In this document: positions 1-64,000 of the stretch, one piece after another
How the letters are laid out: every line of letters begins with the position of its first letter
Position numbering within the stretch: position 1 is the first letter of the stretch
Assembly: GCF_000430005.1 (NCBI RefSeq)
Contig: NZ_AUCY01000016.1
Span: 1-64,000 of the forward strand
Direction: 5' to 3'
Length of the DNA stretch: 64,000 nucleotides
Source of the DNA: Desulfovibrio cuneatus DSM 11391
GTDB taxonomy: Bacteria > Desulfobacterota > Desulfovibrionia > Desulfovibrionales > Desulfovibrionaceae
Position numbers and translations under genes: made by a program
Notes under the pieces: model-generated
What the model was told of the DNA's origin: nothing
The model's database searches: none
The model's input: the letters and a program-made list of their open reading frames with translations, nothing else

Positions 1-243
1 CTCTACTGCCAGCCATGTTGTAGGTGATATCTGAGTCTTTCCTTTATGAGCCTGCCTTTCTTGGCTTTTCCTTTCAGCCTGCTGGTAGCGATAACCGCGC
101 AACCCCTTGTTGCGGGCATACTCACGACTAACTGTAGCGGTGCTGCGGTTCAATTCACGTGCTATAGTTCTCATGGATTTTCCGCTTTTCAGACTACAGA
201 AAATGTAATAGCGTTCTTCCTTGGCAAGGTGCGTGTAGTGCAT
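1..243 (-). CDS. IS30-family transposase, N-terminal part (runs off the window)
   Basis: Reading the minus strand from the ATG at 243 gives 81 codons open to the edge, starting MHYTHLAKEERYYIFCSLKS. This is the typical IS30 N-terminus: a helix-turn-helix region with the sequence SMRTIARELNRSTATVSREY at about residues 22-41, which binds the terminal repeats. The DDE catalytic core would lie beyond the left edge. The short frames printed on the opposite strand here are shadows. The gene is intact as far as visible, so the element could still be active. Confidence 0.85.
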   Translation of the reverse strand, partial: MHYTHLAKEERYYIFCSLKSGKSMRTIARELNRSTATVSREYARNKGLRGYRYQQAERKSQERQAHKGKTQISPTTWLAVE

Positions 244-340
244 AGTTCCCTCATCTGTGGTGGATAGAGAGCTAAGGTATTACCGCACCTTGCTTTTTTA
301 TCCAACACCGGAGGTGTTGCACTTACGACTTGAATCCGCC
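1..340 (-). mobile_element. IS30-family insertion sequence, one end only
   Basis: The element enters from the left edge. It contains the start of an IS30-type transposase, and ends near 340 in a terminus reading GGTGTTGCACTTACGACTTG on the plus strand, which resembles IS30-family terminal inverted repeats. The exact boundary (about 340-342) is set by where the kinase frame to its right loses similarity, directly after the residues following the HRDIKPNN loop. The other end lies outside the window, so the target duplication cannot be checked. Confidence 0.75.
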
Positions 341-752
341 TCTTAATAATATTTTCATTATCAATTTTAATATTATTTGGCTTTATGTCACGATGTATGA
401 TTCCATTATTATGGATATCTAAAATTCCTGAGGCAATTTGCCATATTATTTTAAGATACTCATCTGATGATAACGATTTTGTAAAACAATCCAAACTATT
501 ACCATCAATAAATTCTTCGACAATACCTAGTGACCCATCTTGAAGGGTTAAGATGTCATACACTTGTACTACGTGTTTAGAACGTATTGCTAACAAAGCA
601 TTTATTTCATCATATAAACGATCTATGTTTGCATTGTCTTGCAGGGTTTTTATTACAACCTTTCGATCTAAATGTGTATCTTTATAAATATCAACATTAG
701 CAAGTCCGCCCTGTGGTGCCTCTTTAAGCTTTTTATATCTTTGATTAACCAT
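341..752 (-). pseudogene. Ser/Thr protein kinase, truncated by the IS30 element
   Basis: From ATG 752 (GGAG 7 nt upstream) the frame encodes about 136 residues of a Hanks-type kinase: a degenerate glycine loop (QGGLANVDIY), the ATP-anchoring lysine in VVIKTL, a conserved glutamate in the C-helix region, the hinge EEFIDGNSL and the catalytic loop HRDIKPNN. The frame then enters IS30 terminal sequence, so the DFG motif, activation segment and C-lobe are missing. The remaining reading frame to 189 is IS-derived. The start overlaps the PP2C gene by 8 nt, which indicates translational coupling of a phosphatase-kinase pair. As it stands it cannot be a working kinase unless the rest lies beyond the element and is restored by excision. 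Confidence 0.8.
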
Positions 753-1779
753 TGCTATCTCCAAAACTTATTTCTATTGTAGGAGTGAGCTTTTTGTCTG
801 GTTTATTTTTTTGTTTTCTTGATTTTTTTTTAGGTTGAGTATTAATATCTATGTTGGGCTTACAATCCATATTCTCATCTTTGATTTTTCTATCAGGACA
901 ACAAACTATCTGCAGCTCGCTATACGGTGTGAAGATATATAGGACGTCCCTATCAGGATTCAGTTGCTGTTTAAAATCGGATGAAATTTGCATAAAGGCA
1001 ATTGAAGAATTATCACTACCGCCATACATTCGAGATAGCTCAATAAGTCTTCTGACTACTGTTTCTGATTTTTTTGAATTTACTACTATTTTAGCAAGAG
1101 CGTCATCGCCAACGAAGTGACTTCCATCACTAGTTATAAGAAAAGAACTGATATTGTCATTACTGTTGATCTCTATTATATGGGGATTAATATCCTTACC
1201 CATGCCGATAAATTGAAGTAAGTTTTTATCATCTGGAAAATAAGATGTCTTATCTTTTCTTATACCTGCCAACGTGTCATCTGTTGTTAATTGATTAACT
1301 TTATCAAATTCACAAGCGTATATTCTACTGTCTCCAACATTTACTCCACAAAAACCATATTTTGTATCAAAGGTAACAGAAGACAAGGTTGCACCACCTT
1401 TGCCAAAGTGATTGGAGAATACGATTCGATCTGCTTCCCTAACAGAAAAATCTAATCTTGAAGACAATGTTGTATTCACTGAGTCATAAAAAAAGAGTCT
1501 TGCTATAAATATTGCGATACTTAGACTTGCACACTGAGCACCGCTTTCCATTCCGCCCATTCCATCACAAAGAATAATGGAAAACGTTTCTGAATTATCA
1601 GCATTTAATCTATACGCAAGTAGAACTCTATCTTGGTTCTCTGTCCTATGCCCTCCAATATCCGTTCCTATTGCAACGCTCTCAGCGATTGATCGAACCC
1701 CTGCTGGTTGTGGAGCATTCCGCAATAAATATCTATTAATAATATTCTGTATTTGTTCTTTCGTCTGACTTTCAGTCAT
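745..1779 (-). CDS. PP2C-family protein phosphatase
   Basis: A 344-residue protein with PP2C/PPM motifs in order: GTDIGGHRTENQDR (about residues 38-51), ILCDGMGGMESG (metal-binding Asp and the GMGG turn), GVNVGDSRIYA, SSFLITSDG and GGSDNSSIAFMQ near residue 260. These supply the usual Mn/Mg-binding aspartates, so the enzyme looks active. The last 70 residues are a lysine-rich tail of unknown role. It is the first part of a two-gene unit with the downstream kinase. PP2C-kinase pairs occur in T6SS regulation and in TerY-P type conflict islands; no VWA, FHA or secretion gene is visible to decide between them. The low GC content differs from the chromosome to its right. Confidence 0.85.
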   Translation of the reverse strand: MTESQTKEQIQNIINRYLLRNAPQPAGVRSIAESVAIGTDIGGHRTENQDRVLLAYRLNADNSETFSIILCDGMGGMESGAQCASLSIAIFIARLFFYDSVNTTLSSRLDFSVREADRIVFSNHFGKGGATLSSVTFDTKYGFCGVNVGDSRIYACEFDKVNQLTTDDTLAGIRKDKTSYFPDDKNLLQFIGMGKDINPHIIEINSNDNISSFLITSDGSHFVGDDALAKIVVNSKKSETVVRRLIELSRMYGGSDNSSIAFMQISSDFKQQLNPDRDVLYIFTPYSELQIVCCPDRKIKDENMDCKPNIDINTQPKKKSRKQKNKPDKKLTPTIEISFGDSNG

Positions 1780-1958
1780 ATGAGTTTCCGTAGGTTTAAA
1801 TTGTTGCCAATGCCATAACTTCTATATCATTTCGTAATCGACTACTAGTTTTTGGGAGGACTACCTTCCGTTGGGAGTGGTAGACTTCAGAGAATAATGT
1901 TATTTTTTGAACAACCTGAATTCATTGATTTCTGCAAACTTTTTGCTCATTATTTCTT

Positions 1959-2177
1959 CTATTTCTGATGAGTTTGAAGCTTGTCTTTATTCAATTTTTC
2001 TTTACTTTGTTGATATTGCCCTGGAAGAATGGTTTTATTTGATTCAAGTTGTCGAAAAGCAGTAGAGACTTGTTTCAGAGTGTCCATTTCTGCTTGCGGT
2101 TGAGGGAAAAAACTCTTAGCAAGGTTTACTCCCTTTAATCTTCGAAAGTCTTCTTCACCATATGCCTGTATAATCAT
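1959..2177 (-). CDS. small hypothetical protein in AT-rich island
   Basis: A 72-residue frame starting MIIQAYGEEDFRRLKGVNLA from ATG 2177. A strong GGGAGGG sequence lies about 9 nt upstream and is the reason for choosing this start over the longer frame beginning at 2234. The protein is charged and glutamine/lysine-rich toward the C-terminus, with no signal peptide or membrane segment. It sits upstream of the PP2C gene, separated by about 180 nt in which I see no gene. I do not recognise the family; it may be a real island gene or a remnant. Confidence 0.4.
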   Translation of the reverse strand: MIIQAYGEEDFRRLKGVNLAKSFFPQPQAEMDTLKQVSTAFRQLESNKTILPGQYQQSKEKLNKDKLQTHQK

Positions 2178-2286
2178 GAGCTGCACCCTCCCGAATAAAC
2201 CGTAGAGTATCATATATGTTAGTAGATACCACAAAAAAACACAAAAGTTAGACCCCGGTTAGACCAGCACCCCACCCCTACAAAAA

Positions 2287-2322
2287 AAAGCGACTTTCAC
2301 CCTCTTCGGCTAAAGTCGCTTT
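2287..2322 (-). terminator. intrinsic terminator of tRNA-Leu
   Basis: Perfect 11-bp arms AAAGCGACTTT (2287-2297) and AAAGTCGCTTT (2312-2322). On the minus strand the stem is followed by a run of eight T (complement of 2282-2289). It lies directly downstream of the tRNA gene and separates it from the AT-rich island. Confidence 0.85.
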
Positions 2323-2336
2323 CTCTTTCTCTCACT

Positions 2337-2425
2337 TGGTGCCCAGGGCCGGGCTTGAACCGGCACAGTCGTTTCCAACCGAGGGATTTTAAGTCCCTTG
2401 TGTCTACCAATTCCACCACCCGGGC
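2337..2425 (-). tRNA. tRNA-Leu (anticodon UAA)
   Basis: The minus strand reads GCCCGGGTGGTGGAATTGGT at the 5' end, then an anticodon stem GGGAC-TTAAAAT-CCCT with anticodon TAA, a long class II variable arm, the T-loop GGTTCAAGCCC, and the acceptor 3' strand ending with an encoded CCA at 2337-2339. It resembles E. coli leuZ closely. It decodes UUA/UUG. The 3' end faces the AT-rich, IS-bearing segment, a common site for integration; no duplicated tRNA end is visible inside the window. Confidence 0.95.
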
Positions 2426-2644
2426 GGGTGTTGTGCTTTGTTGGCAGGAGAGTAGTAACCCACTCTTGGCCGTTGCACAACTAAAAATCGAGAGTTTTGC
2501 ACGGGGCAGGGGTTCGTTGCCTCATGTGCAAAGAAAGCATTCTTTCCGTATAACCGCGCAGTTTTAGCGTTTGCTACAAGTTATTGAGTGTGCATTGCAC
2601 CGTTTGCGCGCGTCATTCAAAAAAAGCTGGCAGCGGCGTTGTGG

Positions 2645-3049
2645 CTACCCTTTCACGCCCAAGTTCTTTTTACGCAGTGTCGTGCCAATTTCCCCGGCTG
2701 GTGGCGGGGTAAGGCAGCATTCACGCCACGCACCGTTGGCAATGCTGTACAGGCTTATCAGTTCCAGGTCTTTACGCACAAACAGCAGCCGTCCTTCAAT
2801 GCCTTCTTCCAGCAGCGGGGCAAGGGCCTCACAAAACTCGTGGCATTCGTCTTCCGCATGGGCGGGCACCTCGCACTGGGCCTGCAGGGCGTCTTCATCT
2901 GGGGTAAAGCTTATGGCACGGGCATTAAACCGGGCAAACAGCGTATGCAGCATGGCGGTAAGGGCGTCTTCACGCTCATGCAGGGTTTCATAGGAAAGGT
3001 CGGGGCTGTACATACACTGAACAAACAGTTCCGAGGTTAAAAAAACCAT
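2645..3049 (-). CDS. conserved hypothetical protein
   Basis: A 134-residue soluble protein, start ATG 3049 with AGGAG 6 nt upstream. It begins MVFLTSELFVQCMYSPDLSY and is acidic in the middle (repeated DE, EE and HAEDECHEF). No signal peptide, membrane span or metal motif stands out, although several Cys and His residues occur near residues 58-70. It lies divergently from the helicase gene with about 200 nt between starts. I do not recognise a family. Confidence 0.6.
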   Translation of the reverse strand: MVFLTSELFVQCMYSPDLSYETLHEREDALTAMLHTLFARFNARAISFTPDEDALQAQCEVPAHAEDECHEFCEALAPLLEEGIEGRLLFVRKDLELISLYSIANGAWRECCLTPPPAGEIGTTLRKKNLGVKG

Positions 3050-3251
3050 ATGTTCTCCTGTGTTTCTCCTTGAAGTTCACGGGCAGTGCGTTTTGGGCAT
3101 TACGCCAGCAGTATACGCAGCCAATATGGGCAGCAGCAATGGGCGGCATTATTATTAACCGGGCAGCACGCACCTGCTCACGCCGTAAAGAATACGCCAA
3201 AAAGGTTGGCCCGTCAAAAGGCTGGACAAACTGCGCCCTGAACGGTATCGC

Positions 3252-5645
3252 ATGGCTATGCAAACAGGAATAGACTACCAAAACGAACTGAACCCCGCGC
3301 AATACGAGGCCGCCACCACCCTGGAAGGCCCGGTGCTGGTTATTGCCGGGGCTGGCAGCGGCAAAACACGCACCATTGTATACAGGCTGGTACGGCTGGT
3401 GGAATCTGGCGTGCCTGCTTCCTCCATTCTGTTGCTTACCTTCACCCGCAAGGCCGCACAGGAAATGATTGACCGCGCCCGCGCCCTGCTTTGCCAGCGG
3501 GGCATGCCCGCGCTTTCAGAATATCAGGAAACACCGCCGCTGCATGCCGGTACTACCACGGATTACGCAGGCGATTACGCCGCAGGCTACCAGCCACAGC
3601 CCCGCACCCACGCCGTAAGCGGGGCCGCCCACGGCCTTGCCGGGGTGCAAGGCGGCACCTTCCATGCCTATGCCTATTCCGTGCTGCGTTTGTTCCAGCC
3701 TTCCGGCATGGCCCGCAACCTTACGGTTATGGATGGCCACGACATTATTGCTGCCCTGCAACACTGCCGCGAAGAAACAAAAGCGGGCAAGGGCGACAAG
3801 TCGTTCCCCAAAAACCAGACCATTAACGGCATTTTGAGCAAAACGCGCAACAAGGAAATGACGGTGGAAGAAGTGCTGCGGCGCGAATCGTTCCACCTGC
3901 TGCCCCACACAGATGCCATTGAAATGCTGGGCCGCACGTATGCCGAGTTCAAGCGCACCAAAGGGCTTTTGGATTACGACGACCTGCTGTTTGAATTTGA
4001 GCGCCTGCTGCTGGAAAATGAAGACGCCCTGGCTTATTGCCGCCGCAAGCACCAGTATATTATGCTGGACGAATACCAGGACACAAACCCCGTGCAGGCC
4101 CGCATTGCCGGGCTGGTGGCGGGGCTTTCCCCCGCTGCTGTCACGGGCAAGGAAAAGCAGACCGAAACCTTTACCGGCAACCTTATGGTGGTAGGCGACG
4201 ATGCCCAGTCCATTTACGCCTTCCGCGGGGCTGATGTAAAAAATATTCTGCGCTTCCCTGACCAGTACCCCGGCACAAAAGTGATTCGGCTGGAAGAAAA
4301 CTACCGCTCCACCCAAGGGGTTTTGGACGTTTCCAACGCCATTCTGGAAAAAGCCACAGAAGGCTACAAAAAGCACCTGTTCACCAGCCTTGGTGCAGGC
4401 CAAACGCCGCGCGTGGTGCGCCCCCTTTCCGACCGCGCCCAGGCCCAGTTGGTGGCTTCGCGCATTATCGAGCTTTCCCGCAGCATACCCCCTTCACAAA
4501 TTGCCGTGCTGTTCCGGGCGGGGTTCCATTCCTATGCCCTGGAACTGGAGCTGAACAAACTGGGCGTGCGCTTTAAAAAGTACGGCGGCATCCGCTACAC
4601 CGAAGCGGCCCACGTAAAAGACATGATGAGCTACATACGGCTGGTGCAAAACCCCATGGACTACACTGCCTTTACCCGCATGGCAGAGCTGCACAAAGGG
4701 GTGGGTACGCGCACCTGCCTGAAAATTTACCAGCTTGTGCTGGCAGGGGACAAAGCCGGGGTGGAAAAAGCCGTGGCCCGCTTCCCCGGCCTTTTGGCAG
4801 ACCTGAACTTTATTGATGAGCACCGCCGCCTGAACAGCACCCCGAAAATTCTGTGTAGCGCCGTTATTGAGCATTACCAGCCCAAGCTGGAAGAACTTTA
4901 CCCAGACGACTTCCCCCGCCGCCTGCAAGGGCTGGAACAGTTCGCCCAGCTTGCCAGCGCTTACGACGCCCTGGACCTGTTCATTTCCGACCTGGCCCTG
5001 GAAGACCCCCTGCAAGAAGAAAAGGAAGAGGAAGGGGTGGTGCTTTCCACCATTCACTCGGCCAAGGGGCTGGAATGGGAGGCGGTAATCATTCTGGACC
5101 TTGTGGAAGAGCGCTTTCCTTCCCGCCATTCCCTTACCCGCCCGGAAGATTTTGAAGAAGAGCGGCGCCTTATGTACGTGGCTTGTACCCGCGCCAAGAA
5201 AACGCTGGAAATGTACATACCTGCCACCCTGTACGACAAAGGCAGCGGCGGCTCCATTCCTGCCGTGCCCAGCCCCTTTGTGCGGGAACTGAAGCCCAGC
5301 CTGTATTCCGAATGGCAGGAAAGCTACACCGGCGGGCTGGTGCAGAAAAAAGCCCACACCGCGCCGCACGTGCCCAAGCCCTTTCTGCCACGCCCTGCCG
5401 GGGCCGCAGCCCCCACCCTGCGCCCCACAAAACCCGTGGCACCAGAACACAACATGCAAGAAGAAGGCTTTGCCCTTGGCAGTGGCTCAAGCACCACTAC
5501 CCGCCCGGAACAGTGCGGCTATTGCCACCACAAAGTGTTCGGCAGGGGCAAAATTATTCAGCACCTGCCACCAGACAAATACCGCGTGAACTTCCCCGGC
5601 TTCGGCCTGAAAGTCATCATGGCGGCCTATATTACGCTAGAATAA
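3252..5645 (+). CDS. uvrD: UvrD/PcrA-like superfamily 1 DNA helicase
   Basis: A 797-residue 3'-5' helicase of the UvrD/Rep class, acting in DNA repair and replication restart. Motifs seen: Q-motif LNPAQYEA, Walker A AGAGSGKT (residues 32-39), Ia LLTFTRKAAQEM, Ic GTFHAYAYSVLR, II LDEYQDTN, III GDDAQSIYAFRGA, IV RLEENYRS, V LSTIHSAKGLEWE and VI RLMYVACTRAKK. The segment between motifs Ia and Ic is about 40 residues longer than in E. coli UvrD (low-complexity, residues about 85-130). The C-terminus ends in a small Cys-containing module (CGYCHHK) and a Tudor-like tail (FGRGKIIQHL, YRVNFPGFGLK) as in PcrA-type proteins. ATG 3252 or 3258 could be the start; neither has a strong SD. Confidence 0.93.
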   Translation: MAMQTGIDYQNELNPAQYEAATTLEGPVLVIAGAGSGKTRTIVYRLVRLVESGVPASSILLLTFTRKAAQEMIDRARALLCQRGMPALSEYQETPPLHAGTTTDYAGDYAAGYQPQPRTHAVSGAAHGLAGVQGGTFHAYAYSVLRLFQPSGMARNLTVMDGHDIIAALQHCREETKAGKGDKSFPKNQTINGILSKTRNKEMTVEEVLRRESFHLLPHTDAIEMLGRTYAEFKRTKGLLDYDDLLFEFERLLLENEDALAYCRRKHQYIMLDEYQDTNPVQARIAGLVAGLSPAAVTGKEKQTETFTGNLMVVGDDAQSIYAFRGADVKNILRFPDQYPGTKVIRLEENYRSTQGVLDVSNAILEKATEGYKKHLFTSLGAGQTPRVVRPLSDRAQAQLVASRIIELSRSIPPSQIAVLFRAGFHSYALELELNKLGVRFKKYGGIRYTEAAHVKDMMSYIRLVQNPMDYTAFTRMAELHKGVGTRTCLKIYQLVLAGDKAGVEKAVARFPGLLADLNFIDEHRRLNSTPKILCSAVIEHYQPKLEELYPDDFPRRLQGLEQFAQLASAYDALDLFISDLALEDPLQEEKEEEGVVLSTIHSAKGLEWEAVIILDLVEERFPSRHSLTRPEDFEEERRLMYVACTRAKKTLEMYIPATLYDKGSGGSIPAVPSPFVRELKPSLYSEWQESYTGGLVQKKAHTAPHVPKPFLPRPAGAAAPTLRPTKPVAPEHNMQEEGFALGSGSSTTTRPEQCGYCHHKVFGRGKIIQHLPPDKYRVNFPGFGLKVIMAAYITLE

Positions 5646-5654
5646 TTTGATAAC

Positions 5655-5822
5655 TTCTCTGAGAGGGCGTTGCCCCCTCAGACTCCCCCACCAAGGGGAT
5701 AACCCCCTTGGAACCCATACTTCGGGGTTGTGTTTGCGCTGCAAACACAACCCCGTAATGTGGGTCAAGGGCTATCATAGCCCTTGCGGGGTGCGGGGCA
5801 GCGCCCCGCATGAAATGAAATC
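5655..5822. repeat. family-1 hairpin-mosaic intergenic element, copy A
   Basis: It holds the three-hairpin module: a CCAAGGGG/CCCCCTTGG stem, a long central stem GGGGTTGTGTTTGC (5724-5737) with GCAAACACAACCCC (5741-5754), and a third stem AAGGGCTA/TAGCCCTT. A GGGGC/GCCCC hairpin lies at each side. The flanks CTTGGAACCC and GGGTCAAGGG are shared with copies B and G, while the central stem sequence differs. It fills the gap between the helicase and thiL fusion genes and could also act as a transcription barrier. Confidence 0.75.
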
Positions 5823-5846
5823 CCCATCAATTTTTTAGGAGCGCCT

Positions 5847-7565
5847 ATGCACGGGCCACAGAATTGGCAAACGGAGTTTGTGGCAAAGCACTGGAGCGGC
5901 GGCGGGGTTATCGCTTCAGAAGACGCCTGCCTTGCCCTTATCCACCGTCATTTTCCTTCACGCACGGCGCACACCCCGGTGGGGCGCGGGCACGACTGTG
6001 CAGAGCTTGCCTTTGCGGGCCATAGCCTTGCCCTTTCCGCTGACGCATTCATGCAGGAAAGCCACTTCCGCCTATGGTACTTTACCCCGCAGGATGCTGG
6101 CAGAAAAGCCCTGGCCCGGTGCGTAAGCGACCTTGCCGCAGCCGGGGCACGGCCCTTGGGTTTTGCCATGTGCCTTACCCTGCCCCGTGGCATGGGGGAA
6201 ACAGTGCTGGATGCCTTTTTGCAGGGCATGGCGGCGGCGGCAGCGGAATATGCCATTACCCTGGCCGGGGGCGACATTAGCCACGGCCCGCGCTTTGGCT
6301 GCACCCTGACAGTGTGGGGGGAAAGTGTGGCCCCGGACAAAGGCTTTTATTTGCGCCGCCAGTGCGCCCAGCCAGGGGACGTTCTCTTTTTGTGTGGTGA
6401 ACCGGGCCTTGCCCATGTTGGCCTGTGCATGATGGAAAAACAGGGCTGCGCGGCAAAGGCGCACTATCCTGCCGCTTGCGCTGCCAACGTGGCCCCGCAC
6501 CCGCGCCTGGCAGAAGGCATCACCCTGGCCCGTGTGGCCTTGAATCAAATTTCTGGAACCACACAAAAAGCGCAAGCCACTTCGCGCATGTCCCTTATGG
6601 ACGTTTCCGACGGGCTGGCCCAAGACTTGCCCCGCCTGCTGGGGCCGCTAGGGGCGGAAATAACCATGGAAGATGCCTCCCTGCACCCGGAAGTACGGGC
6701 ATTTGCCCTGGAAGCAGGGGTGCCTGCCAGCCATGTGGCCCTGATAGGTGCGGAAGACTACGCCCTGGTGGGCACGGTGGAACCCGAACTATGGCCTGCC
6801 GTGCAGCAGGCCGTGCCGGGGGCTCGCTTTTTGGGCACCGCAAGTGCCACACCCGGGGTGCGCCTGCATGGGAACCTGTTCACCCGGCATGGGTTTGACC
6901 ACTTCACTGCCGCCGCCCCCCAGGTGGAAATTTCCCCGTGGGCCAACACTACCCAAGGGGACCCCACCACCATTGGACGCGGGTACGCTACCCTTAACGA
7001 TATGTGCCATGTGGCATGGCAGCGCGGCATGCTTGCCGGGTTCAATGGCAACGCCAGTTGCCTGCTGGAAGTAACAGGGAATGCAGAAGAAACTGCGCAA
7101 CAGGTGCTTATTACCCGCTCCGGAGCTGCCAAAAGCCACCTGGGGCTGGAAGATGTAAGCGCCGTGGCACTAGAAAACGGCACGTTGCTGCACGGCAAGG
7201 CCGCTTCCACCGAAGCAGGCATGCACCTTGCCATTTACAAGGCCTGCCCCACAACACGGGCTGTACTGCACACCCACCCGCCCCACTTGCTGGCCCTTGG
7301 CCTGCGCCTGCCACCGGAGCAACGCCTGACCCTGCCCCTGTTTGAGGCAGACGCCTTCCGGGCCAAGCTGGCCTTTGTGCCTGCCCTGCCCCCAGGTTCA
7401 GCAGCCTTGGCCGAAGCTGTGGCCCAAGCCAGCAAAACCCACCCGGCAGTGTGGCTGGAAGGGCATGGGCTTGTTACCCATGGGCCGGACGCCACCACCC
7501 TGACCCCCCTTGCCGAAGAACTGGAACAACTTGCCAAGGTGCAATTAATGACCTTAAACAGTTAA
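5847..7565 (+). CDS. ThiL-like kinase fused to class II aldolase domain
   Basis: A 572-residue two-domain protein. Residues 1 to about 345 resemble thiamine-monophosphate kinase (AIR synthase fold): VSDLAAAGARPLGF, GGDISHGP, MDVSDGLAQDL and GAEDYALVG. The metal loop reads GRGHDCA, where ThiL normally has GDDAA, so one acidic ligand is His. Residues about 380-565 are a class II aldolase/adducin domain: FNGNAS, the ITRSG loop, the acid STEAGMH, zinc histidines HTHPPH and the third His in LEGHGLVTHG, so its active site looks complete. The family chemistry is phosphorylation of thiamine monophosphate and cleavage or dehydration of a small sugar phosphate; how the two are linked is unknown. The start ATG 5847 follows AGGAGCGCCT. 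A strong hairpin follows the gene. Confidence 0.85.
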   Translation: MHGPQNWQTEFVAKHWSGGGVIASEDACLALIHRHFPSRTAHTPVGRGHDCAELAFAGHSLALSADAFMQESHFRLWYFTPQDAGRKALARCVSDLAAAGARPLGFAMCLTLPRGMGETVLDAFLQGMAAAAAEYAITLAGGDISHGPRFGCTLTVWGESVAPDKGFYLRRQCAQPGDVLFLCGEPGLAHVGLCMMEKQGCAAKAHYPAACAANVAPHPRLAEGITLARVALNQISGTTQKAQATSRMSLMDVSDGLAQDLPRLLGPLGAEITMEDASLHPEVRAFALEAGVPASHVALIGAEDYALVGTVEPELWPAVQQAVPGARFLGTASATPGVRLHGNLFTRHGFDHFTAAAPQVEISPWANTTQGDPTTIGRGYATLNDMCHVAWQRGMLAGFNGNASCLLEVTGNAEETAQQVLITRSGAAKSHLGLEDVSAVALENGTLLHGKAASTEAGMHLAIYKACPTTRAVLHTHPPHLLALGLRLPPEQRLTLPLFEADAFRAKLAFVPALPPGSAALAEAVAQASKTHPAVWLEGHGLVTHGPDATTLTPLAEELEQLAKVQLMTLNS

Positions 7566-7579
7566 CCCTGCTCCCTAGA

Positions 7580-7619
7580 AAAACACCGTGTTTCCCCCAC
7601 AAGGGAAACACGGTGTTTT
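7580..7619. terminator. bidirectional terminator, thiL fusion / fadL
   Basis: Perfect 17-bp arms AAAACACCGTGTTTCCC (7580-7596) and its complement at 7603-7619 with a 6-nt loop. The A/T ends of the arms supply a T-run on both strands, between the convergent ThiL fusion and FadL-type genes. Confidence 0.9.
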
Positions 7620-7681
7620 GATTGCATTGCACAAAAGAATCTTGCCTAACCCGGCAAACGACTATTACCAGTTACTGTGCG

Positions 7682-8959
7682 TTAAAACTTGTACCCCATA
7701 GAGAACGAAACAATATCCGTGTAGGTACTTTTTGCTTCAGATTCCAGCAGGCTGCGGTCGGCATAGGCTTCGCTGTATTTACGGCCCTTGGCATTAATCA
7801 GGGCATAGGCCACGTCGAATGTCCAGGCATCATACGTAAAGCCTGCGCCCACGCTGTAAATTTGCCTGCCATCTGTTGGCACAAGGTAATCTTCATATTC
7901 TTCTGTCATGGGGGATTGGTCCCACACAAAGCCAGCCCGCAAGGCCAGCCAGTCCAGGGCCTGGTATTCCACCCCTGTGTTGAAGCGCCATGTGTTTTTC
8001 CAGTTCTTGGGGCTTTCCGCCACCCTTCCCTGTTCACGCAAGTGAATGTCCAGGGCGTCAAACCGGCTCCAGCGTGTCCAAATACCGCCCACTTCCACAG
8101 AAAGGTCTTTGGTGGGGGAGTAGGAAACACCGCCGGAAACAGATTCCGGCAAATGCACCCGGCCCATGGCCCCGCCATTGGGGAAGTTATCGTCAAAAAT
8201 CTTCTGCCCCATAGCGCCTGCCTTATTCTCTTTCAGGGAATATTCCACCCTGCCCTCGTTCTTCAAATACACTGAACTGCGGTAGGCAAGGCCTGCGGCC
8301 CACTGGTCGTTAAACTGGTAGTGGGTGGCAAGGTTAAAGCCGTAGCCAAAGCTGTCGGCATCTATAATATTGCTATCCACTTCTGCCAATTTGCCGAACA
8401 CAGGGTGGTTCACTGCAACCCGCTTGCGCAAGTTCAGGTTAGTATACATAACCTCCACCCCGGCAGCCACGGAAAGCTCGTCTGTAACAGCCACGGCCAC
8501 GTTGGGGTTCAGGGAAAGGGTTTGCAGTTCCACTTCATACACATTAAAGCGCCCCGGCCAGTTGTTGGGGTATTCAAACCCAAGGCCAAAGCGGGAAAAT
8601 TGCCCCACGCCAATGGCAACACGGTCGTTAAGCTTGTGCGTGTAATAAAAGTTGGGCACAGGCCATATGCTATCCTTCAAGTGAACGTTGAACGATTGAC
8701 CGCTCATATCTGTGCCTGTCATTCGGCCCCGTGGGCTGATAACGGAAAGCCCCGTTTGGAACTGAAGTCCTTCCAACCGGGTAATGGTTGCCGGGTTTGT
8801 GGCAAGCACAGAAGGGTCTGGCTTGCGGGCCATGGTTGCCCCGCCAAGGGCAATGCTACGGGCACTATATTCATACAGGGCAAAGCCTTCTGCCATGGCA
8901 GGGGAAGCCATTGCCAATGCGCTGCAAAAAATAGCAAAGCGCAAGAACAGATTTTTCAT
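7682..8959 (-). CDS. OmpP1/FadL-family outer membrane transporter
   Basis: About 425 residues with a signal peptide MKNLFLRFAIFCSALAMASPAMA, then EGFALYEYSARSIALGGATMA, the conserved N-terminal start of FadL/TodX porins, whose inserted hatch forms the substrate path. The rest shows the alternating pattern of a 14-strand barrel (NFYYTHKLNDRVAIGVGQFS, LATHYQFNDQWAAGLAYRSS, VEYQALDWLALRAGFVWDQS) and ends in aromatic YKF, as outer membrane proteins do. It would import long-chain fatty acids or other hydrophobic compounds. I chose M at 8959 for SD spacing and a normal signal peptide; 8965 is possible, and the frame open to 9055 is probably not used. Upstream, 8960-9300 is AT-rich with no gene. Confidence 0.88.
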   Translation of the reverse strand: MKNLFLRFAIFCSALAMASPAMAEGFALYEYSARSIALGGATMARKPDPSVLATNPATITRLEGLQFQTGLSVISPRGRMTGTDMSGQSFNVHLKDSIWPVPNFYYTHKLNDRVAIGVGQFSRFGLGFEYPNNWPGRFNVYEVELQTLSLNPNVAVAVTDELSVAAGVEVMYTNLNLRKRVAVNHPVFGKLAEVDSNIIDADSFGYGFNLATHYQFNDQWAAGLAYRSSVYLKNEGRVEYSLKENKAGAMGQKIFDDNFPNGGAMGRVHLPESVSGGVSYSPTKDLSVEVGGIWTRWSRFDALDIHLREQGRVAESPKNWKNTWRFNTGVEYQALDWLALRAGFVWDQSPMTEEYEDYLVPTDGRQIYSVGAGFTYDAWTFDVAYALINAKGRKYSEAYADRSLLESEAKSTYTDIVSFSMGYKF

Positions 8960-9300
8960 AAACATCTCGAACGAGAAAGGGTTACAAGGAAGTATCGCGC
9001 CTACGCAGAATGCATAAAAAGCCCAATACAAAAGAAACAGATAAACGCTGCTCACTATTACGTGACTATTCCAAGTGGGCAGTAATCTGCAATTGAAAGT
9101 TACAGGACATTATTGATAATGACAAGCAAAATCATATAGATAGACAATACAACAAGAAATAACTATATATATTATTTTGTACACTTATCCACAGGTTACA
9201 GGAAAAATACCACTGTATTATCATACCTATTTTTTCCACAACTGGAACAAAAAAACATGACAACAACACTCTGATTACCCATAACACGCAGCTTGAATTA

Positions 9301-11883
9301 TTACATGAGACTGACGGGGTCCAAGTCCAAGGTAATACGCAACACCCGGCCAGGGTTCTGCTCCGTAGCTTTGGCAAACAGGGTGCGCAGGGGTTGCCAG
9401 TCTGCCGCTTTTACCAGGCAGTGAAAGCGCCGCCTGCCCTGCAACAGGGGCATGGGGGCTGGGGCTGGCCCAAGCACTTGCAGCCCAAGGGCTTTGCCTT
9501 CTTCCCGCAGGGTTTTGCCAATGCGGGCAATGGCATCCTGCCCTTTTTCTTCTCCCATGGGGTAACTTAGGCGAATAAGAGCTAGGCGCACAAAGGGTGG
9601 GTAACGCCTCCGTTCCCGCAGGGCAATTTCCCGTTCGTAGAACCCCAAAAAGTCTGCGTCTTTTACAAACTGCCAGCAATAATGATCCGGGTCGCGGGTT
9701 TGCACCAGCACCTTACCGGGCTTTACCCCCCGCCCGGCTCTACCGGAAGCCTGGAGCAGGAGTTGAAAGGTACGTTCTGCCGCACGGTAATCCGGCAGGT
9801 TCAGGCCCAGGTCGGCGTCTGCCACCACGGCCAGTGTTACGTTGGGGAAGTGGTGCCCCTTGGAAAGCATCTGGGTGCCGACCAAAACGGAGGCTTCCCC
9901 CCTGGCGAACCGGGCCAGAATATCTTCCATGCTTCCTGGGCGGCGGGTGCTGTCTCTGTCAAGGCGCAACACCGAAGTGCCGGAAGGCAGCAGGGTTGCC
10001 AAGCTTTCTTCCACCTTTTCCGTGCCTTCCCCCATGGGTAAAAAATGCATACCTTTGCAGTTGCTGCACGGGGAAGGAAAAGGCACAACATAGCCGCAGT
10101 AGTGGCATAACAGGCGTTCCCTGGCTTTATGGTAGGCAAGGCCAATGTCGCAATGCGGGCACTTTACCACCTGCCCGCAGCCAAGGCAGTACATTTGCGG
10201 GGCATAGCCACGCCTGTTGAGCAAAATAACGGCCTGTTCCCCCCGCTCTACGGTTTCACATAAAGCCAGCTTACTTTCTTGGGCAAGCAGTTCCGCGTCT
10301 GCCCTGCCCCGCCCAATGGTAATAAAATTCACCTCCGGCAAGGCACCGCCCCCCACACGCTCCGTAAGGGTATGCACCTGAATGCGCCCCAGCGTTGCGG
10401 CATGGTATGTTTTGACATCTGGCGAGGCAGACCCCAGCAACAGCATGGCATTATCCTGCCCGGCCCGGAACCACGCCACTTCTTTGGCCTGGTACACAAA
10501 GCCTTCATCCTGCTTGAAAGAAGCGTCGTGCTCTTCATCCAGCACAATAAGCCCAAGGGGGGGCATGGGTAAAAACAGGGCCGAACGAGTACCCACCACC
10601 ACACACGGCGTTTGCTGCCGGGCCAAAGCGCGGAAGGCCGCTTCACGCGCTGCCTGGCTTTGGTAGCCGTGGAATAAAAACCGTGTGGCCCCCGGCATGG
10701 CGTGTTCCAAATCGCCCCACAGCTTGTAGGCAAGGGCTACCTCTGGCGCAAGCAGCAACACGGAACGCCCCCGCAACAGCGCCTGCCGGGCAAGCTCCAG
10801 GTAAATAGCCGTTTTGCCGCTGCCTGTTACCCCAAACAGCAGGCGGGTTTCTGCCTTGTGCGTTGCCAGGGCGTCGGCAAGGGGGTCAAGCACAGTACGC
10901 TGATGCGGAGTAAGGGTAAAATGCGCAGGCAGCAACACGTCAGATGGCAGCAACAGGGAAGGATCCCCGCCAGGGTGCACAAGTTCTGCGGCTTCCAGGC
11001 CAAATTCTTGCACTAGGGTAGCTTCTTCCGCAGGACCAATATCTTGGGCTAAGGCATCGTATTCCAAAAAGGCAAGCTCCTGCCCGCCGGGCAAGGGCTG
11101 TTCTGCCCCAGGTGCCTTCTGGTTCGTATTATTCCCAATAGCTTGCCCCGCGTTTGCCCCCTGGTGCATTACCGGGGCACTGCCAGCAGGGGAAATGCGC
11201 ACAAGCCCGCGTTCCGCCATGGTTTGCAAAGTGGTCGTCACTGTGGTGCCAAAGGCATCCACAAGCCTGCGCCGGGGCACGGTGCCATGGGCAAATAAGA
11301 ACTCCAGCAAGGCAATTTGCTTTTTGGCCCCCGGCTTTACAGGCCAGGGGGGGTCGCCTGCCAGGGCGCACACTTCCCTGTCCAGGGGGTCTGTTTTAGC
11401 CTCGCTCACCGTGGCCTGGCCTGCTGCCCATAACGCGCCCAACTGTGCCAGTTCCGCTTCTGGTACATTTTTCAGGCGGTTCAGCTTCAATTCCCTGGGC
11501 TTTCCAGCCCCAAAAAAACGTACCGTTACCCCGGTGGCACGCAACCCGGCAGGTAACAGGTGCCCCAGAATGTTCCCCAGAGTTGTAGTGTGGCGCAAGG
11601 CCAATTGCCGCGCCATTTCTTGATAGGCCGGGGAAAGCAGCGGTGCATGTTCCATAGGCCACAACAGGGGCTTGAATACCATACCTGCTGCCTTGGCAGC
11701 GGCACCAGCCGGCATGGCCGGGGCGTTTTCTTCCAGCCCCACAATAATGCCCGCCCGCAGGCCATTGCCAAGGGGCGCGGCAACGCGCTGCCCCACCTGC
11801 CAGCATTCATGGGGCAGGTAGGCAGGCAAGGTGTACGTAAGCATGCTGTAGGGCGGAGAAAACAAGGCAACCTGTGCAAACAA
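9301..11883 (-). CDS. priA: PriA, replication restart primosome helicase
   Basis: About 860 residues. It recognises stalled forks and loads the replicative helicase. Visible: an N-terminal 3'BD-like region (FAQVALFSPPY, YTLPAYLPHECWQVGQRVAAPLG), Walker A LLFGVTGSGKTAIY, DEEHD box, GSASPDVKTYHA, the paired zinc sites CLGCGQVVKCPHC and CHYCGYVVPFPSPCSNC, and the QMLSKGHHFPNV / LLQASGRAGRG motifs. The open frame reaches back to 12459, but that part is repeat element B. I place the start at TTG 11883, which has AAGGA about 8 nt upstream and gives the usual N-terminus; ATG 11844 would cut it off. It lies downstream of ettA on the same strand, separated by the repeat. Confidence 0.93.
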   Translation of the reverse strand: MFAQVALFSPPYSMLTYTLPAYLPHECWQVGQRVAAPLGNGLRAGIIVGLEENAPAMPAGAAAKAAGMVFKPLLWPMEHAPLLSPAYQEMARQLALRHTTTLGNILGHLLPAGLRATGVTVRFFGAGKPRELKLNRLKNVPEAELAQLGALWAAGQATVSEAKTDPLDREVCALAGDPPWPVKPGAKKQIALLEFLFAHGTVPRRRLVDAFGTTVTTTLQTMAERGLVRISPAGSAPVMHQGANAGQAIGNNTNQKAPGAEQPLPGGQELAFLEYDALAQDIGPAEEATLVQEFGLEAAELVHPGGDPSLLLPSDVLLPAHFTLTPHQRTVLDPLADALATHKAETRLLFGVTGSGKTAIYLELARQALLRGRSVLLLAPEVALAYKLWGDLEHAMPGATRFLFHGYQSQAAREAAFRALARQQTPCVVVGTRSALFLPMPPLGLIVLDEEHDASFKQDEGFVYQAKEVAWFRAGQDNAMLLLGSASPDVKTYHAATLGRIQVHTLTERVGGGALPEVNFITIGRGRADAELLAQESKLALCETVERGEQAVILLNRRGYAPQMYCLGCGQVVKCPHCDIGLAYHKARERLLCHYCGYVVPFPSPCSNCKGMHFLPMGEGTEKVEESLATLLPSGTSVLRLDRDSTRRPGSMEDILARFARGEASVLVGTQMLSKGHHFPNVTLAVVADADLGLNLPDYRAAERTFQLLLQASGRAGRGVKPGKVLVQTRDPDHYCWQFVKDADFLGFYEREIALRERRRYPPFVRLALIRLSYPMGEEKGQDAIARIGKTLREEGKALGLQVLGPAPAPMPLLQGRRRFHCLVKAADWQPLRTLFAKATEQNPGRVLRITLDLDPVSLM

Positions 11884-11924
11884 GGGGCGTTCCTTTGTAA
11901 CATAACAGAAATTTTGTATTTTTT

Positions 11925-12213
11925 TATTGGGGGACGCTGTCCCCCAGCCCCCGACCTGCTCCGTTCGGGCTGTGTGAAGATGCGCGGGACAGCAAAGCCG
12001 CCCGCACCCTCCGCCCTCACTCCACGGCTCGCTACGCTCGCGACTCCGTCGGTCTAAGGAAGACTCGCGACTGCCGTCGGCATTAGGGGCACGATGCCCT
12101 TGGAACCCCACATAAGCGTTCTCTGTTTCGCAATGCGAAACAGAGAACGCAAAATGGGGGTCAAGGGGCGTCACGTCCCTTGCAGGGGGTGTTGGGGGAC
12201 AGCGTCCCCCAAG
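11925..12213. repeat. family-1 hairpin-mosaic intergenic element, copy B (fullest)
   Basis: It begins and ends with GGGGGACGCTGTCCCCC-type hairpins. Inside are the Z module (a GCGGG/CCCGC stem followed by the block CACTCCACGGCTCGCTACGC) and the three-hairpin module with a perfect 17-bp central stem GCGTTCTCTGTTTCGCA (12116-12132) / 12134-12150. Parts recur in copies A, D, E, F and G in either orientation. It fills the gap between ettA and priA and creates a false N-terminal extension of the priA frame. Confidence 0.85.
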
Positions 12214-12232
12214 TGAATACAGAACGGAACGG

Positions 12233-13915
12233 TTACCGTGTGAACTTGCGGAACTTAATGCGGTGGGGGTTATCGGCCTCTTTGCCCAGGCGGCGCTTGC
12301 GGTCTTCCTCATATTCCGAATAGTTGCCATCAAAAAACAGCACGGAAGAATCGCCTTCAAATGCCATAATATGGGTGGCAATGCGGTCAAGAAACCAACG
12401 GTCGTGGCTGATAACAAACACGGTGCCGGCGAAGTTTTCAATAGCTTCTTCCAGGGCACGCATGGTGTTCACATCCAGGTCGTTGGTGGGTTCGTCAAGC
12501 AGCAGTACGTTGCCGCCAGACTTTACCGTAATGGCTAGGTGCACGCGGTTACGTTCACCACCGGAAAGCATTTCCACCTTTTTCTGCTGGTCTTGGCCTT
12601 GCAGGTTAAAGCGGGAACAATACGCACGGGAGTTCACTTCCCGGTTGCCCAGCTTGATAGTGTCATACCCATCACTCACCACTTCATACACAGTTTTTCC
12701 GGGCACCAGGGTGTCGCGGTTCTGGTCGCCCCAGGCAATTTTCACTGTGTCCCCAAGGCGCAGCTCGCCGGAATCCGGCTGCTCTACCCCGGCCAGCATT
12801 TTGAACAGGGTAGTTTTACCAGCCCCGTTAGGCCCAATAATACCCACCACCGCACCGGGTGGAACGATAAAGTCCAGGTTTTCAAACAACAGTTTGTCGC
12901 CCATGGCCTTGCTCACGCCTTCAGCTTCCGCCACAAGCTTGCCAAGGCGCGGTCCGGGCGGAATATAAATTTCCAGTTCAGCGGCACGGCGTTCCGCCTC
13001 AAAAGAGAGCAACGCTTCATAGGCGCTGATGCGGGCTTTGCTTTTGGCATGGCGGCCCTTGGGGGCCATGCGAATCCATTCCAGTTCCCGTTGCAGGGTC
13101 TTCTGGCGGTCAGTCTCCGACTTTTCTTCCTGGGAAAGGCGCTTTTGCTTTTGTTCCAGCCAGGAGGAATAGTTACCCTTCCAGGGGATACCGCGACCGC
13201 GGTCCAGTTCCAAAATCCAGCCAGCCACATTATCCAGAAAATAACGGTCGTGAGTAACGGCAATGACTGTGCCAGGGAAGCTTTGCAAAAAGCGCTCAAG
13301 CCACGCAACCGATTCAGCATCCAGGTGGTTTGTGGGTTCGTCCAGCAGCAAAATATCTGGGTTTTGCAACAGCAGGCGGCACAGGGCCACACGGCGGCGT
13401 TCACCACCGGAGAGCACACTGACAGAAGCTTCCGCAGGGGGGCAGCGCAAGGCGTCCATGGCCATGTCCAGGCGTGAGTCCAGGTCCCATATGTCTTTGG
13501 AATCCATGAGTTCCTGCACTTCACCCTGGCGGGTAATGAGCGCATCCATTTCATCGGGTTCCATGGGTTCGGCAAACTTGGCGTTAATGGCTTCATACTC
13601 ATTGCGTATGGCAATAAGTTCTACCACGCCTTCTTCCACCACATCACGCACAGTGCGTGTTTCATCCACCAGGGGCTCCTGTTCCAGGTAGCCAATGGTA
13701 TAGCCGGGGGCAAGCACGGTTTCCCCGTCAAAAGCGGAATCTACGCCAGCCAGAATTTTCAGTAGCGAGCTTTTACCAGAGCCGTTCAGGCCCAGAACGC
13801 CAATTTTCGCGCCGTAAAAATACGAAAGAGAAATGTCTTTCAACACCTCTTTCTGCCCGTGCCGCTTGGAAACACGGATCATGGAATAAATAATCTTATC
13901 TGGTTCGTTACTCAT
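12233..13915 (-). CDS. ettA: EttA, energy-dependent translational throttle ABC-F ATPase
   Basis: A 560-residue ABC-F protein with two ATPase halves: Walker A GLNGSGKS (residues 42-49) and GPNGAGKT; signatures SVLSGGERRRVALC and MLSGGERNRVHLA; Walker B DILLLDEPTNHLD and VLLLDEPTNDLD. The linker (P-site tRNA interaction region) carries KQKRLSQEEKSETDRQKTLQ and WIRMAPKGRHAKSKARI. The short arm region in domain 1 (EYEAINAKFAEPMEPDEMDA) marks EttA rather than Uup or YheS. It binds the ribosomal E site and gates the first elongation step according to ATP/ADP ratio. Start ATG 13915 with GAGGAA 4-5 nt upstream; the longer frame to 13975 lacks support. Confidence 0.95.
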   Translation of the reverse strand: MSNEPDKIIYSMIRVSKRHGQKEVLKDISLSYFYGAKIGVLGLNGSGKSSLLKILAGVDSAFDGETVLAPGYTIGYLEQEPLVDETRTVRDVVEEGVVELIAIRNEYEAINAKFAEPMEPDEMDALITRQGEVQELMDSKDIWDLDSRLDMAMDALRCPPAEASVSVLSGGERRRVALCRLLLQNPDILLLDEPTNHLDAESVAWLERFLQSFPGTVIAVTHDRYFLDNVAGWILELDRGRGIPWKGNYSSWLEQKQKRLSQEEKSETDRQKTLQRELEWIRMAPKGRHAKSKARISAYEALLSFEAERRAAELEIYIPPGPRLGKLVAEAEGVSKAMGDKLLFENLDFIVPPGAVVGIIGPNGAGKTTLFKMLAGVEQPDSGELRLGDTVKIAWGDQNRDTLVPGKTVYEVVSDGYDTIKLGNREVNSRAYCSRFNLQGQDQQKKVEMLSGGERNRVHLAITVKSGGNVLLLDEPTNDLDVNTMRALEEAIENFAGTVFVISHDRWFLDRIATHIMAFEGDSSVLFFDGNYSEYEEDRKRRLGKEADNPHRIKFRKFTR

Positions 13916-14268
13916 GCATTCCTCGCGACAAAATACAAGACCATTGCAAAACTGCGTTTTGCGTGCTTTTTCCATTATGTTCCGCGCTGCTTACGCAGGC
14001 AAAACATGGCCTGAGTCACAAAAAACACTCATTTTAGCGGGAAAATGAATTTCCCTTACTCGTGCTTTTTGAAGCGTCTTCCCTGTGGGAAGCCGCCTTA
14101 TTATAAGGAGAAGGACCGTAAACAGCGCATACACCCTGCCTGCGCAGGGGGCAGAATAAACACCAGGACGCCACTTGGCAACAGCACACGCCGCAAAGGA
14201 ACTATGGCAAACCCCATGCTTTTTGTCCAGCCCGGCCAAAATGAAGAAACAGTTTTTGCAAAAAGGCC

Positions 14269-14295
14269 TAAAGACTTTCCCCCCATGCCCGATAA
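14269..14295 (+). promoter_or_regulatory. sigma-28 (FliA) promoter, distal copy, upstream of flagellin
   Basis: TAAAGACT (14269-14276), an 11-nt spacer, then CCCGATAA (14288-14295). This matches the enterobacterial sigma-28 consensus TAAAGTTT-N11-GCCGATAA closely, with exact spacing. It lies in the 695-nt gene-free interval between ettA and the flagellin gene, about 315 nt before the start codon. A near-copy follows 140 nt downstream. Confidence 0.75.
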
Positions 14296-14408
14296 AAGAG
14301 AGGCAAGCAGCAAATAACAGTCGCATGGCAGTGCAACACACAAGCCGCGGCAACGTTTATGCGTGTTGCCAGGGAAATACAAATTACGCACTTTTTTCCA
14401 AAAGAGCC

Positions 14409-14435
14409 TAAAGAGTTTCCCACCCAACCCGATAA
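14409..14435 (+). promoter_or_regulatory. sigma-28 (FliA) promoter, proximal copy, upstream of flagellin
   Basis: TAAAGAGT (14409-14416), 11-nt spacer, CCCGATAA (14428-14435). Similarity to the distal promoter extends beyond the boxes (GATAAAAG followed by AAGCAGCA-like and GTAACAG-like sequence), so the two appear to come from a local duplication. It would give a leader of about 165 nt before ATG 14611. Confidence 0.8.
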
Positions 14436-14610
14436 AAGGGGGTAAGCAGCACGTAACAGCCAAAAAGGCCATGCCGCAGGAAGCGGCACCGTTGCCACTG
14501 CAAGTATTTTGGGAACCCGAATTTTCTGGCATCCCCCCGGCGGAAGGGTCGCAAGGAAGCGCCCCGCATAGTGCACCGCTGTCACAAGGCAATATTCAAG
14601 GAGGAATATT

Positions 14611-15504
14611 ATGTCTTTGGTAATTAACCACAATATGATGGCGATGAACGCCGCTCGTAACCTCAGCTCTTCTTACACCAACCTGGCAACCTCTGTTCGC
14701 CGCCTTTCTTCCGGCCTTCGTGTTGGCCAAGCTTCCGACGACGCCGCTGGCCTGGGTGTTCGCGAACTGATGCGTGCTGACATTGCAGCCCTGAACCAGG
14801 GTGTACGTAACGCCAACGACGCTATTTCCCTTATCCAAACAGCTGACGGCGCCCTCGGCGTTATCGACGAAAAGCTCATTCGTATGAAAGAGCTGGCCGA
14901 ACAGGCAGCTACCGGTACTTACAACTCTGATCAGCGTTTGATGATTGAATCTGAATACCAAGCCATGGCTTCGGAAATTACCCGAATTGCAAACGCCACC
15001 GACTTTAACGGTGTACACCTGCTCAACGGGAACCTTTCCGGCGACGTCCACGTCGGTACTGGCCTTGTTTCCACCGGCAAACTGAAAGTCCACTTCGGTA
15101 CCGCCAACGACTCTGCCGAAGACTACTACTACATCAAAATCGGCAACTCCACCGCTTCCGCCCTTGGCGTTGGCAACCAAGGTTTGGCTACCAACGATGC
15201 CTACACCGTTTCCACACAGGCACAAGCCCAGAAGGCTCTGGTAGGCCTGAACAACGCTATCATTTCCAAGGATAAAATCCGCGCCAACCTGGGTGCGATG
15301 CAAAACCGCCTGGAAAACACCGTTTCCAACCTGCAAATTCAGGCTGAAAACCTCCAGGCTGCTGAATCTCGCATCTCTGACGTGGACGTAGCCACTGAAA
15401 TGACCGAATTCGTGCGCAACCAGATTCTGTCTCAGGCTGCTACAGCCATGCTCTCGCAGGCTAACTCCCTGCCACGTATGGCCATGAACCTTATTCAAGG
15501 TTAA
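14611..15504 (+). CDS. fliC: flagellin
   Basis: A 297-residue flagellin. The N-terminal D0/D1 domain starts MSLVINHNMMAMNAARNLSS and contains RLSSGLRVGQASDDAAGLGV; the C-terminal D1/D0 domain contains LGAMQNRLENTVSNLQIQAE, ESRISDVDVATEMTEF and ends NSLPRMAMNLIQG. The central variable domain is short (about residues 145-205), so the filament would have a small outer domain. It is exported by the flagellar type III system and polymerises into the filament. SD AAGGAGG lies 8 nt before ATG 14611. Codon use is biased toward C-ending codons, as expected for a highly expressed gene. It is preceded by two sigma-28 promoters and followed by a strong terminator, so it is probably monocistronic. Confidence 0.97.
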   Translation: MSLVINHNMMAMNAARNLSSSYTNLATSVRRLSSGLRVGQASDDAAGLGVRELMRADIAALNQGVRNANDAISLIQTADGALGVIDEKLIRMKELAEQAATGTYNSDQRLMIESEYQAMASEITRIANATDFNGVHLLNGNLSGDVHVGTGLVSTGKLKVHFGTANDSAEDYYYIKIGNSTASALGVGNQGLATNDAYTVSTQAQAQKALVGLNNAIISKDKIRANLGAMQNRLENTVSNLQIQAENLQAAESRISDVDVATEMTEFVRNQILSQAATAMLSQANSLPRMAMNLIQG

Positions 15505-15533
15505 TAGCTCTTTCTGGATTCGGGGGTTCTTAT

Positions 15534-15572
15534 ATACCGGGGGTACGCAAGTACCCCCGGTATTGTGCTTTT
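15534..15572 (+). terminator. intrinsic terminator of flagellin gene
   Basis: Arms ATACCGGGGGTAC (15534-15546) and GTACCCCCGGTAT (15551-15563) with a GCAA tetraloop, followed by TGTGCTTTT. The 13-bp GC-rich stem is a typical terminator. Confidence 0.9.
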
Positions 15573-15769
15573 AGCCACAGGGGCAATTAGAAATAGCCCT
15601 CTTTCTTCTTCCGTATACACAGAAAAAATGGCTGCATTGCCAGCAAGAAAAGAGTGTGCTAACATGACTTACATCATGAATGCCGCAGTCCACCCCTTTG
15701 GGTTGGGTTATATTATTACTAAAAATTCATTTCCACCTTTAATGCTTGCGCCTTACAGGAGCACGCTGC

Positions 15770-18307
15770 ATGCCGAGCACCCGTTTTTTTTCCGCATTTC
15801 TTCTTTCCGTTGCCAGCCTGTTCTTCTCCTTCCACACCTGCTTTGCAGCAGGTAAAGATAAAGAAGCCCATCATAACGACTCCGCACGTGAGGAATTTGT
15901 CATTCCCCGTGCAGACCCTGGTTACATTCAGCAGCTTGAAAAAAGAGCCATGCTTGCAGGTTCGGCAGGCATGGCAAAAATTGTTTCGGGCAGCGAACTG
16001 GCCTGGCGTTCTGCCGCAAGCCAGGGAAGCCCGGATGAACTTTTGGGCTTTGCAGAAACATGGCTGCGGGTACACCCATTTACATTACTGGCAGAAGGGC
16101 AGCGCTCCACACTTGCCCACCTGGACAACACCACCACCTTTTCCATTTTACGTGAACTGGGAGCCAAAGGCCTGTATGTGGCCCCCCTTGGCGGTGCGGG
16201 CGACATGTGGAGCAATACCTACCCAGGCGTGCGCACCGGGGAAGACACGGTACAGTATGACTTTTCCGAAGTAGCAGGCAATGAGCAGCAGTATAAACGC
16301 CTTATGAACGGACTGCTACAAAACAACATGCTCATGGGGTCAGATCTCATTCCTGCCGCCACTGGCATTGGGCCGGATTTTTTCCTAGCAGCCAGGGGCT
16401 ACCGCGACTATCCTGGTGCGTACAGCATGGTGGATGTTCCCCAAGACCTCTGGAAAGTATTGCCAGACACTGCCAAAGAGTTTGATGTGCAAGCCCTTCC
16501 TGTAGAGGCTGTGCGGGCATTAAGCGACAAAGGCCTGCTGCCCAAAGCCATGCGCGACGATAGTGCCCTGTTTATGCAAAAAACCGGCTGGGCTGCCACA
16601 GGCAAGGTGCGCGGTTTAGACGGCAACACCCGCCGCTGGGTGTACCGATATTACCAGACCCCCCAGCAACCTGTGCTGAACTGGGAAGACCCTTCCCAGG
16701 CAGCCGTTCGCATTCTTTCCGGCGGGGCCGTAAGCCAGGTGGGTATGCAGGGCCAAGCCCTTATTGGCATGAACTTTGAGGCCTTGCACGGGCTGGAGCC
16801 AATGCTGGGCACGGCAGATGCCATAGCGGCTTTTTCTGTGGAACCGGCCTTAACAGCCGCCCAGACCATGAGCCGCCAAATTCGCCGTTACGGTGGGTGG
16901 AGCTGGTTAAAAGACGACAACATGACCCTGTATGATATCCGCGACTTCATGCGCAGTGGGGTTGATTATGTGTTGGACAGCGCCTTTAGCCCGGCAGCGG
17001 AACATGCCCTGCTCACTGGCGACGCCACCTTGCTGCGGTTCATGGCAGATGAAACCTTGCGCCTTGGTCTGGACACACGACGCTTTGTACACACCACCCC
17101 AGCCCAGGAAGGCATCAATTACACATTGCCACATCTTGCCTTTCTTGCCACAAAATATTCCCTGCCAGAAGCGGCCACCCTGCGCAGCCAGGTTATTGCT
17201 TCCATGAAGGCAGCGGCAAGTCCTTCTGGCTCTCCAGTCAAAAACGGCTTCCTGTATTCCACCACACCCGGTATTGCCGCCATGGCTCTTGGGGCACAGG
17301 CCTATGCCCCGACTGATGCCATGCAGGCAAGCATTCGTAGCGGGCACTTGGCCCTTGTTCACTTTAAAGCCATGCAACCCGGTGTGCTCATGCTTTCCGG
17401 GCAAGACCTGGTGGGCACCCTGCCCCTTAACCCCAAAGCCTTGGAAGGCACCAGCGTGGCAAACGATGTTGCCGCCCTGAACCGGGGGGGCTATGCCCTT
17501 ACCTCCCTTGCTTTTGGCACCCCGGTTACCCGCTATGGGCTCCCTAGCGCCACAAGCCTTTATGGCCCGGCAGACATACAGGTCATGGAAAAACAGTCTT
17601 TTCTTAAATCCCTGCGTGCCATTACCCAAAAACGCAACGAGCTTGGCATTGCCAAAGGCAGGCTGGTGGCACGGCCAACAACAAACGGCAAAGGGGCTGT
17701 TGCCCTGGTAACAGAGCTGCCTAAAACTGGCTTTGTCCTTACGGTAGTCAACTTTTCCCGTAAGGCCACAACGGAAACCCTGAACCTTGGGGGCGTGCCT
17801 GGCCTTTCCGCTGGCAATCCCACACTTCTTCTTGGCAATGCCCAAGGCATTTCTGGTTCTGGCAGCAGCGTCAGCCTGAGCCTTGGCCCATGGCAGGCAG
17901 CTTCCTTCCGCCTGGGTGGTAAAGCAGCAAGCGCTTCTTCCCTGCAAAACGAGGCACTCCCCGTGGTACCCAAGGCCGCTCCCGTTACGGAAAGCCAGCC
18001 CGTTTCTGTACAACCAAAAGGGCAGCCTGTTCCCGTAAAAGCCACAGAACCACAACCCACAAATGGGCCAAGGCCTGTGCAGCCAACTCCCACAAGCCCC
18101 CAGGACAACAGCCAGCAAACCAAGCAACCACAGGCTGGTGGCCCGCGTTACATAACGCCACCTCCGGCACCACAGCCCCCAATGGAACAACCTGCCGAAC
18201 CTGTACAAACGGAAAAAGCTGTCCCCAAACCAGGGCTTATTAAACAGCAGGACACTCCGCCAGCCGTGAAATTCCGGGCTAAGCACGCCACATCAAAGGA
18301 CGACTAA
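15770..18307 (+). CDS. secreted GH13/trehalose-synthase-like protein with Pro-rich tail
   Basis: About 845 residues, start ATG 15770 (AGGAG 9 nt upstream; the longer frame to 15746 is less likely). The signal peptide ends near CFAAG. The body has features of a GH13 TIM barrel: ILRELGAKGLYVAPLGGAGD, GLLQNNMLMGSDLIPAATGIGPDFFLAARG, and a beta-sandwich-like end (VLTVVNFSRKATTETLNLGG) as in TreS C-domains. I could not find the usual GFRLDA nucleophile or the NHD motif, so catalysis is doubtful. Residues about 730-845 are Pro/Gln/Lys-rich low complexity, possibly crossing or attaching to the envelope. It follows the flagellin gene but has its own terminator. A binding or inactive relative of alpha-amylases is an alternative. 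Confidence 0.55.
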   Translation: MPSTRFFSAFLLSVASLFFSFHTCFAAGKDKEAHHNDSAREEFVIPRADPGYIQQLEKRAMLAGSAGMAKIVSGSELAWRSAASQGSPDELLGFAETWLRVHPFTLLAEGQRSTLAHLDNTTTFSILRELGAKGLYVAPLGGAGDMWSNTYPGVRTGEDTVQYDFSEVAGNEQQYKRLMNGLLQNNMLMGSDLIPAATGIGPDFFLAARGYRDYPGAYSMVDVPQDLWKVLPDTAKEFDVQALPVEAVRALSDKGLLPKAMRDDSALFMQKTGWAATGKVRGLDGNTRRWVYRYYQTPQQPVLNWEDPSQAAVRILSGGAVSQVGMQGQALIGMNFEALHGLEPMLGTADAIAAFSVEPALTAAQTMSRQIRRYGGWSWLKDDNMTLYDIRDFMRSGVDYVLDSAFSPAAEHALLTGDATLLRFMADETLRLGLDTRRFVHTTPAQEGINYTLPHLAFLATKYSLPEAATLRSQVIASMKAAASPSGSPVKNGFLYSTTPGIAAMALGAQAYAPTDAMQASIRSGHLALVHFKAMQPGVLMLSGQDLVGTLPLNPKALEGTSVANDVAALNRGGYALTSLAFGTPVTRYGLPSATSLYGPADIQVMEKQSFLKSLRAITQKRNELGIAKGRLVARPTTNGKGAVALVTELPKTGFVLTVVNFSRKATTETLNLGGVPGLSAGNPTLLLGNAQGISGSGSSVSLSLGPWQAASFRLGGKAASASSLQNEALPVVPKAAPVTESQPVSVQPKGQPVPVKATEPQPTNGPRPVQPTPTSPQDNSQQTKQPQAGGPRYITPPPAPQPPMEQPAEPVQTEKAVPKPGLIKQQDTPPAVKFRAKHATSKDD

Positions 18308-18341
18308 CGGGTATTCCAACCCGAGAAATGAGTATCTTGCT

Positions 18342-18377
18342 CCAATGCTATCCGGCTAAAAAGCCAGATAGCATTGG
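18342..18377 (+). terminator. hairpin after GH13-like gene
   Basis: Near-perfect 16-nt arms CCAATGCTATCCGGCT (18342-18357) and AGCCAGATAGCATTGG (18362-18377) with one mismatch and a 4-nt loop. There is no clear T-run, so it may be a weak or factor-assisted terminator. The rest of 18378-18651 holds no gene or clear repeat that I can see. Confidence 0.6.
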
Positions 18378-18651
18378 GCTGATTTGGTTACACAATTGCC
18401 CCGCGTAACGTGTCGTTTGCCTTTACAATCACCTCTTTTTGTCGTCTCTTTTATGGCATGGCTTGACAGAGAGCAAAAAGATAGCCGGACACGCTTGATT
18501 TTGCCACAGAGCGTACTGTTATTTGCGGGCTTTCGTTTTTACTGTGCACAGCAACTAAGGGGAACACGCCATCCTTGCCCCCCTTAGCACTCATCAGAAC
18601 CACTCTGCGTGAGAAATGCCCAGGCTAACCACCAGCTTTTGAGAGAACACC

Positions 18652-19458
18652 ATGCCCACCCCCTATGTGTACGCCTTCCCTTGCCTGCATAGCGCCCTGA
18701 ACCTAGGGCACGTATTGCTGCCAGCGGCCCTTCTGCCATGTGGCCTGGAAGAATCGCTCCCGCTACAGCCCTTGCGGCAAGAGTTTCCGTTTCCCCCTCG
18801 CACGGCAAAATTGGTGCTTTCAGAAATGCTGGAACTGGGGCAGGGCCTTGGGGCTGCTGGCTTGGCAGAACAGCGCTTTGCGGCTGCCATGCCCCCACCC
18901 TACACAAATGATTATGAAGAAGACAGAACCTTGGAGGCGTTTATGGCCTCAGGGAACGTGCCCATTGCCCAGGGTACAGCAGAAAATGCAGACATGAGAG
19001 TGAAAGACTGCCAAAAAGTACTGCTGCTGGCCTGGCAACTGGAAGATTATTTTATAGAAATGGAACGCCTGGAGGCGTGTGTACGCGAGGCAGATGCCTC
19101 ACTGCGCAAAAACCTGGGGCATGAGGAAAAACTGCTGGCCGAGACAACAGCCATACTGCCACACGCCACACTCCCCACCAGGCCCCCCACAGTGGCGGCA
19201 TGGAAAGCAGTGGTGGAAGCGGCTGCGGCTTTCCTGCCACTCGATGCAGTTTTCATCACCCATGAACCCAGCATAGCCCAGCCCATGGCTGAACGCTTTG
19301 GTCCGTGCCCACTGCCGCAACACCTTGCCCATTGGCAACAGGAAATGCCCGGCCTTAGATGTGCCCATGCCCCCCTCTGGCAACTATTGGGAAAAAAGGC
19401 CCCTGCTCCTGACCGCCCCTGGCAGTTAGAAAAACGTGTGATTCTATTCACAGTTTGA
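18652..19458 (+). CDS. conserved hypothetical protein, 268 aa
   Basis: A soluble protein beginning MPTPYVYAFPCLHSALNLGH. It has a helical middle (DCQKVLLLAWQLEDYFIEMERLEACVREAD, about residues 122-150, coiled-coil-like) and a C-terminal part with LDAVFITHEPSIAQPMAERF and a Trp-rich end. No signal peptide, membrane span or catalytic motif is recognised. The length and composition match the GC-rich chromosome, and both ends are clean, so I take it as real. Its function is unknown to me. A MITE-like element follows. Confidence 0.6.
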   Translation: MPTPYVYAFPCLHSALNLGHVLLPAALLPCGLEESLPLQPLRQEFPFPPRTAKLVLSEMLELGQGLGAAGLAEQRFAAAMPPPYTNDYEEDRTLEAFMASGNVPIAQGTAENADMRVKDCQKVLLLAWQLEDYFIEMERLEACVREADASLRKNLGHEEKLLAETTAILPHATLPTRPPTVAAWKAVVEAAAAFLPLDAVFITHEPSIAQPMAERFGPCPLPQHLAHWQQEMPGLRCAHAPLWQLLGKKAPAPDRPWQLEKRVILFTV

Positions 19459-19587
19459 TTGCCTTTCATCAAGAAACTTGCCATACTAGCCAAGGAGCTC
19501 ATTAATTGCCATTAATCAGTTCCTTGCCCAAACAAGCACTCTTCCCGGAAGGTATAACATCTGTGAAGAGCGCCTTTTTTATGCATG

Positions 19588-19737
19588 AGAGCACGTTCAC
19601 TTTGAAATTGCTCGGTGGACGCAACGCGGACACCCGCGAAGCGTGTCGTTTTATTTTATTATAACAATTTGTTATAATAAAATCCTTCGCACGCTTTACT
19701 GCAAATGGATAGAGCTTTTCAAACGTAAAATGCTCTA
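19588..19737. repeat. family-2 MITE-like element, copy 1 (150 bp)
   Basis: Bounded by AGAGCACGTTCACTTTGAAA at the left and the inverted TTTTCAAACGTAAAATGCTCTA at the right (end at 19737). The interior has GTGGACGCAACGCGGACACC and GAAGCGTGTCGTTTTATTTT, which recurs inverted in copy 3 with about 90 percent identity by eye. It contains a perfect 13-bp A/T-rich inverted repeat at 19654-19682. It lies in the 411-nt gap before the HAD gene; I see no gene in that gap. Confidence 0.75.
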
Positions 19738-19869
19738 GGGGCAGTGATTGCGCTGGCGCGCATTTGTTCATTGCAACGCAAAAAACTCTCTCAGGCAACT
19801 GCTGGTTGTTACCAGCCATGCAGCGCATAACTGCCTGCATGTTCTGGCTGAGAAAACAAGGTGCATACC

Positions 19870-20505
19870 ATGACCCGCCCTGCTTTGCTGAAAGGCATTA
19901 TATTTGATGTTGATGGCGTTTTGTTTGATTCGCGCCGCTCCAACATGGCTTACTACAACGCCATTCGCAACGCCGTGAACTTGCCCCCCATGAGCCTGGC
20001 AGAAGAAGATTTTTGCCACATGGCCTCAGCCGGTGAAGCATACCGCCACATCATTCCGCCAGAGCTAATGCCCCAGGCCATGGCTGCGGCAAATGAAATT
20101 GACTATGCCCGCTCCATTGTTCCTATGCTCAGCCCGCAGGAAGGACTGATTGAAGCCCTTTACCTGCTGCAAAGCCATGAATTGCAACTTGCCATTCTCA
20201 CCAACCGCACCAATACGGTGGAGGGATTGCTGCATTATTTCAGTTTGGAAAATTTTTTCTGGCCCATAAAAACAGCCCAGAACAGCGCCCCAAAACCAAA
20301 CCCTGACGGCTTGCTGCACATTCTGCAAGACTGGCGAACAGAGCCAGAACACGTAGTTTTTATTGGCGATTCTATTGTAGACAAGCAAGCAGCCCACGCC
20401 GCCGGGGTTCCTTTTTGGGCCTTTGGCAACCCCAAACTGGAAGCAGACTTGCACCTGGCCAATTACAGCGATGTCATCAGCCAAGTCACTGTGCGCCTGG
20501 GGTAA
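19870..20505 (+). CDS. HAD-superfamily phosphatase (phosphoglycolate phosphatase-like)
   Basis: About 211 residues with the four HAD motifs: I FDVDGVLFDS (nucleophile and acid Asp), II LAILTNRTNT, III Lys in SAPKPNPDG, and IV FIGDSIVDKQAA. The cap inserted after motif I is of the small helical C1 type. Members of this group dephosphorylate small phosphate esters such as phosphoglycolate; the substrate cannot be read from sequence. ATG 19870 has AAGG 8 nt upstream; GTG 19861 is possible. The gene stands alone between a MITE-like element and the yggT operon. Confidence 0.85.
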   Translation: MTRPALLKGIIFDVDGVLFDSRRSNMAYYNAIRNAVNLPPMSLAEEDFCHMASAGEAYRHIIPPELMPQAMAAANEIDYARSIVPMLSPQEGLIEALYLLQSHELQLAILTNRTNTVEGLLHYFSLENFFWPIKTAQNSAPKPNPDGLLHILQDWRTEPEHVVFIGDSIVDKQAAHAAGVPFWAFGNPKLEADLHLANYSDVISQVTVRLG

Positions 20506-20658
20506 ACGGCACAATGGTGCAAGATGCCTTGCTTCCTCTGCCCGGCAGAGTGGAACATAACCGCTAAAAGCACGCAAAACACAACGTTGCATGGTCTTTA
20601 ATTTGTCTATTCACCCTTTGCCACAACGGGTTTAGCCCCAACCTGACAAGGAGCATCC

Positions 20659-20964
20659 ATGTCCTTTCTGAGCCGACTCATCATTTTCCTTATTGACACC
20701 ACAAACACCCTTCTGGGTATCTATACCTTTGTTGTCATTGTGGCCTGCCTCATTTCCTTTGTGAACCCAGACCCTTATAACCCCATTGTCCGCTTTTTGC
20801 GCCGCGTAACAGAACCTGCGTTCTCGTTCATTCGCCAAAAGCTTCCCTTTGTGGTGTTTGCTGGTCTGGATTTCGCACCCATTGTCCTTATTGTAGCCAT
20901 CCGTTTTGTCACTTCTGTGCTGTTGCCGGAAGTGGGAAGCCTGGTACTTGGCTCTAATTTGTAG
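20659..20964 (+). CDS. yggT: YggT-family membrane protein
   Basis: A 101-residue inner membrane protein with two hydrophobic segments (about residues 18-38 and 68-92) and the family pattern ISFVNPDPYNPIVRFLRRVTEPAFSFIR. YggT proteins have been linked to osmotic tolerance and cell division or shape in other bacteria; the mechanism is not settled. SD AAGGAG lies 6 nt before ATG 20659. The DUF167 gene starts 3 nt after its stop, so they are co-transcribed, an arrangement common in many bacteria. Confidence 0.9.
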   Translation: MSFLSRLIIFLIDTTNTLLGIYTFVVIVACLISFVNPDPYNPIVRFLRRVTEPAFSFIRQKLPFVVFAGLDFAPIVLIVAIRFVTSVLLPEVGSLVLGSNL

Positions 20965-20967
20965 CCG

Positions 20968-21267
20968 ATGGAAGAACTTCCCCCCTGGATTTTACCCATT
21001 GCCCCGCAGGAGTGGTACCTTTTGGTGCGTGCACTGCCAGGAGCAAAAAAAAGTGAATGTGCCGGGGTGATGGAAGGCAGGCTACGGGTGCGCATTGCCG
21101 CCCCAGCAGTGGAAAACAAGGCAAACAAAGCCCTGGTGGCTTTTATTGCAAAAACATTAAACCTTCGCCCCTCATGCATTACGTTGGAACAAGGTGACAC
21201 AGGCCGGATAAAAAAGCTGCGAATTAGCGCCAAAACCCCACCAAATTGGAGTTGCCTTACCCCTTAG
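20968..21267 (+). CDS. DUF167/YggU-family protein
   Basis: A 99-residue small basic protein with the DUF167 core: LLVRALPGAKKSECAG, GRLRVRIAAPAVENKANKAL and SCITLEQGDTGRIKKLRIS. The family is widespread, structurally known and without a firm function. It lies directly after yggT and before a DUF465 gene and ilvB, so it is probably within one operon. Confidence 0.88.
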   Translation: MEELPPWILPIAPQEWYLLVRALPGAKKSECAGVMEGRLRVRIAAPAVENKANKALVAFIAKTLNLRPSCITLEQGDTGRIKKLRISAKTPPNWSCLTP

Positions 21268-21344
21268 ACACTGATAGGTATAAGGGCAATGAAGGCCGGA
21301 GGCGATAATTCCGACCCCCACTTTCGAACAAGGGAGGCATTATT

Positions 21345-21563
21345 ATGGAACCCTATGAATTGACACTGGTTGAAAAATTGGCTGAGAACGACGCTGAAGT
21401 TAAACAACTGCGTGATGAACACGCCCTTTTTGACAAACAGTTGCAATTGCTTGAAAGCAAAAGCTACCTGAACCCCCAAGAAGAGCAGGAAGTACGCACG
21501 CTGAAGAAACAAAAACTGGACCGAAAAACCCGGCTGATGGAAGCCATCAGCGCCCATAAATAA
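21345..21563 (+). CDS. DUF465/YdcH-family small coiled-coil protein
   Basis: A 72-residue, highly charged, helical protein (VEKLAENDAEVKQLRDEHALFDKQLQLLES, then EEQEVRTLKKQKLDRKTRLMEAI), a classic YdcH/DUF465 two-helix coiled coil. Function unknown in the family. SD GGGAGG precedes ATG 21345. It ends 17 nt before ilvB and is likely co-transcribed with it. Confidence 0.88.
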   Translation: MEPYELTLVEKLAENDAEVKQLRDEHALFDKQLQLLESKSYLNPQEEQEVRTLKKQKLDRKTRLMEAISAHK

Positions 21564-21580
21564 CCCATAGGAAGGATACC

Positions 21581-23275
21581 ATGCCAAAGGAGCTCACAGG
21601 AGCCCAGATCCTTTTGGAGAGCATGTACCGCGAAGGGGTAACCACTTTTTTTGGCTACCCTGGAGGCGCTGTTATTGATATCTACGATGCCCTTGCGGAT
21701 TCTCCTTTGGAGCATATCCTTGTGCGGCATGAGCAGGGGGCTGTGCATGCAGCGGATGGTTACGCACGTGCCTCTGGCAAGGTTGGGGTGTGTCTTGTCA
21801 CCTCTGGCCCCGGTGCAACCAATGCTGTTACAGGCATTGCCACTGCTTATGCCGACTCTATTCCCATGGTTATTTTCACAGGGCAGGTTTCCAGCCCGCT
21901 TATTGGCAACGATGCGTTCCAGGAAGTGGACATTGTAGGCATTACCCGCCCCTGCACCAAGCATAACTACCTGGTAAAAGATCTGACCAAACTGGCCCAG
22001 ACCATTCGCCAGGCATTTTACCTTGCCCGCACAGGCAGGCCTGGCCCTGTATTGGTTGACCTGCCCAAAGACCTTATGCAGGCAAAAACAGAATTTGTGT
22101 GGCCTGAAGAAGTGCGCATGCGTTCTTACAACCCCAACTACAAGCCGAACCTTGTGCAGCTTCGCCGTGCGGCAGAGCTGGCGGTGGAAGCAAAACGCCC
22201 CCTCATTCTTATGGGCGGCGGGGTTGTGGGGTCCAATGCCGGCCCCGCGCTGAAAAGAATTGCCGAACGTTTTTCCATCCCCGTGGTTTCCACCCTCATG
22301 GGGCTTAGCGGCTTTCCCTGCACCCACCCTTTGTGGATGGGTATGGTGGGCATGCACGGCGCTGTGTATGCTAACCGCGCCCTTACGGAAACAGACCTGA
22401 TTATTGCTGTGGGTACCCGCTTTGCAGACAGGGTAACTGGCAAGCTCTCCGTTTTCGCCAAAAATGCCCACATTGTGCATGTGGACATAGACCCCACTTC
22501 CATCCGTAAAAACGTGAAAGTGGACGTGCCTGTGGTAGCAGACTGCCGTGAGACCCTGGAACAACTGTACCAGGTTCTGGAAGCCTGCGCAAAAACGACA
22601 GACTTTACAGCAGACCACAAGGAATGGCTGGACCGCCTGAATATGTTCCGCCAGGAATATCCCCTTTCCTACAGCAAAAACGGGAACATCAAGCCGCAGC
22701 ATGTTATTGAGGCATTAAGCCAGCTTGCACCGGAAAATACGATTATTGCCACCGAAGTGGGCCAAAACCAAATGTGGAGCGCCCAGTTCTTTCAGTTTAC
22801 CACACCGCGCACCTGGCTTACCTCTGGTGGGCTGGGCACCATGGGTTATGGGCTGCCAGCAGCCATGGGGGCACAGTGTGCCAAACCAGATTCCCTTGTA
22901 GTGAACGTGGCAGGCGATGGCTCCATTCAAATGAACATTCAGGAAATGGCCACCATTGTTGAAAATAAACTCCCTGTTAAGGTGCTTATTTTAAACAACT
23001 GCAACCTTGGCATGGTGCGCCAATGGCAAGAGTTGTTTTATGCAGGCAACTACATGGCCACCTGCATGACTGGCCAGCCAGATTTTGTCAAACTGGCAGA
23101 AGCTTACGGTGCTGAAGGGTACCGCATTGTCCATGAATCTGAACTGATGGAAACCCTTGCCAAGGCGCTTTCTTCACCCAACCCTGCCATTATTGATGTG
23201 CATATTGACCGGGAAGAAAAAGTGTACCCCATGGTGCCTGCCGGGGCCGCCCTGGACGAAATGCTACTGACTTAG
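21581..23275 (+). CDS. ilvB: acetolactate synthase, large (catalytic) subunit
   Basis: A 564-residue ThDP enzyme: two pyruvate to 2-acetolactate, or pyruvate plus 2-oxobutyrate for isoleucine. Visible: [16 protein letters not shown], the catalytic glutamate in [53 protein letters not shown], the FAD region ([20 protein letters not shown]), and the ThDP motif [27 protein letters not shown]. Length is normal. It starts the ilvBNC pathway group with ilvN 162 nt downstream and ilvC after that, which together make dihydroxy-acids for valine, leucine and isoleucine. The ilvB-ilvN gap holds two hairpins rather than tight coupling. Confidence 0.96.
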   Translation: [564 protein letters not shown]

Positions 23276-23280
23276 GTCAG

Positions 23281-23381
23281 ATACATTTTGAAACGTAACC
23301 GTTGCAAAATGGAGCAAACGCCTGCTTTGGGCAGATACACCAAAGCAGTAGCAGAGCATTTTTAGCTGTACAATGCTCTTA
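23281..23381. repeat. family-2 MITE-like element, copy 2, in ilvB-ilvN gap
   Basis: The left end ACATTTTGAAACGTAAC resembles the family end in inverse; the right end is AATGCTCTTA. It contains two stem-loops: CTGCTTTGG (23322-23330) with CCAAAGCAG (23340-23348), and AGAGCATT (23353-23360) with AATGCTCT (23372-23379). Placed between two co-transcribed genes, it may affect relative ilvB and ilvN expression or mRNA decay. Confidence 0.55.
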
Positions 23382-23437
23382 GCAGCATTTTTTCCGTTCA
23401 TTCCCCGCACAGATATATTGAAACACGAGGAACGCGC

Positions 23438-23935
23438 ATGAGACATGTTCTTTCAGTTCTTGTAGAAAACGAACCGGGTGTTCTTTCCCGCGTGGCAGGT
23501 CTTTTTAGTGGGCGTGGCTTTAACATTGAATCACTTAACGTGGCCACAACCCTTGACCCTGGCGTTTCCCACATGACCATTACCACTTCTGGCGATGAGC
23601 AGATTATTGAACAAATAATCAAGCAACTTCGCAAGCTTATTACCAGCATCAAGGTAGTGGACTTTGCAGAACTCAGTTGCGTTGAACGTGAAATGATGCT
23701 CATTAAAGTACAGGCCGACGATGCCCGCCGGGGTGAAGTGCTGCGTATTGCAGACATTTTTCGCTGCAAGGTAGTAGACGTGAGCCTGAACGACCTGACC
23801 CTGGAAGCCACAGGCACCCAGGAAAAAACCCAGGCCATTATCAATTTGCTTGCCCGGTTTGGCATTAAAGATATAGTCCGTACCGGCACCCTTGCCATGC
23901 GCCGCAGCATGCAGCCCGACGGCCAGCAAGCATAG
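23438..23935 (+). CDS. ilvN: acetolactate synthase, small (regulatory) subunit
   Basis: 165 residues. The N-terminal ACT domain (VLVENEPGVLSRVAGLFSGRGFNIESLNVA) binds valine for feedback inhibition; the C-terminal half (EREMMLIKVQADDARRGEVLRIADIFRCKVVDVS) completes the standard IlvN/IlvH fold. It activates and regulates the IlvB catalytic subunit. SD GAGGAA precedes ATG 23438. The 227 nt to ilvC include no gene. Confidence 0.96.
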   Translation: MRHVLSVLVENEPGVLSRVAGLFSGRGFNIESLNVATTLDPGVSHMTITTSGDEQIIEQIIKQLRKLITSIKVVDFAELSCVEREMMLIKVQADDARRGEVLRIADIFRCKVVDVSLNDLTLEATGTQEKTQAIINLLARFGIKDIVRTGTLAMRRSMQPDGQQA

Positions 23936-24153
23936 TTTTTTTGTTGCCGCAGCAGGTTGCAAAGAGTATACCCTGCCCCGGCTACGGCTGAGTAACGAGT
24001 TTTTGGGAACGCCTGTTTTTCGTTTGGTACAGTGCATGCCTCTTTTTGCAACGGGGCGAGACTTTTGTCTTGCCTCGCATTGAAAAAAGAAAACAATGCC
24101 CCCACCAAATACAAGAACATCGTATTTCCTTAATTAACCACTTGAACTTTTAG

Positions 24154-25155
<1,002 letters not shown>

Positions 25156-25210
25156 TAACACCAGCTTCCGCGCCCTGCCCTTCTCCCATGAACGGCAGGG
25201 CACACACCAC

Positions 25211-25244
25211 AAAACCCCCGGTACCCATAGGCACCGGGGGTTTT
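25211..25244 (+). terminator. intrinsic terminator after ilvC
   Basis: Arms AAAACCCCCGGT (25211-25222) and ACCGGGGGTTTT (25233-25244), 10-nt loop. The A/T ends make it functional in both directions between convergent transcription units. Confidence 0.9.
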
Positions 25245-25269
25245 GGTAAATGAATTAATTAATTTTCTT

Positions 25270-25287
25270 TGGGGGACGCTGTCCCCA
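25270..25287 (-). terminator. GGGGGAC-GCT-GTCCCC hairpin, family-1 fragment (copy C)
   Basis: A short hairpin identical to the end hairpins of the family-1 elements, here alone. On the minus strand it follows the 25299-25931 gene and is preceded by A/T-rich sequence, so it may also act as its terminator. Confidence 0.5.
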
Positions 25288-25298
25288 AGAAAAATCAA

Positions 25299-25931
25299 TT
25301 ATTCCGTCATTTCTTTTTCCAGCTCTTCTTCAGCCAGGGCATCGAACTCTTGCCGGGTCATGCCGGTAATCTGCTTGAACTGCTCATCGTTTGCTTCGTC
25401 CAGGGCTCCGGTGAAAATGGCCAGCAAAACGCGGCCTTCGCCCAGGCTTTCCTCAAGCTCGGGCTCCAGTTCCACTGGCAGCATAGGAATAACGGTAAGC
25501 AGGGTTTCCAGGGCGCCCAGGGGTTCAATGGGTTCTGCCATAGCCCCATGCAGCATACCCGCTTCCCCCAACATTTCCCAGGCAAACGAACCGCTATCCA
25601 CGCACACTTTACCCACAAGCTCTTCGGGAACATCGTCGCCGGGTTCGCACAAGTACACATCGCCTTGCTCAAACTCTTCAACATCCGCAAGGGTCGCATA
25701 AAACTCTTTATTCTCTTCGTAGTCTGGCATATCTGTGGGGGTCACCATAGCGGTATATTCGCACTCCACAAGACAATCCAGCACACGTAAATTGGTAAAC
25801 CCGCAATCGCAAAAGCTTTGCATTTCAAGCAGGCTAAAAACCAGGTTCCGCTTTTGCGCTACTGGCAGGTTAGATTCTGCTATCTGCACAATGCTCACTT
25901 CCACAAAAAATTCCACTTGATGCATGGACAC
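25299..25931 (-). CDS. acidic conserved hypothetical protein, 210 aa
   Basis: Begins at GTG 25931, chosen because AGGAG lies 6 nt upstream; ATG 25925 would put it 12 nt away. The protein is strongly acidic (FEQGDVYLCEPGDDVPEEL, VELEPELEESLGEG, EEELEKEMTE at the end) with an early Cys pair CDCGF near residue 42. No signal peptide or membrane span. It is the last of a minus-strand series after PFKFB-cysK-cysE and another acidic protein. I do not recognise it. Confidence 0.6.
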   Translation of the reverse strand: MSMHQVEFFVEVSIVQIAESNLPVAQKRNLVFSLLEMQSFCDCGFTNLRVLDCLVECEYTAMVTPTDMPDYEENKEFYATLADVEEFEQGDVYLCEPGDDVPEELVGKVCVDSGSFAWEMLGEAGMLHGAMAEPIEPLGALETLLTVIPMLPVELEPELEESLGEGRVLLAIFTGALDEANDEQFKQITGMTRQEFDALAEEELEKEMTE

Positions 25932-26020
25932 AAGGCACTCCTAGGTGTTTACAGTTGGTCAGCCAGAGCAGCATTTACTGGCAATAGGCCTATTTTATTA
26001 ACTAATTGTTGAAGTTCAGG

Positions 26021-26299
26021 CTATAAATCTTCCATTTCCTCATCAAACACGTCTCGCACAATGTCCATGGCCACCACATCCAGAATGGAGTCATCGTCTG
26101 TAGGGGTAAGCACAGGTAAATAGTCTTGCCCTTCGCTTAATGCCTGCCCGGCTTTATCGGTATACACCAGCACGCGTTCGCGCATGGCGTCCATAACAAC
26201 CTGTTCCTCATTTTCCAAGGCAGCAAGTACCCCTTCATAAGAAAGGCTTTCCAGGGCTTTACGTTGTTCTGCCTTAGCGGCCTCATACGCATTGGTCAT
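26021..26299 (-). CDS. small acidic hypothetical protein, 92 aa
   Basis: Start ATG 26299 with GGAGGAT 4 nt upstream. Alpha-helical first half (AYEAAKAEQRKALESLSYEG), acidic C-terminus ending DVFDEEMEDL. No motif recognised. It lies about 100 nt after cysE and 90 nt before the 210-residue acidic gene, so it is probably transcribed with them. Confidence 0.6.
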   Translation of the reverse strand: MTNAYEAAKAEQRKALESLSYEGVLAALENEEQVVMDAMRERVLVYTDKAGQALSEGQDYLPVLTPTDDDSILDVVAMDIVRDVFDEEMEDL

Positions 26300-26406
26300 A
26301 TATCCTCCACCCCATAGGGCAGTATTGCAAGGTTTTCAGGCCTGTTTGGGAAACGCTGCTGTATTCAGAACGCCTCAAGGAAACAAGCCAGCTCCAGAAA
26401 AATAGT

Positions 26407-27369
26407 CTAATTTGGTGATTTACCAACAATCTCTTCCGCCGCAGTAGGCTGGGTAGAGCGTTGCTGCACAATGCGTGAATGGGGGGGCACGCCGTGGGTA
26501 AGCCACACGTTACCACCAATGATACTGCCTGAACCAATGGTTATGCGCCCAAGAATGGTAGCACCAGCATACACGGTCACACCATCTTCCAGCACGGGGT
26601 GCCGGGGTTGGCCTTTCACCAATACACCTTGCTCATCCTTCTGGAAGGAAAGCGCCCCAAGGGTAACCCCCTGGTACAGGCGGCAACGCTTGCCCAGCAC
26701 ACAGGTTTCCCCAATGACCACCCCTGTGCCGTGGTCTATGAAAAATTCTTCACCAATAGTGGCACCGGGGTGAATATCAATACCTGTGCTACCGTGGCCC
26801 ATTTCACTGATAATGCGGGGAATAAGGGGCACTTCCAGGGAATACAGGGCGTGGGCAATGCGGTGGTGGGTAAGGGCGGCAATGGAAGGATAACAAAAAA
26901 TGGTTTCCGCAGGCGACTTGGCCGCCGGGTCACCTTCATAGGCGGCTTTCACATCGCTTGCCAACAGGTCGCGTATGGCGGGCAACTGTTCCATGAAACG
27001 TAAAGCACCTTCGTGGGCTTTATCTTCGCACCACTGGCACTCCACATTGGTGTCGTCGCACATAAAGCAGTAGCCGCGGTGAATTTGCTTTTTCAGCAGG
27101 CAAAAAATGGAATCCAGGTTTGCCGCCATGTGGTAACGCAGGGAATCGCCCACTACCCTGCCGCTTCCGTAATAGCCTGGAAACAGTGCAGCCCGCAGGC
27201 GGTCCATAAGTTCATGCAGCATTGCAAGGGAAGGCATGGAAACCGCCCCCTGCCCAGCAACAGGAATGGAGTAATGCGCCGCAGGACGGCACAGGGCTTC
27301 TGCCACAGAGGCAACCAAACGGCTGCTGGTAGCATTGGCCGCCAGTTCATGCAGTGATATTTCTTTCAT
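26407..27369 (-). CDS. cysE: serine O-acetyltransferase
   Basis: A 320-residue protein of the longer EpsC/SrpH-like type. The N-terminal 160 residues are helical. The C-terminal left-handed beta-helix has hexapeptide repeats: IDIHPGATIGEEFFIDHGTGVVIGETCVLGKRCRLYQGVTLGALS, then HPVLEDGVTVYAGATILGRITIGSGSIIGG. The catalytic histidines are in IDHGTGVVIGE and near EMGHGST. It acetylates serine with acetyl-CoA to O-acetylserine, the substrate for CysK, whose gene lies 57 nt upstream in the same operon. SD AAGGA is 8 nt before ATG 27369. Confidence 0.94.
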   Translation of the reverse strand: MKEISLHELAANATSSRLVASVAEALCRPAAHYSIPVAGQGAVSMPSLAMLHELMDRLRAALFPGYYGSGRVVGDSLRYHMAANLDSIFCLLKKQIHRGYCFMCDDTNVECQWCEDKAHEGALRFMEQLPAIRDLLASDVKAAYEGDPAAKSPAETIFCYPSIAALTHHRIAHALYSLEVPLIPRIISEMGHGSTGIDIHPGATIGEEFFIDHGTGVVIGETCVLGKRCRLYQGVTLGALSFQKDEQGVLVKGQPRHPVLEDGVTVYAGATILGRITIGSGSIIGGNVWLTHGVPPHSRIVQQRSTQPTAAEEIVGKSPN

Positions 27370-27425
27370 GCTTGTGTTCCTTATACAGCAACGCCACAGG
27401 CCGCTGTTCTTGGGCTACCTTCCGT

Positions 27426-28376
27426 TTATTCTGCCGCAGCAAACAACGCCGTGGAAAGATAGCGTTCTGCCGTATCGCACGCTATAAACACAATGCGCTT
27501 GCCCTTGTTTTCCGGCTGGCAGGCAAGATGCAGGGCGGCATGGGCCGCAGCACCGGCAGAAATGCCCGCGAAAATACCCTCTTCACGCATAAGCCGCCGG
27601 GCAGCCTGCACGGCCTGCGGGCCGGAAACACGAATAACGCCATCCAGCAGGGAAACATCCAAAGCCTGGGGCACAAACCCTGCCCCAATGCCCTGAATGG
27701 GGTGCGGCTGCGCCGAACCACCTGAAAGTACTGGCGATTCATCCGGCTCTACCCCAAAGGTGCGCACCATGGGGTTATGGGCCTTAAGCGCCCGGGCAAC
27801 CCCGGTAAAAGTGCCGCCAGTACCAATGCCAGCCACAAAAATATCAATTTTGCCCCCGGTGTCACGCCAAATTTCCTGCCCGGTGGTGCGTTCATGCATC
27901 AGCGGGCCTGCAAGGTTGGCAAACTGCTGCAGCAACACGGCACCTGGGTTGGCAGCGGCAATGCGCTCGGCTTCATTTACGGCCCCGGTCATACCGTGGG
28001 CTTTGGGGGTAAGCACCAGTTCTGCCCCCATGCCACGCAAAATGGCTTTGCGCTCTTCACTCATGCTTTCCGGCATGGTCAGCACCAGTCGGTAGCCCTT
28101 CACCGCAGCTACCACGGCAAGGCCAATGCCTGTGTTACCGCTGGTAGGTTCCACCACCATGTGGGGTGGGTTTGCATGGGGCACAAGCTGCCCGGCGTGC
28201 TCCGCGGCCTCAACCATGGCCAGGGCAAGGCGGTCTTTTACGGAAGAAGAAGGATTATAAAACTCCAGCTTGGCCAACACTTCTGCCCCGCACTCCGGCA
28301 GGGAAGCCGGAATGGCGTTTAGCCGAACCAAGGGGGTATTGCCAGTAAGGTTAAGTACTGAATTCGCTATCGTCAT
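27426..28376 (-). CDS. cysK: cysteine synthase A (O-acetylserine sulfhydrylase)
   Basis: 316 residues, PLP-dependent, making cysteine from O-acetylserine and sulfide. Motifs: LTGNTPLVRLN, the PLP lysine in NPSSSVKDRLAL, the substrate loop EPTSGNTGIGLA, GTGGTFTGVARAL for the PLP phosphate, and EPDESPVLSGG. Start ATG 28376 has AAGGAG 6 nt upstream; the frame extends further but overlaps PFKFB. The first 26 nt overlap the end of the PFKFB gene. In a sulfidogenic bacterium, sulfide supply makes this the main entry to cysteine. Confidence 0.95.
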   Translation of the reverse strand: MTIANSVLNLTGNTPLVRLNAIPASLPECGAEVLAKLEFYNPSSSVKDRLALAMVEAAEHAGQLVPHANPPHMVVEPTSGNTGIGLAVVAAVKGYRLVLTMPESMSEERKAILRGMGAELVLTPKAHGMTGAVNEAERIAAANPGAVLLQQFANLAGPLMHERTTGQEIWRDTGGKIDIFVAGIGTGGTFTGVARALKAHNPMVRTFGVEPDESPVLSGGSAQPHPIQGIGAGFVPQALDVSLLDGVIRVSGPQAVQAARRLMREEGIFAGISAGAAAHAALHLACQPENKGKRIVFIACDTAERYLSTALFAAAE

Positions 28377-29601
28377 GGTTTTCTCCTTGTGGGGCCATAA
28401 AGCGCACAAGTTCAAACAGTTTGCGTCTATGGGTTGCCTCGATATAATAATACTGGTTTTGTGGCACGTAAATATACGGCACATCTTTTGTATTACGGAA
28501 CACAAATAAGGAAAGGATCATACGGTTTACAGCTTGGTGCCCAATAACAAGCATACCTGGCTTGCCACCGGAAATAAACAAAGCCTTTCGCAAGCCCCGT
28601 TCTACCCGTTCGCACATGGTACTGTACCCTTCCCCTTGCGGATACACATAATGATATTTATCATGGTGCCGCGCAAGATATTCCTCGGGCATTTGCTCGC
28701 GAATGTCTTCATAGCGCATACTGTCGCAAATACCGGCATCAATTTCGTCCAGCTCTGGCAAACACACATGAATACATTCCGGGTGCATGGCCAGCACCGG
28801 GGCAGCCGTTTCCAGCGAACGTTTTCGACTGGAGGTAAACACATAAGCCAAATGCTTGCCACGAAACTGCTCCGCAAGGTTGTAGGCCTGCTCCATGCCA
28901 TGTTCCGTCAGGCTTGGGTCACCCCCAATGCGCCCTTCAAGGTTGAACACGCTCTCACCGTGCCGGGCAAGGTACATGCCGCGCACAAGGTCTGAAACCA
29001 CCACGTCGCGAATGTGCAGGTAATACGGAAGCTCAGCGGCATTATTTTCTGCCAGCACCTGGTTGCGCAATGTATCTACCCGCATGTAGTGCGCTTCGGA
29101 AGAAAGGGGGGAATAGATGCTGGAGTAATATTCAATGCGCTGCATAAAGCACCGCACCGCTTCTTCCTGGGAAAGGCTCGAAAATTCCGGCAACCTTGCC
29201 TTGCATTGCACCGTGGTGGCCAAAAGGTCATCATCATTATTGGCACATTCAATGAATAGCACCGGGGCTTCCGTAAGCAGTTCGCACAGGTGATCGCGCC
29301 GCTTGCGGCCCACATTGGTGCCATCCAGAATAGCCACCTCACCACCAGATTCCAGGAACTCTTTAGCGTGCAGGGCATTCATAACGGCCAAATCTTCACG
29401 CTGCTTGCGGCCTAGTTCGTTGTCAGGCCGGTAAAACTCCGGGTGGGAAGAAGACGGCCCTAGAAATTTTCTGCGCAATTCACCATTATTAAAAAGCTCT
29501 GTGGCAATGCCTTCCGCAATAAAGCCTTCTTTCAGGCGGTGGGCCAGGGTTGATTTGCCCCTGGCAGGCAACCCCACCATTACTATAAATAACCGCCTCA
29601 T
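28351..29601 (-). CDS. bifunctional PFK-2/FBPase-2-like protein (PFKFB type)
   Basis: A 416-residue protein with the eukaryotic PFKFB layout. The N-terminal kinase half has P-loop GLPARGKS (residues 10-17), NNGELRRK, the long segment PDNELGRKQREDLAV and LDGTNVGRKRR. The C-terminal histidine phosphatase half has LARHGESVFN (RHGE at 213-216), GDPSLTEHG, TSSRKRSLETA, the acidic LDEIDAGICD and VIGHQAVNR. In eukaryotes this makes and degrades fructose 2,6-bisphosphate, the regulator of glycolysis; the bacterial role is not established. Both active sites look intact. It heads the cysK-cysE operon by overlap. A MITE-like element lies upstream. Confidence 0.88.
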   Translation of the reverse strand: MRRLFIVMVGLPARGKSTLAHRLKEGFIAEGIATELFNNGELRRKFLGPSSSHPEFYRPDNELGRKQREDLAVMNALHAKEFLESGGEVAILDGTNVGRKRRDHLCELLTEAPVLFIECANNDDDLLATTVQCKARLPEFSSLSQEEAVRCFMQRIEYYSSIYSPLSSEAHYMRVDTLRNQVLAENNAAELPYYLHIRDVVVSDLVRGMYLARHGESVFNLEGRIGGDPSLTEHGMEQAYNLAEQFRGKHLAYVFTSSRKRSLETAAPVLAMHPECIHVCLPELDEIDAGICDSMRYEDIREQMPEEYLARHHDKYHYVYPQGEGYSTMCERVERGLRKALFISGGKPGMLVIGHQAVNRMILSLFVFRNTKDVPYIYVPQNQYYYIEATHRRKLFELVRFMAPQGENHDDSEFST

Positions 29602-29701
29602 AAGAACGCTCCTTGTGGTGCATGCCGTATGGCAGCACCCTTGTGTATTGGCAAATGGTTACCATTTGTGCCACCTGCGCCCGGCAACGTCAATGCCCTT
29701 C

Positions 29702-29850
29702 TAGAGCATTTTACCTTTGAAAAGTTGTATTAATTTTCCGTAATACACATGGGCAACTCAACATAACCCAAGGTGATAATAGAATAAAACGACACGCTTC
29801 GCGAGTGTCCGCTGCGCGTCCACAGAGCATTTCACAGTTGAAATGCTCTA
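29702..29850. repeat. family-2 MITE-like element, copy 3 (149 bp)
   Basis: Ends TAGAGCATTTTACCTTTGAA (from 29702) and TTTCACAGTTGAAATGCTCT (to 29850) are inverted repeats of each other. The right part (GAATAAAACGACACGC, GAGTGTCCGCTGCGCGTCC) is the reverse complement of the left part of copy 1. It lies in the 350-nt gap between obg and PFKFB, where I see no gene. Confidence 0.75.
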
Positions 29851-29951
29851 ACCAAAAAGAACGGGGAGGAACCACACGGTTTCTCCCCATTCTGCAAACT
29901 GTATGTTACATGGCATGCTACGGATACAGGCAAGGCTCAAAGGCCCAAAGA

Positions 29952-31109
29952 CTATTCCAATTCGCGGGTATAAAACACCTGGATGTCGCATGTGGATTCA
30001 TCAAATTCATCGTCATCCTTTACTATTTCCGCTTCGCCTACCAAGCCGGGCAGTTTTGGTATTTTCCCGGCATATTCACCACGCGGTTCATGCAACGTAG
30101 TGCTGGCGTGCACTTCCCACATACGCTCGGTAAGGGGCTCAATGCCTTCCCCGGTAAGAGCGGAAATAAAGAATATTTCCCGCCCTGCTGCCGCGGCCTG
30201 TTCATGTAAAGTGGCAAGGCGTTCCGGCGTGGCAAGGTCAATTTTATTCACCACTTCTATTTGCTGGCGGGTGGTAAGTTCCGGGTCGAACAATTCAAGC
30301 TCGGTATTAATCAAATCAAAGGGCGCAAACGGATCGTCTTCTGGCATATCTTCCACACTGGCAATGTGTACAAGAAAGCGTGCGCGCTCCACATGCTTCA
30401 AAAACCGGTGCCCCAGGCCATAGCCTGTGTGCGCCCCTTCCACAAGGCCGGGTATGTCGGCAATGATCATGCGCCTATCATAGCTGCCGTCGTGCAGCAT
30501 AACGCCCAAGTTTGGCTCTATGGTGGTGAAGGGGTAGTTTGCTATTTTAGGGCGAGCAGCGGAAACAGCTGCAATAAAGGTGGACTTTCCGGCATTGGGC
30601 AAGCCAAGCAGCCCGCAATCGGCAAGAATTTTCAACTCCACCGCAAGGGTAAGCTCTTCACATGGTTCCCCTGGTTGGGCAAACCGTGGAGCACGCATGG
30701 TGGCTGACTTAAAAAATTCGTTGCCCCGGCCACCGCGCCCGCCATTGGCAATAATTGCTTCCATGCCAGTTTCGGAAAGGTCGCACAGCAATTCAGAACG
30801 GGTACCTTGCGTAAAGCGAAATACCTGGCTGCCCACAGGCAGTTCAATAACCAGGTCATCCCCCTGGCGGCCGTTACACTGTGAACCCTGCCCCGGCTGG
30901 CCGTTTTGCGCTTCATATAAGCGCTTCAGGCGAAAATCGTACAGGGAGTGCAGCCGGTCGCTGGCGCGCAGAATAACGTCACCGCCCTTGCCACCATCGC
31001 CACCATCCGGGCCACCCCTGGGAACAAATTTTTCACGGCGGAAAGAAACACACCCGTGCCCGCCTTTGCCTGAACGCACTGTTATGACGGCTTCGTCCAC
31101 AAAACGCAT
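29952..31109 (-). CDS. obgE: Obg/CgtA ribosome-associated GTPase
   Basis: 385 residues, essential GTPase in 50S maturation and stress response. Residues 1-158 form the glycine-rich Obg fold (VITVRSGKGGHGCVSFRREK, GGPDGGDGGKGGDVIL). The G domain has G1 GLPNAGKST, G2 PFTTIEPN, G3 DIPGL and G4 NKID; G5 is near FISALTGEG. A short acidic C-terminal tail follows (DDDEFDESTCDIQ). ATG 31109 gives the exact conserved start MRFVDEAVITV; the upstream frame to 31211 is not used. It follows rplU and rpmA, the usual bacterial arrangement. Confidence 0.96.
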   Translation of the reverse strand: MRFVDEAVITVRSGKGGHGCVSFRREKFVPRGGPDGGDGGKGGDVILRASDRLHSLYDFRLKRLYEAQNGQPGQGSQCNGRQGDDLVIELPVGSQVFRFTQGTRSELLCDLSETGMEAIIANGGRGGRGNEFFKSATMRAPRFAQPGEPCEELTLAVELKILADCGLLGLPNAGKSTFIAAVSAARPKIANYPFTTIEPNLGVMLHDGSYDRRMIIADIPGLVEGAHTGYGLGHRFLKHVERARFLVHIASVEDMPEDDPFAPFDLINTELELFDPELTTRQQIEVVNKIDLATPERLATLHEQAAAAGREIFFISALTGEGIEPLTERMWEVHASTTLHEPRGEYAGKIPKLPGLVGEAEIVKDDDEFDESTCDIQVFYTRELE

Positions 31110-31203
31110 AATATACCTGCTCTGGATTTTTTCGCTATAAAAAAGCGATTTGCAGGAAAGGCCTGCACCACATACTTTTTCAAAGCGCGGTTTACCATCC
31201 GCA

Positions 31204-31241
31204 CAGAGCATTTCGACAGTTTTAGCGTAGAAACACTCTTA
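31204..31241. repeat. family-2 fragment, copy 4
   Basis: AGAGCATTTCGACAGTTTTA at the left, with an inexact inverted ACACTCTTA at the right. Only the ends of the MITE-like element appear to be present. Confidence 0.4.
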
Positions 31242-31252
31242 TAAAAAGAAAA

Positions 31253-31281
31253 GGGCAAAAGCGGCCAACCCGCCTTTGCCC
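31253..31281 (-). terminator. terminator after rpmA
   Basis: GGGCAAAAGCGG pairs imperfectly with CCGCCTTTGCCC. On the minus strand the stem is followed by TTTTCTTTTT. It lies between rpmA and obg, so obg expression would need read-through or its own promoter. Confidence 0.7.
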
Positions 31282-31303
31282 AAAAAGTACCGCTTATCAG
31301 CGC

Positions 31304-31573
31304 TTATGCACTGACAGGAATAACATGAACGCGGGTTTTAACCCGGTTCTTGCGAACATACTTTTCAAACTTTACCACGCCATCGCAGGTGGCAAAAATG
31401 GTAAAATCGCGGCCAAGGCCTACGTTGGTGCCAGGGTGTACTTTTGTACCCAACTGGCGCACAATGATGTTTCCAGCCAATACAGCCTGCCCACCGAAAC
31501 GCTTGATGCCCCGGCGCTGGCCAATACTGTCGCGACCGTTACGTGAACTGCCGCCCGCTTTTTTAGTTGCCAT
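31304..31573 (-). CDS. rpmA: 50S ribosomal protein L27
   Basis: 89 residues with the standard start [20 protein letters not shown] and [25 protein letters not shown], which places the N-terminus near the peptidyl transferase centre. No cleavable N-terminal extension of the Firmicutes type. It follows rplU by 26 nt, with SD AGGAG before ATG 31573. Confidence 0.98.
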
Positions 31574-31599
31574 GGTTCAACTCCTGAAAAAGGGTCGAG

Positions 31600-31908
31600 T
31601 TACGCCGTGATGGACGTGACTTTGATGGTCGTGTAGTTCTGACGGTGGCCCTGCATCCGACGCGAATCGTTGCGGCGCCATTTTTTGAAAACGCGAATTT
31701 TTTCGCCGCGTCCGTGCTCCAGCACTTCAGCGGTGACTTTGGCACCCGACACATATGGGGCACCCACAGACAGCGAACCGCCGCCGAGCATAAGCACTTT
31801 TTCAATGGTCACAGCATTGCCCACTTCGGCTTCAATGCTTGCCACTTGCAGTTTAGTGCCTTCCTCAACACGGTATTGCTTGCCACCAGTTTCAATGATT
31901 GCGTACAT
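31600..31908 (-). CDS. rplU: 50S ribosomal protein L21
   Basis: 102 residues beginning MYAIIETGGKQYRVEEGTKL, with RVFKKWRRNDSRRMQGHRQN near the end, the 23S rRNA-binding loop. ATG 31908 is preceded by GGAGG. The frame extends to 32202, but the protein family starts here. Confidence 0.98.
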   Translation of the reverse strand: MYAIIETGGKQYRVEEGTKLQVASIEAEVGNAVTIEKVLMLGGGSLSVGAPYVSGAKVTAEVLEHGRGEKIRVFKKWRRNDSRRMQGHRQNYTTIKVTSITA

Positions 31909-31938
31909 GCAGTTAACCTCCGGAAAATGCGAAAAGAG

Positions 31939-31968
31939 CTTGTAGCTCAAGTTGCGTGAAAAAGTCAA
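31939..31968 (-). promoter_or_regulatory. probable sigma-70 promoter of rplU-rpmA
   Basis: On the minus strand: TTGACT (31968-31963), 18-nt spacer, TACAAG (31944-31939), preceded by a T-rich upstream stretch. The expected start would leave a leader of about 25-30 nt before rplU. The rest of 31969-32296 holds a short ACGGC/GCCGT hairpin with a T-run and nothing else I can assign. Confidence 0.5.
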
Positions 31969-32296
31969 GAAAAAAAGCACGGCAATAAAAAAGCCGTAAG
32001 CCTTTGCCGCACTATGAGGCTGCAACACAACCACAAAAGACAAAGGGACATCTGCACCACAAATGTCAGGCAGCCACATACGCAAATTCTGTGGCACAAC
32101 ACCTGTGGTGGGGTATAAACGCTTTCTGCCAGGGGCGCAAAAAGAAAAAAACTCCCCAGGGTGAATATACACCTGCCCCATGCTTGTTACACGAGACAAC
32201 AAGAAAGGCTAATACCATTTAGGAGTTACCCAAACAGCCAAAAAGAACATTTTGGCAAGGGGGCCTACCTGCGCAACTTTTACGCATGGTATCTGC

Positions 32297-32434
32297 TTAG
32301 TGGTGCATATGCTCCGCACGGGAAATACGCTTAAAAGCCATATACATGATCCACACAAAGTAAATGCCAATCAGGCTTACTCCCACCACAGCATCTGGGG
32401 CAAAAGAAAGCTTGGAAACAAACAAACTCCACAT
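32297..32434 (-). CDS. small single-span membrane protein, 45 aa
   Basis: MWSLFVSKLSFAPDAVVGVS followed by a hydrophobic span (about residues 16-34) and a basic, His-rich tail FKRISRAEHMHH. ATG 32434 has GGAGGAAG 5-6 nt upstream, a much better start than the frame open to 32488. No similarity is recognised; size and tail would suit a small subunit or regulator of a membrane complex. It lies divergently upstream of the ATP synthase genes. Confidence 0.6.
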   Translation of the reverse strand: MWSLFVSKLSFAPDAVVGVSLIGIYFVWIMYMAFKRISRAEHMHH

Positions 32435-32585
32435 GGCGCTTCCTCCGGTATAAGTATGTATCCGTGAATTGATAGGCCTGAACAACAAAAAAAGTCAAGC
32501 ATTTTCCGTTTACAGCAACAAAAATATACTATTTTTTCGACCACATGCTATTGACTAACAGAAAGAAGGTATGCTAGAGGACAAC

Positions 32586-32602
32586 TTGTGAACAATTGCA
32601 CG
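32586..32602 (+). promoter_or_regulatory. possible Rex operator upstream of atpZ
   Basis: TTGTGAACAATTGCACG has one perfect half-site (TTGTGAA) of the Rex consensus TTGTGAA-N4-6-TTCACAA and a degenerate second half (TTGCAC). It lies 45 nt before atpZ, in a unit that ends with rex itself. Rex proteins of this group are known to control energy metabolism genes. Weak by sequence alone. Confidence 0.35.
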
Positions 32603-32646
32603 TAATAGAACGGGCTCAGTTCATTTACATGCAACAGGATGCCGAT

Positions 32647-32931
32647 ATGTTCTTCCAACGCCTTTTCGGCATTACCGACAAAAGCTACCTTAATGCTCTT
32701 TCCAGGGCAGGCAGCATTGGCCTGCATATGGTCAGCGGAATAGCAGTTGGTGCTCTCATGGGTTATGGTATTGACCAGTGGCTGGACACAAAGCCTTGGG
32801 GAACTGGCATTTTTTTGATATTCGGCATTATTGCCGGCTTCAAAAACGTATACCTGGACACCAAACGACTGGTCATTTCACAGGAAGAAGAAGACAAGAA
32901 TGCTGGCACCCCTCAAAAAAAGAATAAATAA
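32647..32931 (+). CDS. atpZ: AtpZ/AtpI-family protein
   Basis: 94 residues from ATG 32647 (CAGGA about 7 nt upstream); starts at 32596 or 32629 are possible. Two membrane spans: about residues 24-44 (GLHMVSGIAVGALMGYGIDQ) and 50-68 (GTGIFLIFGIIAGFKNVY). The pattern GxxxGxxxD...F.I.G...G..N is typical of AtpZ/AtpI partners of the F-type ATPase, suggested to help assembly or Mg handling. The downstream gene overlaps its end by 32 nt. Confidence 0.8.
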   Translation: MFFQRLFGITDKSYLNALSRAGSIGLHMVSGIAVGALMGYGIDQWLDTKPWGTGIFLIFGIIAGFKNVYLDTKRLVISQEEEDKNAGTPQKKNK

Positions 32932-33325
32932 AGAGCTGTTTGCCCGCGGCGTGCACAACCCCTCCATACGGGAACTGCTTTTTGCCTGCATTGTTGTGAC
33001 TGGTTTAAGCGTGGGCCTTGGGCTGCTGTTGCTTCCACTTGGCCACTGGCCATTTTATTTTGGCGTGGGTGCCACCCTAGCCACCACAAATTTCTGGTAT
33101 TTGGCAAAAAGCGCACAGCACAATGTGAGCAGGTCATTTTCCCCTGCCATTATTATGCTTTTTCTCTTTGGCTTTACTGCCCGGCTCTGCCTTACGGGCA
33201 TTGCCCTGTTCTTGCTCATTGTTCGGTGGGGTGCCCCTGTGGCGCCACTTGCCGCCGGGCTGGCCTGCTCAGTTACTGTCATTACTGTGTGGGGCCTTAT
33301 GCAGCTCGCCCGCAACCCTAGTTAA
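32900..33325 (+). CDS. atpI: ATP synthase subunit I
   Basis: 141 residues, start ATG 32900 inside atpZ. Four hydrophobic segments: [58 protein letters not shown] and [20 protein letters not shown]. The layout matches the AtpI/UncI family, which acts as a chaperone for c-ring assembly. It ends 17 nt before atpB, forming one transcription unit. Confidence 0.8.
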
Positions 33326-33342
33326 GGAGGCTTGAATTCCCC

Positions 33343-34014
33343 ATGGACCAGATGCACCCACTTCTCTTTTCCCAATTCTTCGGGTTCAATGAAAGCAACA
33401 AGCACCTTTTCTACACATGGCTTGCCATGGCCATCCTGTTCAGCGTCGGGCTTATGCTCCGGGGCAGAATGCGCCTTGTGCCCACTGGCCTGCAAAACCT
33501 CTGTGAAGTGGTTATTGGGGGGCTGGAAGACTTTACTGTTGCCACGGTAGGCGAACAGGGCCGCAAAATTTTTGGCATTATTTGTGCCATTTTTCTGTTC
33601 ATTCTGGTGATGAACATTATGGGCCTTGTGCCTGGGTGCGACGCCCCCACAGCCAACATCAACACCACTGCCGCCATGGCTTTGACTGTTTTTGTTTATT
33701 ACAACTATGTTGGCCTGCGCCGCTGGGGCCCAGGATACATCAAACACTTCATGGGCCCCATGCTGCCCCTGGCTCCGCTAATGCTGCCAATAGAATTGGT
33801 TAGCCACTGTGCGCGCCCCCTTTCCCTTACACTGCGTCTTTTCGGAAACATTCGCGGCGAAGAAATCGTACTCATGCTCTTTTTCTTCATGGCCCCCGTG
33901 TTTTCCACAGTGCCTGTGTACTTCCTGTTCTTTATTGCAAAAAGCTTGCAGGCCTTCATTTTCTTTATGCTTACCATGATTTACCTGCAAGGTGCCATGG
34001 AGCACGCGCACTAG
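33343..34014 (+). CDS. atpB: F0F1 ATP synthase subunit a
   Basis: 223 residues, five to six membrane spans. The ion-channel helix contains the essential arginine in [21 protein letters not shown]; the earlier helix [20 protein letters not shown] precedes it. It forms the two half-channels against the c-ring. Length is at the short end of the family. SD AAGGAGG lies upstream of ATG 33343. No F1 genes follow, as in Desulfovibrio, where F0 and F1 are encoded apart. Confidence 0.95.
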
Positions 34015-34166
34015 ACCAGATTTACGTTGAGAAGTTACCCTCTCATCGTTCAAAACACGGTGAGGTGAACAAGCCAAAGCGAAGGCCCCGGCAGTACACC
34101 AAAACCAAACTTATGTGGGGAATGGTCTGAAAGAGACCACAACACTATAAATCGCAGGAGTATTCT

Positions 34167-34499
34167 ATGCGTAAATTGTTCACCACCCTTCTGGCCCTTG
34201 TTGGCATTTTCGCATTTGCCGGTATTGCCTTTGCCGCTGAAGGCAAAGCAGCCATGGACCCAGGCGCTCTTGGCACCACCTACATGGCAGCCGCCATTGG
34301 TATGGCCATTGCCGCTGCTGGTTGTGGCATTGCTCAGGGCATTGGCCTGAAAGCTGCCTGTGAAGGCACCGCACGCAACCCTGAAGCCGGTGGTAAACTG
34401 ATGGTTACCCTGATTCTGGGCCTCGCCTTCATTGAATCCCTTGCCATTTATTCTTTGGTTGTGAACCTCATCCTGCTGTTCATCAACCCCCTCGCCTAA
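34167..34499 (+). CDS. atpE: F0F1 ATP synthase subunit c, with N-terminal signal sequence
   Basis: 110 residues. Residues 1-23 ([20 protein letters not shown] plus AFA) look like a cleavable signal peptide. Two c-ring helices follow: [20 protein letters not shown] with the polar loop [11 protein letters not shown], and [20 protein letters not shown] with the ion-binding E90. Q57, E90, S91 and Y95 match positions used for Na+ binding in Ilyobacter-type c subunits (Q, ES, Y), although the residue two before E90 and the Thr of the motif differ. Hairpins follow the gene. Confidence 0.95.
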
Positions 34500-34506
34500 G
34501 GAACCA

Positions 34507-34577
34507 TTGGGGGGCAAAACGCCCCCCAACCCCATGCATTAAAGCCTTGGGAAAACCGCTTGCGGCTTTCCCAAGGC
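34507..34577 (+). terminator. two consecutive hairpins between atpE and rex
   Basis: TTGGGGGGC (34507-34515) pairs with GCCCCCCAA (34521-34529); then GCCTTGGGAAA (34544-34554) with TTTCCCAAGGC (34567-34577). Neither has a long T-run. They may reduce transcription from the abundant atp mRNA into rex, or protect its 3' end. Confidence 0.65.
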
Positions 34578-34595
34578 CTTCTACCTACAATCATT

Positions 34596-35240
34596 ATGAC
34601 ACCACCGAAAAGCGAAAACATACCACGCGCAACCATTCAGCGCCTTTCTATTTACCTGCAAGTGCTGGAAACATTCCAACGCGATGGTATTGAGGTAACT
34701 TCCTCAGAACCCCTTGCAAAAGCATGCGATGTGAATGCATCGCAAATTCGCAAAGACCTGACGTACTTTGGCGAATTTGGCGTGCGCGGTGTTGGGTATT
34801 CTGTAAAGGGACTTATCCAGTCCATTCGTGAATCCCTGGGCATTAACGTGGAATGGAACTGCGTTCTTGTGGGCGTGGGCAACCTGGGTAAAGCCTTGCT
34901 CAGCCACCGTGAATTCAGCCAGCACGGCTTCAACATTGTCGGGGCCTTCGACTGCGACCCCTTCAAAATCGGGGAAGAAATTTCCGGACTGGAAGTGGTG
35001 TGTACACGTCGCTTAAAAGAACAGGTTGCCAACCAGAACGTGAGCATTGGCATTATTACCACCCCGCCAGAACGTGCCCAGCGTGCTGCCAACTATCTTG
35101 TGGAAGCTGGTATCAAAGGCATATTAAACTATGCTCCTGCCCGCATTGTTGTGCCAGAAGGTTTTTTTGTTGAGTACGTGGATTTCTTCCATCAACTTTA
35201 CTCCCTGGCCTTCAATATTTCAGACAGGCAACGCTCTTGA
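34596..35240 (+). CDS. rex: Rex, NADH-sensing transcriptional repressor
   Basis: About 214 residues. The N-terminal winged helix (IPRATIQRLSIYLQVLETFQ, CDVNASQIRKDLTYFGEFG) binds DNA; the Rossmann domain has VLVGVGNLGKALLSH and binds NADH/NAD+; the C-terminal helix (EYVDFFHQLYSLAF) swaps between subunits. Rex releases DNA when NADH rises. I chose ATG 34596; TTG or other codons back to 34560 would cut into a hairpin. There is no good SD, so translation may be low. In Desulfovibrio vulgaris rex likewise adjoins atpB and atpE, to my knowledge. Confidence 0.95.
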   Translation: MTPPKSENIPRATIQRLSIYLQVLETFQRDGIEVTSSEPLAKACDVNASQIRKDLTYFGEFGVRGVGYSVKGLIQSIRESLGINVEWNCVLVGVGNLGKALLSHREFSQHGFNIVGAFDCDPFKIGEEISGLEVVCTRRLKEQVANQNVSIGIITTPPERAQRAANYLVEAGIKGILNYAPARIVVPEGFFVEYVDFFHQLYSLAFNISDRQRS

Positions 35241-35995
35241 CCCGCCCCACCGGGCAAAGGCTCTCCTTTGCCCAGCATACGCATTTTTTCCTGCTTGCCC
35301 TCAGCTTCCTTACCCGCCTTGCCCCAGCACGGATTGGAACAGAGGCTGAACTGGCACGCAGCACCATATATTACCCGGTAGCAGGCTTGGTATTGGGTGC
35401 TGTTCTCACCACCCCCTTCTTTCTTGGATTGTTTTCCAACACCCCTTTTTTACAGGCCTGGTGGTATGTTGCCGCCGGGGCCTACCTTACCCGTGGCTTG
35501 CACTATGATGGCTTGGCAGATATTTGTGACGCGCTGGGCAGTGGGCCTGCCCGCTTCCATGCCGTACTCAAAGACAGCCGCCTGGGAGCCTTTGGTGCCC
35601 TTGGGCTTTGCATTGCCATTAGCGGCATGCTGTGTGGTGTGTATGCTCTGTGCCTTTCCGGGCAATATGTTGTGCTGCTCCTGCTTCCCTGCTGGAGCCG
35701 CAGCCTGCCCGCCGTGCTGGCCACCCTCTCTTTTCCCCACCCGGATGCAACCCTGGGCCGCATTCTTTTCTTGCACCCCCAAAAGCAGGCTGCCCTTACT
35801 GGTGCCTGTTTTTTTATGCTCTCCGCCCTTTGGGCCACCGGGGGCAACGCCACCCTGCTCTGCCTGATGGTAACATCAGGGTGCGTGCTGTTCACCCGCT
35901 CCCTGGCCACGCAGTATGGCGGCTATAATGGCGACCTGTTTGGCATGCTCATAGTGCTTGCAGAAGTAGCCATTCCTGTTATTCTTGCTGCATAG
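35237..35995 (+). CDS. cobS: cobalamin synthase (adenosylcobinamide-GDP ribazoletransferase)
   Basis: 252 residues, multi-span membrane enzyme joining adenosylcobinamide-GDP to alpha-ribazole (phosphate), the last step of B12 assembly. Motifs: LSFLTRLAPARIG, FYPVAG-like YYPVAGLVLG, the metal site RGLHYDGLADICDALGSG, and KDSRLGAFGALGL. It starts at TTG 35237, overlapping the rex stop codon, so the two are translationally coupled. No cobalamin riboswitch is visible upstream. Confidence 0.93.
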   Translation: MTRPTGQRLSFAQHTHFFLLALSFLTRLAPARIGTEAELARSTIYYPVAGLVLGAVLTTPFFLGLFSNTPFLQAWWYVAAGAYLTRGLHYDGLADICDALGSGPARFHAVLKDSRLGAFGALGLCIAISGMLCGVYALCLSGQYVVLLLLPCWSRSLPAVLATLSFPHPDATLGRILFLHPQKQAALTGACFFMLSALWATGGNATLLCLMVTSGCVLFTRSLATQYGGYNGDLFGMLIVLAEVAIPVILAA

Positions 35996-36196
35996 GCGCA
36001 CAGTTCCTCTCCAAGCATCTTTCTGAAAAACGCCCATTGCACATCTGGCGCAAGTTTTCTTCCTGTGGTAAAAGAACCGGGTACGGAAAATGTTGCCGCC
36101 TGCACAGGTCCCCATCCATTCCTCTGCTGTAAGGCTCAGTCACCCTGTAGCAGTTTTTTCTGCCATGTGCCCGCCAAAACTCCCCAAGGAGGCGTT

Positions 36197-36445
36197 ATGT
36201 GCCTTGCTGTTCCTGTAAAAATCACTGAATTTGTCGCCCCTGATATGGCACGCTGCCAGATAGGCGAAGGGCAAACATACATTACCGCCTCCACCATGCT
36301 GCTGCCAGAACCTGCTGTTCTGGGAGACTATATTATTGTGCATGCAGGCTTTGCCTTGCGTAAGCTTGAAACAGCCGACGCGGAAGAAACCCTTGCCCTG
36401 CTCAGGGAAATTGTTGCTGCCTCACGCCCAGAAGATTTTTGTTGA
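36197..36445 (+). CDS. hypC: HypC/HupF-family hydrogenase maturation chaperone
   Basis: 82 residues starting MCLAVPVKITEF; the conserved Cys2 together with HypD carries the Fe(CN)2CO precursor to the large subunit of [NiFe] hydrogenase. The HAGFALRKLE motif is typical. SD AAGGAGG lies 4 nt before ATG 36197, which is why I reject the longer frame from 36065. No hypD, hypE or hydrogenase structural gene is in the window. Confidence 0.93.
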   Translation: MCLAVPVKITEFVAPDMARCQIGEGQTYITASTMLLPEPAVLGDYIIVHAGFALRKLETADAEETLALLREIVAASRPEDFC

Positions 36446-37038
36446 GCCCAGTTTATTCCTTACACTTTTGTTTCTCCCATTCCCGCTGGTGGTAAAGTAG
36501 TTGGCTTTTAGCAGCGCTTTGCCACCAGCACACATTTCACGCCACATGCACAGCAAGAATGCGCTCGTCTCAGTTCATTTTTTAGCGCACAGCCAGCCGC
36601 CACACATGCCCTTTGGGCAAAGCACGCTCCCTACTATATACTGTATTTAGCTATTACGGCCATAATCCTCCGCGTTTTCGTTGCAACACGCCCATCTCCC
36701 CTCTTTCCTTCTTCTGCACCCGCTTGCACCGGGAAAACCATTACTCCTTCATTTTGGCCCGCTTGTTGCATAAAAAGACCAACGCCTATTGCGTCCGGAA
36801 ATTTTTGCAAGCAAGTCGCTCACACAACGGTTTCAAGCTGTCATATTTTCCGCAAAGGTTCCCATGCAAAGTAAGGCAACAGCGTTTCTTGCTTGGGCCA
36901 CCCCAAGAAAAATGGAGCGGCGTATACTGACCGTCTTACCAGTGGCAATTTATTGCCTGGGCACATACATTTTCGGCTATTGAGAGCACCACTTCATCCG
37001 ATAAGATAAAAAACACGTTTACCCACAAGGAATACGAC
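36446..37038. other. gene-free interval with candidate sigma-28 -10 box
   Basis: 593 nt in which I see no convincing gene; frames such as 36613-36930 have no family character or SD. Near the end, TCCGATAA (36997-37004) matches a sigma-28 -10 box with a poor -35 (TATTGAGA, 11-nt spacing), 34 nt before the FlgO-like gene. Confidence 0.35.
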
Positions 37039-37908
37039 ATGTTTGCCAAACATCCACTTTCCCTGCTTTCACTTATGCTTTTTGCAGGGGCCTGTTTTTT
37101 TCCGCCTGCTGGTGCCGCAGGTGGAACAAACCCGCCACCAATGCCTGAAAGCATGCGCTTTGCTTCACAGCAACCCACCATCGCCCTTGATGGTTCTGCT
37201 CCCATACGTGGCAAAAGCGCCCCAGCCATGAACATACAGGGCAGAATGGTGCCTGTTACAGAAGCCACAGAAGTGGATTCCGGCATTGTACTGCCAGACA
37301 GGAACGGCGGCATTGTTATTATTCCCGGTAGCCCACGCCAAGCCCCCAACCCCAACCATGCCAATGCCAGGGAACTGAAGCTGCAAGTGAGGGAAATGGT
37401 GGAACAACTCATTTCCGGCATAAACAGCAATGCCTTGCGCGGGGCCATAGCCTTACCGGTTTCTTTTGTGAACCAGGACAACATGGAGTCGTCCTCTTCA
37501 TTTGGCCGGTATATTGCTGAACAAATGTTCTATGAATTTAACCAGCGAGGCTTCCCCATTCGGGAATACCGCATTGGTTGCGACATTTCTATGCGTGAAG
37601 GGGAAGGCGACTTTTTCCTGACTCGCGCCCAGGGCGAACGCACTGTGCCTGCGGGTTCTGTGGTGGTGGCTGGCACATACTATGCTGATTCACAGAATAT
37701 TTTTGTGAACGCCCGCCTTATTCGCCCAGGCGACGGCAGGGTGTTGCGCACAGCCAACATGGTGCTGCCAGCCAATAGCCTTACCCGGCGCATGCTGGCC
37801 CGCACGGGAAAAACGCTGGAAAAAGGTTCCCTGAAAGTACGAGATTTCCAGGAAACCATTTCGCCCCAGGCAGTAAACGCCATTGACCAGGGGCAAGACA
37901 TCCACTAA
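37039..37908 (+). CDS. secreted FlgO-like protein
   Basis: 289 residues. Signal peptide to about residue 27 (LMLFAGACFFPPAGAAGG); the Cys within it may be chance or a lipobox. Residues 28-110 are Pro-rich and variable. Residues about 115-265 match the FlgO pattern: VREMVEQLISGINS, LPVSFVNQDNMESSSSFGRY, AEQMFYEFNQRGFPIREYR, VVVAGTYYADSQNIFVNARL. In Vibrio, FlgO with FlgP and FlgT belongs to outer membrane structures of the flagellum; here it may act in the outer membrane with the two following proteins. SD AAGGA lies before ATG 37039. Confidence 0.75.
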   Translation: MFAKHPLSLLSLMLFAGACFFPPAGAAGGTNPPPMPESMRFASQQPTIALDGSAPIRGKSAPAMNIQGRMVPVTEATEVDSGIVLPDRNGGIVIIPGSPRQAPNPNHANARELKLQVREMVEQLISGINSNALRGAIALPVSFVNQDNMESSSSFGRYIAEQMFYEFNQRGFPIREYRIGCDISMREGEGDFFLTRAQGERTVPAGSVVVAGTYYADSQNIFVNARLIRPGDGRVLRTANMVLPANSLTRRMLARTGKTLEKGSLKVRDFQETISPQAVNAIDQGQDIH

Positions 37909-37966
37909 GCCGCTTTCAAGAAAGGGCATGCAGGCAGCACAGCATTGCACCGCAACGCCCCCGCTC

Positions 37967-38094
37967 TAGAGCAATTTACGAATGCAATGAATCAATTGTC
38001 CTGCAAGGATTTTTACAACAAATCCTTGCCATGAAATAGGCATAGGCGAGCGTTACTCGCCGTTAAGCGACTATTTCACGTGGTAAATGCTCTA
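37967..38094. repeat. family-2 MITE-like element, copy 5 (128 bp)
   Basis: Ends TAGAGCAATTTACG and the inverted CACGTGGTAAATGCTCTA. The interior differs from copies 1 and 3: it carries stem-loops AAGGATTT/AAATCCTT and GGCGAG/CTCGCC. It lies between the FlgO-like gene and the lipoprotein gene. Confidence 0.65.
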
Positions 38095-38156
38095 AGGACT
38101 GGCAACAAAACACTATACCCCCGTGGCTTCCCCCCCACGATGTGGCAGGTGCTCAT

Positions 38157-38438
38157 ATGAAACGTTTTCTTTCTTCTGGTCTTGTACTGCTTTTCCTTGT
38201 AGGTTGTTCATCAGGTTCCGGGAACCCGATGAAACAACAACGCACCGTAATTGCCCGGCAAGACGCCAACTCCCTGTGGAATTTACGTACAGGGCGAGAT
38301 TATGTGGCCCAAGGGCGCTTTGAACTTGCCAAAGAACACTTCCTATTCGCCCTAAGCGGTGCCAACGACACTGCATTGCGTAACCAGATTACGCATGAAC
38401 TGGAAGCTGTTGAACTTATGATAAAAACCCAGCGTTAG
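38157..38438 (+). CDS. small lipoprotein
   Basis: 93 residues from ATG 38157 (MKRFLSSGLVLLFLVGCSSG). Lipobox LVGC, with Cys17 the acylated residue and Ser at +2 suggesting outer membrane sorting. The mature part contains a TPR-like helix pair (SLWNLRTGRDYVAQGRFELAKEHFLFALS, then LRNQITHELEAVELMIKT). The position between two FlgO-like genes suggests a common envelope or flagellar role. Family not recognised beyond the TPR-like pattern. Confidence 0.7.
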   Translation: MKRFLSSGLVLLFLVGCSSGSGNPMKQQRTVIARQDANSLWNLRTGRDYVAQGRFELAKEHFLFALSGANDTALRNQITHELEAVELMIKTQR

Positions 38439-38488
38439 GGACACACGGATTACGTGTTTCCCCTAAGGACGCTCTAACGAGGCCTGCC

Positions 38489-39067
38489 ATGCGAGTACTC
38501 TTATTATTCACCGCACTTTGTGTGTTCACCCTGCCGGGCATAAGCGCCCAGGCTGCCACCGTTCCCCAAATTACAGACGCAGCCGCCCGCGACATGGACC
38601 GCCAACTGGCTTCCAGCCTTGGCGTGGGGGAAGCACCCGCCAAAGGGGTTTCCCTTATGCTTACCACCCCGGTGAATGTGAATAATTTTGAGGAATCCAA
38701 CCCCCTGGCCCGGCAGGTGCAAGAAGAACTGACCCGCTGGTTTACCCAGGCTGGCTATGAAGTACAGGAAATTCGCAAAGGGGCTGATGTGCTGTTTGAA
38801 CCCGGCACAGGAGAACTGGTGCTTACCCGCCGGGCAGAACTGGTGGGAGCGGAACAGCCTTCCAGCACCGCTGTTATGGCTGGCACCTACACCATAACCC
38901 CCCGCAACGTGCGCTTTAACCTGCGGCTAATTGCCACAGGCTCCCAACAGGTCCTTGGCATGTCCAGCGTGACCATTCCCCTTACCGGGGAAGTGCGGGC
39001 ACTATTGAAAGACAACACCCAGGGCGGGGCAACCATTGAACCTTCTGTGGTAACCACATTGCCATAA
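38489..39067 (+). CDS. second secreted FlgO-like protein
   Basis: 192 residues. Signal peptide ends at AQAA (residue about 23). The mature domain matches the FlgO fold: VNVNNFEESNPLARQVQEEL, TRWFTQAGYEVQEIRKGADV, VLTRRAELVG, and AVMAGTYTITPRNVRFNLRL. It is shorter than the protein at 37039 and lacks the Pro-rich insert, so the two are paralogues or an interacting pair. It lies 50 nt after the lipoprotein gene and is likely co-transcribed. Confidence 0.75.
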   Translation: MRVLLLFTALCVFTLPGISAQAATVPQITDAAARDMDRQLASSLGVGEAPAKGVSLMLTTPVNVNNFEESNPLARQVQEELTRWFTQAGYEVQEIRKGADVLFEPGTGELVLTRRAELVGAEQPSSTAVMAGTYTITPRNVRFNLRLIATGSQQVLGMSSVTIPLTGEVRALLKDNTQGGATIEPSVVTTLP

Positions 39068-39423
39068 AGGCTACGACAATTAGCCAAAACAACAAACAGG
39101 GACTTGTGTAACAACAGTTTTTGTCTTGCTGGCATTCATGCCCCTCAAGCAGGTACACTCCTCCAAAAAAGGAATGCGCCTGCCTGCTCACTGGTAGCCA
39201 TAAAGCAGAACCGACGTAACCGCACACAGTGTCTTCCTATACACAATTATACATCAATCAAGGCGCTACTAATGTTACCCTGTGCAACACAAAAGCTCCG
39301 TAATTTTATGAACAAAAAAAACGAAAGACCCTTGCAAAACTCTATTTTTGTGTCTACAATAAGCATTGGGTTGCCCCACGGCACAACCACACACGAAAGA
39401 GTCTATTTTGGAGGCAAATTAGT
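39068..39423. other. gene-free leader of the chemoreceptor gene
   Basis: 356 nt with no supported gene and no strong hairpin. It ends in TTGGAGGCAAATTAGT before the receptor ATG. I see no clear sigma-28 or sigma-54 promoter. Confidence 0.4.
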
Positions 39424-41184
39424 ATGAAATCATTTTGGAACAACCTATCCATCGGCAAGAAAATAGTATTCAGTTTTCTTTCTGTTGTGCTGCTTTCTGG
39501 TCTTGCCCAAGGATTCAGCCTTGACAGGTTGCAGTTTGTTCAGAAGCTTATAACCCAAACACGCAGTATGACCGATGGCGTTGCCAACTTGCTCGCCGCA
39601 GAAGTGGCCCACCTTTCCTGGGTACGGGAGGTAGACATTTTTGTCAGCGGTGAAAAAGATAATTCGGATAAAATTGTTATAGACGGCCATAAATGCTCCT
39701 TTGGCAAGTGGTTTTACAGCGACAGCAGAACAGGTCTTGAAGCCAACGTACCTGGGCTTTCCCGTATTTTCCAGGAAATTGAGCCCGTTCACCTTGCCCT
39801 GCACGACACGGCCCGCCGTATTATCGAATCGGCAAAAAGTGGCGACACCAAAACGGCCCTGAACATTTATCGCACGGAAACTTCTTCCATCCTCCCCATA
39901 GTGCGGGAAAAGCTGAAAGCTGCCATTGGCCTGACCAAAGAAAATGCCGACCAGCAAACCACCTATATGGAAGACACCGTTGATAACATTAAACATGCCA
40001 CGCAAATAGCCGCCGTTGTTTCCCTGCTACTTTCAGTGGGCATTGCCCTTGCCACCAGCAAATCAATTACCACCCCCATCAACTCGTTGCTGGCTTATGC
40101 CCGTAAGGTTGCAGGGGGGAATTTAACGGAACACCTTGCCACAGACCGCAAAGACGAAATTGGTGAACTGACTGCCTCCCTGGAAGACATGGTGGAAAGC
40201 CTGAAAAAGAACCTGCAATATGCCAAGGAACAGTCTGAAGAGGCCCAAAAGCAGGCAGAACAGGCACGCCAGGCTACAGAAGAAGCCAACACGGCAAAGC
40301 AGCGGGCTGAACAAGCCACTTCTGTGGGCATGCACACCGCTGCGGAACACATTGAAAAAATTGCCAACGAACTTTCCCATGCAACCAATGAACTTGGCAG
40401 GCAAGTAGCCCTTTCAGACGATGGCGCACACCAGCAGGCAAACCGGGTTATGGAAACCGCCGTTGCCATGGAAGAAATGACTTCCACCGTGAACGAAATT
40501 TCCAAAAGCGCTTCCCATGCCGCCAACATTACGGCTGAAACACGCAACAATGCAGATACTGGCAGTAAGTTTGTGCACCAAATGGTCGATAATGTGCGCG
40601 CTGTGAACCAGCAGTCTATTGAACTGCGCAGAGGTATGGAAACCCTCACAGGCCATGCCCAGGCCATTGACCAGATTATGAGCGTTATTTCCGACATTGC
40701 CGACCAAACCAACCTGCTTGCCCTGAACGCTGCCATTGAGGCGGCCCGCGCAGGGGAAGCCGGACGCGGTTTTGCCGTGGTGGCAGACGAAGTGCGCAAA
40801 CTGGCGGAAAAAACCATGTCTTCCACGGCAGAAGTGGGCAAGGTTATCCGCTCCATTCAGCAGGCCACAGCAGATAGCAGCCAGCAGGTGGAAAAAACCA
40901 CCCAAACCATTCACACCGTCGTGGATGTGGCGGAAAAGTCCGGCTCGGTCCTGGAAACCATTTTCGAACTGGCAGAACAAAGCGCCGACCAGGTGCGCTC
41001 CATTGCGGCTGCAAGTGAACAACAGTCGGCCACCAGTGAAGAAATTAACCATTCCGTGCAAGACATTAACACCATTGCTAAAAATAGCGTAGACGCCATG
41101 CGCCACGCCACAAAAGCCGTGGAACAACTCAAAGGCCAGGTGGGCAATATGCTCCGCCTTGTTACTGAATTAAAGCAAGGGTAA
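39424..41184 (+). CDS. methyl-accepting chemotaxis protein with external CZB-like domain
   Basis: 586 residues. TM1 about 13-30, TM2 about 192-212, HAMP about 213-265, a Glu/Ala/Gln-rich coiled coil, then the signalling hairpin [20 protein letters not shown] with [18 protein letters not shown]. Between the membrane spans lies a chemoreceptor zinc-binding pattern: H63 (VAHLSW), C91 in [13 protein letters not shown], and H123 and H127 in EPVHLALHD, the 3His/1Cys set of CZB domains. These domains are usually cytoplasmic; here the topology puts it in the periplasm. It would signal through CheA/CheW, possibly in response to zinc or oxidants such as HOCl. No methylation-enzyme or che genes are nearby. 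Confidence 0.92.
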
Positions 41185-41291
41185 GGGGCCGTAACAGATT
41201 ACGCCCCTTCCCCCGGCCAATGCCCACACTCCAGGGTATTGCCGGGCCACGGGGTAGGTTATCAGCGTAATCCTGTACGGCCTTGTTCTTG

Positions 41292-41337
41292 GTTCAGGCT
41301 TCTTCTTTCCGCAAGGAAGGGGAAGCCTGAACTTTTT
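41292..41337 (+). terminator. intrinsic terminator after chemoreceptor gene
   Basis: GTTCAGGCTTC (41292-41302) pairs with GAAGCCTGAAC (41322-41332), with an inner CTTTCC/GGAAGG stem and GCAA loop, then TTTTT. The rest of 41185-41518 holds no gene that I can see. Confidence 0.9.
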
Positions 41338-41518
41338 GTTGTATTGCAGGCAGGGAAATCCCCCGGCCAGGGCCATGAGAACGGTTTGCATTGCCCTGCC
41401 AGATGCGCTATACAAGGTGGGTTCGCTGTTTAGCCGTACCAATTGCTAGCTGCAATTGCGGGAAAATAGACCACTTCCTTCTGAACAGCCCCAACCACCT
41501 CAGACAAAAGTACCCAGC

Positions 41519-42157
41519 ATGAGCGAAACGGCAATAAACACCATTTTGGATTACGCCCGTGAAGGGGCAGCCCTGCGGGAATCGTTTCTTACCCAGGCTG
41601 CGCCCACCATTAATGCCTTAGGCCTGCACGTGGCCCACACCATTGCCACGGGTAAAAAGCTACTGCTTTGCGGCAACGGGGGCAGCGCGGCAGACTGCCA
41701 GCACATTGCTGCGGAGTTTATGAACCGCTTTCAGTTGGACCGCCCCCCCTTGCCTGCCGTTGCCCTGACCACGGATTCGTCCATTATCACCTCCATTGGC
41801 AACGACTTCAGCTTTGACCAAATTTTTGCCAAGCAGGTGCAGGGCCTTGGCACACAAGGCGACTTGCTGCTTGCCATTTCCACTTCCGGTAACAGCCCCA
41901 ACGTGCTGGCAGCCGTGGCAGCCGCCAAGGAAAAAGGCCTGTTTGTGGTAGGCCTTGCCGGAAAAGACGGCGGAGCCCTGGCCCGGCAGTGCCATGCCTG
42001 CCTTACGGTGCCCCACGCCAACACCGCCCTGGTGCAGGAACTGCACATTACCATTGGGCACTTGCTGTGCCTGCTGGCAGACCATTACCTGTTCCAGAAC
42101 GTGGCAGCCCTTGGCCCCTACCTGGAAGGTAGCCTGCCATTGCCACTGCCGCAATAA
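41519..42157 (+). CDS. gmhA: phosphoheptose isomerase
   Basis: About 212 residues, SIS-domain enzyme converting sedoheptulose 7-phosphate to D-glycero-D-manno-heptose 7-phosphate for LPS core heptose. Motifs: LLLCGNGGSAADCQHIAAEF, the metal/phosphate loop AISTSGNSPNVLAAV, and the C-terminal HITIGHLLC (His near residue 183). Start ATG 41519 fits the family; the frame from 41456 adds a Pro-rich leader and is less likely. No SD is obvious. No other heptose genes are adjacent. Confidence 0.94.
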   Translation: MSETAINTILDYAREGAALRESFLTQAAPTINALGLHVAHTIATGKKLLLCGNGGSAADCQHIAAEFMNRFQLDRPPLPAVALTTDSSIITSIGNDFSFDQIFAKQVQGLGTQGDLLLAISTSGNSPNVLAAVAAAKEKGLFVVGLAGKDGGALARQCHACLTVPHANTALVQELHITIGHLLCLLADHYLFQNVAALGPYLEGSLPLPLPQ

Positions 42158-42235
42158 GCGCAATGGTGCCACCCCGGCTGCTGCCCGTTGCCTTTTATTT
42201 GTTTTTTGAGGGTATAGCGCGATGAATTTGATTGA

Positions 42236-42424
42236 CTTTTATTGGGGGACGCTGTCCCCCAGCCCCCTGCAAGGGACATCATGCCCCTATTGCCGACGGC
42301 AGTCGCGAGCATAGCGAGCCGTGGAGTGAGGGCTGAGGGTGTGGGGAGCTTTGCTGCCCACACATCTCAACAAAGCCCAAACGGAGAAGGGAGAGGTTTG
42401 GGGAGGCAGAGCCTCCCCAAATAA
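42236..42424. repeat. family-1 hairpin-mosaic element, copy D
   Basis: Starts with TTTATTGGGGGACGCTGTCC and ends with the TTTGGGGAGGC/GCCTCCCCAAA hairpin. It contains the Z module in reverse relative to copy B, with stem GTGTGGG (42339-42345) / CCCACAC (42357-42363) and the block CGAGCATAGCGAGCCGTGG. The three-hairpin module is reduced to GCAAGGGACATCATGCCCCT. It fills the gmhA-fmdB gap. Confidence 0.8.
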
Positions 42425-42497
42425 AGTGCAACAATTTCAATTGTGCAATGGTATCCACTTGCATTCACGATCAACGCATTATCCATGGAGGGCGCTC

Positions 42498-42734
42498 ATG
42501 CCTATTTTTGAATACCAGTGCGATTCATGTAACACCCGGTTTGAAGAAATTGTGTTAGGCAGCCAGGCTGCCCCGGTCTGCCCCAAGTGCGGCAAAAGCA
42601 CCACTCTGGTGCCTTCCTGCGCCAGCCTGCACATGCCTGCGCCTTCCCGCGTGGGGCAAACTGTCACCTTCCCCAAATCGTCACGCAGCGCTTGCTCCGG
42701 GTGTTCCGGCGGCAGTTGCTCCACGTGTAAATAA
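42498..42734 (+). CDS. FmdB-family zinc ribbon protein
   Basis: 78 residues: [20 protein letters not shown] then PVCPKCGKS, the four-Cys ribbon of the FmdB/CxxC-CxxC-SSSS family, with a Ser/Cys/Gly-rich end ([15 protein letters not shown]) that could add metal ligands. Members were named for a regulator near formamidase/amidase genes; the role is unclear. ATG 42498 has GGAGGG upstream; the frame extending to 42339 is repeat sequence. It stands 14 nt before hemC and is probably co-transcribed. Confidence 0.9.
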
Positions 42735-42748
42735 CCTTACAGGCCACC

Positions 42749-43696
42749 ATGAAAAATTCGCTTACCATTGCCACACGGGGCAGCGCCCTTGCCCTGTGGC
42801 AGGCTAATCATATTGCAGGGTGCATTACCCAGCGCCATGGTATTGCAGTGCAACTGCTTGTACTGAAAACCAAAGGGGATATCATTCAGGACGTACCCCT
42901 GGCAAAAGTTGGGGGCAAAGGCCTGTTTGTAAAAGAAATTGAGGAAGCACTGCTGGACGGCAGGGCAGACATTGCCGTGCATTCCATGAAAGACGTGCCC
43001 ATGGAACTGCCTGCTGGCCTTACCCTTGGGGTTGTGCCCCAGCGTGAAGCCCTGACAGACAGCCTGCTGAGCGTGCACTACCCCACCCTTGCCGCCCTGC
43101 CCCAAGGGGCCAAGGTGGGCACAAGCAGCCTGCGCCGCCAAGCCCAACTGCTGCACCTGCGCCCAGACCTTGTTATTGAATCGCTGCGGGGCAATGTAGA
43201 CACCCGCCTGCGCAAATTGATGGAAGGGCAGTTCGACGCCATTGTTATGGCCTCTGCCGGGCTGAACCGCCTTGGCCTTTCCGCCCCCCACCAAACCCCG
43301 CTGGCCCCGCCAGAATTCTTACCTGCCTGCGGGCAGGGGGCCCTTGGCCTGGAATTTAAGGAAAGCCGTACAGAACTGGCAGAACTTTTGGCCTTTTTAG
43401 ACCACCCCGCCACCCACCACTGCGTTGCTGCGGAGCGCGGCTTTCTGGCAGGGCTGGAAGGGGGCTGCCAAGTACCCATTGCGGCCCATGCCACCCTTGG
43501 GGACGATACGGAAAACCCTAGCGGCACCATTACCATTGAAGGCCTGGTGGCAGACCCCACCGGCACACGCATTATTCGCCAAACCCTGTGCGGCCCGCGC
43601 ACCCAGGCCCGCGCCCTTGGCCTTTCCCTTGCCCAGCAAGTGAAGCAGGCGGGCGGGCAGGCAATTTTACAAGAACTGTATGAGGCACAAGCATAA
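42749..43696 (+). CDS. hemC: hydroxymethylbilane synthase (porphobilinogen deaminase)
   Basis: 315 residues. It polymerises four porphobilinogens to hydroxymethylbilane, the tetrapyrrole precursor for siroheme, heme and B12. Motifs: [44 protein letters not shown] (catalytic Asp), [22 protein letters not shown], and the dipyrromethane-binding Cys in [11 protein letters not shown]. Length normal. Its stop codon shares one base with the start of the Lon-like gene, so expression is coupled. Confidence 0.96.
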
Positions 43697-46128
43697 TGGC
43701 AGTACCAAGCCCATTGGCCCCCGGCAAACTCAAGGCTTTTTTGGACCCCGCCAGGGTGCCTTACGCCAATAGCAATGACATACCCAAAAACGGCAAGCGC
43801 CACAGCCCGCAGCACCGTGTGCTGGAAGCGCTCAAGCTTGGCCTGCACATTAAGGCCCAGGGGTATAACATTTACCTGGCTGGGGAAGCAGACCTTGGCC
43901 GCAGCTACCTGTTGTGGGAATACCTTATGCCCAGGGCAAAGCGGGAAACCACCCCCCCAGACCTTGTGTATGTGCATAATTTTGACGACGATGACGCCCC
44001 GGTGCTCATGGCCCTGCCTTCCGGCATGGGGCACAAACTGAAAAAAAGCCTGCACAAAACCCATGCCAATATTCTGAAAGAAACTGCCCTGCGCCTGGAA
44101 CGTACCACGTTCACCAAGCGCCGCAGTTCCTTGTTCGACAAATTCCAAAACCAGCGTGAACAGCTTTTCAAGCAAATGAACAAGCTGGCAGGAACACAAG
44201 GCTTTATATTAGACCTGGACGAAGCAGGAAGCATGACCCTGTACCCCCAGGTAGATGGCAAGCGCCTCAACGAACAGGAATTTGAAAAGCTGGACGAAAG
44301 CCGCCGCAGTGTGCTCAAGCAAAAAGGCGACAGCCTGATGCAGCCCATGATGGGCTTTTTGCGCAAACTTGCCAAGGCAGAACAGCATTTCCTGGAAGAA
44401 GAGCGTTCACTTGACCGCGAAATTATTGAAGAAGTGCTTACAGTTACCCTGGACCCGCTTATGGAAAAAGTGCTGGCCCAGCACCCTACCCCGGAACTGA
44501 AAGCCTTCTTGATTGCCTTGCGGGCCGATGTGCTGGATAATATTGAAGCCTTTATGCCCGCAGAATCGCCCCACGGCCCAGGCCCTGGCGGCAACGCCCC
44601 TGTGCCCCACCATGAAAGCCAGCCTGCCCAAGACATGAGCGCCCGCTTTGGGGTGAACGTGTTTGTGGACAACACCGCCACAGAAGGGGCCCCCATAGTA
44701 TTTGAAGACCACCCCACCATGGCAAACCTTATGGGGTGCATTGAACGCGAAGCAGAAATGGGGGCGCTGGTTACCGACTTTACCTTAATTAAGGCAGGCA
44801 GCCTGCACAAGGCCAATGGCGGCTACCTTGTTGTGCATGTAGACGATGTGCTACAAGCCACAGGCGTGTGGGAAGCGTTGTTGCGTTCCCTGCGTTCCGG
44901 GCTTTCCCGCGTGGAAGATACGGCGGAAGAAGAAAGCACCCGCACCAAGGGCCTGCACCCAGCCCCGGTGCCCCTGAACCTGAAGGTTATTCTTATTGGC
45001 AAGGAAGAGGTATATGAACTGCTCCTGGATATGGACGACAGGTTCAGCAGGCTGTTTAAAATCAAGGCCCACCTTTCCGACTCCATGCCCCGCAACAGCA
45101 CCAATATCCGGTCCTACCTCAGCCAGCTAAAACGCATTATTACTGACGAAGACCTGGTGCCCTTTGACAGGGACGCCCTTGCAGGCATTGTAGACCACGG
45201 TTCCCGCCTGGTGGAAGACCAGAGCAAGCTTTCCCTGAAGTTCCCTCAGCTACGGGAAATTATGATAGAAGCTTCTGCTTATGCCACTATGGAAGGCAAA
45301 CCCGTGGTGACAGGGGAAGTGCTTACCCAGGCCTTGCGGGCGCGCAACTTCCGCTCCAATTTGGTGGAAGAAGCGTTTATGGAAGAATACGACCGCAAAA
45401 TCATCAAGGTTGCCACCAGCGGTAATGCCGTGGGGGTGGTAAACGGGCTTGCGGTTTCTTTCTATGGCGACTTCGAGTTTGGCCTGCCCCACCAAATTTC
45501 CTGCACCATTGGGGCAGGCAGTGGCGGCATTGTTGACCTTGAACGCGACGCACAGCTTGGCGGCCCCATTCACACCAAAGCCATGATGATTTTAAAAAGC
45601 TATCTGGTGGGGGCCTTTGCCCACAACAAGCCCTTGATGCTTACAGGCAGCCTTGGCTTTGAACAAAACTATGTGGGCATTGAAGGGGACTCCGCTTCCG
45701 GGGCTGAACTTGCGGCCCTGCTTTCTGCCATTTCCGGCGTACCGGTGAACCTCTCCCTGGCCTTTACCGGGGCGGTGAGCCAGTCTGGCCAAATTATGGC
45801 CGTGGGCGGCGTAACCCGCAAAATTGAAGGCTATTTTGAGGTGTGCAAACGCCACGGCCTTACGGGCGGGCAAGGGGTTATTATGCCCCGCGACAACATT
45901 ACCCACCTTATGCTGCATGAAGATGTTATTAATGCCGTAAAAGCGGGGAAATTCCGCATTTACCCGGTGGAACACATTACCCAGGCCCTGGAACTGCTCA
46001 CAGGGGTACCTGCTGGCCGGCTGAACAAAGACGGGAAATACACCAAAGGCTCGCTGTATGCCAAAGTGGATGAACGCCTGAAAGAACTGGCGCGCCTTGG
46101 TATGCCGGGCAAACCGGGCAGGCGATAG
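43696..46128 (+). CDS. Lon-like ATP-dependent protease (AAA_32/LonB-related)
   Basis: 810 residues. The N-terminal region corresponds to the AAA_32-type Lon-related family, with an altered P-loop LAGEADLGRS (Lys replaced by R69), then a long helical insert (about 110-240, charged coiled coil). The sensor/Walker B area shows GGYLVVHVDDVL. The C-terminal protease domain has the Ser-Lys dyad: S666 in EGDSASGAEL, K709 in GGVTRKIEGY, as in archaeal LonB. Unlike LonA it lacks the N-terminal LAN domain. The degraded substrates are unknown. It overlaps hemC by one base. Whether it hydrolyses ATP is open because of the P-loop change, which may be a family trait. Confidence 0.85.
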   Translation: MAVPSPLAPGKLKAFLDPARVPYANSNDIPKNGKRHSPQHRVLEALKLGLHIKAQGYNIYLAGEADLGRSYLLWEYLMPRAKRETTPPDLVYVHNFDDDDAPVLMALPSGMGHKLKKSLHKTHANILKETALRLERTTFTKRRSSLFDKFQNQREQLFKQMNKLAGTQGFILDLDEAGSMTLYPQVDGKRLNEQEFEKLDESRRSVLKQKGDSLMQPMMGFLRKLAKAEQHFLEEERSLDREIIEEVLTVTLDPLMEKVLAQHPTPELKAFLIALRADVLDNIEAFMPAESPHGPGPGGNAPVPHHESQPAQDMSARFGVNVFVDNTATEGAPIVFEDHPTMANLMGCIEREAEMGALVTDFTLIKAGSLHKANGGYLVVHVDDVLQATGVWEALLRSLRSGLSRVEDTAEEESTRTKGLHPAPVPLNLKVILIGKEEVYELLLDMDDRFSRLFKIKAHLSDSMPRNSTNIRSYLSQLKRIITDEDLVPFDRDALAGIVDHGSRLVEDQSKLSLKFPQLREIMIEASAYATMEGKPVVTGEVLTQALRARNFRSNLVEEAFMEEYDRKIIKVATSGNAVGVVNGLAVSFYGDFEFGLPHQISCTIGAGSGGIVDLERDAQLGGPIHTKAMMILKSYLVGAFAHNKPLMLTGSLGFEQNYVGIEGDSASGAELAALLSAISGVPVNLSLAFTGAVSQSGQIMAVGGVTRKIEGYFEVCKRHGLTGGQGVIMPRDNITHLMLHEDVINAVKAGKFRIYPVEHITQALELLTGVPAGRLNKDGKYTKGSLYAKVDERLKELARLGMPGKPGRR

Positions 46129-46130
46129 GG

Positions 46131-46440
46131 AAACGCTGATTTATTCCGTTTGGCGACGTTGCGACTTTTTTTGCTCGGGCTTCGTGGAGATGTGCGAGGT
46201 GGCAAAACCACTCGCACCCTCTGCCCTCACTCCACGGCTTGCTACGCTCGCGACTGCCGTCGGCTTTAAGGTGTTTTTGAAACAGTCATGGACGAAAGAG
46301 TTGACTCGGCCCGTCCTGGGCCTCGGCCTTCGGCTCCCGCCCTTCAGGCGGTTTCTAATTCCGCTTTCCTTCGGAATTGTCACTCCTGCTTCAAAAAAAG
46401 CTCGCGCCTTGCCAAACGAAATAACTGCGCGTTTCCAAAT
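46131..46440. repeat. family-1 hairpin-mosaic element, copy E
   Basis: Z module with stem GTGCGAG (46192-46198, extended by GTGG) / CTCGCAC (46211-46217), the block CACTCCACGGCTTGCTACGC, and flanks CCGTTTGGCGACG and GCTCGCGCCTTGCCAAACGA. Copy F is the same arrangement inverted 2.5 kb away. The remainder of 46441-46754 holds no gene I can support. Confidence 0.75.
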
Positions 46441-46754
46441 GCCATGTCACCAGTGCTTCCATAGGAAAGAGATATAGAAGACTAAGGAAGGGGGAATGCT
46501 TTTATACAAAAGTGTTCCCCCTATTTCATATGCATAAAAGGGCACTGGCCCGGAAAAAGAAGGTAGCAGCCTCGTTACGCACGGCGTACTTGTGCAAATC
46601 AAGGGTGCCTTCAATAGAGCCTTCCGCCGGGGAAGGCCAACCAGCCGCCACCTGATGCAAAATATGAAACACAACAGAAAAACACTTCTTTGCGGGCCTG
46701 CATATATTTGCTACACTGTACGCAAAACAACACACCAGCCTGTGGGGGAAATAT

Positions 46755-47171
46755 ATGAACAAGCACACAGTAAGCACAATGGGCACAACCGCAGTACTTT
46801 TTGGGATTCTCCTGCTTACCCTTGGCGGGTGTGCACCCAAGCCGCAAGCCGAGCCTGTAGTAACAGACAAGCACACCAGCATGAATGCCCTGGACGTGAC
46901 CGGGTGTTACGCCCCGGAAGGCCGCAAAGCCAAGGGCCTGAAATTTGTAGCATTGGGCAAAGAGAACGCCTTTACCCTGCGCACGGCAAAGGGCAAGAAG
47001 CACCAGGGAACGTTCCGCTGGGAGGCTTCCGGCAGAACCATACGCCTTGTGCAGCAAGAAAAGGAAGTTGCCCACCTGTTTGTGGGGGAAGGTTTTGTGC
47101 GGCTGGAAGGTGAAGGCCCTGGTGCCGGGGAGCGCCTGCTATTGCAGCCAGACGCCACGATGTGCCGCTAA
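46755..47171 (+). CDS. hypothetical lipoprotein, 138 aa
   Basis: Lipobox LTLGGC with acylated Cys26, after GTTAVLFGILLLTLGG. The mature part DVTGCYAPEGRKAKGLKFVA and FTLRTAKGKKHQGTFRWEAS is beta-rich and resembles the calycin-like NlpE/MliC layout, without the NlpE CxxC pair. ATG 46755 has GGGGGAA 5 nt upstream. The function is not known; an envelope-stress or inhibitor role is only a guess from the shape. Confidence 0.7.
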   Translation: MNKHTVSTMGTTAVLFGILLLTLGGCAPKPQAEPVVTDKHTSMNALDVTGCYAPEGRKAKGLKFVALGKENAFTLRTAKGKKHQGTFRWEASGRTIRLVQQEKEVAHLFVGEGFVRLEGEGPGAGERLLLQPDATMCR

Positions 47172-47275
47172 CCCTCGCACTTTGCACCCTTACGTGCATA
47201 GTTTTGGGCAGCAGCCACCAAAAATCCCAAACCAAATAGTTTTGACAAACAACACAGAAGCATAAGGAGAGAACC

Positions 47276-47719
47276 ATGAAAAAGATTGCAAAAATTTTGT
47301 GTGCCGTGGACTTTTCTCAGTACAGTGAACAGGTTGCAGAGTACGCCGCAAGCTTAGCCAAGGCCTTTGGGGCAGAGATTATTGTGGTGTATGCCGCGCC
47401 AGACCTTGCCCAGTATGATGACCTGCATGTGTCCCCCGCCACCCTGGAAGGCACTCTGGAGGAAATTTTCATTAACGCTGAAAAAAGCATGGAAAACTTT
47501 GTACCTGCTTCCTTTAAGGACATAAAAACACAGGGGGTTGTAGTCACTGGCGACCCGGCGGAAGAAATTATTGAAATGGCCAACTCCAGCGATGCAGACA
47601 TGATTATTATGGGCACCCACGGGCGCAAAGGCATTGAGCGCATCCTGTTTGGTTCTGTGGCAGAGCAGGTGGTCAAAAGCGCAACGATTCCTGTGCTGAC
47701 TATTCACCCGACGCAATAG
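47276..47719 (+). CDS. uspA: universal stress protein, UspA family
   Basis: 147 residues, single USP domain: KILCAVDFSQYSEQVAEYA at the start and the ATP-binding signature GTHGRKGIERILFGSVAEQV (G-2x-G-9x-G-S) near the end, followed by PVLTIHP. It is therefore of the ATP-binding UspFG type rather than E. coli UspA itself. SD AGGAGAG lies before ATG 47276. A long hairpin follows. Family members help survival under growth arrest and stress. Confidence 0.93.
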   Translation: MKKIAKILCAVDFSQYSEQVAEYAASLAKAFGAEIIVVYAAPDLAQYDDLHVSPATLEGTLEEIFINAEKSMENFVPASFKDIKTQGVVVTGDPAEEIIEMANSSDADMIIMGTHGRKGIERILFGSVAEQVVKSATIPVLTIHPTQ

Positions 47720-47765
47720 CCAAATGCCCTGCTGAAAAAGCAGGAAAAACCAACAAATCCAACCC

Positions 47766-47810
47766 AGCTAAAATCACAAAGGACGCACTGCGTCCTTTGT
47801 GATTTTAGCT
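47766..47810. terminator. perfect 22-bp hairpin, uspA / gntR
   Basis: A perfect inverted repeat with 22-nt arms (47766-47787 and 47789-47810) and a single-base centre. It begins AGCTAAAATCACAAAGG. The A/T-rich outer arms give a T-run on either strand, between convergent uspA and gntR. Confidence 0.85.
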
Positions 47811-47861
47811 TCATGCGTGCATGGAGTAAACTATACAAAACAACTACGCACCACCACGGCA

Positions 47862-48530
47862 TCACTCCCGTTCGTGCGCCCGCAAAATAGCCTGCCGCAG
47901 GGTTTCCACCGCATTCTTCATGCCTTCATTCACATTCATCTCAAGGTATTCCAGGGCCTTGCTCACATCTTTTTGCACAATGGCCGTAAGCAACGCCACG
48001 TGCTGGGCCTGGGTGCTGCCCAGGCGGTTTTCCCTGGCAAAATCCATTACCCGGAACACCCGCAGCCTGTCGTTAATCTGGCGCAATGCTTCCAGCATAA
48101 CGTTATTACCGTAAAGCTCTGCCAGGGTTTCATGGAACACCCTGTCTGCTGCGGCGCGGTCTGGCTCTGCTTCCATGGAAACCGTTTGCCAGTGCGCCAA
48201 TAGCGCTTCAATGGGTGCGGTGTTGTGCAGGGAACACAAGCCCTCCACCACATAACGTTCAAGGGCAAGGCGCAGTTCATACAGTTCTTTTACCCCGCGC
48301 TGACTGATTTGCTTAACAATATAACTGCGGCTGCTTGTTTTGTGGGTCAGGTCTGCCGCTTCCAGCATGCGCAAGGCTTCACGCACAGGGCTACGGCTTA
48401 CGCCAAACTCTGCACACAAGGCCTCTTCCACCAGCACATGGTTGTGCGGGTATTCCAGGTTCAAAATGCGCTTTCGCAACACTTCTTCCACCTGCGCGCC
48501 TAAATTCACTTTTTTACGTGGGGTACCCAT
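47862..48530 (-). CDS. GntR-family regulator (FadR/FCD subfamily)
   Basis: 222 residues from ATG 48530 (AGGAG 5 nt upstream). The N-terminal winged helix has EEVLRKRILNLEYPHNHVLV, EEALCAEFGVSRSPVREALR and MLEAADL. The C-terminal FCD domain is helical with potential metal ligands in VFHETLAELYG and QHVALLTAIV; it senses a small carboxylate or related metabolite. It lies at the end of the ureide operon on the same strand, separated by repeat copy F, and is the best candidate to control it through the TTGTATACAA palindrome near 55741. An imperfect palindrome GCGTGTAGCTATACGC at about 48555-48570 lies upstream of its own start. Confidence 0.9.
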   Translation of the reverse strand: MGTPRKKVNLGAQVEEVLRKRILNLEYPHNHVLVEEALCAEFGVSRSPVREALRMLEAADLTHKTSSRSYIVKQISQRGVKELYELRLALERYVVEGLCSLHNTAPIEALLAHWQTVSMEAEPDRAAADRVFHETLAELYGNNVMLEALRQINDRLRVFRVMDFARENRLGSTQAQHVALLTAIVQKDVSKALEYLEMNVNEGMKNAVETLRQAILRAHERE

Positions 48531-48724
48531 ATGCTCCTTCTTGCAGCTAGGTCTGCGCGTGTAGCTATACGCTGTTCCTGGGTGAATTGCAAGAAACAGG
48601 CAAGCACCCACCCTTGCCCGCCAACGGTGACGTGCCAGGGGCAAGTGCTTGAAAAATACGACTATTGTCCCGTAATGTGACAAATGGAATTATTCCCCTA
48701 AGCTAAAAAACATCATACATGGCA

Positions 48725-48945
48725 CGGGAAGCGGTCAGTTTTTTCGTTTGGCAAGGCACGAATCATTTTTTGAAACGCGGGCTGGACTCTTCTGTTCAAC
48801 TCAACCTCCCTAAAGCCGACGGCAGTCGCGAGCGTAGCAAGCCGTGGAGCAAGGGCAGAGGGTGCGGGAAGCTTTGCTGCCCGCACATCTCCACGAAGCC
48901 CAAGCGAAAAAAGGTCACGCCGCCAAACGGAAAAAATCACCGCTT
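48725..48945. repeat. family-1 hairpin-mosaic element, copy F (inverted relative to E)
   Basis: Z module with stem GTGCGGG (48862-48868) / CCCGCAC (48880-48886), the block CGAGCGTAGCAAGCCGTGG and flanks TTCGTTTGGCAAGGCACGA and CACGCCGCCAAACGG. It is the reverse complement of copy E in layout. Its right end reaches the stop codon of the carbamate kinase gene. The gap 48531-48724 has no gene visible. Confidence 0.75.
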
Positions 48946-49884
48946 CCTAATGTGTGTGCCTGTCTTGCCGGCTACTGCCTCACGCAGTTTTTCCGGAGTG
49001 GTAATAAGCCCGGTGCCGCCTGTGGCCTTCACAAAGCTGACCAGGGCACGCACTTTTGGCCCCATGCTGCCAGCGGGAAATTCCCCGGCAGCAAGGTATT
49101 CTTCCGCCTGTGCCACAGTCAGGGAGTCCAGCCACTGCTGGTCTGGCTTGCCAAAACGAATAGCCACCTTTTCCACCGCTGTGGGCAGCACAAGCATGTC
49201 TGCTTTCAGGCGGGAAGCCAGCAACGCGGCAGAAGCGTCTTTGTCCACCACGGCTTCCACCCCTTCAAAGTCGCCCTCTTCATTCTGCACCACAGGAATG
49301 CCACCGCCCCCAAGGGCCACAACGCTCATTCCGGCTTGCAGCATGTGCAAAATGGGCTCTTCTTCAATAATGCGCACAGGCTCGGGGGAAGCCACCACCC
49401 GGCGCCAGCCCCGGCCGGAATCTTCCACCACGCTCCAGCCAAGTTCCCTGGCAAGGCGGTCTGCTTCTTCCTTGCTGAACCACCCGCCAATGGGTTTGGT
49501 GGGGGCCGCAAAGGCAGGGTCGTTCCGGTTTACCAGAATCTGGGTGACAATGGCCACAGGCTGCCGGGCAATGCCCCTGCGCTGAAATTCATTGCGCAGG
49601 GCCTTACACAGCATGTAGCCCACCGCGCCCTGGGTATCGGCCCCGGCAATGTCCATGGGAATGGGGGGCACTTCAGGGGTGGAAAGCTCGGAACGGCGCA
49701 TAATAAGCCCCACCTGGGGGCCGTTGCCGTGGGAAAGCAGTACATTCCAGCCATCCAGCATGAGGGAAGCAATATGCACCGCTGTTTCTTTGGCCCGTTC
49801 ATACTGCTTGGCTATGGCTAAATGCTCCACATCCGGGGAAAGGGCATTACCGCCAATGGCTATAACTGCCAGTTTCGCACTCAT
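48937..49884 (-). CDS. arcC: carbamate kinase
   Basis: 315 residues; carbamoyl phosphate + ADP to ATP + carbamate. Motifs: VIAIGGNALSPD, LLSHGNGPQVG, GADTQGAVGYML, VVALGGGGIPVV, EAVVDKDASAALLA, GSMGPKVRALVSFV. The gene overlaps the DUF1116 gene in an ATGA arrangement and is the last enzyme of the unit. There is no arginine deiminase (arcA) or ornithine carbamoyltransferase nearby, so it serves the transcarbamoylase encoded by its neighbours, like AllK (YbcF) in E. coli. Start ATG 49884 is preceded by GAGG. Confidence 0.95.
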   Translation of the reverse strand: MSAKLAVIAIGGNALSPDVEHLAIAKQYERAKETAVHIASLMLDGWNVLLSHGNGPQVGLIMRRSELSTPEVPPIPMDIAGADTQGAVGYMLCKALRNEFQRRGIARQPVAIVTQILVNRNDPAFAAPTKPIGGWFSKEEADRLARELGWSVVEDSGRGWRRVVASPEPVRIIEEEPILHMLQAGMSVVALGGGGIPVVQNEEGDFEGVEAVVDKDASAALLASRLKADMLVLPTAVEKVAIRFGKPDQQWLDSLTVAQAEEYLAAGEFPAGSMGPKVRALVSFVKATGGTGLITTPEKLREAVAGKTGTHIRKR

Positions 49885-51293
49885 TTGCACACCTCTTCAT
49901 ACAGCGCTTCAATAGCTGCGGTAAAGCACGGCATGGGGGCCCAGGTTACCCCGGCACCAATTTGCCCAACCCCGGCATCTTTATGGGCAATGCCAGTGTT
50001 AATAACAGGGCGTATGCCTGTGTCTGCCACAAGGCGGGCGTCTATGCCAGCCGGGGTGCCGGTAAAGTTCAGCATGGGCAACGTAAAGTTGCCGTTGATC
50101 CCCAGGGTTATCTGTTTCATGCTTATGGTGTTGTTCAAAGCATCGTCGGAAGTACCGCCCACAAACTGCACAATGGCCGGGGCGGCTGCCATGGCAAAGC
50201 CACCAATGCCGCAAGTTTCCGTAATGGCACTGTCCCCCAGGTCGCGGGCTGCGTCTGCCTGAGAATACCCAGGAAAGAACAGACCTTCAACATAAGGGGC
50301 GTCTGCCTGGAACCAGCGGCCAGGAAAGGCGGAAAGCTGAATGCCAAACTTGATGCCGTTACGGGCCATTACCGTGACCATGGAACTGCCCGGCACCCCG
50401 GCTGCCGCATTAAGCATGGCTTTGCAGGCTGCCATGGAAAGGTTCAGGAAGAAGTGGTCGTTACCTGCAATAAAGGCAAAGGCTTCATCCAGTTCTTTGG
50501 GGGAAGCCACCCCGTGGCGCAGGGCCACAGGCACCAGCTTGCGGAACAAAAGCGATGTGGCTGCCACGTTACGGTTGTGGCACTCATCACCCATGTGCAT
50601 GGCCTGGGCAATAAGCGGTTTCAGCTCCAGCGGTTCCATGTGGGCCAGGGTTGCCTTAAGCACAGGGGCCAGCACGTCGCGCATCCAGCGCAGGCGGTGC
50701 AGCACCTCGTCGCTGTTGGCACCAAAGCGCAGTACCTTGCCCAGCCCTTCGTTCATATTGGAAAAAGTGGTGTTGCCGTTTACGGTGTCGCGCACCACCC
50801 ACACCGGCATGCTGGGGCTGGTAATGCCTGCCATGGGGCCAACGGCATTGTGGTGGTTGCAGGAATCAATGGCAATTTCGCCTTTTTCCACCAGCGTTGC
50901 CGCTTCTTCCGTTGTGGCTGCCCAGCCTTCCAGCACGGCAGCACCGCACACAGCGCCTTTTTGCGGGCCACACATATCGGCCCAGGCAATGGGGGGGCCG
51001 GAATGCAGAATCAGCTTCTTGCCCTGCATGGCAGGAATAACGTCAGCGGCAGTAGCAATGCCTTCCAACACGGGGGTGGAGGCAAGGTAGCGTTCAAACG
51101 CAATTTTGTTGGCTTCTTCCACCTTGGGGTGGTTTACCAGTTCTGCCAGTTTCCAGCCAATTTCAGGGTTGCCTTCTGCCGGGGGTTGCCACTGGCAGGC
51201 TGCCACAGGGGTGCCCATGTCTTGCAGGGGTTCTGCAAACCGCACCAGCCCGAGGTTAATAACGGAAAGGTCTGAAGAAAGAATAGATTTCAT
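49881..51293 (-). CDS. DUF1116/YlbE (AllG)-family subunit of oxamate-type transcarbamoylase
   Basis: 470 residues of the DUF1116 family. Typical stretches: ILHSGPPIAWADMCGPQKGA, IDSCNHHNAVGPMAGITSPS, MGDECHNRNVAATSLL, MVTVMARNGIKFGIQLS and GINTGIAHKDAGVGQIGAG-like end VINTGIAHKDAGVGQIGAG. In E. coli, AllF (FdrA), AllG (YlbE) and AllH (YlbF) together make oxamic transcarbamylase, producing carbamoyl phosphate. No AllH/DUF2877 gene is present here. It lies 4 nt after fdrA and overlaps carbamate kinase, so a complex with FdrA is likely. Confidence 0.88.
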   Translation of the reverse strand: MKSILSSDLSVINLGLVRFAEPLQDMGTPVAACQWQPPAEGNPEIGWKLAELVNHPKVEEANKIAFERYLASTPVLEGIATAADVIPAMQGKKLILHSGPPIAWADMCGPQKGAVCGAAVLEGWAATTEEAATLVEKGEIAIDSCNHHNAVGPMAGITSPSMPVWVVRDTVNGNTTFSNMNEGLGKVLRFGANSDEVLHRLRWMRDVLAPVLKATLAHMEPLELKPLIAQAMHMGDECHNRNVAATSLLFRKLVPVALRHGVASPKELDEAFAFIAGNDHFFLNLSMAACKAMLNAAAGVPGSSMVTVMARNGIKFGIQLSAFPGRWFQADAPYVEGLFFPGYSQADAARDLGDSAITETCGIGGFAMAAAPAIVQFVGGTSDDALNNTISMKQITLGINGNFTLPMLNFTGTPAGIDARLVADTGIRPVINTGIAHKDAGVGQIGAGVTWAPMPCFTAAIEALYEEVCK

Positions 51294-51297
51294 AATA

Positions 51298-52845
51298 TTA
51301 CCCCACCAACACAGCCCCGGTAAGGGCTATGGCCTCAGCATTACTGCTGCACAGGTGCACACCGGCCTCTTCCAGCTTTTTACGCTGGCTGGCAAGGCCT
51401 TGCACGTCTTTATCTGTGCCACACACAAACCCGATAAACACCAGTTCCCTGCCGCCTTTTTGGGCTATGGCGCGGGCTTCACGCACGGCACCTGCCAGTT
51501 CCCCGGCAGGGTCTGCATTGGCCCCGTAACCAATAACCACATCCAGCAGCACCACAGCGGTTTCCGGGTCTGCCGCTTCATGCAGCAGGCGCTCATTACG
51601 CTGGGAAGGGTCAATCATAGGGTGGGGTTTGCCACGGGTAAAGTCGTCATCCCCCAGGTCAATAACAGTGTGCCCCTGGCTTTTATGGATATTTGCCAGT
51701 TTTTGGGCCTTGCCCGTGGGGGTGTTGCCAAACACTTCCGGCAAAATGGTTTGCAAAGAAAGCAGTGCTTCATAACAAAAGGTGCCGCCGCTATACAGGC
51801 CACGCACATATTTCTGCCCTGGGGCAAGCACCTTTTTCAGGTCTGTGGCCCGCTGCTGCACACGGGGGGTGCTGGCAGTCACGCTGGTAAAGGAAGGAGC
51901 CTGCCCGTTTGCCAGGGCAATAGCCTTGTGGGCGGCTTCTTCCAGGGTGTTGGCCTGGGTGAGGTTTTTGCCCGTAATGCTGCCGGGGGCGGCCCCCAAA
52001 AAGCACACCACCACAGGCTTGCCCACGCTGGAAGCCTGGGCAAGAACGGCTTCTGCCACTTCTTTTGCAGGTGGCTTGGAAACAAGCACAATGACTTTTG
52101 TCTCCACATCTTCAGCAAGGGCCGCAATGCCAGAGCGCATGGTAAGCCCGCCCACGCTCACGGAAAGGTCATGCCCGCCTGTGCCAATGGCGTGGGAAAC
52201 ACCGCCGCCAAGCTGGTCAACAATGGTGGTTACTTCCTGCGTGCCTGTGCCGGAAGCCCCCACAACGCCAATGTTGCCACGGCCCACCACGTTGGCAAAA
52301 GCCAGGGGCACGCCTGCAATAATGGCTGTGCCGCAGTCTGGCCCCATAACCAGCAAGCCGTGTTCAAAGGCGTACTTTTTCAAGGCAATTTCCTGCCATT
52401 CCGGTACGTTGTCAGAAAACAGCATGACGTTCAGCCCGCGGTGCAGGGCCTTCATGGCTTCTGCCCCGGCGTATTCACCGGGCACGGAAATAAGGGCAAA
52501 GGTGGCTTCAGGCCGGGCCTTTAACGCTTCGGCAAGGGAGCCAAAGGGCTTTTCTTCCTTGGCAGCGCCTTTTGTTTCCGCAGCCGTGAGCAGGCGTTCA
52601 AATTCCGCCACTGCAAGCTGGGTGGCTTCTTCCGTGCCTTTCACCACAAACACAAGGTCGTTGGGGGCCACTTCTGCCATGGGGGCATCCAGAAGCCCTG
52701 CTGCCACCATCATTTCCTGGTTGGCAGGGGTACCCATAAGGGCAGAGGCAAGCTCTACCCCTTCCAAGCCGCCCACTTTGGCGGAAAGCTGCATCAGCGC
52801 TACTGAGTCGCGATAAAAATTTTTGAAAATACTGTGTGCTCTCAT
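51298..52845 (-). CDS. fdrA: FdrA (AllF)-like, succinyl-CoA-ligase-related subunit
   Basis: 515 residues. The middle is a SucD-type Rossmann/ligase fold: YAFEHGLLVMGPDCGTAIIA, IGVVGASGTGTQEVTTIVDQ, GGVSHAIGTGGHDLS with the His that in succinyl-CoA synthetase is phosphorylated, followed by IVLVSKPPAKEVAEAVL and KPVVVCFLGAAPG. The C-terminal half has LYSGGTFCYEA and DDDFTRGKPHPMIDPSQR. In E. coli it is a subunit of oxamic transcarbamylase. The start overlaps the amidohydrolase gene by 4 nt (ATGA). The name comes from an old FtsH-suppressor phenotype and is not informative. Confidence 0.9.
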   Translation of the reverse strand: MRAHSIFKNFYRDSVALMQLSAKVGGLEGVELASALMGTPANQEMMVAAGLLDAPMAEVAPNDLVFVVKGTEEATQLAVAEFERLLTAAETKGAAKEEKPFGSLAEALKARPEATFALISVPGEYAGAEAMKALHRGLNVMLFSDNVPEWQEIALKKYAFEHGLLVMGPDCGTAIIAGVPLAFANVVGRGNIGVVGASGTGTQEVTTIVDQLGGGVSHAIGTGGHDLSVSVGGLTMRSGIAALAEDVETKVIVLVSKPPAKEVAEAVLAQASSVGKPVVVCFLGAAPGSITGKNLTQANTLEEAAHKAIALANGQAPSFTSVTASTPRVQQRATDLKKVLAPGQKYVRGLYSGGTFCYEALLSLQTILPEVFGNTPTGKAQKLANIHKSQGHTVIDLGDDDFTRGKPHPMIDPSQRNERLLHEAADPETAVVLLDVVIGYGANADPAGELAGAVREARAIAQKGGRELVFIGFVCGTDKDVQGLASQRKKLEEAGVHLCSSNAEAIALTGAVLVG

Positions 52846-53507
52846 GACTGCAACCCTTCCAGTACTTGGGCGCTTTGTGCCACCCAGCCAAAAATGCCCC
52901 CCTGAGCCTTGATCATTTCCAGCCCAACGCGCTGAAATTCAGGGAAATACGAGCCTGTGGCGTCGGCAACCACCAGGCACTCAAAGCCACGGTCGTTGGC
53001 TTCACGCACGGTGGTGTTCACGCACACTTCCGTGGTGACCCCGGTGACAATAAGGTACTTGATGCCACGCTGGCGCAGAATATGCTCCAGGTCTGTGGCG
53101 TAAAAAGCACCTTTGCCGGGCTTGTCAATAATGTGTTCCCCGGCAATGGGGTACAGTTCCGGAATAATATCCTGGCCTTCTTCCCCGCGCACCAGAATGC
53201 GCCCCATGGGGCCAGCGTCGCCAATGGTTTTCTGGCCTTTGCCTCGCACTTTTTTACTCAAGGGTAAATCAAGCAGGCTGGCGTTGTGCCCTTCACGGGT
53301 ATGCACCACCAAAAGGCCATGCTTACGGGCTGCTTCCAGCAATTTCTTGTTGGGTTCAATGGTGGAACGCAGCAGGGAAACGTCGTTGCCAAGCATGGCA
53401 CCAAAGCCGCCGGGTTCCAAAAAGTCACGTTGCATATCAATAATAACCAGGGCTGTTTCAGCCGGGGAAAATTCAAACGCATAGGGTTCCGCAGTGATTG
53501 TTTTCAT
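52842..53507 (-). CDS. isochorismatase-fold cysteine amidohydrolase (biuret/ureidoacrylate hydrolase-like)
   Basis: 221 residues. Catalytic triad of the cysteine hydrolase family: Asp in LVIIDMQRDFLEPGG, Lys in DKPGKGAFYATDLE, and Cys in IVTGVTTEVCVNTTVREAND, with the cis-peptide VT before it. This set and the TTEVCV pattern are close to biuret amidohydrolase and RutB-type ureido hydrolases rather than to isochorismatase. It would release ammonia or a carbamoyl unit from a ureide in the cytoplasm. SD AAAGGAG lies before ATG 53507. It is the first enzyme after repeat copy G and is coupled to fdrA. Confidence 0.85.
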   Translation of the reverse strand: MKTITAEPYAFEFSPAETALVIIDMQRDFLEPGGFGAMLGNDVSLLRSTIEPNKKLLEAARKHGLLVVHTREGHNASLLDLPLSKKVRGKGQKTIGDAGPMGRILVRGEEGQDIIPELYPIAGEHIIDKPGKGAFYATDLEHILRQRGIKYLIVTGVTTEVCVNTTVREANDRGFECLVVADATGSYFPEFQRVGLEMIKAQGGIFGWVAQSAQVLEGLQS

Positions 53508-53529
53508 TGCTGTTCTCCTTTAAAATTGT

Positions 53530-53716
53530 TGCATTTTACTTGGGAAGGCTCTGCCTCCCCAAACCCCTCCGCCAAGGGCATGATGCCCTTGGAACCCGCA
53601 TCAGCGTTCACGTTCCCGCTTCGCGAAAACGTGAACGCAAATGGAGGATCAAGGGGCATTATGCCCCTTGAGGGGCTGGAGGATCGGGTACACAGGCCCT
53701 GAGCAGCGTCCCCCAA
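53530..53716. repeat. family-1 hairpin-mosaic element, copy G, inside the ureide operon
   Basis: Contains three hairpins in a row: CCAAGGGCA/TGCCCTTGG (53572-53592), a central GCGTTCACGTT (53604-53614) with AACGTGAACGC (53628-53638), and TCAAGGGGCA/TGCCCCTTGA (53649-53671). It ends CAGCGTCCCCCAATAAAA, the family end. It interrupts the spacing between two genes of one operon. Confidence 0.85.
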
Positions 53717-53749
53717 TAAAAGTCAATAAAATTCCCTGCGCAATACTAT

Positions 53750-54121
53750 CTATTCCTTGGTTGCCATGTATTCGCGCCAGCCGCCAAAGCTGGAAATGTC
53801 CGGGTGTTTCACGGCTTCTTCTTTGGGGAACAGAATGCCGTCCACCACGCGCCCGTCTTCCAGGTGCACTGGCCCGCAATACAGGTGTGGGGGTTCGCCT
53901 GCTTCCACACGCTGCCAAATTGCATCGCTCATGCAGTACATTTCACCGGGCACGACAATGCCGCCTTCTTCCACTGCATACATACCGGGGTGCACATCAC
54001 CAATGGTGTGAATGCGGTACATGGGCTTTGTCTTGAATTCACCAAGAAATTCTGCGCCATCAAGGTTCTTGTTCAGCTTCAGGCCGCGCATCAGGGTTCC
54101 GTTTACAAACAACGTTTTCAT
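53750..54121 (-). CDS. stand-alone allophanate hydrolase C-terminal domain-like protein
   Basis: 123 residues: MKTLFVNGTLMRGLKLNKNL, AEFLGEFKTKPMYRIHTIGD, GGIVVPGEMYCM, and the diagnostic ending DGILFPKEEAVKHPDISSFG then GWREYMA. This matches the C-terminal domain of allophanate hydrolases (AtzF/DUR1-type, with a gamma-glutamylcyclotransferase-like fold), here without the amidase domain. In AtzF this domain acts on the intermediate left by the amidase. It overlaps the permease gene by 4 nt, tying it to ureide transport. Function as a separate protein is unknown to me. Confidence 0.8.
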   Translation of the reverse strand: MKTLFVNGTLMRGLKLNKNLDGAEFLGEFKTKPMYRIHTIGDVHPGMYAVEEGGIVVPGEMYCMSDAIWQRVEAGEPPHLYCGPVHLEDGRVVDGILFPKEEAVKHPDISSFGGWREYMATKE

Positions 54122-55686
54122 ATATGTTCTTCCTCGCTATCCACCGGTGTCCAGTCCAGTGGTTCTTTTTGTTTCATGGCAATAAAAGCAAAGGTCAAGG
54201 CCATCATGGTATAGCCCATGGTAACAGGGGGGGTGGCGTTAAGCGCCAGGTGGGAACCGTGAATAAAGCCCACAAAGGAAAGGGCCGCAGCCACGCCAGA
54301 ATACACAGCCGCCCAGTTATACCGTTTTTCAATAACAAACACGGCAATGGCACCCAGCATAAGGCCCGCCAGCACTGCGCCGCCGCCCAGGTGTTCCATG
54401 CCGTAATACAACACGTTGGCAGAAGCGAGCTTGGCTGCGCCAATGCTTTCCACGGTGGCACCAGCAGCGGCAAGGGTGCCGTCCACCTGGCCTTTGGCCC
54501 ATTCAGATATATTGGGGATAAGTGCCAGAATAATGGCTGGGGCATGCTTGCGCGGTGTGGCCTGAAAAGCCTGCGCCCCAATAATAAGGCCGATAAACAG
54601 CAAAATGGGCAAAATGGCTACCAGCGGCACCATGGCAAGCAGGAAGGCGGCAAGACCAAGGAAGCACACCAGCATAATGGAAATGCCTGTGACCATGGAA
54701 TAACCAATGCGCCCGCCCACAGCTTTCCAGCCGGGGTGCCCAATGTACACAGCAGGGGGGAAGGGGGACCCCAAGAACACGCCCACAATAGCCCCGGTGC
54801 CATCTGCCAGCAACACTTTGCGCAGGTTGAAGTTGTCGCCTGCGGCCGCAGCAGATTCCACGTTGTTCATGGCTTCAGTAAAGTTGTAAATACCCAGGGG
54901 AATGGCGGTTACCAGCAACGGCCACAAGTCGCTCAAGGGAATGCTGATCACGTCGGAAGAAAAGGAAGGCAGGTTAATGCTGATGTGCTTCATGGCCTCG
55001 CCCACCTTGGTAGGCACCATAATGTCGCTATAGCCAAGGAAGGTCGCTCCCCAGGCCAGCACACTGCCCACCAGCACCACCATAAGGCCACCCGGGATAT
55101 TGAAGGGCATACGTACATTGCCCATCCAGGAAAGCATGATAATGGCAAAGCAGATAAGGGCTATCCATGGTTCCTGAAACATCTGGAAAGCCGGGCGCAT
55201 GGAAATGAAAGCCACGGAAACCCCGGCAAGGGTGCCCAGCATGGCAGCACGCGGTGTGTACTTACGAATGGTGGGGCCAACAAACACGCCGCACAGTACA
55301 ATAATACCGGTGATCATGGCCCACACAAGGCCAAGCCGCCAGGAAAGAATGGGGTCGCCTGTGCGCAGGTAGGTGGGTAGCATAACCAGAAACACCACAA
55401 TAAACATTTGCGGCACACTGGGGCCGTACGGCAGGGCCGTTACGGTGTCGCGCCCTTCACGTTTGGCCAGGTCCCAGGCAAGCCAGGCATAAAACAGGTT
55501 GCCAAGGGGCAAGGCAATGCCCAGGGCAGGCAAAATACGACCGAACACAATGTTTTCCGGCAGGCCAACCACCCCAAGGGCAAGACCTGTAAGGACCAGA
55601 GTATTCAACAGGACGTTGGTGAACAGCCCGGAAAAGGCATTCAAATCTCCAGCGCCCCACAATGACGGTTTAAACGTTGAAGCCAT
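54118..55686 (-). CDS. NCS2-like permease (xanthine/uracil/ureide type)
   Basis: 522 residues, about 12-14 membrane spans. Recognisable NCS2/AzgA-like features: LPLGNLFYAWLAWDLAKREG, ALPYGPSVPQMFIVVFL, the helix with IYNFTEAMNNVESAAAAGDN, then LLADGTGAIVGVFLGSPFPP-AVYIGHPGWKAVGGRIGYS, corresponding to the substrate-binding TM8/TM10 regions. It would import a nucleobase or ureide by ion symport. SD GGAGG lies 7 nt before ATG 55686. First gene of the operon, with promoter and palindrome directly upstream; the next gene overlaps its end. Confidence 0.87.
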   Translation of the reverse strand: MASTFKPSLWGAGDLNAFSGLFTNVLLNTLVLTGLALGVVGLPENIVFGRILPALGIALPLGNLFYAWLAWDLAKREGRDTVTALPYGPSVPQMFIVVFLVMLPTYLRTGDPILSWRLGLVWAMITGIIVLCGVFVGPTIRKYTPRAAMLGTLAGVSVAFISMRPAFQMFQEPWIALICFAIIMLSWMGNVRMPFNIPGGLMVVLVGSVLAWGATFLGYSDIMVPTKVGEAMKHISINLPSFSSDVISIPLSDLWPLLVTAIPLGIYNFTEAMNNVESAAAAGDNFNLRKVLLADGTGAIVGVFLGSPFPPAVYIGHPGWKAVGGRIGYSMVTGISIMLVCFLGLAAFLLAMVPLVAILPILLFIGLIIGAQAFQATPRKHAPAIILALIPNISEWAKGQVDGTLAAAGATVESIGAAKLASANVLYYGMEHLGGGAVLAGLMLGAIAVFVIEKRYNWAAVYSGVAAALSFVGFIHGSHLALNATPPVTMGYTMMALTFAFIAMKQKEPLDWTPVDSEEEHI

Positions 55687-55727
55687 GGTGAACCTCCGTT
55701 GTGGCGAATTGCCATTTTGTATTTCTT

Positions 55728-55756
55728 TTTGTATTCATCGTTGTATACAATGTCAA
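55728..55756 (-). promoter_or_regulatory. promoter of the ureide operon with GntR-type operator in the spacer
   Basis: On the minus strand: -35 TTGACA (55756-55751), a 17-nt spacer, -10 TACAAA (55733-55728). The perfect palindrome TTGTATACAA occupies 55741-55750, directly after the -35 box. FCD-type GntR regulators commonly bind TTGT-N-ACAA-like palindromes, so a repressor here would block polymerase. The -35 match is perfect, the -10 four of six. Confidence 0.65.
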
Positions 55757-55956
55757 GAAGAAACAGAAAACCTCTGTATTCCCTTCAGGTTATTCTGCAA
55801 AAAAGCATTGTGCCACAATAAATTGAAGTACCATTGAACACAACGTTGCGTGGTATGCATAGCCCCCAGAGGGTACTTTTTAAACTTGCACGCCCACCTA
55901 GTTGCCACCCGCTTTTCTTCTGGTCATAGCTCGGCACTTCTGGCACCATACAGGGC

Positions 55957-57531
55957 ATGCAATACAATTACTCCCCGCGCATCCATTACTTTTTGCGCTT
56001 CATCATCGGCGGTCTTGTGCTTGGGCTTTTGTGTGCCGTTATCTTCACCAGCCTGTTCTTTACCCACGACCATATTCAGGCGGCTGTTCTTCTTGTGCAA
56101 AGCAACGTTGTAGGATTTGTCGGGCACTATTACCGCGTAGGCATTGCTCTGTATGTGCTGTTCGTCGGCTCCATCATTTTTCTGGAAAACAAAAACCCGG
56201 ACAGTACCATGGCCTGGCTTGTGGTGCTTGCCCTGCTCCCAGTTTTAGGCTTACTGTGCTATTGGGTTATTGGCCCTGACCTGCGTTATTATAGCCGTAA
56301 AAAACAGCTTGCAGCACCCGGCGGAAAAAAGGCAAAACATGCCCAAGCCGAAGAATACAAGCGCTCTTTGGGCAATAAAACGGCTGCCCTTATTTACGGC
56401 AGCTCCCTTGCCCCAGTGCATGCAAACTGCCGGGTAACCCTGCTTGTAGACGGGAAAGAAACGTACGACGCCATGCTGGAAAAAATACAGCAGGCCAAAG
56501 AATATGTGCTGTTTCAAACCTTTATTATTGCCAACGACGCCATTGGCGAAACCTTTAAAAAGGCCTTGGCCCAGAAAGCGCGGGAAGGCCTGACCGTGTG
56601 CTTGCTATACGATGCTGTGGGCAGTTGGAAAATTAGCCGCAAGTCGGTGGAAGAACTGCGCAAGGTTGGGGTGTTTGTGCAGGCCTTTCTGCCTGTGGCC
56701 TTCCCCATGCTGCGCGGAGCCAACTACCGAAACCACCGTAAAACACTGCTGGTGGACAATGAATTTGGCTTTATGGGCGGCGTCAATATTCGTGAATATT
56801 ACCTGCAAAACAATGGGGGGCAACTGCCCTGGCGGGATACGCACTGTATGCTGCAAGGCACCGCGGTGCACAACCTTGTGGAAACCTTTGTGGAAGACCT
56901 TACCCTGTGCGGTGCCCCCCCTGCCCTGCTCAAGAAAATTACCCAAAGCACGCAGCGCCAGCAAAACAACACCCCCGGTACAAGCCAGGTGCAAATAGCC
57001 CACAGTGGCCCCAATAGCCATTGGGATTGTATTAAAAAAGCCTATTTTTCCCTGTTTACCAGTGCCACAAAAAATTTATGGATAACATCCCCCTACCTTA
57101 TTCCCGGTACAGCCTTGCAAGAAGCGTTGTGTACTGCCGCCTTACGCGGGGTGGACGTGCGCATTCTTATTCCCGGCGAACCCGACCACCCCATGGTGTT
57201 CTGGGCCAGCCTGCATTCCTGCGAAGAACTGTTGCGGGCCGGGGTGCGCATTTACCAATATCCCCCCAACCGCTTTATTCACGCCAAAACAATTGTATGT
57301 GATTCTGCCGTGTACTCTGTTGGCACAGCGAACCTTGACACACGCAGCCTGAGCATTAACTTCGAATCACAAACATTCATGTACGATGCAGACCTTGCCA
57401 AACAAGGGGAACAGCTTTTTCTTGCAGATATTGCCAACGCCAAACAACTGCACTTTGCCCAGTGGACAAAACGCCCGTTATGGCACAAAGTTCTGGAAAA
57501 CATTGGCAAGCTCATTTCGCCCATGGCGTAA
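55957..57531 (+). CDS. cls: cardiolipin synthase (phospholipase D family)
   Basis: 524 residues. Three hydrophobic segments at the N-terminus (about 12-32, 55-75 and 84-104) anchor it in the inner membrane. Two HKD motifs: NHRKTLLVDNEFGFMGG and FIHAKTIVCDSAVYSVGTAN, each HxKx4D. It condenses two phosphatidylglycerols to cardiolipin and glycerol. Length is slightly above the usual 480-510. No SD is strong before ATG 55957. The lipoprotein gene follows by 40 nt. Confidence 0.94.
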   Translation: MQYNYSPRIHYFLRFIIGGLVLGLLCAVIFTSLFFTHDHIQAAVLLVQSNVVGFVGHYYRVGIALYVLFVGSIIFLENKNPDSTMAWLVVLALLPVLGLLCYWVIGPDLRYYSRKKQLAAPGGKKAKHAQAEEYKRSLGNKTAALIYGSSLAPVHANCRVTLLVDGKETYDAMLEKIQQAKEYVLFQTFIIANDAIGETFKKALAQKAREGLTVCLLYDAVGSWKISRKSVEELRKVGVFVQAFLPVAFPMLRGANYRNHRKTLLVDNEFGFMGGVNIREYYLQNNGGQLPWRDTHCMLQGTAVHNLVETFVEDLTLCGAPPALLKKITQSTQRQQNNTPGTSQVQIAHSGPNSHWDCIKKAYFSLFTSATKNLWITSPYLIPGTALQEALCTAALRGVDVRILIPGEPDHPMVFWASLHSCEELLRAGVRIYQYPPNRFIHAKTIVCDSAVYSVGTANLDTRSLSINFESQTFMYDADLAKQGEQLFLADIANAKQLHFAQWTKRPLWHKVLENIGKLISPMA

Positions 57532-57571
57532 CCAATGGGCCAGACTCCACTGTTACTATAAAGAAGGTTCT

Positions 57572-57865
57572 ATGCGTCAGTTCTTTCTCATTCTATGCAG
57601 CACGCTTCTGTTGCTTGCAGCATGTTCCCCGGCTCCCCAAAACGCTACCAGTTCAATGCAAAACCGGGAAAATGCACCGGCCCAGCAGCAAGCAGGGCTT
57701 GCCAACCCGGCTTCCGTGTATTGCCAGCAGCTAGGGGGCACCTCCATTCCGGTGGAAACACCCGAAGGCATTTATAGCAAATGCCGCCTGCCCAGCGGTG
57801 AAATTATTGAAGAGTGGGTTCTGTACCGCCGCAACCACCCTGCCACCAATGGCACAACGCAGTAA
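57572..57865 (+). CDS. DUF333-domain lipoprotein
   Basis: 97 residues from ATG 57572 (AAGAAGG upstream). Lipobox LLAAC with Cys18, then a Gln/Asn-rich linker and the DUF333 domain NPASVYCQQLGGTSIPVETP-EGIYSKCRLPSGEIIEEWVL-YRR, with its paired cysteines. DUF333 proteins are often labelled putative hemolysin without evidence. It is probably transcribed with cls. Confidence 0.85.
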   Translation: MRQFFLILCSTLLLLAACSPAPQNATSSMQNRENAPAQQQAGLANPASVYCQQLGGTSIPVETPEGIYSKCRLPSGEIIEEWVLYRRNHPATNGTTQ

Positions 57866-58089
57866 GTTTCCGCACTCGCCGCCGCAGCCTTTGGCACTCA
57901 TCAAAAATTGCGGCGCAGCACCGCACAGGCCCTACGCCGCCACATCTTTGCTCCACCTCTACTACCGCGTACACTCCACCCTGCGGGGGCTCGTCTTTCT
58001 TGTTCTTGCTCTCGTCAGTACCACTGCCAACATCCCCTTGCGCCTTGCGCTCTAATTCTTCCAGGGCAGCGGCCTCGGCTATACCTTCC

Positions 58090-58842
58090 CTATAGCGCAC
58101 TCTCCGGGGCAACGGGGGTCTCCGCAGGGACAAAAACGTCATTTTCAAAATACCCGGTGCTGCAATTGCCCTGGTCGTAGCCAACAACAATCCCTTTGAG
58201 AAAAGACAGGCTGTAATGGCACGTGTAATAATAATCATCAAGAGCTTCACTGCGCAGCACAGTGCGCGAATAGGTTTTTATGACCTTGCCATTATGCAGC
58301 GTTTCACTGCTTGTGAGTTTTTTCATGTCTACATACACTTGTTCTTCCGTCTTCCCAACGTAAGTAGACAGCCAGTCTGCAAAAGAGGCTTTGCGCCTCA
58401 TCCCGCTTGCGGCTTTGCCCTGCGGCTTGATTTGGTTGACAACACGGGCAAAAGCTGCGGGAATCACATGGTTAGGTACAGGAGCAGAGGCAGCCACTTC
58501 GCCATAGGCTTTGTTGCCCACGCCTGCGGGGCAGTTGGTGGACCAGCCTTCAATAACATTGGGGGCGCTGTTGGCAAAGGCAAAGGCCACTTTACAATCT
58601 GTGGTTTCCTTAGGGGCCTTCCAGCGCAGAACAGTGTAGCCTGGGTATGTTGTTACCGTGTCAACTGGCGCACCAAACGTTTTTTTAAGCCAGGCCAAAT
58701 CTTTGGTACGCAATATTGTGTCCAGTTCATCGGCAATGGTTTTGTAACGCATACCATTTGCCGGTGCTGCCATGGCTGCACCAGCCAGCATCAGCGTAGA
58801 AAGAACAGCAAGTGCCACTAAGGCTTGAAGTGTAAAACGCAT
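58090..58842 (-). CDS. secreted hypothetical protein, 250 aa
   Basis: Start ATG 58842 with AAAGGAA 6 nt upstream. Signal peptide MRFTLQALVALAVLSTLMLA-GAAMAA. The mature part starts GMRYKTIADELDTILRTKDL and continues with WLKKTFGAPVDTVTTYPGYT, then Cys residues near 83, 102 and late (YTCHYSLSF, GNCSTGYF) that may pair in the periplasm. No family recognised. Past its stop codon, a second frame on the same strand keeps coding-like composition toward 57890, so the C-terminus may be affected by a frameshift. Confidence 0.7.
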   Translation of the reverse strand: MRFTLQALVALAVLSTLMLAGAAMAAPANGMRYKTIADELDTILRTKDLAWLKKTFGAPVDTVTTYPGYTVLRWKAPKETTDCKVAFAFANSAPNVIEGWSTNCPAGVGNKAYGEVAASAPVPNHVIPAAFARVVNQIKPQGKAASGMRRKASFADWLSTYVGKTEEQVYVDMKKLTSSETLHNGKVIKTYSRTVLRSEALDDYYYTCHYSLSFLKGIVVGYDQGNCSTGYFENDVFVPAETPVAPESAL

Positions 58843-59103
58843 GTTTATTCCTTTATGGGGGGGTGTAGCCGTTATTGCCCTGGCTACTACTTGAGGGTAA
58901 CAGCAATGAACCTGTGCACACTCATGGCATGGCAAGGCTGCCACAGTAAGCTTGCGCCGCCATGGTGTAAATCTATAGCAATTCAACCCGCATGGCAAAT
59001 GTCTCATGCAGGTAATGGGCTTGCAGCACATACTATCGCCGCAGATAGGCTTGAAACTGCCTTGTTGTCCCAAATTTTATTGACACACTTTTCTACAAAT
59101 CTA

Positions 59104-59132
59104 TTGCAAAAAAAATTAAATGTGCTTATAAA
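59104..59132 (+). promoter_or_regulatory. probable sigma-70 promoter of the adhesin gene
   Basis: TTGCAA (59104-59109), 17-nt spacer, TATAAA (59127-59132), in an AT-rich stretch within the 337-nt gap 58843-59179. The expected transcript leader is about 40 nt. The rest of that gap shows no gene. Confidence 0.5.
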
Positions 59133-59179
59133 AACTATACAGATGTATATGCACATTTTACTATCCAAGTGAGATTATC

Positions 59180-62100
59180 ATGGAAGCCCAAACAAACTCG
59201 GCATCTTTCGTTCTTGTTACTGCCCCCAAGGCGGGCGAAAATGTTGTTTTGGAACGCCCCCAAACACATACCTATAAATTGGCTATGGACTTTACCTCTG
59301 CCAGCTTTGTGCGCAGCGAAAATAACCTTGTTATTGAAACTGACCAGGGCGGCAAAGTTACTCTTACCGATTACTTTGTGGTGGGTGAGGGAAGCCAGTT
59401 GCCAGATTTTGTGCTTGCAGACGGACAAACCGTAGCTGGCAGTGATTTTTTGCGGGCACAGTCGCCTGACATGGACATTGCAACAGCCGCAGGCCCTTCG
59501 GCTGCTTCCCAAAGCAGCGGCCTTGGCGACTATGATGCTGATGCTGGCAACCTGCTTTCCGGTGTAGACCGCCTGGGCAGCCTTACCGGGCAAACGGATG
59601 CCACCGCCAGCGCACGCCTTGCAACCGCCACAGGCGAAGGGTTGTTACAGCCAACTGCCACAACAGAAGATGCACCAACCCCTACACCAGGCCCTACACC
59701 CGGCCCTACACCCGGCCCTACACCCGGCCCGACACCCGGCCCTACACCAGTGCCCCCCCCACCTGCCATTGAAGGCCGCGCCGTGCTGTTTAAAACAGAT
59801 GCCGACGCAGGAGAAAGCGTAAACTTCCGCCTGGTTGGAGAAAACGGGAATACAGTGGACCCCAATGCCGCGGTGACCATTACCGACAAAAACGGCTATT
59901 TCATTCTGCCCCCGACCATGAACGCAGACGGCAGCCTTACCCTGAGCCTTTCTCCGGCTGGTATTGCGGCCCTTGCAGCTTCCGGCGGTGCCAACATTTA
60001 TGACTACCTGACCATTACTGTAGACGGCCACACTTACACCATGCAGGTTGTGGTAAACCAGGACGGCCAATACGATTCTGCCACCGAAGACGCCCTGCTG
60101 CCCGAAGGGTACACCATGGCAGACTCCAGCCGGGAATGGCAAACTGAATCCGGCGGTAAAGGTTCCGGCACCCGCGCAGACAGCGCAGGCGCTAACGAAA
60201 TTTGGTATTCCGCAAAAGCAGGCGACGCCCTGGTGTTTCAGGGCACACTGAACACGGGCGACGGTGCAGACTCCATTCACATTCAAGGCAACGACAAAGC
60301 CCTGCAAGACGCATCTATTACTGCTGGTGCAGGCGCTGATGTTGTGGATATTACAGGCAGTGTCAATACCAGCACCGTGGACCTTGGCGCTGGCGACAAC
60401 TCCCTGACCATAAACGGTGCAGTGCTTGCCAGCTCTGCCATAAAAGCTGGTGCAGGCGCTGATGTTGTGGATATTACAGGCAGTGTCAATACCAGCACCG
60501 TGGACCTTGGCGCTGGCGACAACTCCCTGACCATAAACGGTGCAGTGCTTGCCAGCTCTGCCATAAAAGCCGATGCAGGCAACGACACGGTTTCCATTAC
60601 AGGCGACCTGGACAAACTTTCCAGGGTTACTCTTGGCGAAGGAAACAACGCCCTGACAGTTGGCGGCATTTCCAGCGGCACCATCACCGCTGGCAGCGGC
60701 AACGATGCCCTGAACATTACCACCCTCAATTCTGGCACTGTCAATTCTGGCGCAGGTGACGACTCCATTACTCTTGGCAGCACAACAGGCGGCAGCCTCA
60801 ACACAGGGGAAGGGGCTGACAGTGTTACCATAGCAGGAACTGCCGCAGGCACCATTAACCTTGGCAATGGAGATAACGCCCTGACCATTGGAGGCAACTC
60901 CGTTGCAGCAATCATCGCTGGCACAGATAATGATTCTGTTACCATTCAGGGTTACTCCGGCAACATCATGAACCTTGGCGACGGAGACAACCAAATTACC
61001 GTTACTGGTTCTGTCTCTGACGACATCACAACTGGAACAGGGAAAGACACTCTTACTCTTGCCGTGTTAAGCACTGGAGTGGTGAACACCGGGGCTGGAG
61101 ACGATGCAATATCTATTACAGATATATTTCCCGGTGCCACACTCAAAGCAGGAGAAGGAAATGACAGCGTAACCGTAGCTGGCATTTCTTATGGTGGCAC
61201 CATTGACCTTGGCAATGGTGACAACACCCTGCTTATGAAAAAAGATTCCAAAACAAATATCACCGCCCTGGAAGGTGACGACACTGTAACGATTCTTGGT
61301 AGTGTTACAAAAGCCACTTCTACTATTGACCTTGGCAACGGGAACAACACACTAACCATTGGTGGCAGTTCTACTGGTGCCGTCACCACTGGCAGCGGTA
61401 GTGACAACATTAAGGTCTATAACAACACTGGCACCATTAATGCCGGGGCTGGTAATGATACCGTTGTGGTAAGCGCCTACAACCAAGGCACCGTTAACCT
61501 TGGTGAAGGCAACAACGAACTCTATGTATACACCGCTTCCACTGGCACAATTACCGCAGGCAGTGGCAACGACAAAGTATATATTGCCACCGGCAACACC
61601 TCAGGCACCATCAACCTGGGTGACGGCGAAAACACGTTGAGCATGTCTGGCAATAGCAGTGCCAACATCACTACGGGAATGGGCAATGATTCGGTGGATA
61701 TCAGCGGCTCTTCCAGCAATGTCATTACCCTGGGTGAAGGCAACAATACGTTGAACATTGGTAGAGGGGCCAGCATTACAGGTGTTTCCACCGGGTCCAT
61801 AACCAGCGGCAGCGGCAACGATTCCGTTACCATTTTTGGCGAAGGCATCACCACAGGCAGCATGAACCTAGGGGACGGCGCAAACCAGCTTACCATAAAA
61901 GGCACAGTTAAAGCCAACGTCACCACAGGCAGCGGCAATGACAGCCTGAACATTGCCTCCCTCGCTTCCGGTACGGTTGATGCTGGTGCAGGTAATGATT
62001 CCATTGCCCTTGGCAGCATGACAGGTGGCACCCTGAACGCGGGCGAAGGTGATGACAGCGTGGCCGTGGCAGGCACTGCCACAGGCACCATTAACCTTGG

Positions 62101-64000
62101 CAACGGCACCAACATTCTGAACATTGCAGGCAATTCTTCCGCAAAAATCACCGCTGGCACTGGCAACGATTCTGTCACCATTGGTGGTTCTGGCACGGTA
62201 ACCAACACCATTGACCTTGGCGCAGGTGACGACACCCTGCATATTGCAGGCGGCATTAATGCCACCCTCACCACAGGGGAAGGCAGCGACAGCGTGACCA
62301 TTGGCGGCAGCGCCCAAGGCACCATTGACCTGGGCAACGGCGACAACACCCTGGACATTGGTGGCAACTCTTGGGCAAAAATTACCTCTGGCACAGGGAA
62401 CGATTCTGTTACCATTGGTGGTACTGGCAATGTGAGCGGCGATATTGACCTTGGCGATGGGGCCGACACCCTGACACTGAACGGTGGGCTGTATACCTAC
62501 AACACCATTCTTACAGGCGCTGGCGACGACAGCGTTACCATTAAAGGAGCCACAACAGCAGGCACCCTTAACCTTGGTGACGGGCAAAACACACTCCTTA
62601 TTGAAAATGAGGCGGGTGGCTCTATTATTGCTGCCGGGGGTGACGACACCGTTACCGTTCTTGGAAATTCCAAGAGCAGCATGAACCTTGGCAATGGCGC
62701 AAACCTGGTGACAGTGGAAGCTGATTTCACGGGCGGATACATTAGCACAGGGAAAGACAACGACACCATTACTGTAGGCAACATGGGCGGCGGCACCATG
62801 AATGCTGGCGACGGGGCCAACGACATTCATGTGCGCGGCAGCGTGGTTCTGCAAGGTGACGGTGACCGCGACTATATTACCGCCATGGGCACCACTGCGG
62901 ATGCCGACAACACCATCGTGATTGATGGATCGTTCCAAGGAAGGACGGGCGGTGGAGGCAAGGCTATTCGTGCTGGTATAAAAACAGGAGAAGGGGATGA
63001 CACCCTCATAATTCATGGCAAGGCAGACTTGGCGAATATCAACCTGGGCAATGGTAATAACAAAGTGGAGCTGCAAAGTGGTATTAGCAGTGCCTCTCAG
63101 GTAGTTACCGGAAGCGGCGATGACACAGTCACTGTAACTGGCAGTGTAATGGATACCAAATTCAACCTCGGCGAAGGTGAAAACAATATACACATTACTG
63201 GTGGTGCTGGAAAAACAAGTGTTACCGTGGGAAGTGGCAACAACATCATTACTGTGGATGGCAGCTGGGGAGATAATGGCACCCTGGTAACAAACGGCGG
63301 CAATAACCTGATTACCGTTGGTGGCAACTTCACCGCCAATGCCAACCTTGGCAGCGGCAACGACACCATTACCATTGCGGGAAGCTTTAACTCCGGCAGC
63401 GGCAGCATAAACGCCGGGGCCGGAAATGACAGTATTGAAGTAAAAGGCACCATCAACCAATACGGCAATGTGGACGCAGGCGCTGGTAACGACACCCTGG
63501 TTATTGGCAACGTACAGGGGAAACTGGCTGGTGGCCTGGGCGACGACAGCATGACAGCAAGCACCCTTTCCGGCACCTATGGTTCCATGGGGGGCGACGC
63601 TATTGCCCTTGGTGTGGACATGGTGGGCGGAAACGACACCATGCATGTTAACACCATGAGCGGCGGCACCCTTGGCGGCGATGCCAGCACCAACATGACA
63701 GACAACAGCATTGGTGGTGATGACATTATTACCGTAACCACCATGAGCGGCGGAACCCTTGCCGGAGATGCCCCCAACATTACCAGCAACAGCGTGGTGG
63801 CAGGCGATGACGCCATACACATTGGCACCATGAGCGGCGGCACCGTTTATGGCGACGGCAAACTGGCGGCTGGCGTTGAGGTGGGTGGTAACGACACCAT
63901 TACCGTAGACATGTTCTCCGGCGCAGGGGCAAAAACCATTGACGGTGGCCTGGGTGATGACCTGTTTACTTACAACAGCAGCACAGGGCATACCCTGAGC
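59180..64000 (+). CDS. large repeat-containing surface adhesin, RTX-like (open at the window edge)
   Basis: An uninterrupted frame of 1,607 codons from ATG 59180 to the edge. Residues 1 to about 160 form an N-terminal domain (SFVLVTAPKAGENVVLERPQ, LVIETDQGGKVTLTDYFVVG) resembling the prefix domains of LapA/BapA-type adhesins. A PTPGP linker follows (about 168-192), then a globular segment, and from about residue 340 a long series of GxGNDxVxI / GTINLGNGDNTLTIxG repeats, alternating 'GAGDDS' and 'LGNG' turns as in beta-roll or beta-helix proteins. There is no Sec signal peptide, which with the repeats suggests type I secretion. Its C-terminus is not in view. Long opposite-strand frames here are shadows of the repeat codons. 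Confidence 0.85.
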   Translation, partial: MEAQTNSASFVLVTAPKAGENVVLERPQTHTYKLAMDFTSASFVRSENNLVIETDQGGKVTLTDYFVVGEGSQLPDFVLADGQTVAGSDFLRAQSPDMDIATAAGPSAASQSSGLGDYDADAGNLLSGVDRLGSLTGQTDATASARLATATGEGLLQPTATTEDAPTPTPGPTPGPTPGPTPGPTPGPTPVPPPPAIEGRAVLFKTDADAGESVNFRLVGENGNTVDPNAAVTITDKNGYFILPPTMNADGSLTLSLSPAGIAALAASGGANIYDYLTITVDGHTYTMQVVVNQDGQYDSATEDALLPEGYTMADSSREWQTESGGKGSGTRADSAGANEIWYSAKAGDALVFQGTLNTGDGADSIHIQGNDKALQDASITAGAGADVVDITGSVNTSTVDLGAGDNSLTINGAVLASSAIKAGAGADVVDITGSVNTSTVDLGAGDNSLTINGAVLASSAIKADAGNDTVSITGDLDKLSRVTLGEGNNALTVGGISSGTITAGSGNDALNITTLNSGTVNSGAGDDSITLGSTTGGSLNTGEGADSVTIAGTAAGTINLGNGDNALTIGGNSVAAIIAGTDNDSVTIQGYSGNIMNLGDGDNQITVTGSVSDDITTGTGKDTLTLAVLSTGVVNTGAGDDAISITDIFPGATLKAGEGNDSVTVAGISYGGTIDLGNGDNTLLMKKDSKTNITALEGDDTVTILGSVTKATSTIDLGNGNNTLTIGGSSTGAVTTGSGSDNIKVYNNTGTINAGAGNDTVVVSAYNQGTVNLGEGNNELYVYTASTGTITAGSGNDKVYIATGNTSGTINLGDGENTLSMSGNSSANITTGMGNDSVDISGSSSNVITLGEGNNTLNIGRGASITGVSTGSITSGSGNDSVTIFGEGITTGSMNLGDGANQLTIKGTVKANVTTGSGNDSLNIASLASGTVDAGAGNDSIALGSMTGGTLNAGEGDDSVAVAGTATGTINLGNGTNILNIAGNSSAKITAGTGNDSVTIGGSGTVTNTIDLGAGDDTLHIAGGINATLTTGEGSDSVTIGGSAQGTIDLGNGDNTLDIGGNSWAKITSGTGNDSVTIGGTGNVSGDIDLGDGADTLTLNGGLYTYNTILTGAGDDSVTIKGATTAGTLNLGDGQNTLLIENEAGGSIIAAGGDDTVTVLGNSKSSMNLGNGANLVTVEADFTGGYISTGKDNDTITVGNMGGGTMNAGDGANDIHVRGSVVLQGDGDRDYITAMGTTADADNTIVIDGSFQGRTGGGGKAIRAGIKTGEGDDTLIIHGKADLANINLGNGNNKVELQSGISSASQVVTGSGDDTVTVTGSVMDTKFNLGEGENNIHITGGAGKTSVTVGSGNNIITVDGSWGDNGTLVTNGGNNLITVGGNFTANANLGSGNDTITIAGSFNSGSGSINAGAGNDSIEVKGTINQYGNVDAGAGNDTLVIGNVQGKLAGGLGDDSMTASTLSGTYGSMGGDAIALGVDMVGGNDTMHVNTMSGGTLGGDASTNMTDNSIGGDDIITVTTMSGGTLAGDAPNITSNSVVAGDDAIHIGTMSGGTVYGDGKLAAGVEVGGNDTITVDMFSGAGAKTIDGGLGDDLFTYNSSTGHTLS
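59681..59750 (+). repeat. 12-bp tandem repeats encoding PTPGPTPGP linker
   Basis: Five to six copies of a CCTACACCCGGC-like 12-mer in frame, encoding a Pro-Thr-Pro-Gly linker. Copies differ only at wobble positions. It is prone to length change by slippage without a frameshift, since 12 is a multiple of 3. Confidence 0.9.
60323..60568 (+). repeat. perfect 123-bp tandem duplication in the adhesin
   Basis: Two identical 123-bp units (60323-60445 and 60446-60568), each starting GCTGGTGCAGGCGCTGATGT and encoding 41 residues with AGAGADVVDITGSVNTSTVD. Surrounding repeats have diverged, so this copy arose recently. Confidence 0.95.

Follow-up and report, generated by a model that had tools for sequence, protein, structure and literature searches.

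Textbooks present fructose 2,6-bisphosphate as a control signal of eukaryotes, and the enzyme PFKFB makes and destroys it in animals and plants. A gene of this type in the bacterium Desulfovibrio cuneatus, placed next to genes of cysteine synthesis, raises the question of whether its product handles the same signal and whether it is connected with its neighbours. The gene was studied within a window of 64,000 nucleotides, which is the whole stretch of D. cuneatus DNA that we analysed. It lies on the minus strand, which an earlier sequence-only reading of this DNA had not given. The relevant features are listed below.

26407 to 27369, minus strand: cysE (serine acetyltransferase type), assigned by reading; 56 bp past the cysK stop codon.
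27426 to 28376, minus strand: cysK (O-acetylserine sulfhydrylase type), assigned by reading; overlaps the 3' end of the PFKFB gene by 26 bp.
28351 to 29601, minus strand: PFKFB-type gene, an intact open frame encoding protein P0001 of 416 amino acids.
28383 to 28388, minus strand: ribosome-binding site AAGGAG of cysK, from the sequence; within the PFKFB coding sequence.
28411 to 28974, minus strand: fructose-2,6-bisphosphatase (histidine phosphatase) domain, residues 210-397 of P0001; Pfam PF00300 (His_Phos_1), 118 bits against a cut-off of 21.7.
29089 to 29595, minus strand: 6PF2K kinase domain, residues 3-171 of P0001; Pfam PF01591, 110.6 bits against a cut-off of 27.
29609 to 29614, minus strand: ribosome-binding site AAGGAG of the PFKFB gene, from the sequence; 7 bases 5' of the ATG.
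29952 to 31109, minus strand: obg GTPase gene, assigned by reading; upstream of PFKFB across a 350-bp gap.

The overlap of the PFKFB gene with cysK is as the sequence-only reading had described it, with cysK starting at 28376, which is M44 of a longer listed open reading frame. The TTG start at 28505 given for cysK in the list of open reading frames was considered and found unneeded; the start at 28376 has AAGGAG just before it.

Looking at the protein itself, Pfam hmmscan places 6PF2K in the N-terminal part of P0001 and His_Phos_1 in the C-terminal part, each far over its cut-off. Residues 5-382 form one unbroken match to rat testis PFKFB4 (phmmer against the PDB, E 1.2e-59), and the next matches are human PFKFB3 and the liver and heart PFKFB. 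Each half keeps its motifs intact: Walker A GLPARGKST (10-18) and DGTN (93-96) in the kinase, RHGES (213-217) and GHQAVNR (354-360) in the phosphatase. The PFKFB-type identity of P0001, with both halves of the bifunctional enzyme intact as had been proposed, is thus confirmed by domains, motifs and full-length match, far beyond chance. An AlphaFold model, for which an alignment of 44 sequences was the input, has a mean pLDDT of 90.5, and the top 26 Foldseek matches of this model are all PFKFB structures. The isolated rat bisphosphatase domain superposes on it with a TM-score of 0.89-0.90; over the whole protein the TM-score with PFKFB falls to about 0.46, a poor fit that probably reflects a different placing of the two domains in the model. 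P0001 is a bona fide bacterial PFKFB in sequence, residues and predicted fold.

The fructose 6-phosphate pocket of human PFKFB3 is lined by R74, R75, R98, D124, T126, R132, K168, R189 and Y193 (PMC3177832, PMC10491774). In the phmmer alignment all nine are matched in P0001 (R43, R44, R68, D93, T95, R101, K134, R155 and Y159, respectively), and an alignment of 44 bacterial proteins shows no variation at seven of these positions and almost none at the other two (T95 and R101). Concerning the bisphosphatase half, the alignment to PFKFB4 shows R213, H214, N220, R261, E286, Y297, R311, K315, Y326, H355, Q356 and R360 to be present. We equate these twelve with the residues of the liver bisphosphatase that serve in catalysis or contact the sugar phosphates, with phosphohistidine, general acid and sugar-phosphate roles; R311, K315, Y326, Q356 and R360 presumably correspond to R352, K356, Y367, Q393 and R397, which hold the sugar phosphate in the liver enzyme. 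Over the 44 bacterial homologues 11 of the 12 columns are invariant and that of Q356 is nearly invariant. The main evidence for a classical fructose-phosphate substrate is this near-complete invariance of the contact residues.

As a whole, these results are best explained by a working bifunctional PFKFB, and we consider this reading, drawn from sequence and model, to be probable. The kinase half would transfer phosphate from ATP to C2 of fructose 6-phosphate, the C-terminal half would remove the same phosphate via a phosphohistidine intermediate, and together they would set the cellular level of fructose 2,6-bisphosphate. The signal would most likely act at the fructose 6-phosphate/fructose 1,6-bisphosphate step, so that sugar-phosphate breakdown might be balanced against gluconeogenesis.

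PFK and class I FBPase are each encoded once in the D. cuneatus genome. Among 247 genomes sampled from the order, PFK (238), class I FBPase (240) and glycogen phosphorylase (218) are near-universal, and a co-occurrence search for a PFKFB partner found that the presence of PFKFB, in 110 of the 247, tracks none of these three; co-occurrence is therefore silent on which of PFK and FBPase, if either, responds to the signal. ATP-PFKs of trypanosomatids and plants, unlike the E. coli type, show the combination of GGDG and PKTIDND. The only PFK of D. cuneatus (locus L156, 3040-4656, G000:C6) has the signature GGDG...PKTIDND.

One alternative is that the PFKFB scaffold has shifted its substrate, and that the kinase/phosphatase pair acts on another sugar phosphate or on a metabolite of serine/cysteine flux, as the sequence-only reading had also suggested. 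Histidine phosphatases and P-loop kinases switch substrate easily, no matching NCBIfam model scores P0001 over its own cut-off, and cysE/cysK adjoin PFKFB in two separate lineages; all three points count in favour of a shift. However, every tested contact residue for fructose 6-phosphate and fructose 2,6-bisphosphate is kept across 44 diverse bacterial proteins, and most PFKFB homologues are found nowhere near cysteine genes. The proposal of a serine- or cysteine-related substrate is weakened by this conservation of all tested recognition residues, and a shift appears unlikely.

PFKFB3 is a kinase-biased isoform. It carries S at the position where P0001 R261 aligns with R in PFKFB4; the retention of R261 therefore argues for an active phosphatase. 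The catalytic residues are also intact in both halves of P0001. Both observations stand against an enzyme working in one direction, in which a single half (e.g. bisphosphatase or kinase only) would be active in vivo and there would be no true switch; this is quite improbable, although mammalian isoforms do differ in their kinase:phosphatase activities (PMC4196155).

An enzyme of this type is not peculiar to D. cuneatus, and the idea of a new regulator peculiar to this bacterium is not supported. 6PF2K is found over its cut-off in 110 of the 247 genomes sampled from the order, and an alignment-based scan of public genome contigs confirmed 299 relatives of PFKFB. The best 80 of these 299 belong mostly to Desulfovibrionaceae, Desulfobacteraceae and other Deltaproteobacteria, together with anammox planctomycetes (Scalindua, Brocadiaceae). 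Both Pfam domains are present in all 44 bacterial family members scanned. P0001 is thus, as judged from sequence, one member of a large, little-studied bacterial PFKFB branch and no one-off; a search of the open-access literature turned up no biochemical work on any bacterial PFKFB. Desulfovibrio desulfuricans has already been cited as a bacterial exception, in PMC9721465, which cites Rider et al. 2004. The premise that this signalling is considered eukaryotic is outdated, since an exception is known in the Desulfovibrio group itself.

Concerning the link with cysteine synthesis, PFKFB, cysK and cysE probably share one transcript, as gene order suggests: the first two overlap by 26 bp, and no terminator-like site was found between these genes. 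Co-transcription would tie PFKFB expression to serine and cysteine demand. A promoter and terminator scan gave nothing above chance, and Rfam found no regulatory RNA over 26000-31300.

In the near relative at locus L036 the order is obg-PFKFB-cysE, without cysK; in that at L033 it is obg-PFKFB, followed by the contig end. PFKFB is absent in all four genus relatives sampled (G208, G229, G215 and G209; loci L167-L170), and in these cysE comes straight after obg. The obg-cysE arrangement of these four loci represents an empty site relative to the PFKFB and cysK found at 26407-31109 in D. cuneatus. The cysE of D. cuneatus is 67% identical to the PFKFB-adjacent cysE of L036 and 64-68% identical to the obg-adjacent cysE of the genus relatives, while its cysK shares no more than 55% identity with any cysK of the four. 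Because of this low identity and the empty site, cysK too may have moved in.

A different order, cysK-cysE-PFKFB, is seen in genus g20 (G135, G136, G138, G151, G184 and G202) and at L106. It is found on one strand at L002, L005, L006, L009, L014, L106, L123 and L145-L149; in the two loci read closely (L145 and L146) PFKFB starts three bases after the cysE stop codon. The D. cuneatus cysK is about 56-61% identical to the cysK preceding cysE in g20. In the PFKFB tree, which was midpoint-rooted, built from bacterial sequences and lacks some loci, the two cys-linked PFKFB groups are far apart. A single clade of D. cuneatus-type and g20-type sequences was rejected with a p-AU of 4e-8, a value obtained with a long D. 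cuneatus branch and for a group named after the tree had been seen. The link between PFKFB and cysteine genes appears to have arisen twice; this sequence-based result is suggestive, and the double origin could be due to chance because many lineages were compared.

The neighbour survey covered 100 PFKFB loci, 86 of them with more than 1.2 kb on each side. Other PFKFB lineages have varied, unrelated neighbours, which makes the cysteine link lineage-specific; there is no universal partner gene, and no glycolytic gene was recognised among the recurrent neighbours, named by eye. Other contexts, also read by eye, include a TyrRS-like gene in Desulfovibrio and a pyrD-like gene elsewhere. The cysteine coupling that had been claimed therefore stands as a real gene adjacency in D. 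cuneatus and returns, with the genes in another order, in a second lineage, but it is absent at most PFKFB loci.

Two further observations came from the same survey and tree. In a large deltaproteobacterial group, mostly Desulfobacterales (e.g. L043, L044, L053, L056-L058 and L103), PFKFB adjoins a radical-SAM-like gene and a divergent gene for a membrane protein resembling Bax inhibitor-1, both recognised by eye. The anammox PFKFB (L064, L079 and L109) branch from inside the deltaproteobacterial portion of the midpoint-rooted tree, a pattern suggestive of transfer from one phylum to another.

The long branch of P0001 in the tree (0.97) and the absence of the gene in 4/4 genus relatives mean that PFKFB is dispensable in the genus group and could be drifting. 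That the gene is a relic or a recent arrival close to being lost, left between obg and the cys genes by chance, is nonetheless very improbable: the 416-residue frame and its ribosome-binding site are intact, no family-invariant residue is lost, and the gap within the genus is better read as loss elsewhere than as a chance gain in D. cuneatus, because the nearest relatives (L033 and L036) keep PFKFB at the same place after obg.

Beyond the probable bifunctional enzyme, a broader proposal may be put forward tentatively, although we hold it to be rather doubtful: in Desulfovibrio-type and anammox bacteria fructose 2,6-bisphosphate would be a true and widely used second messenger, and at least two lineages would have its enzyme coupled to the synthesis of cysteine from serine, so that the signal coordinates sulfide assimilation and carbon flow. 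Since all the substrate residues checked are kept in a large bacterial family, it can be tested directly whether bacteria use the same signal, on which enzyme this signal acts, and whether it came first in eukaryotes or in bacteria. The useful parts here are the family-wide conservation and the repeated cysE link; P0001 alone adds little.

Compared with known systems, the C-terminal half of P0001 has the histidine-phosphatase fold in common with the CobC and cofactor-dependent phosphoglycerate mutase families. These lack the kinase half, and P0001 is well under their curated cut-offs. The CobC alpha-ribazole phosphatase was rejected as a candidate identity; P0001 reaches 80.5 bits against an NCBIfam equivalog cut-off of 162.9 (TIGR03162), and is fused to a kinase, whereas CobC is single-domain. 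The 6PF2K proteins of Desulfovibrio and other Deltaproteobacteria, at 45-60% identity, resemble P0001 in length, in the presence of both domains and in residues, but mostly have other gene neighbours; P0001 is among the more diverged members of this family. Mammalian PFKFB1-4 have the same domain order as P0001 and about 30% identity over the whole length, and their Walker A, fructose 6-phosphate pocket, phosphohistidine and fructose-2,6-bisphosphate contact residues are the same. Animal PFKFB carry long N- and C-terminal extensions, which are missing in P0001: it starts four residues before the aligned kinase core, and its match to PFKFB3 begins at PFKFB3 residue 37. In contrast to the mammalian enzymes, P0001 has an operon-like gene setting and, at its C-terminus, a KLFEL motif conserved in its own family.
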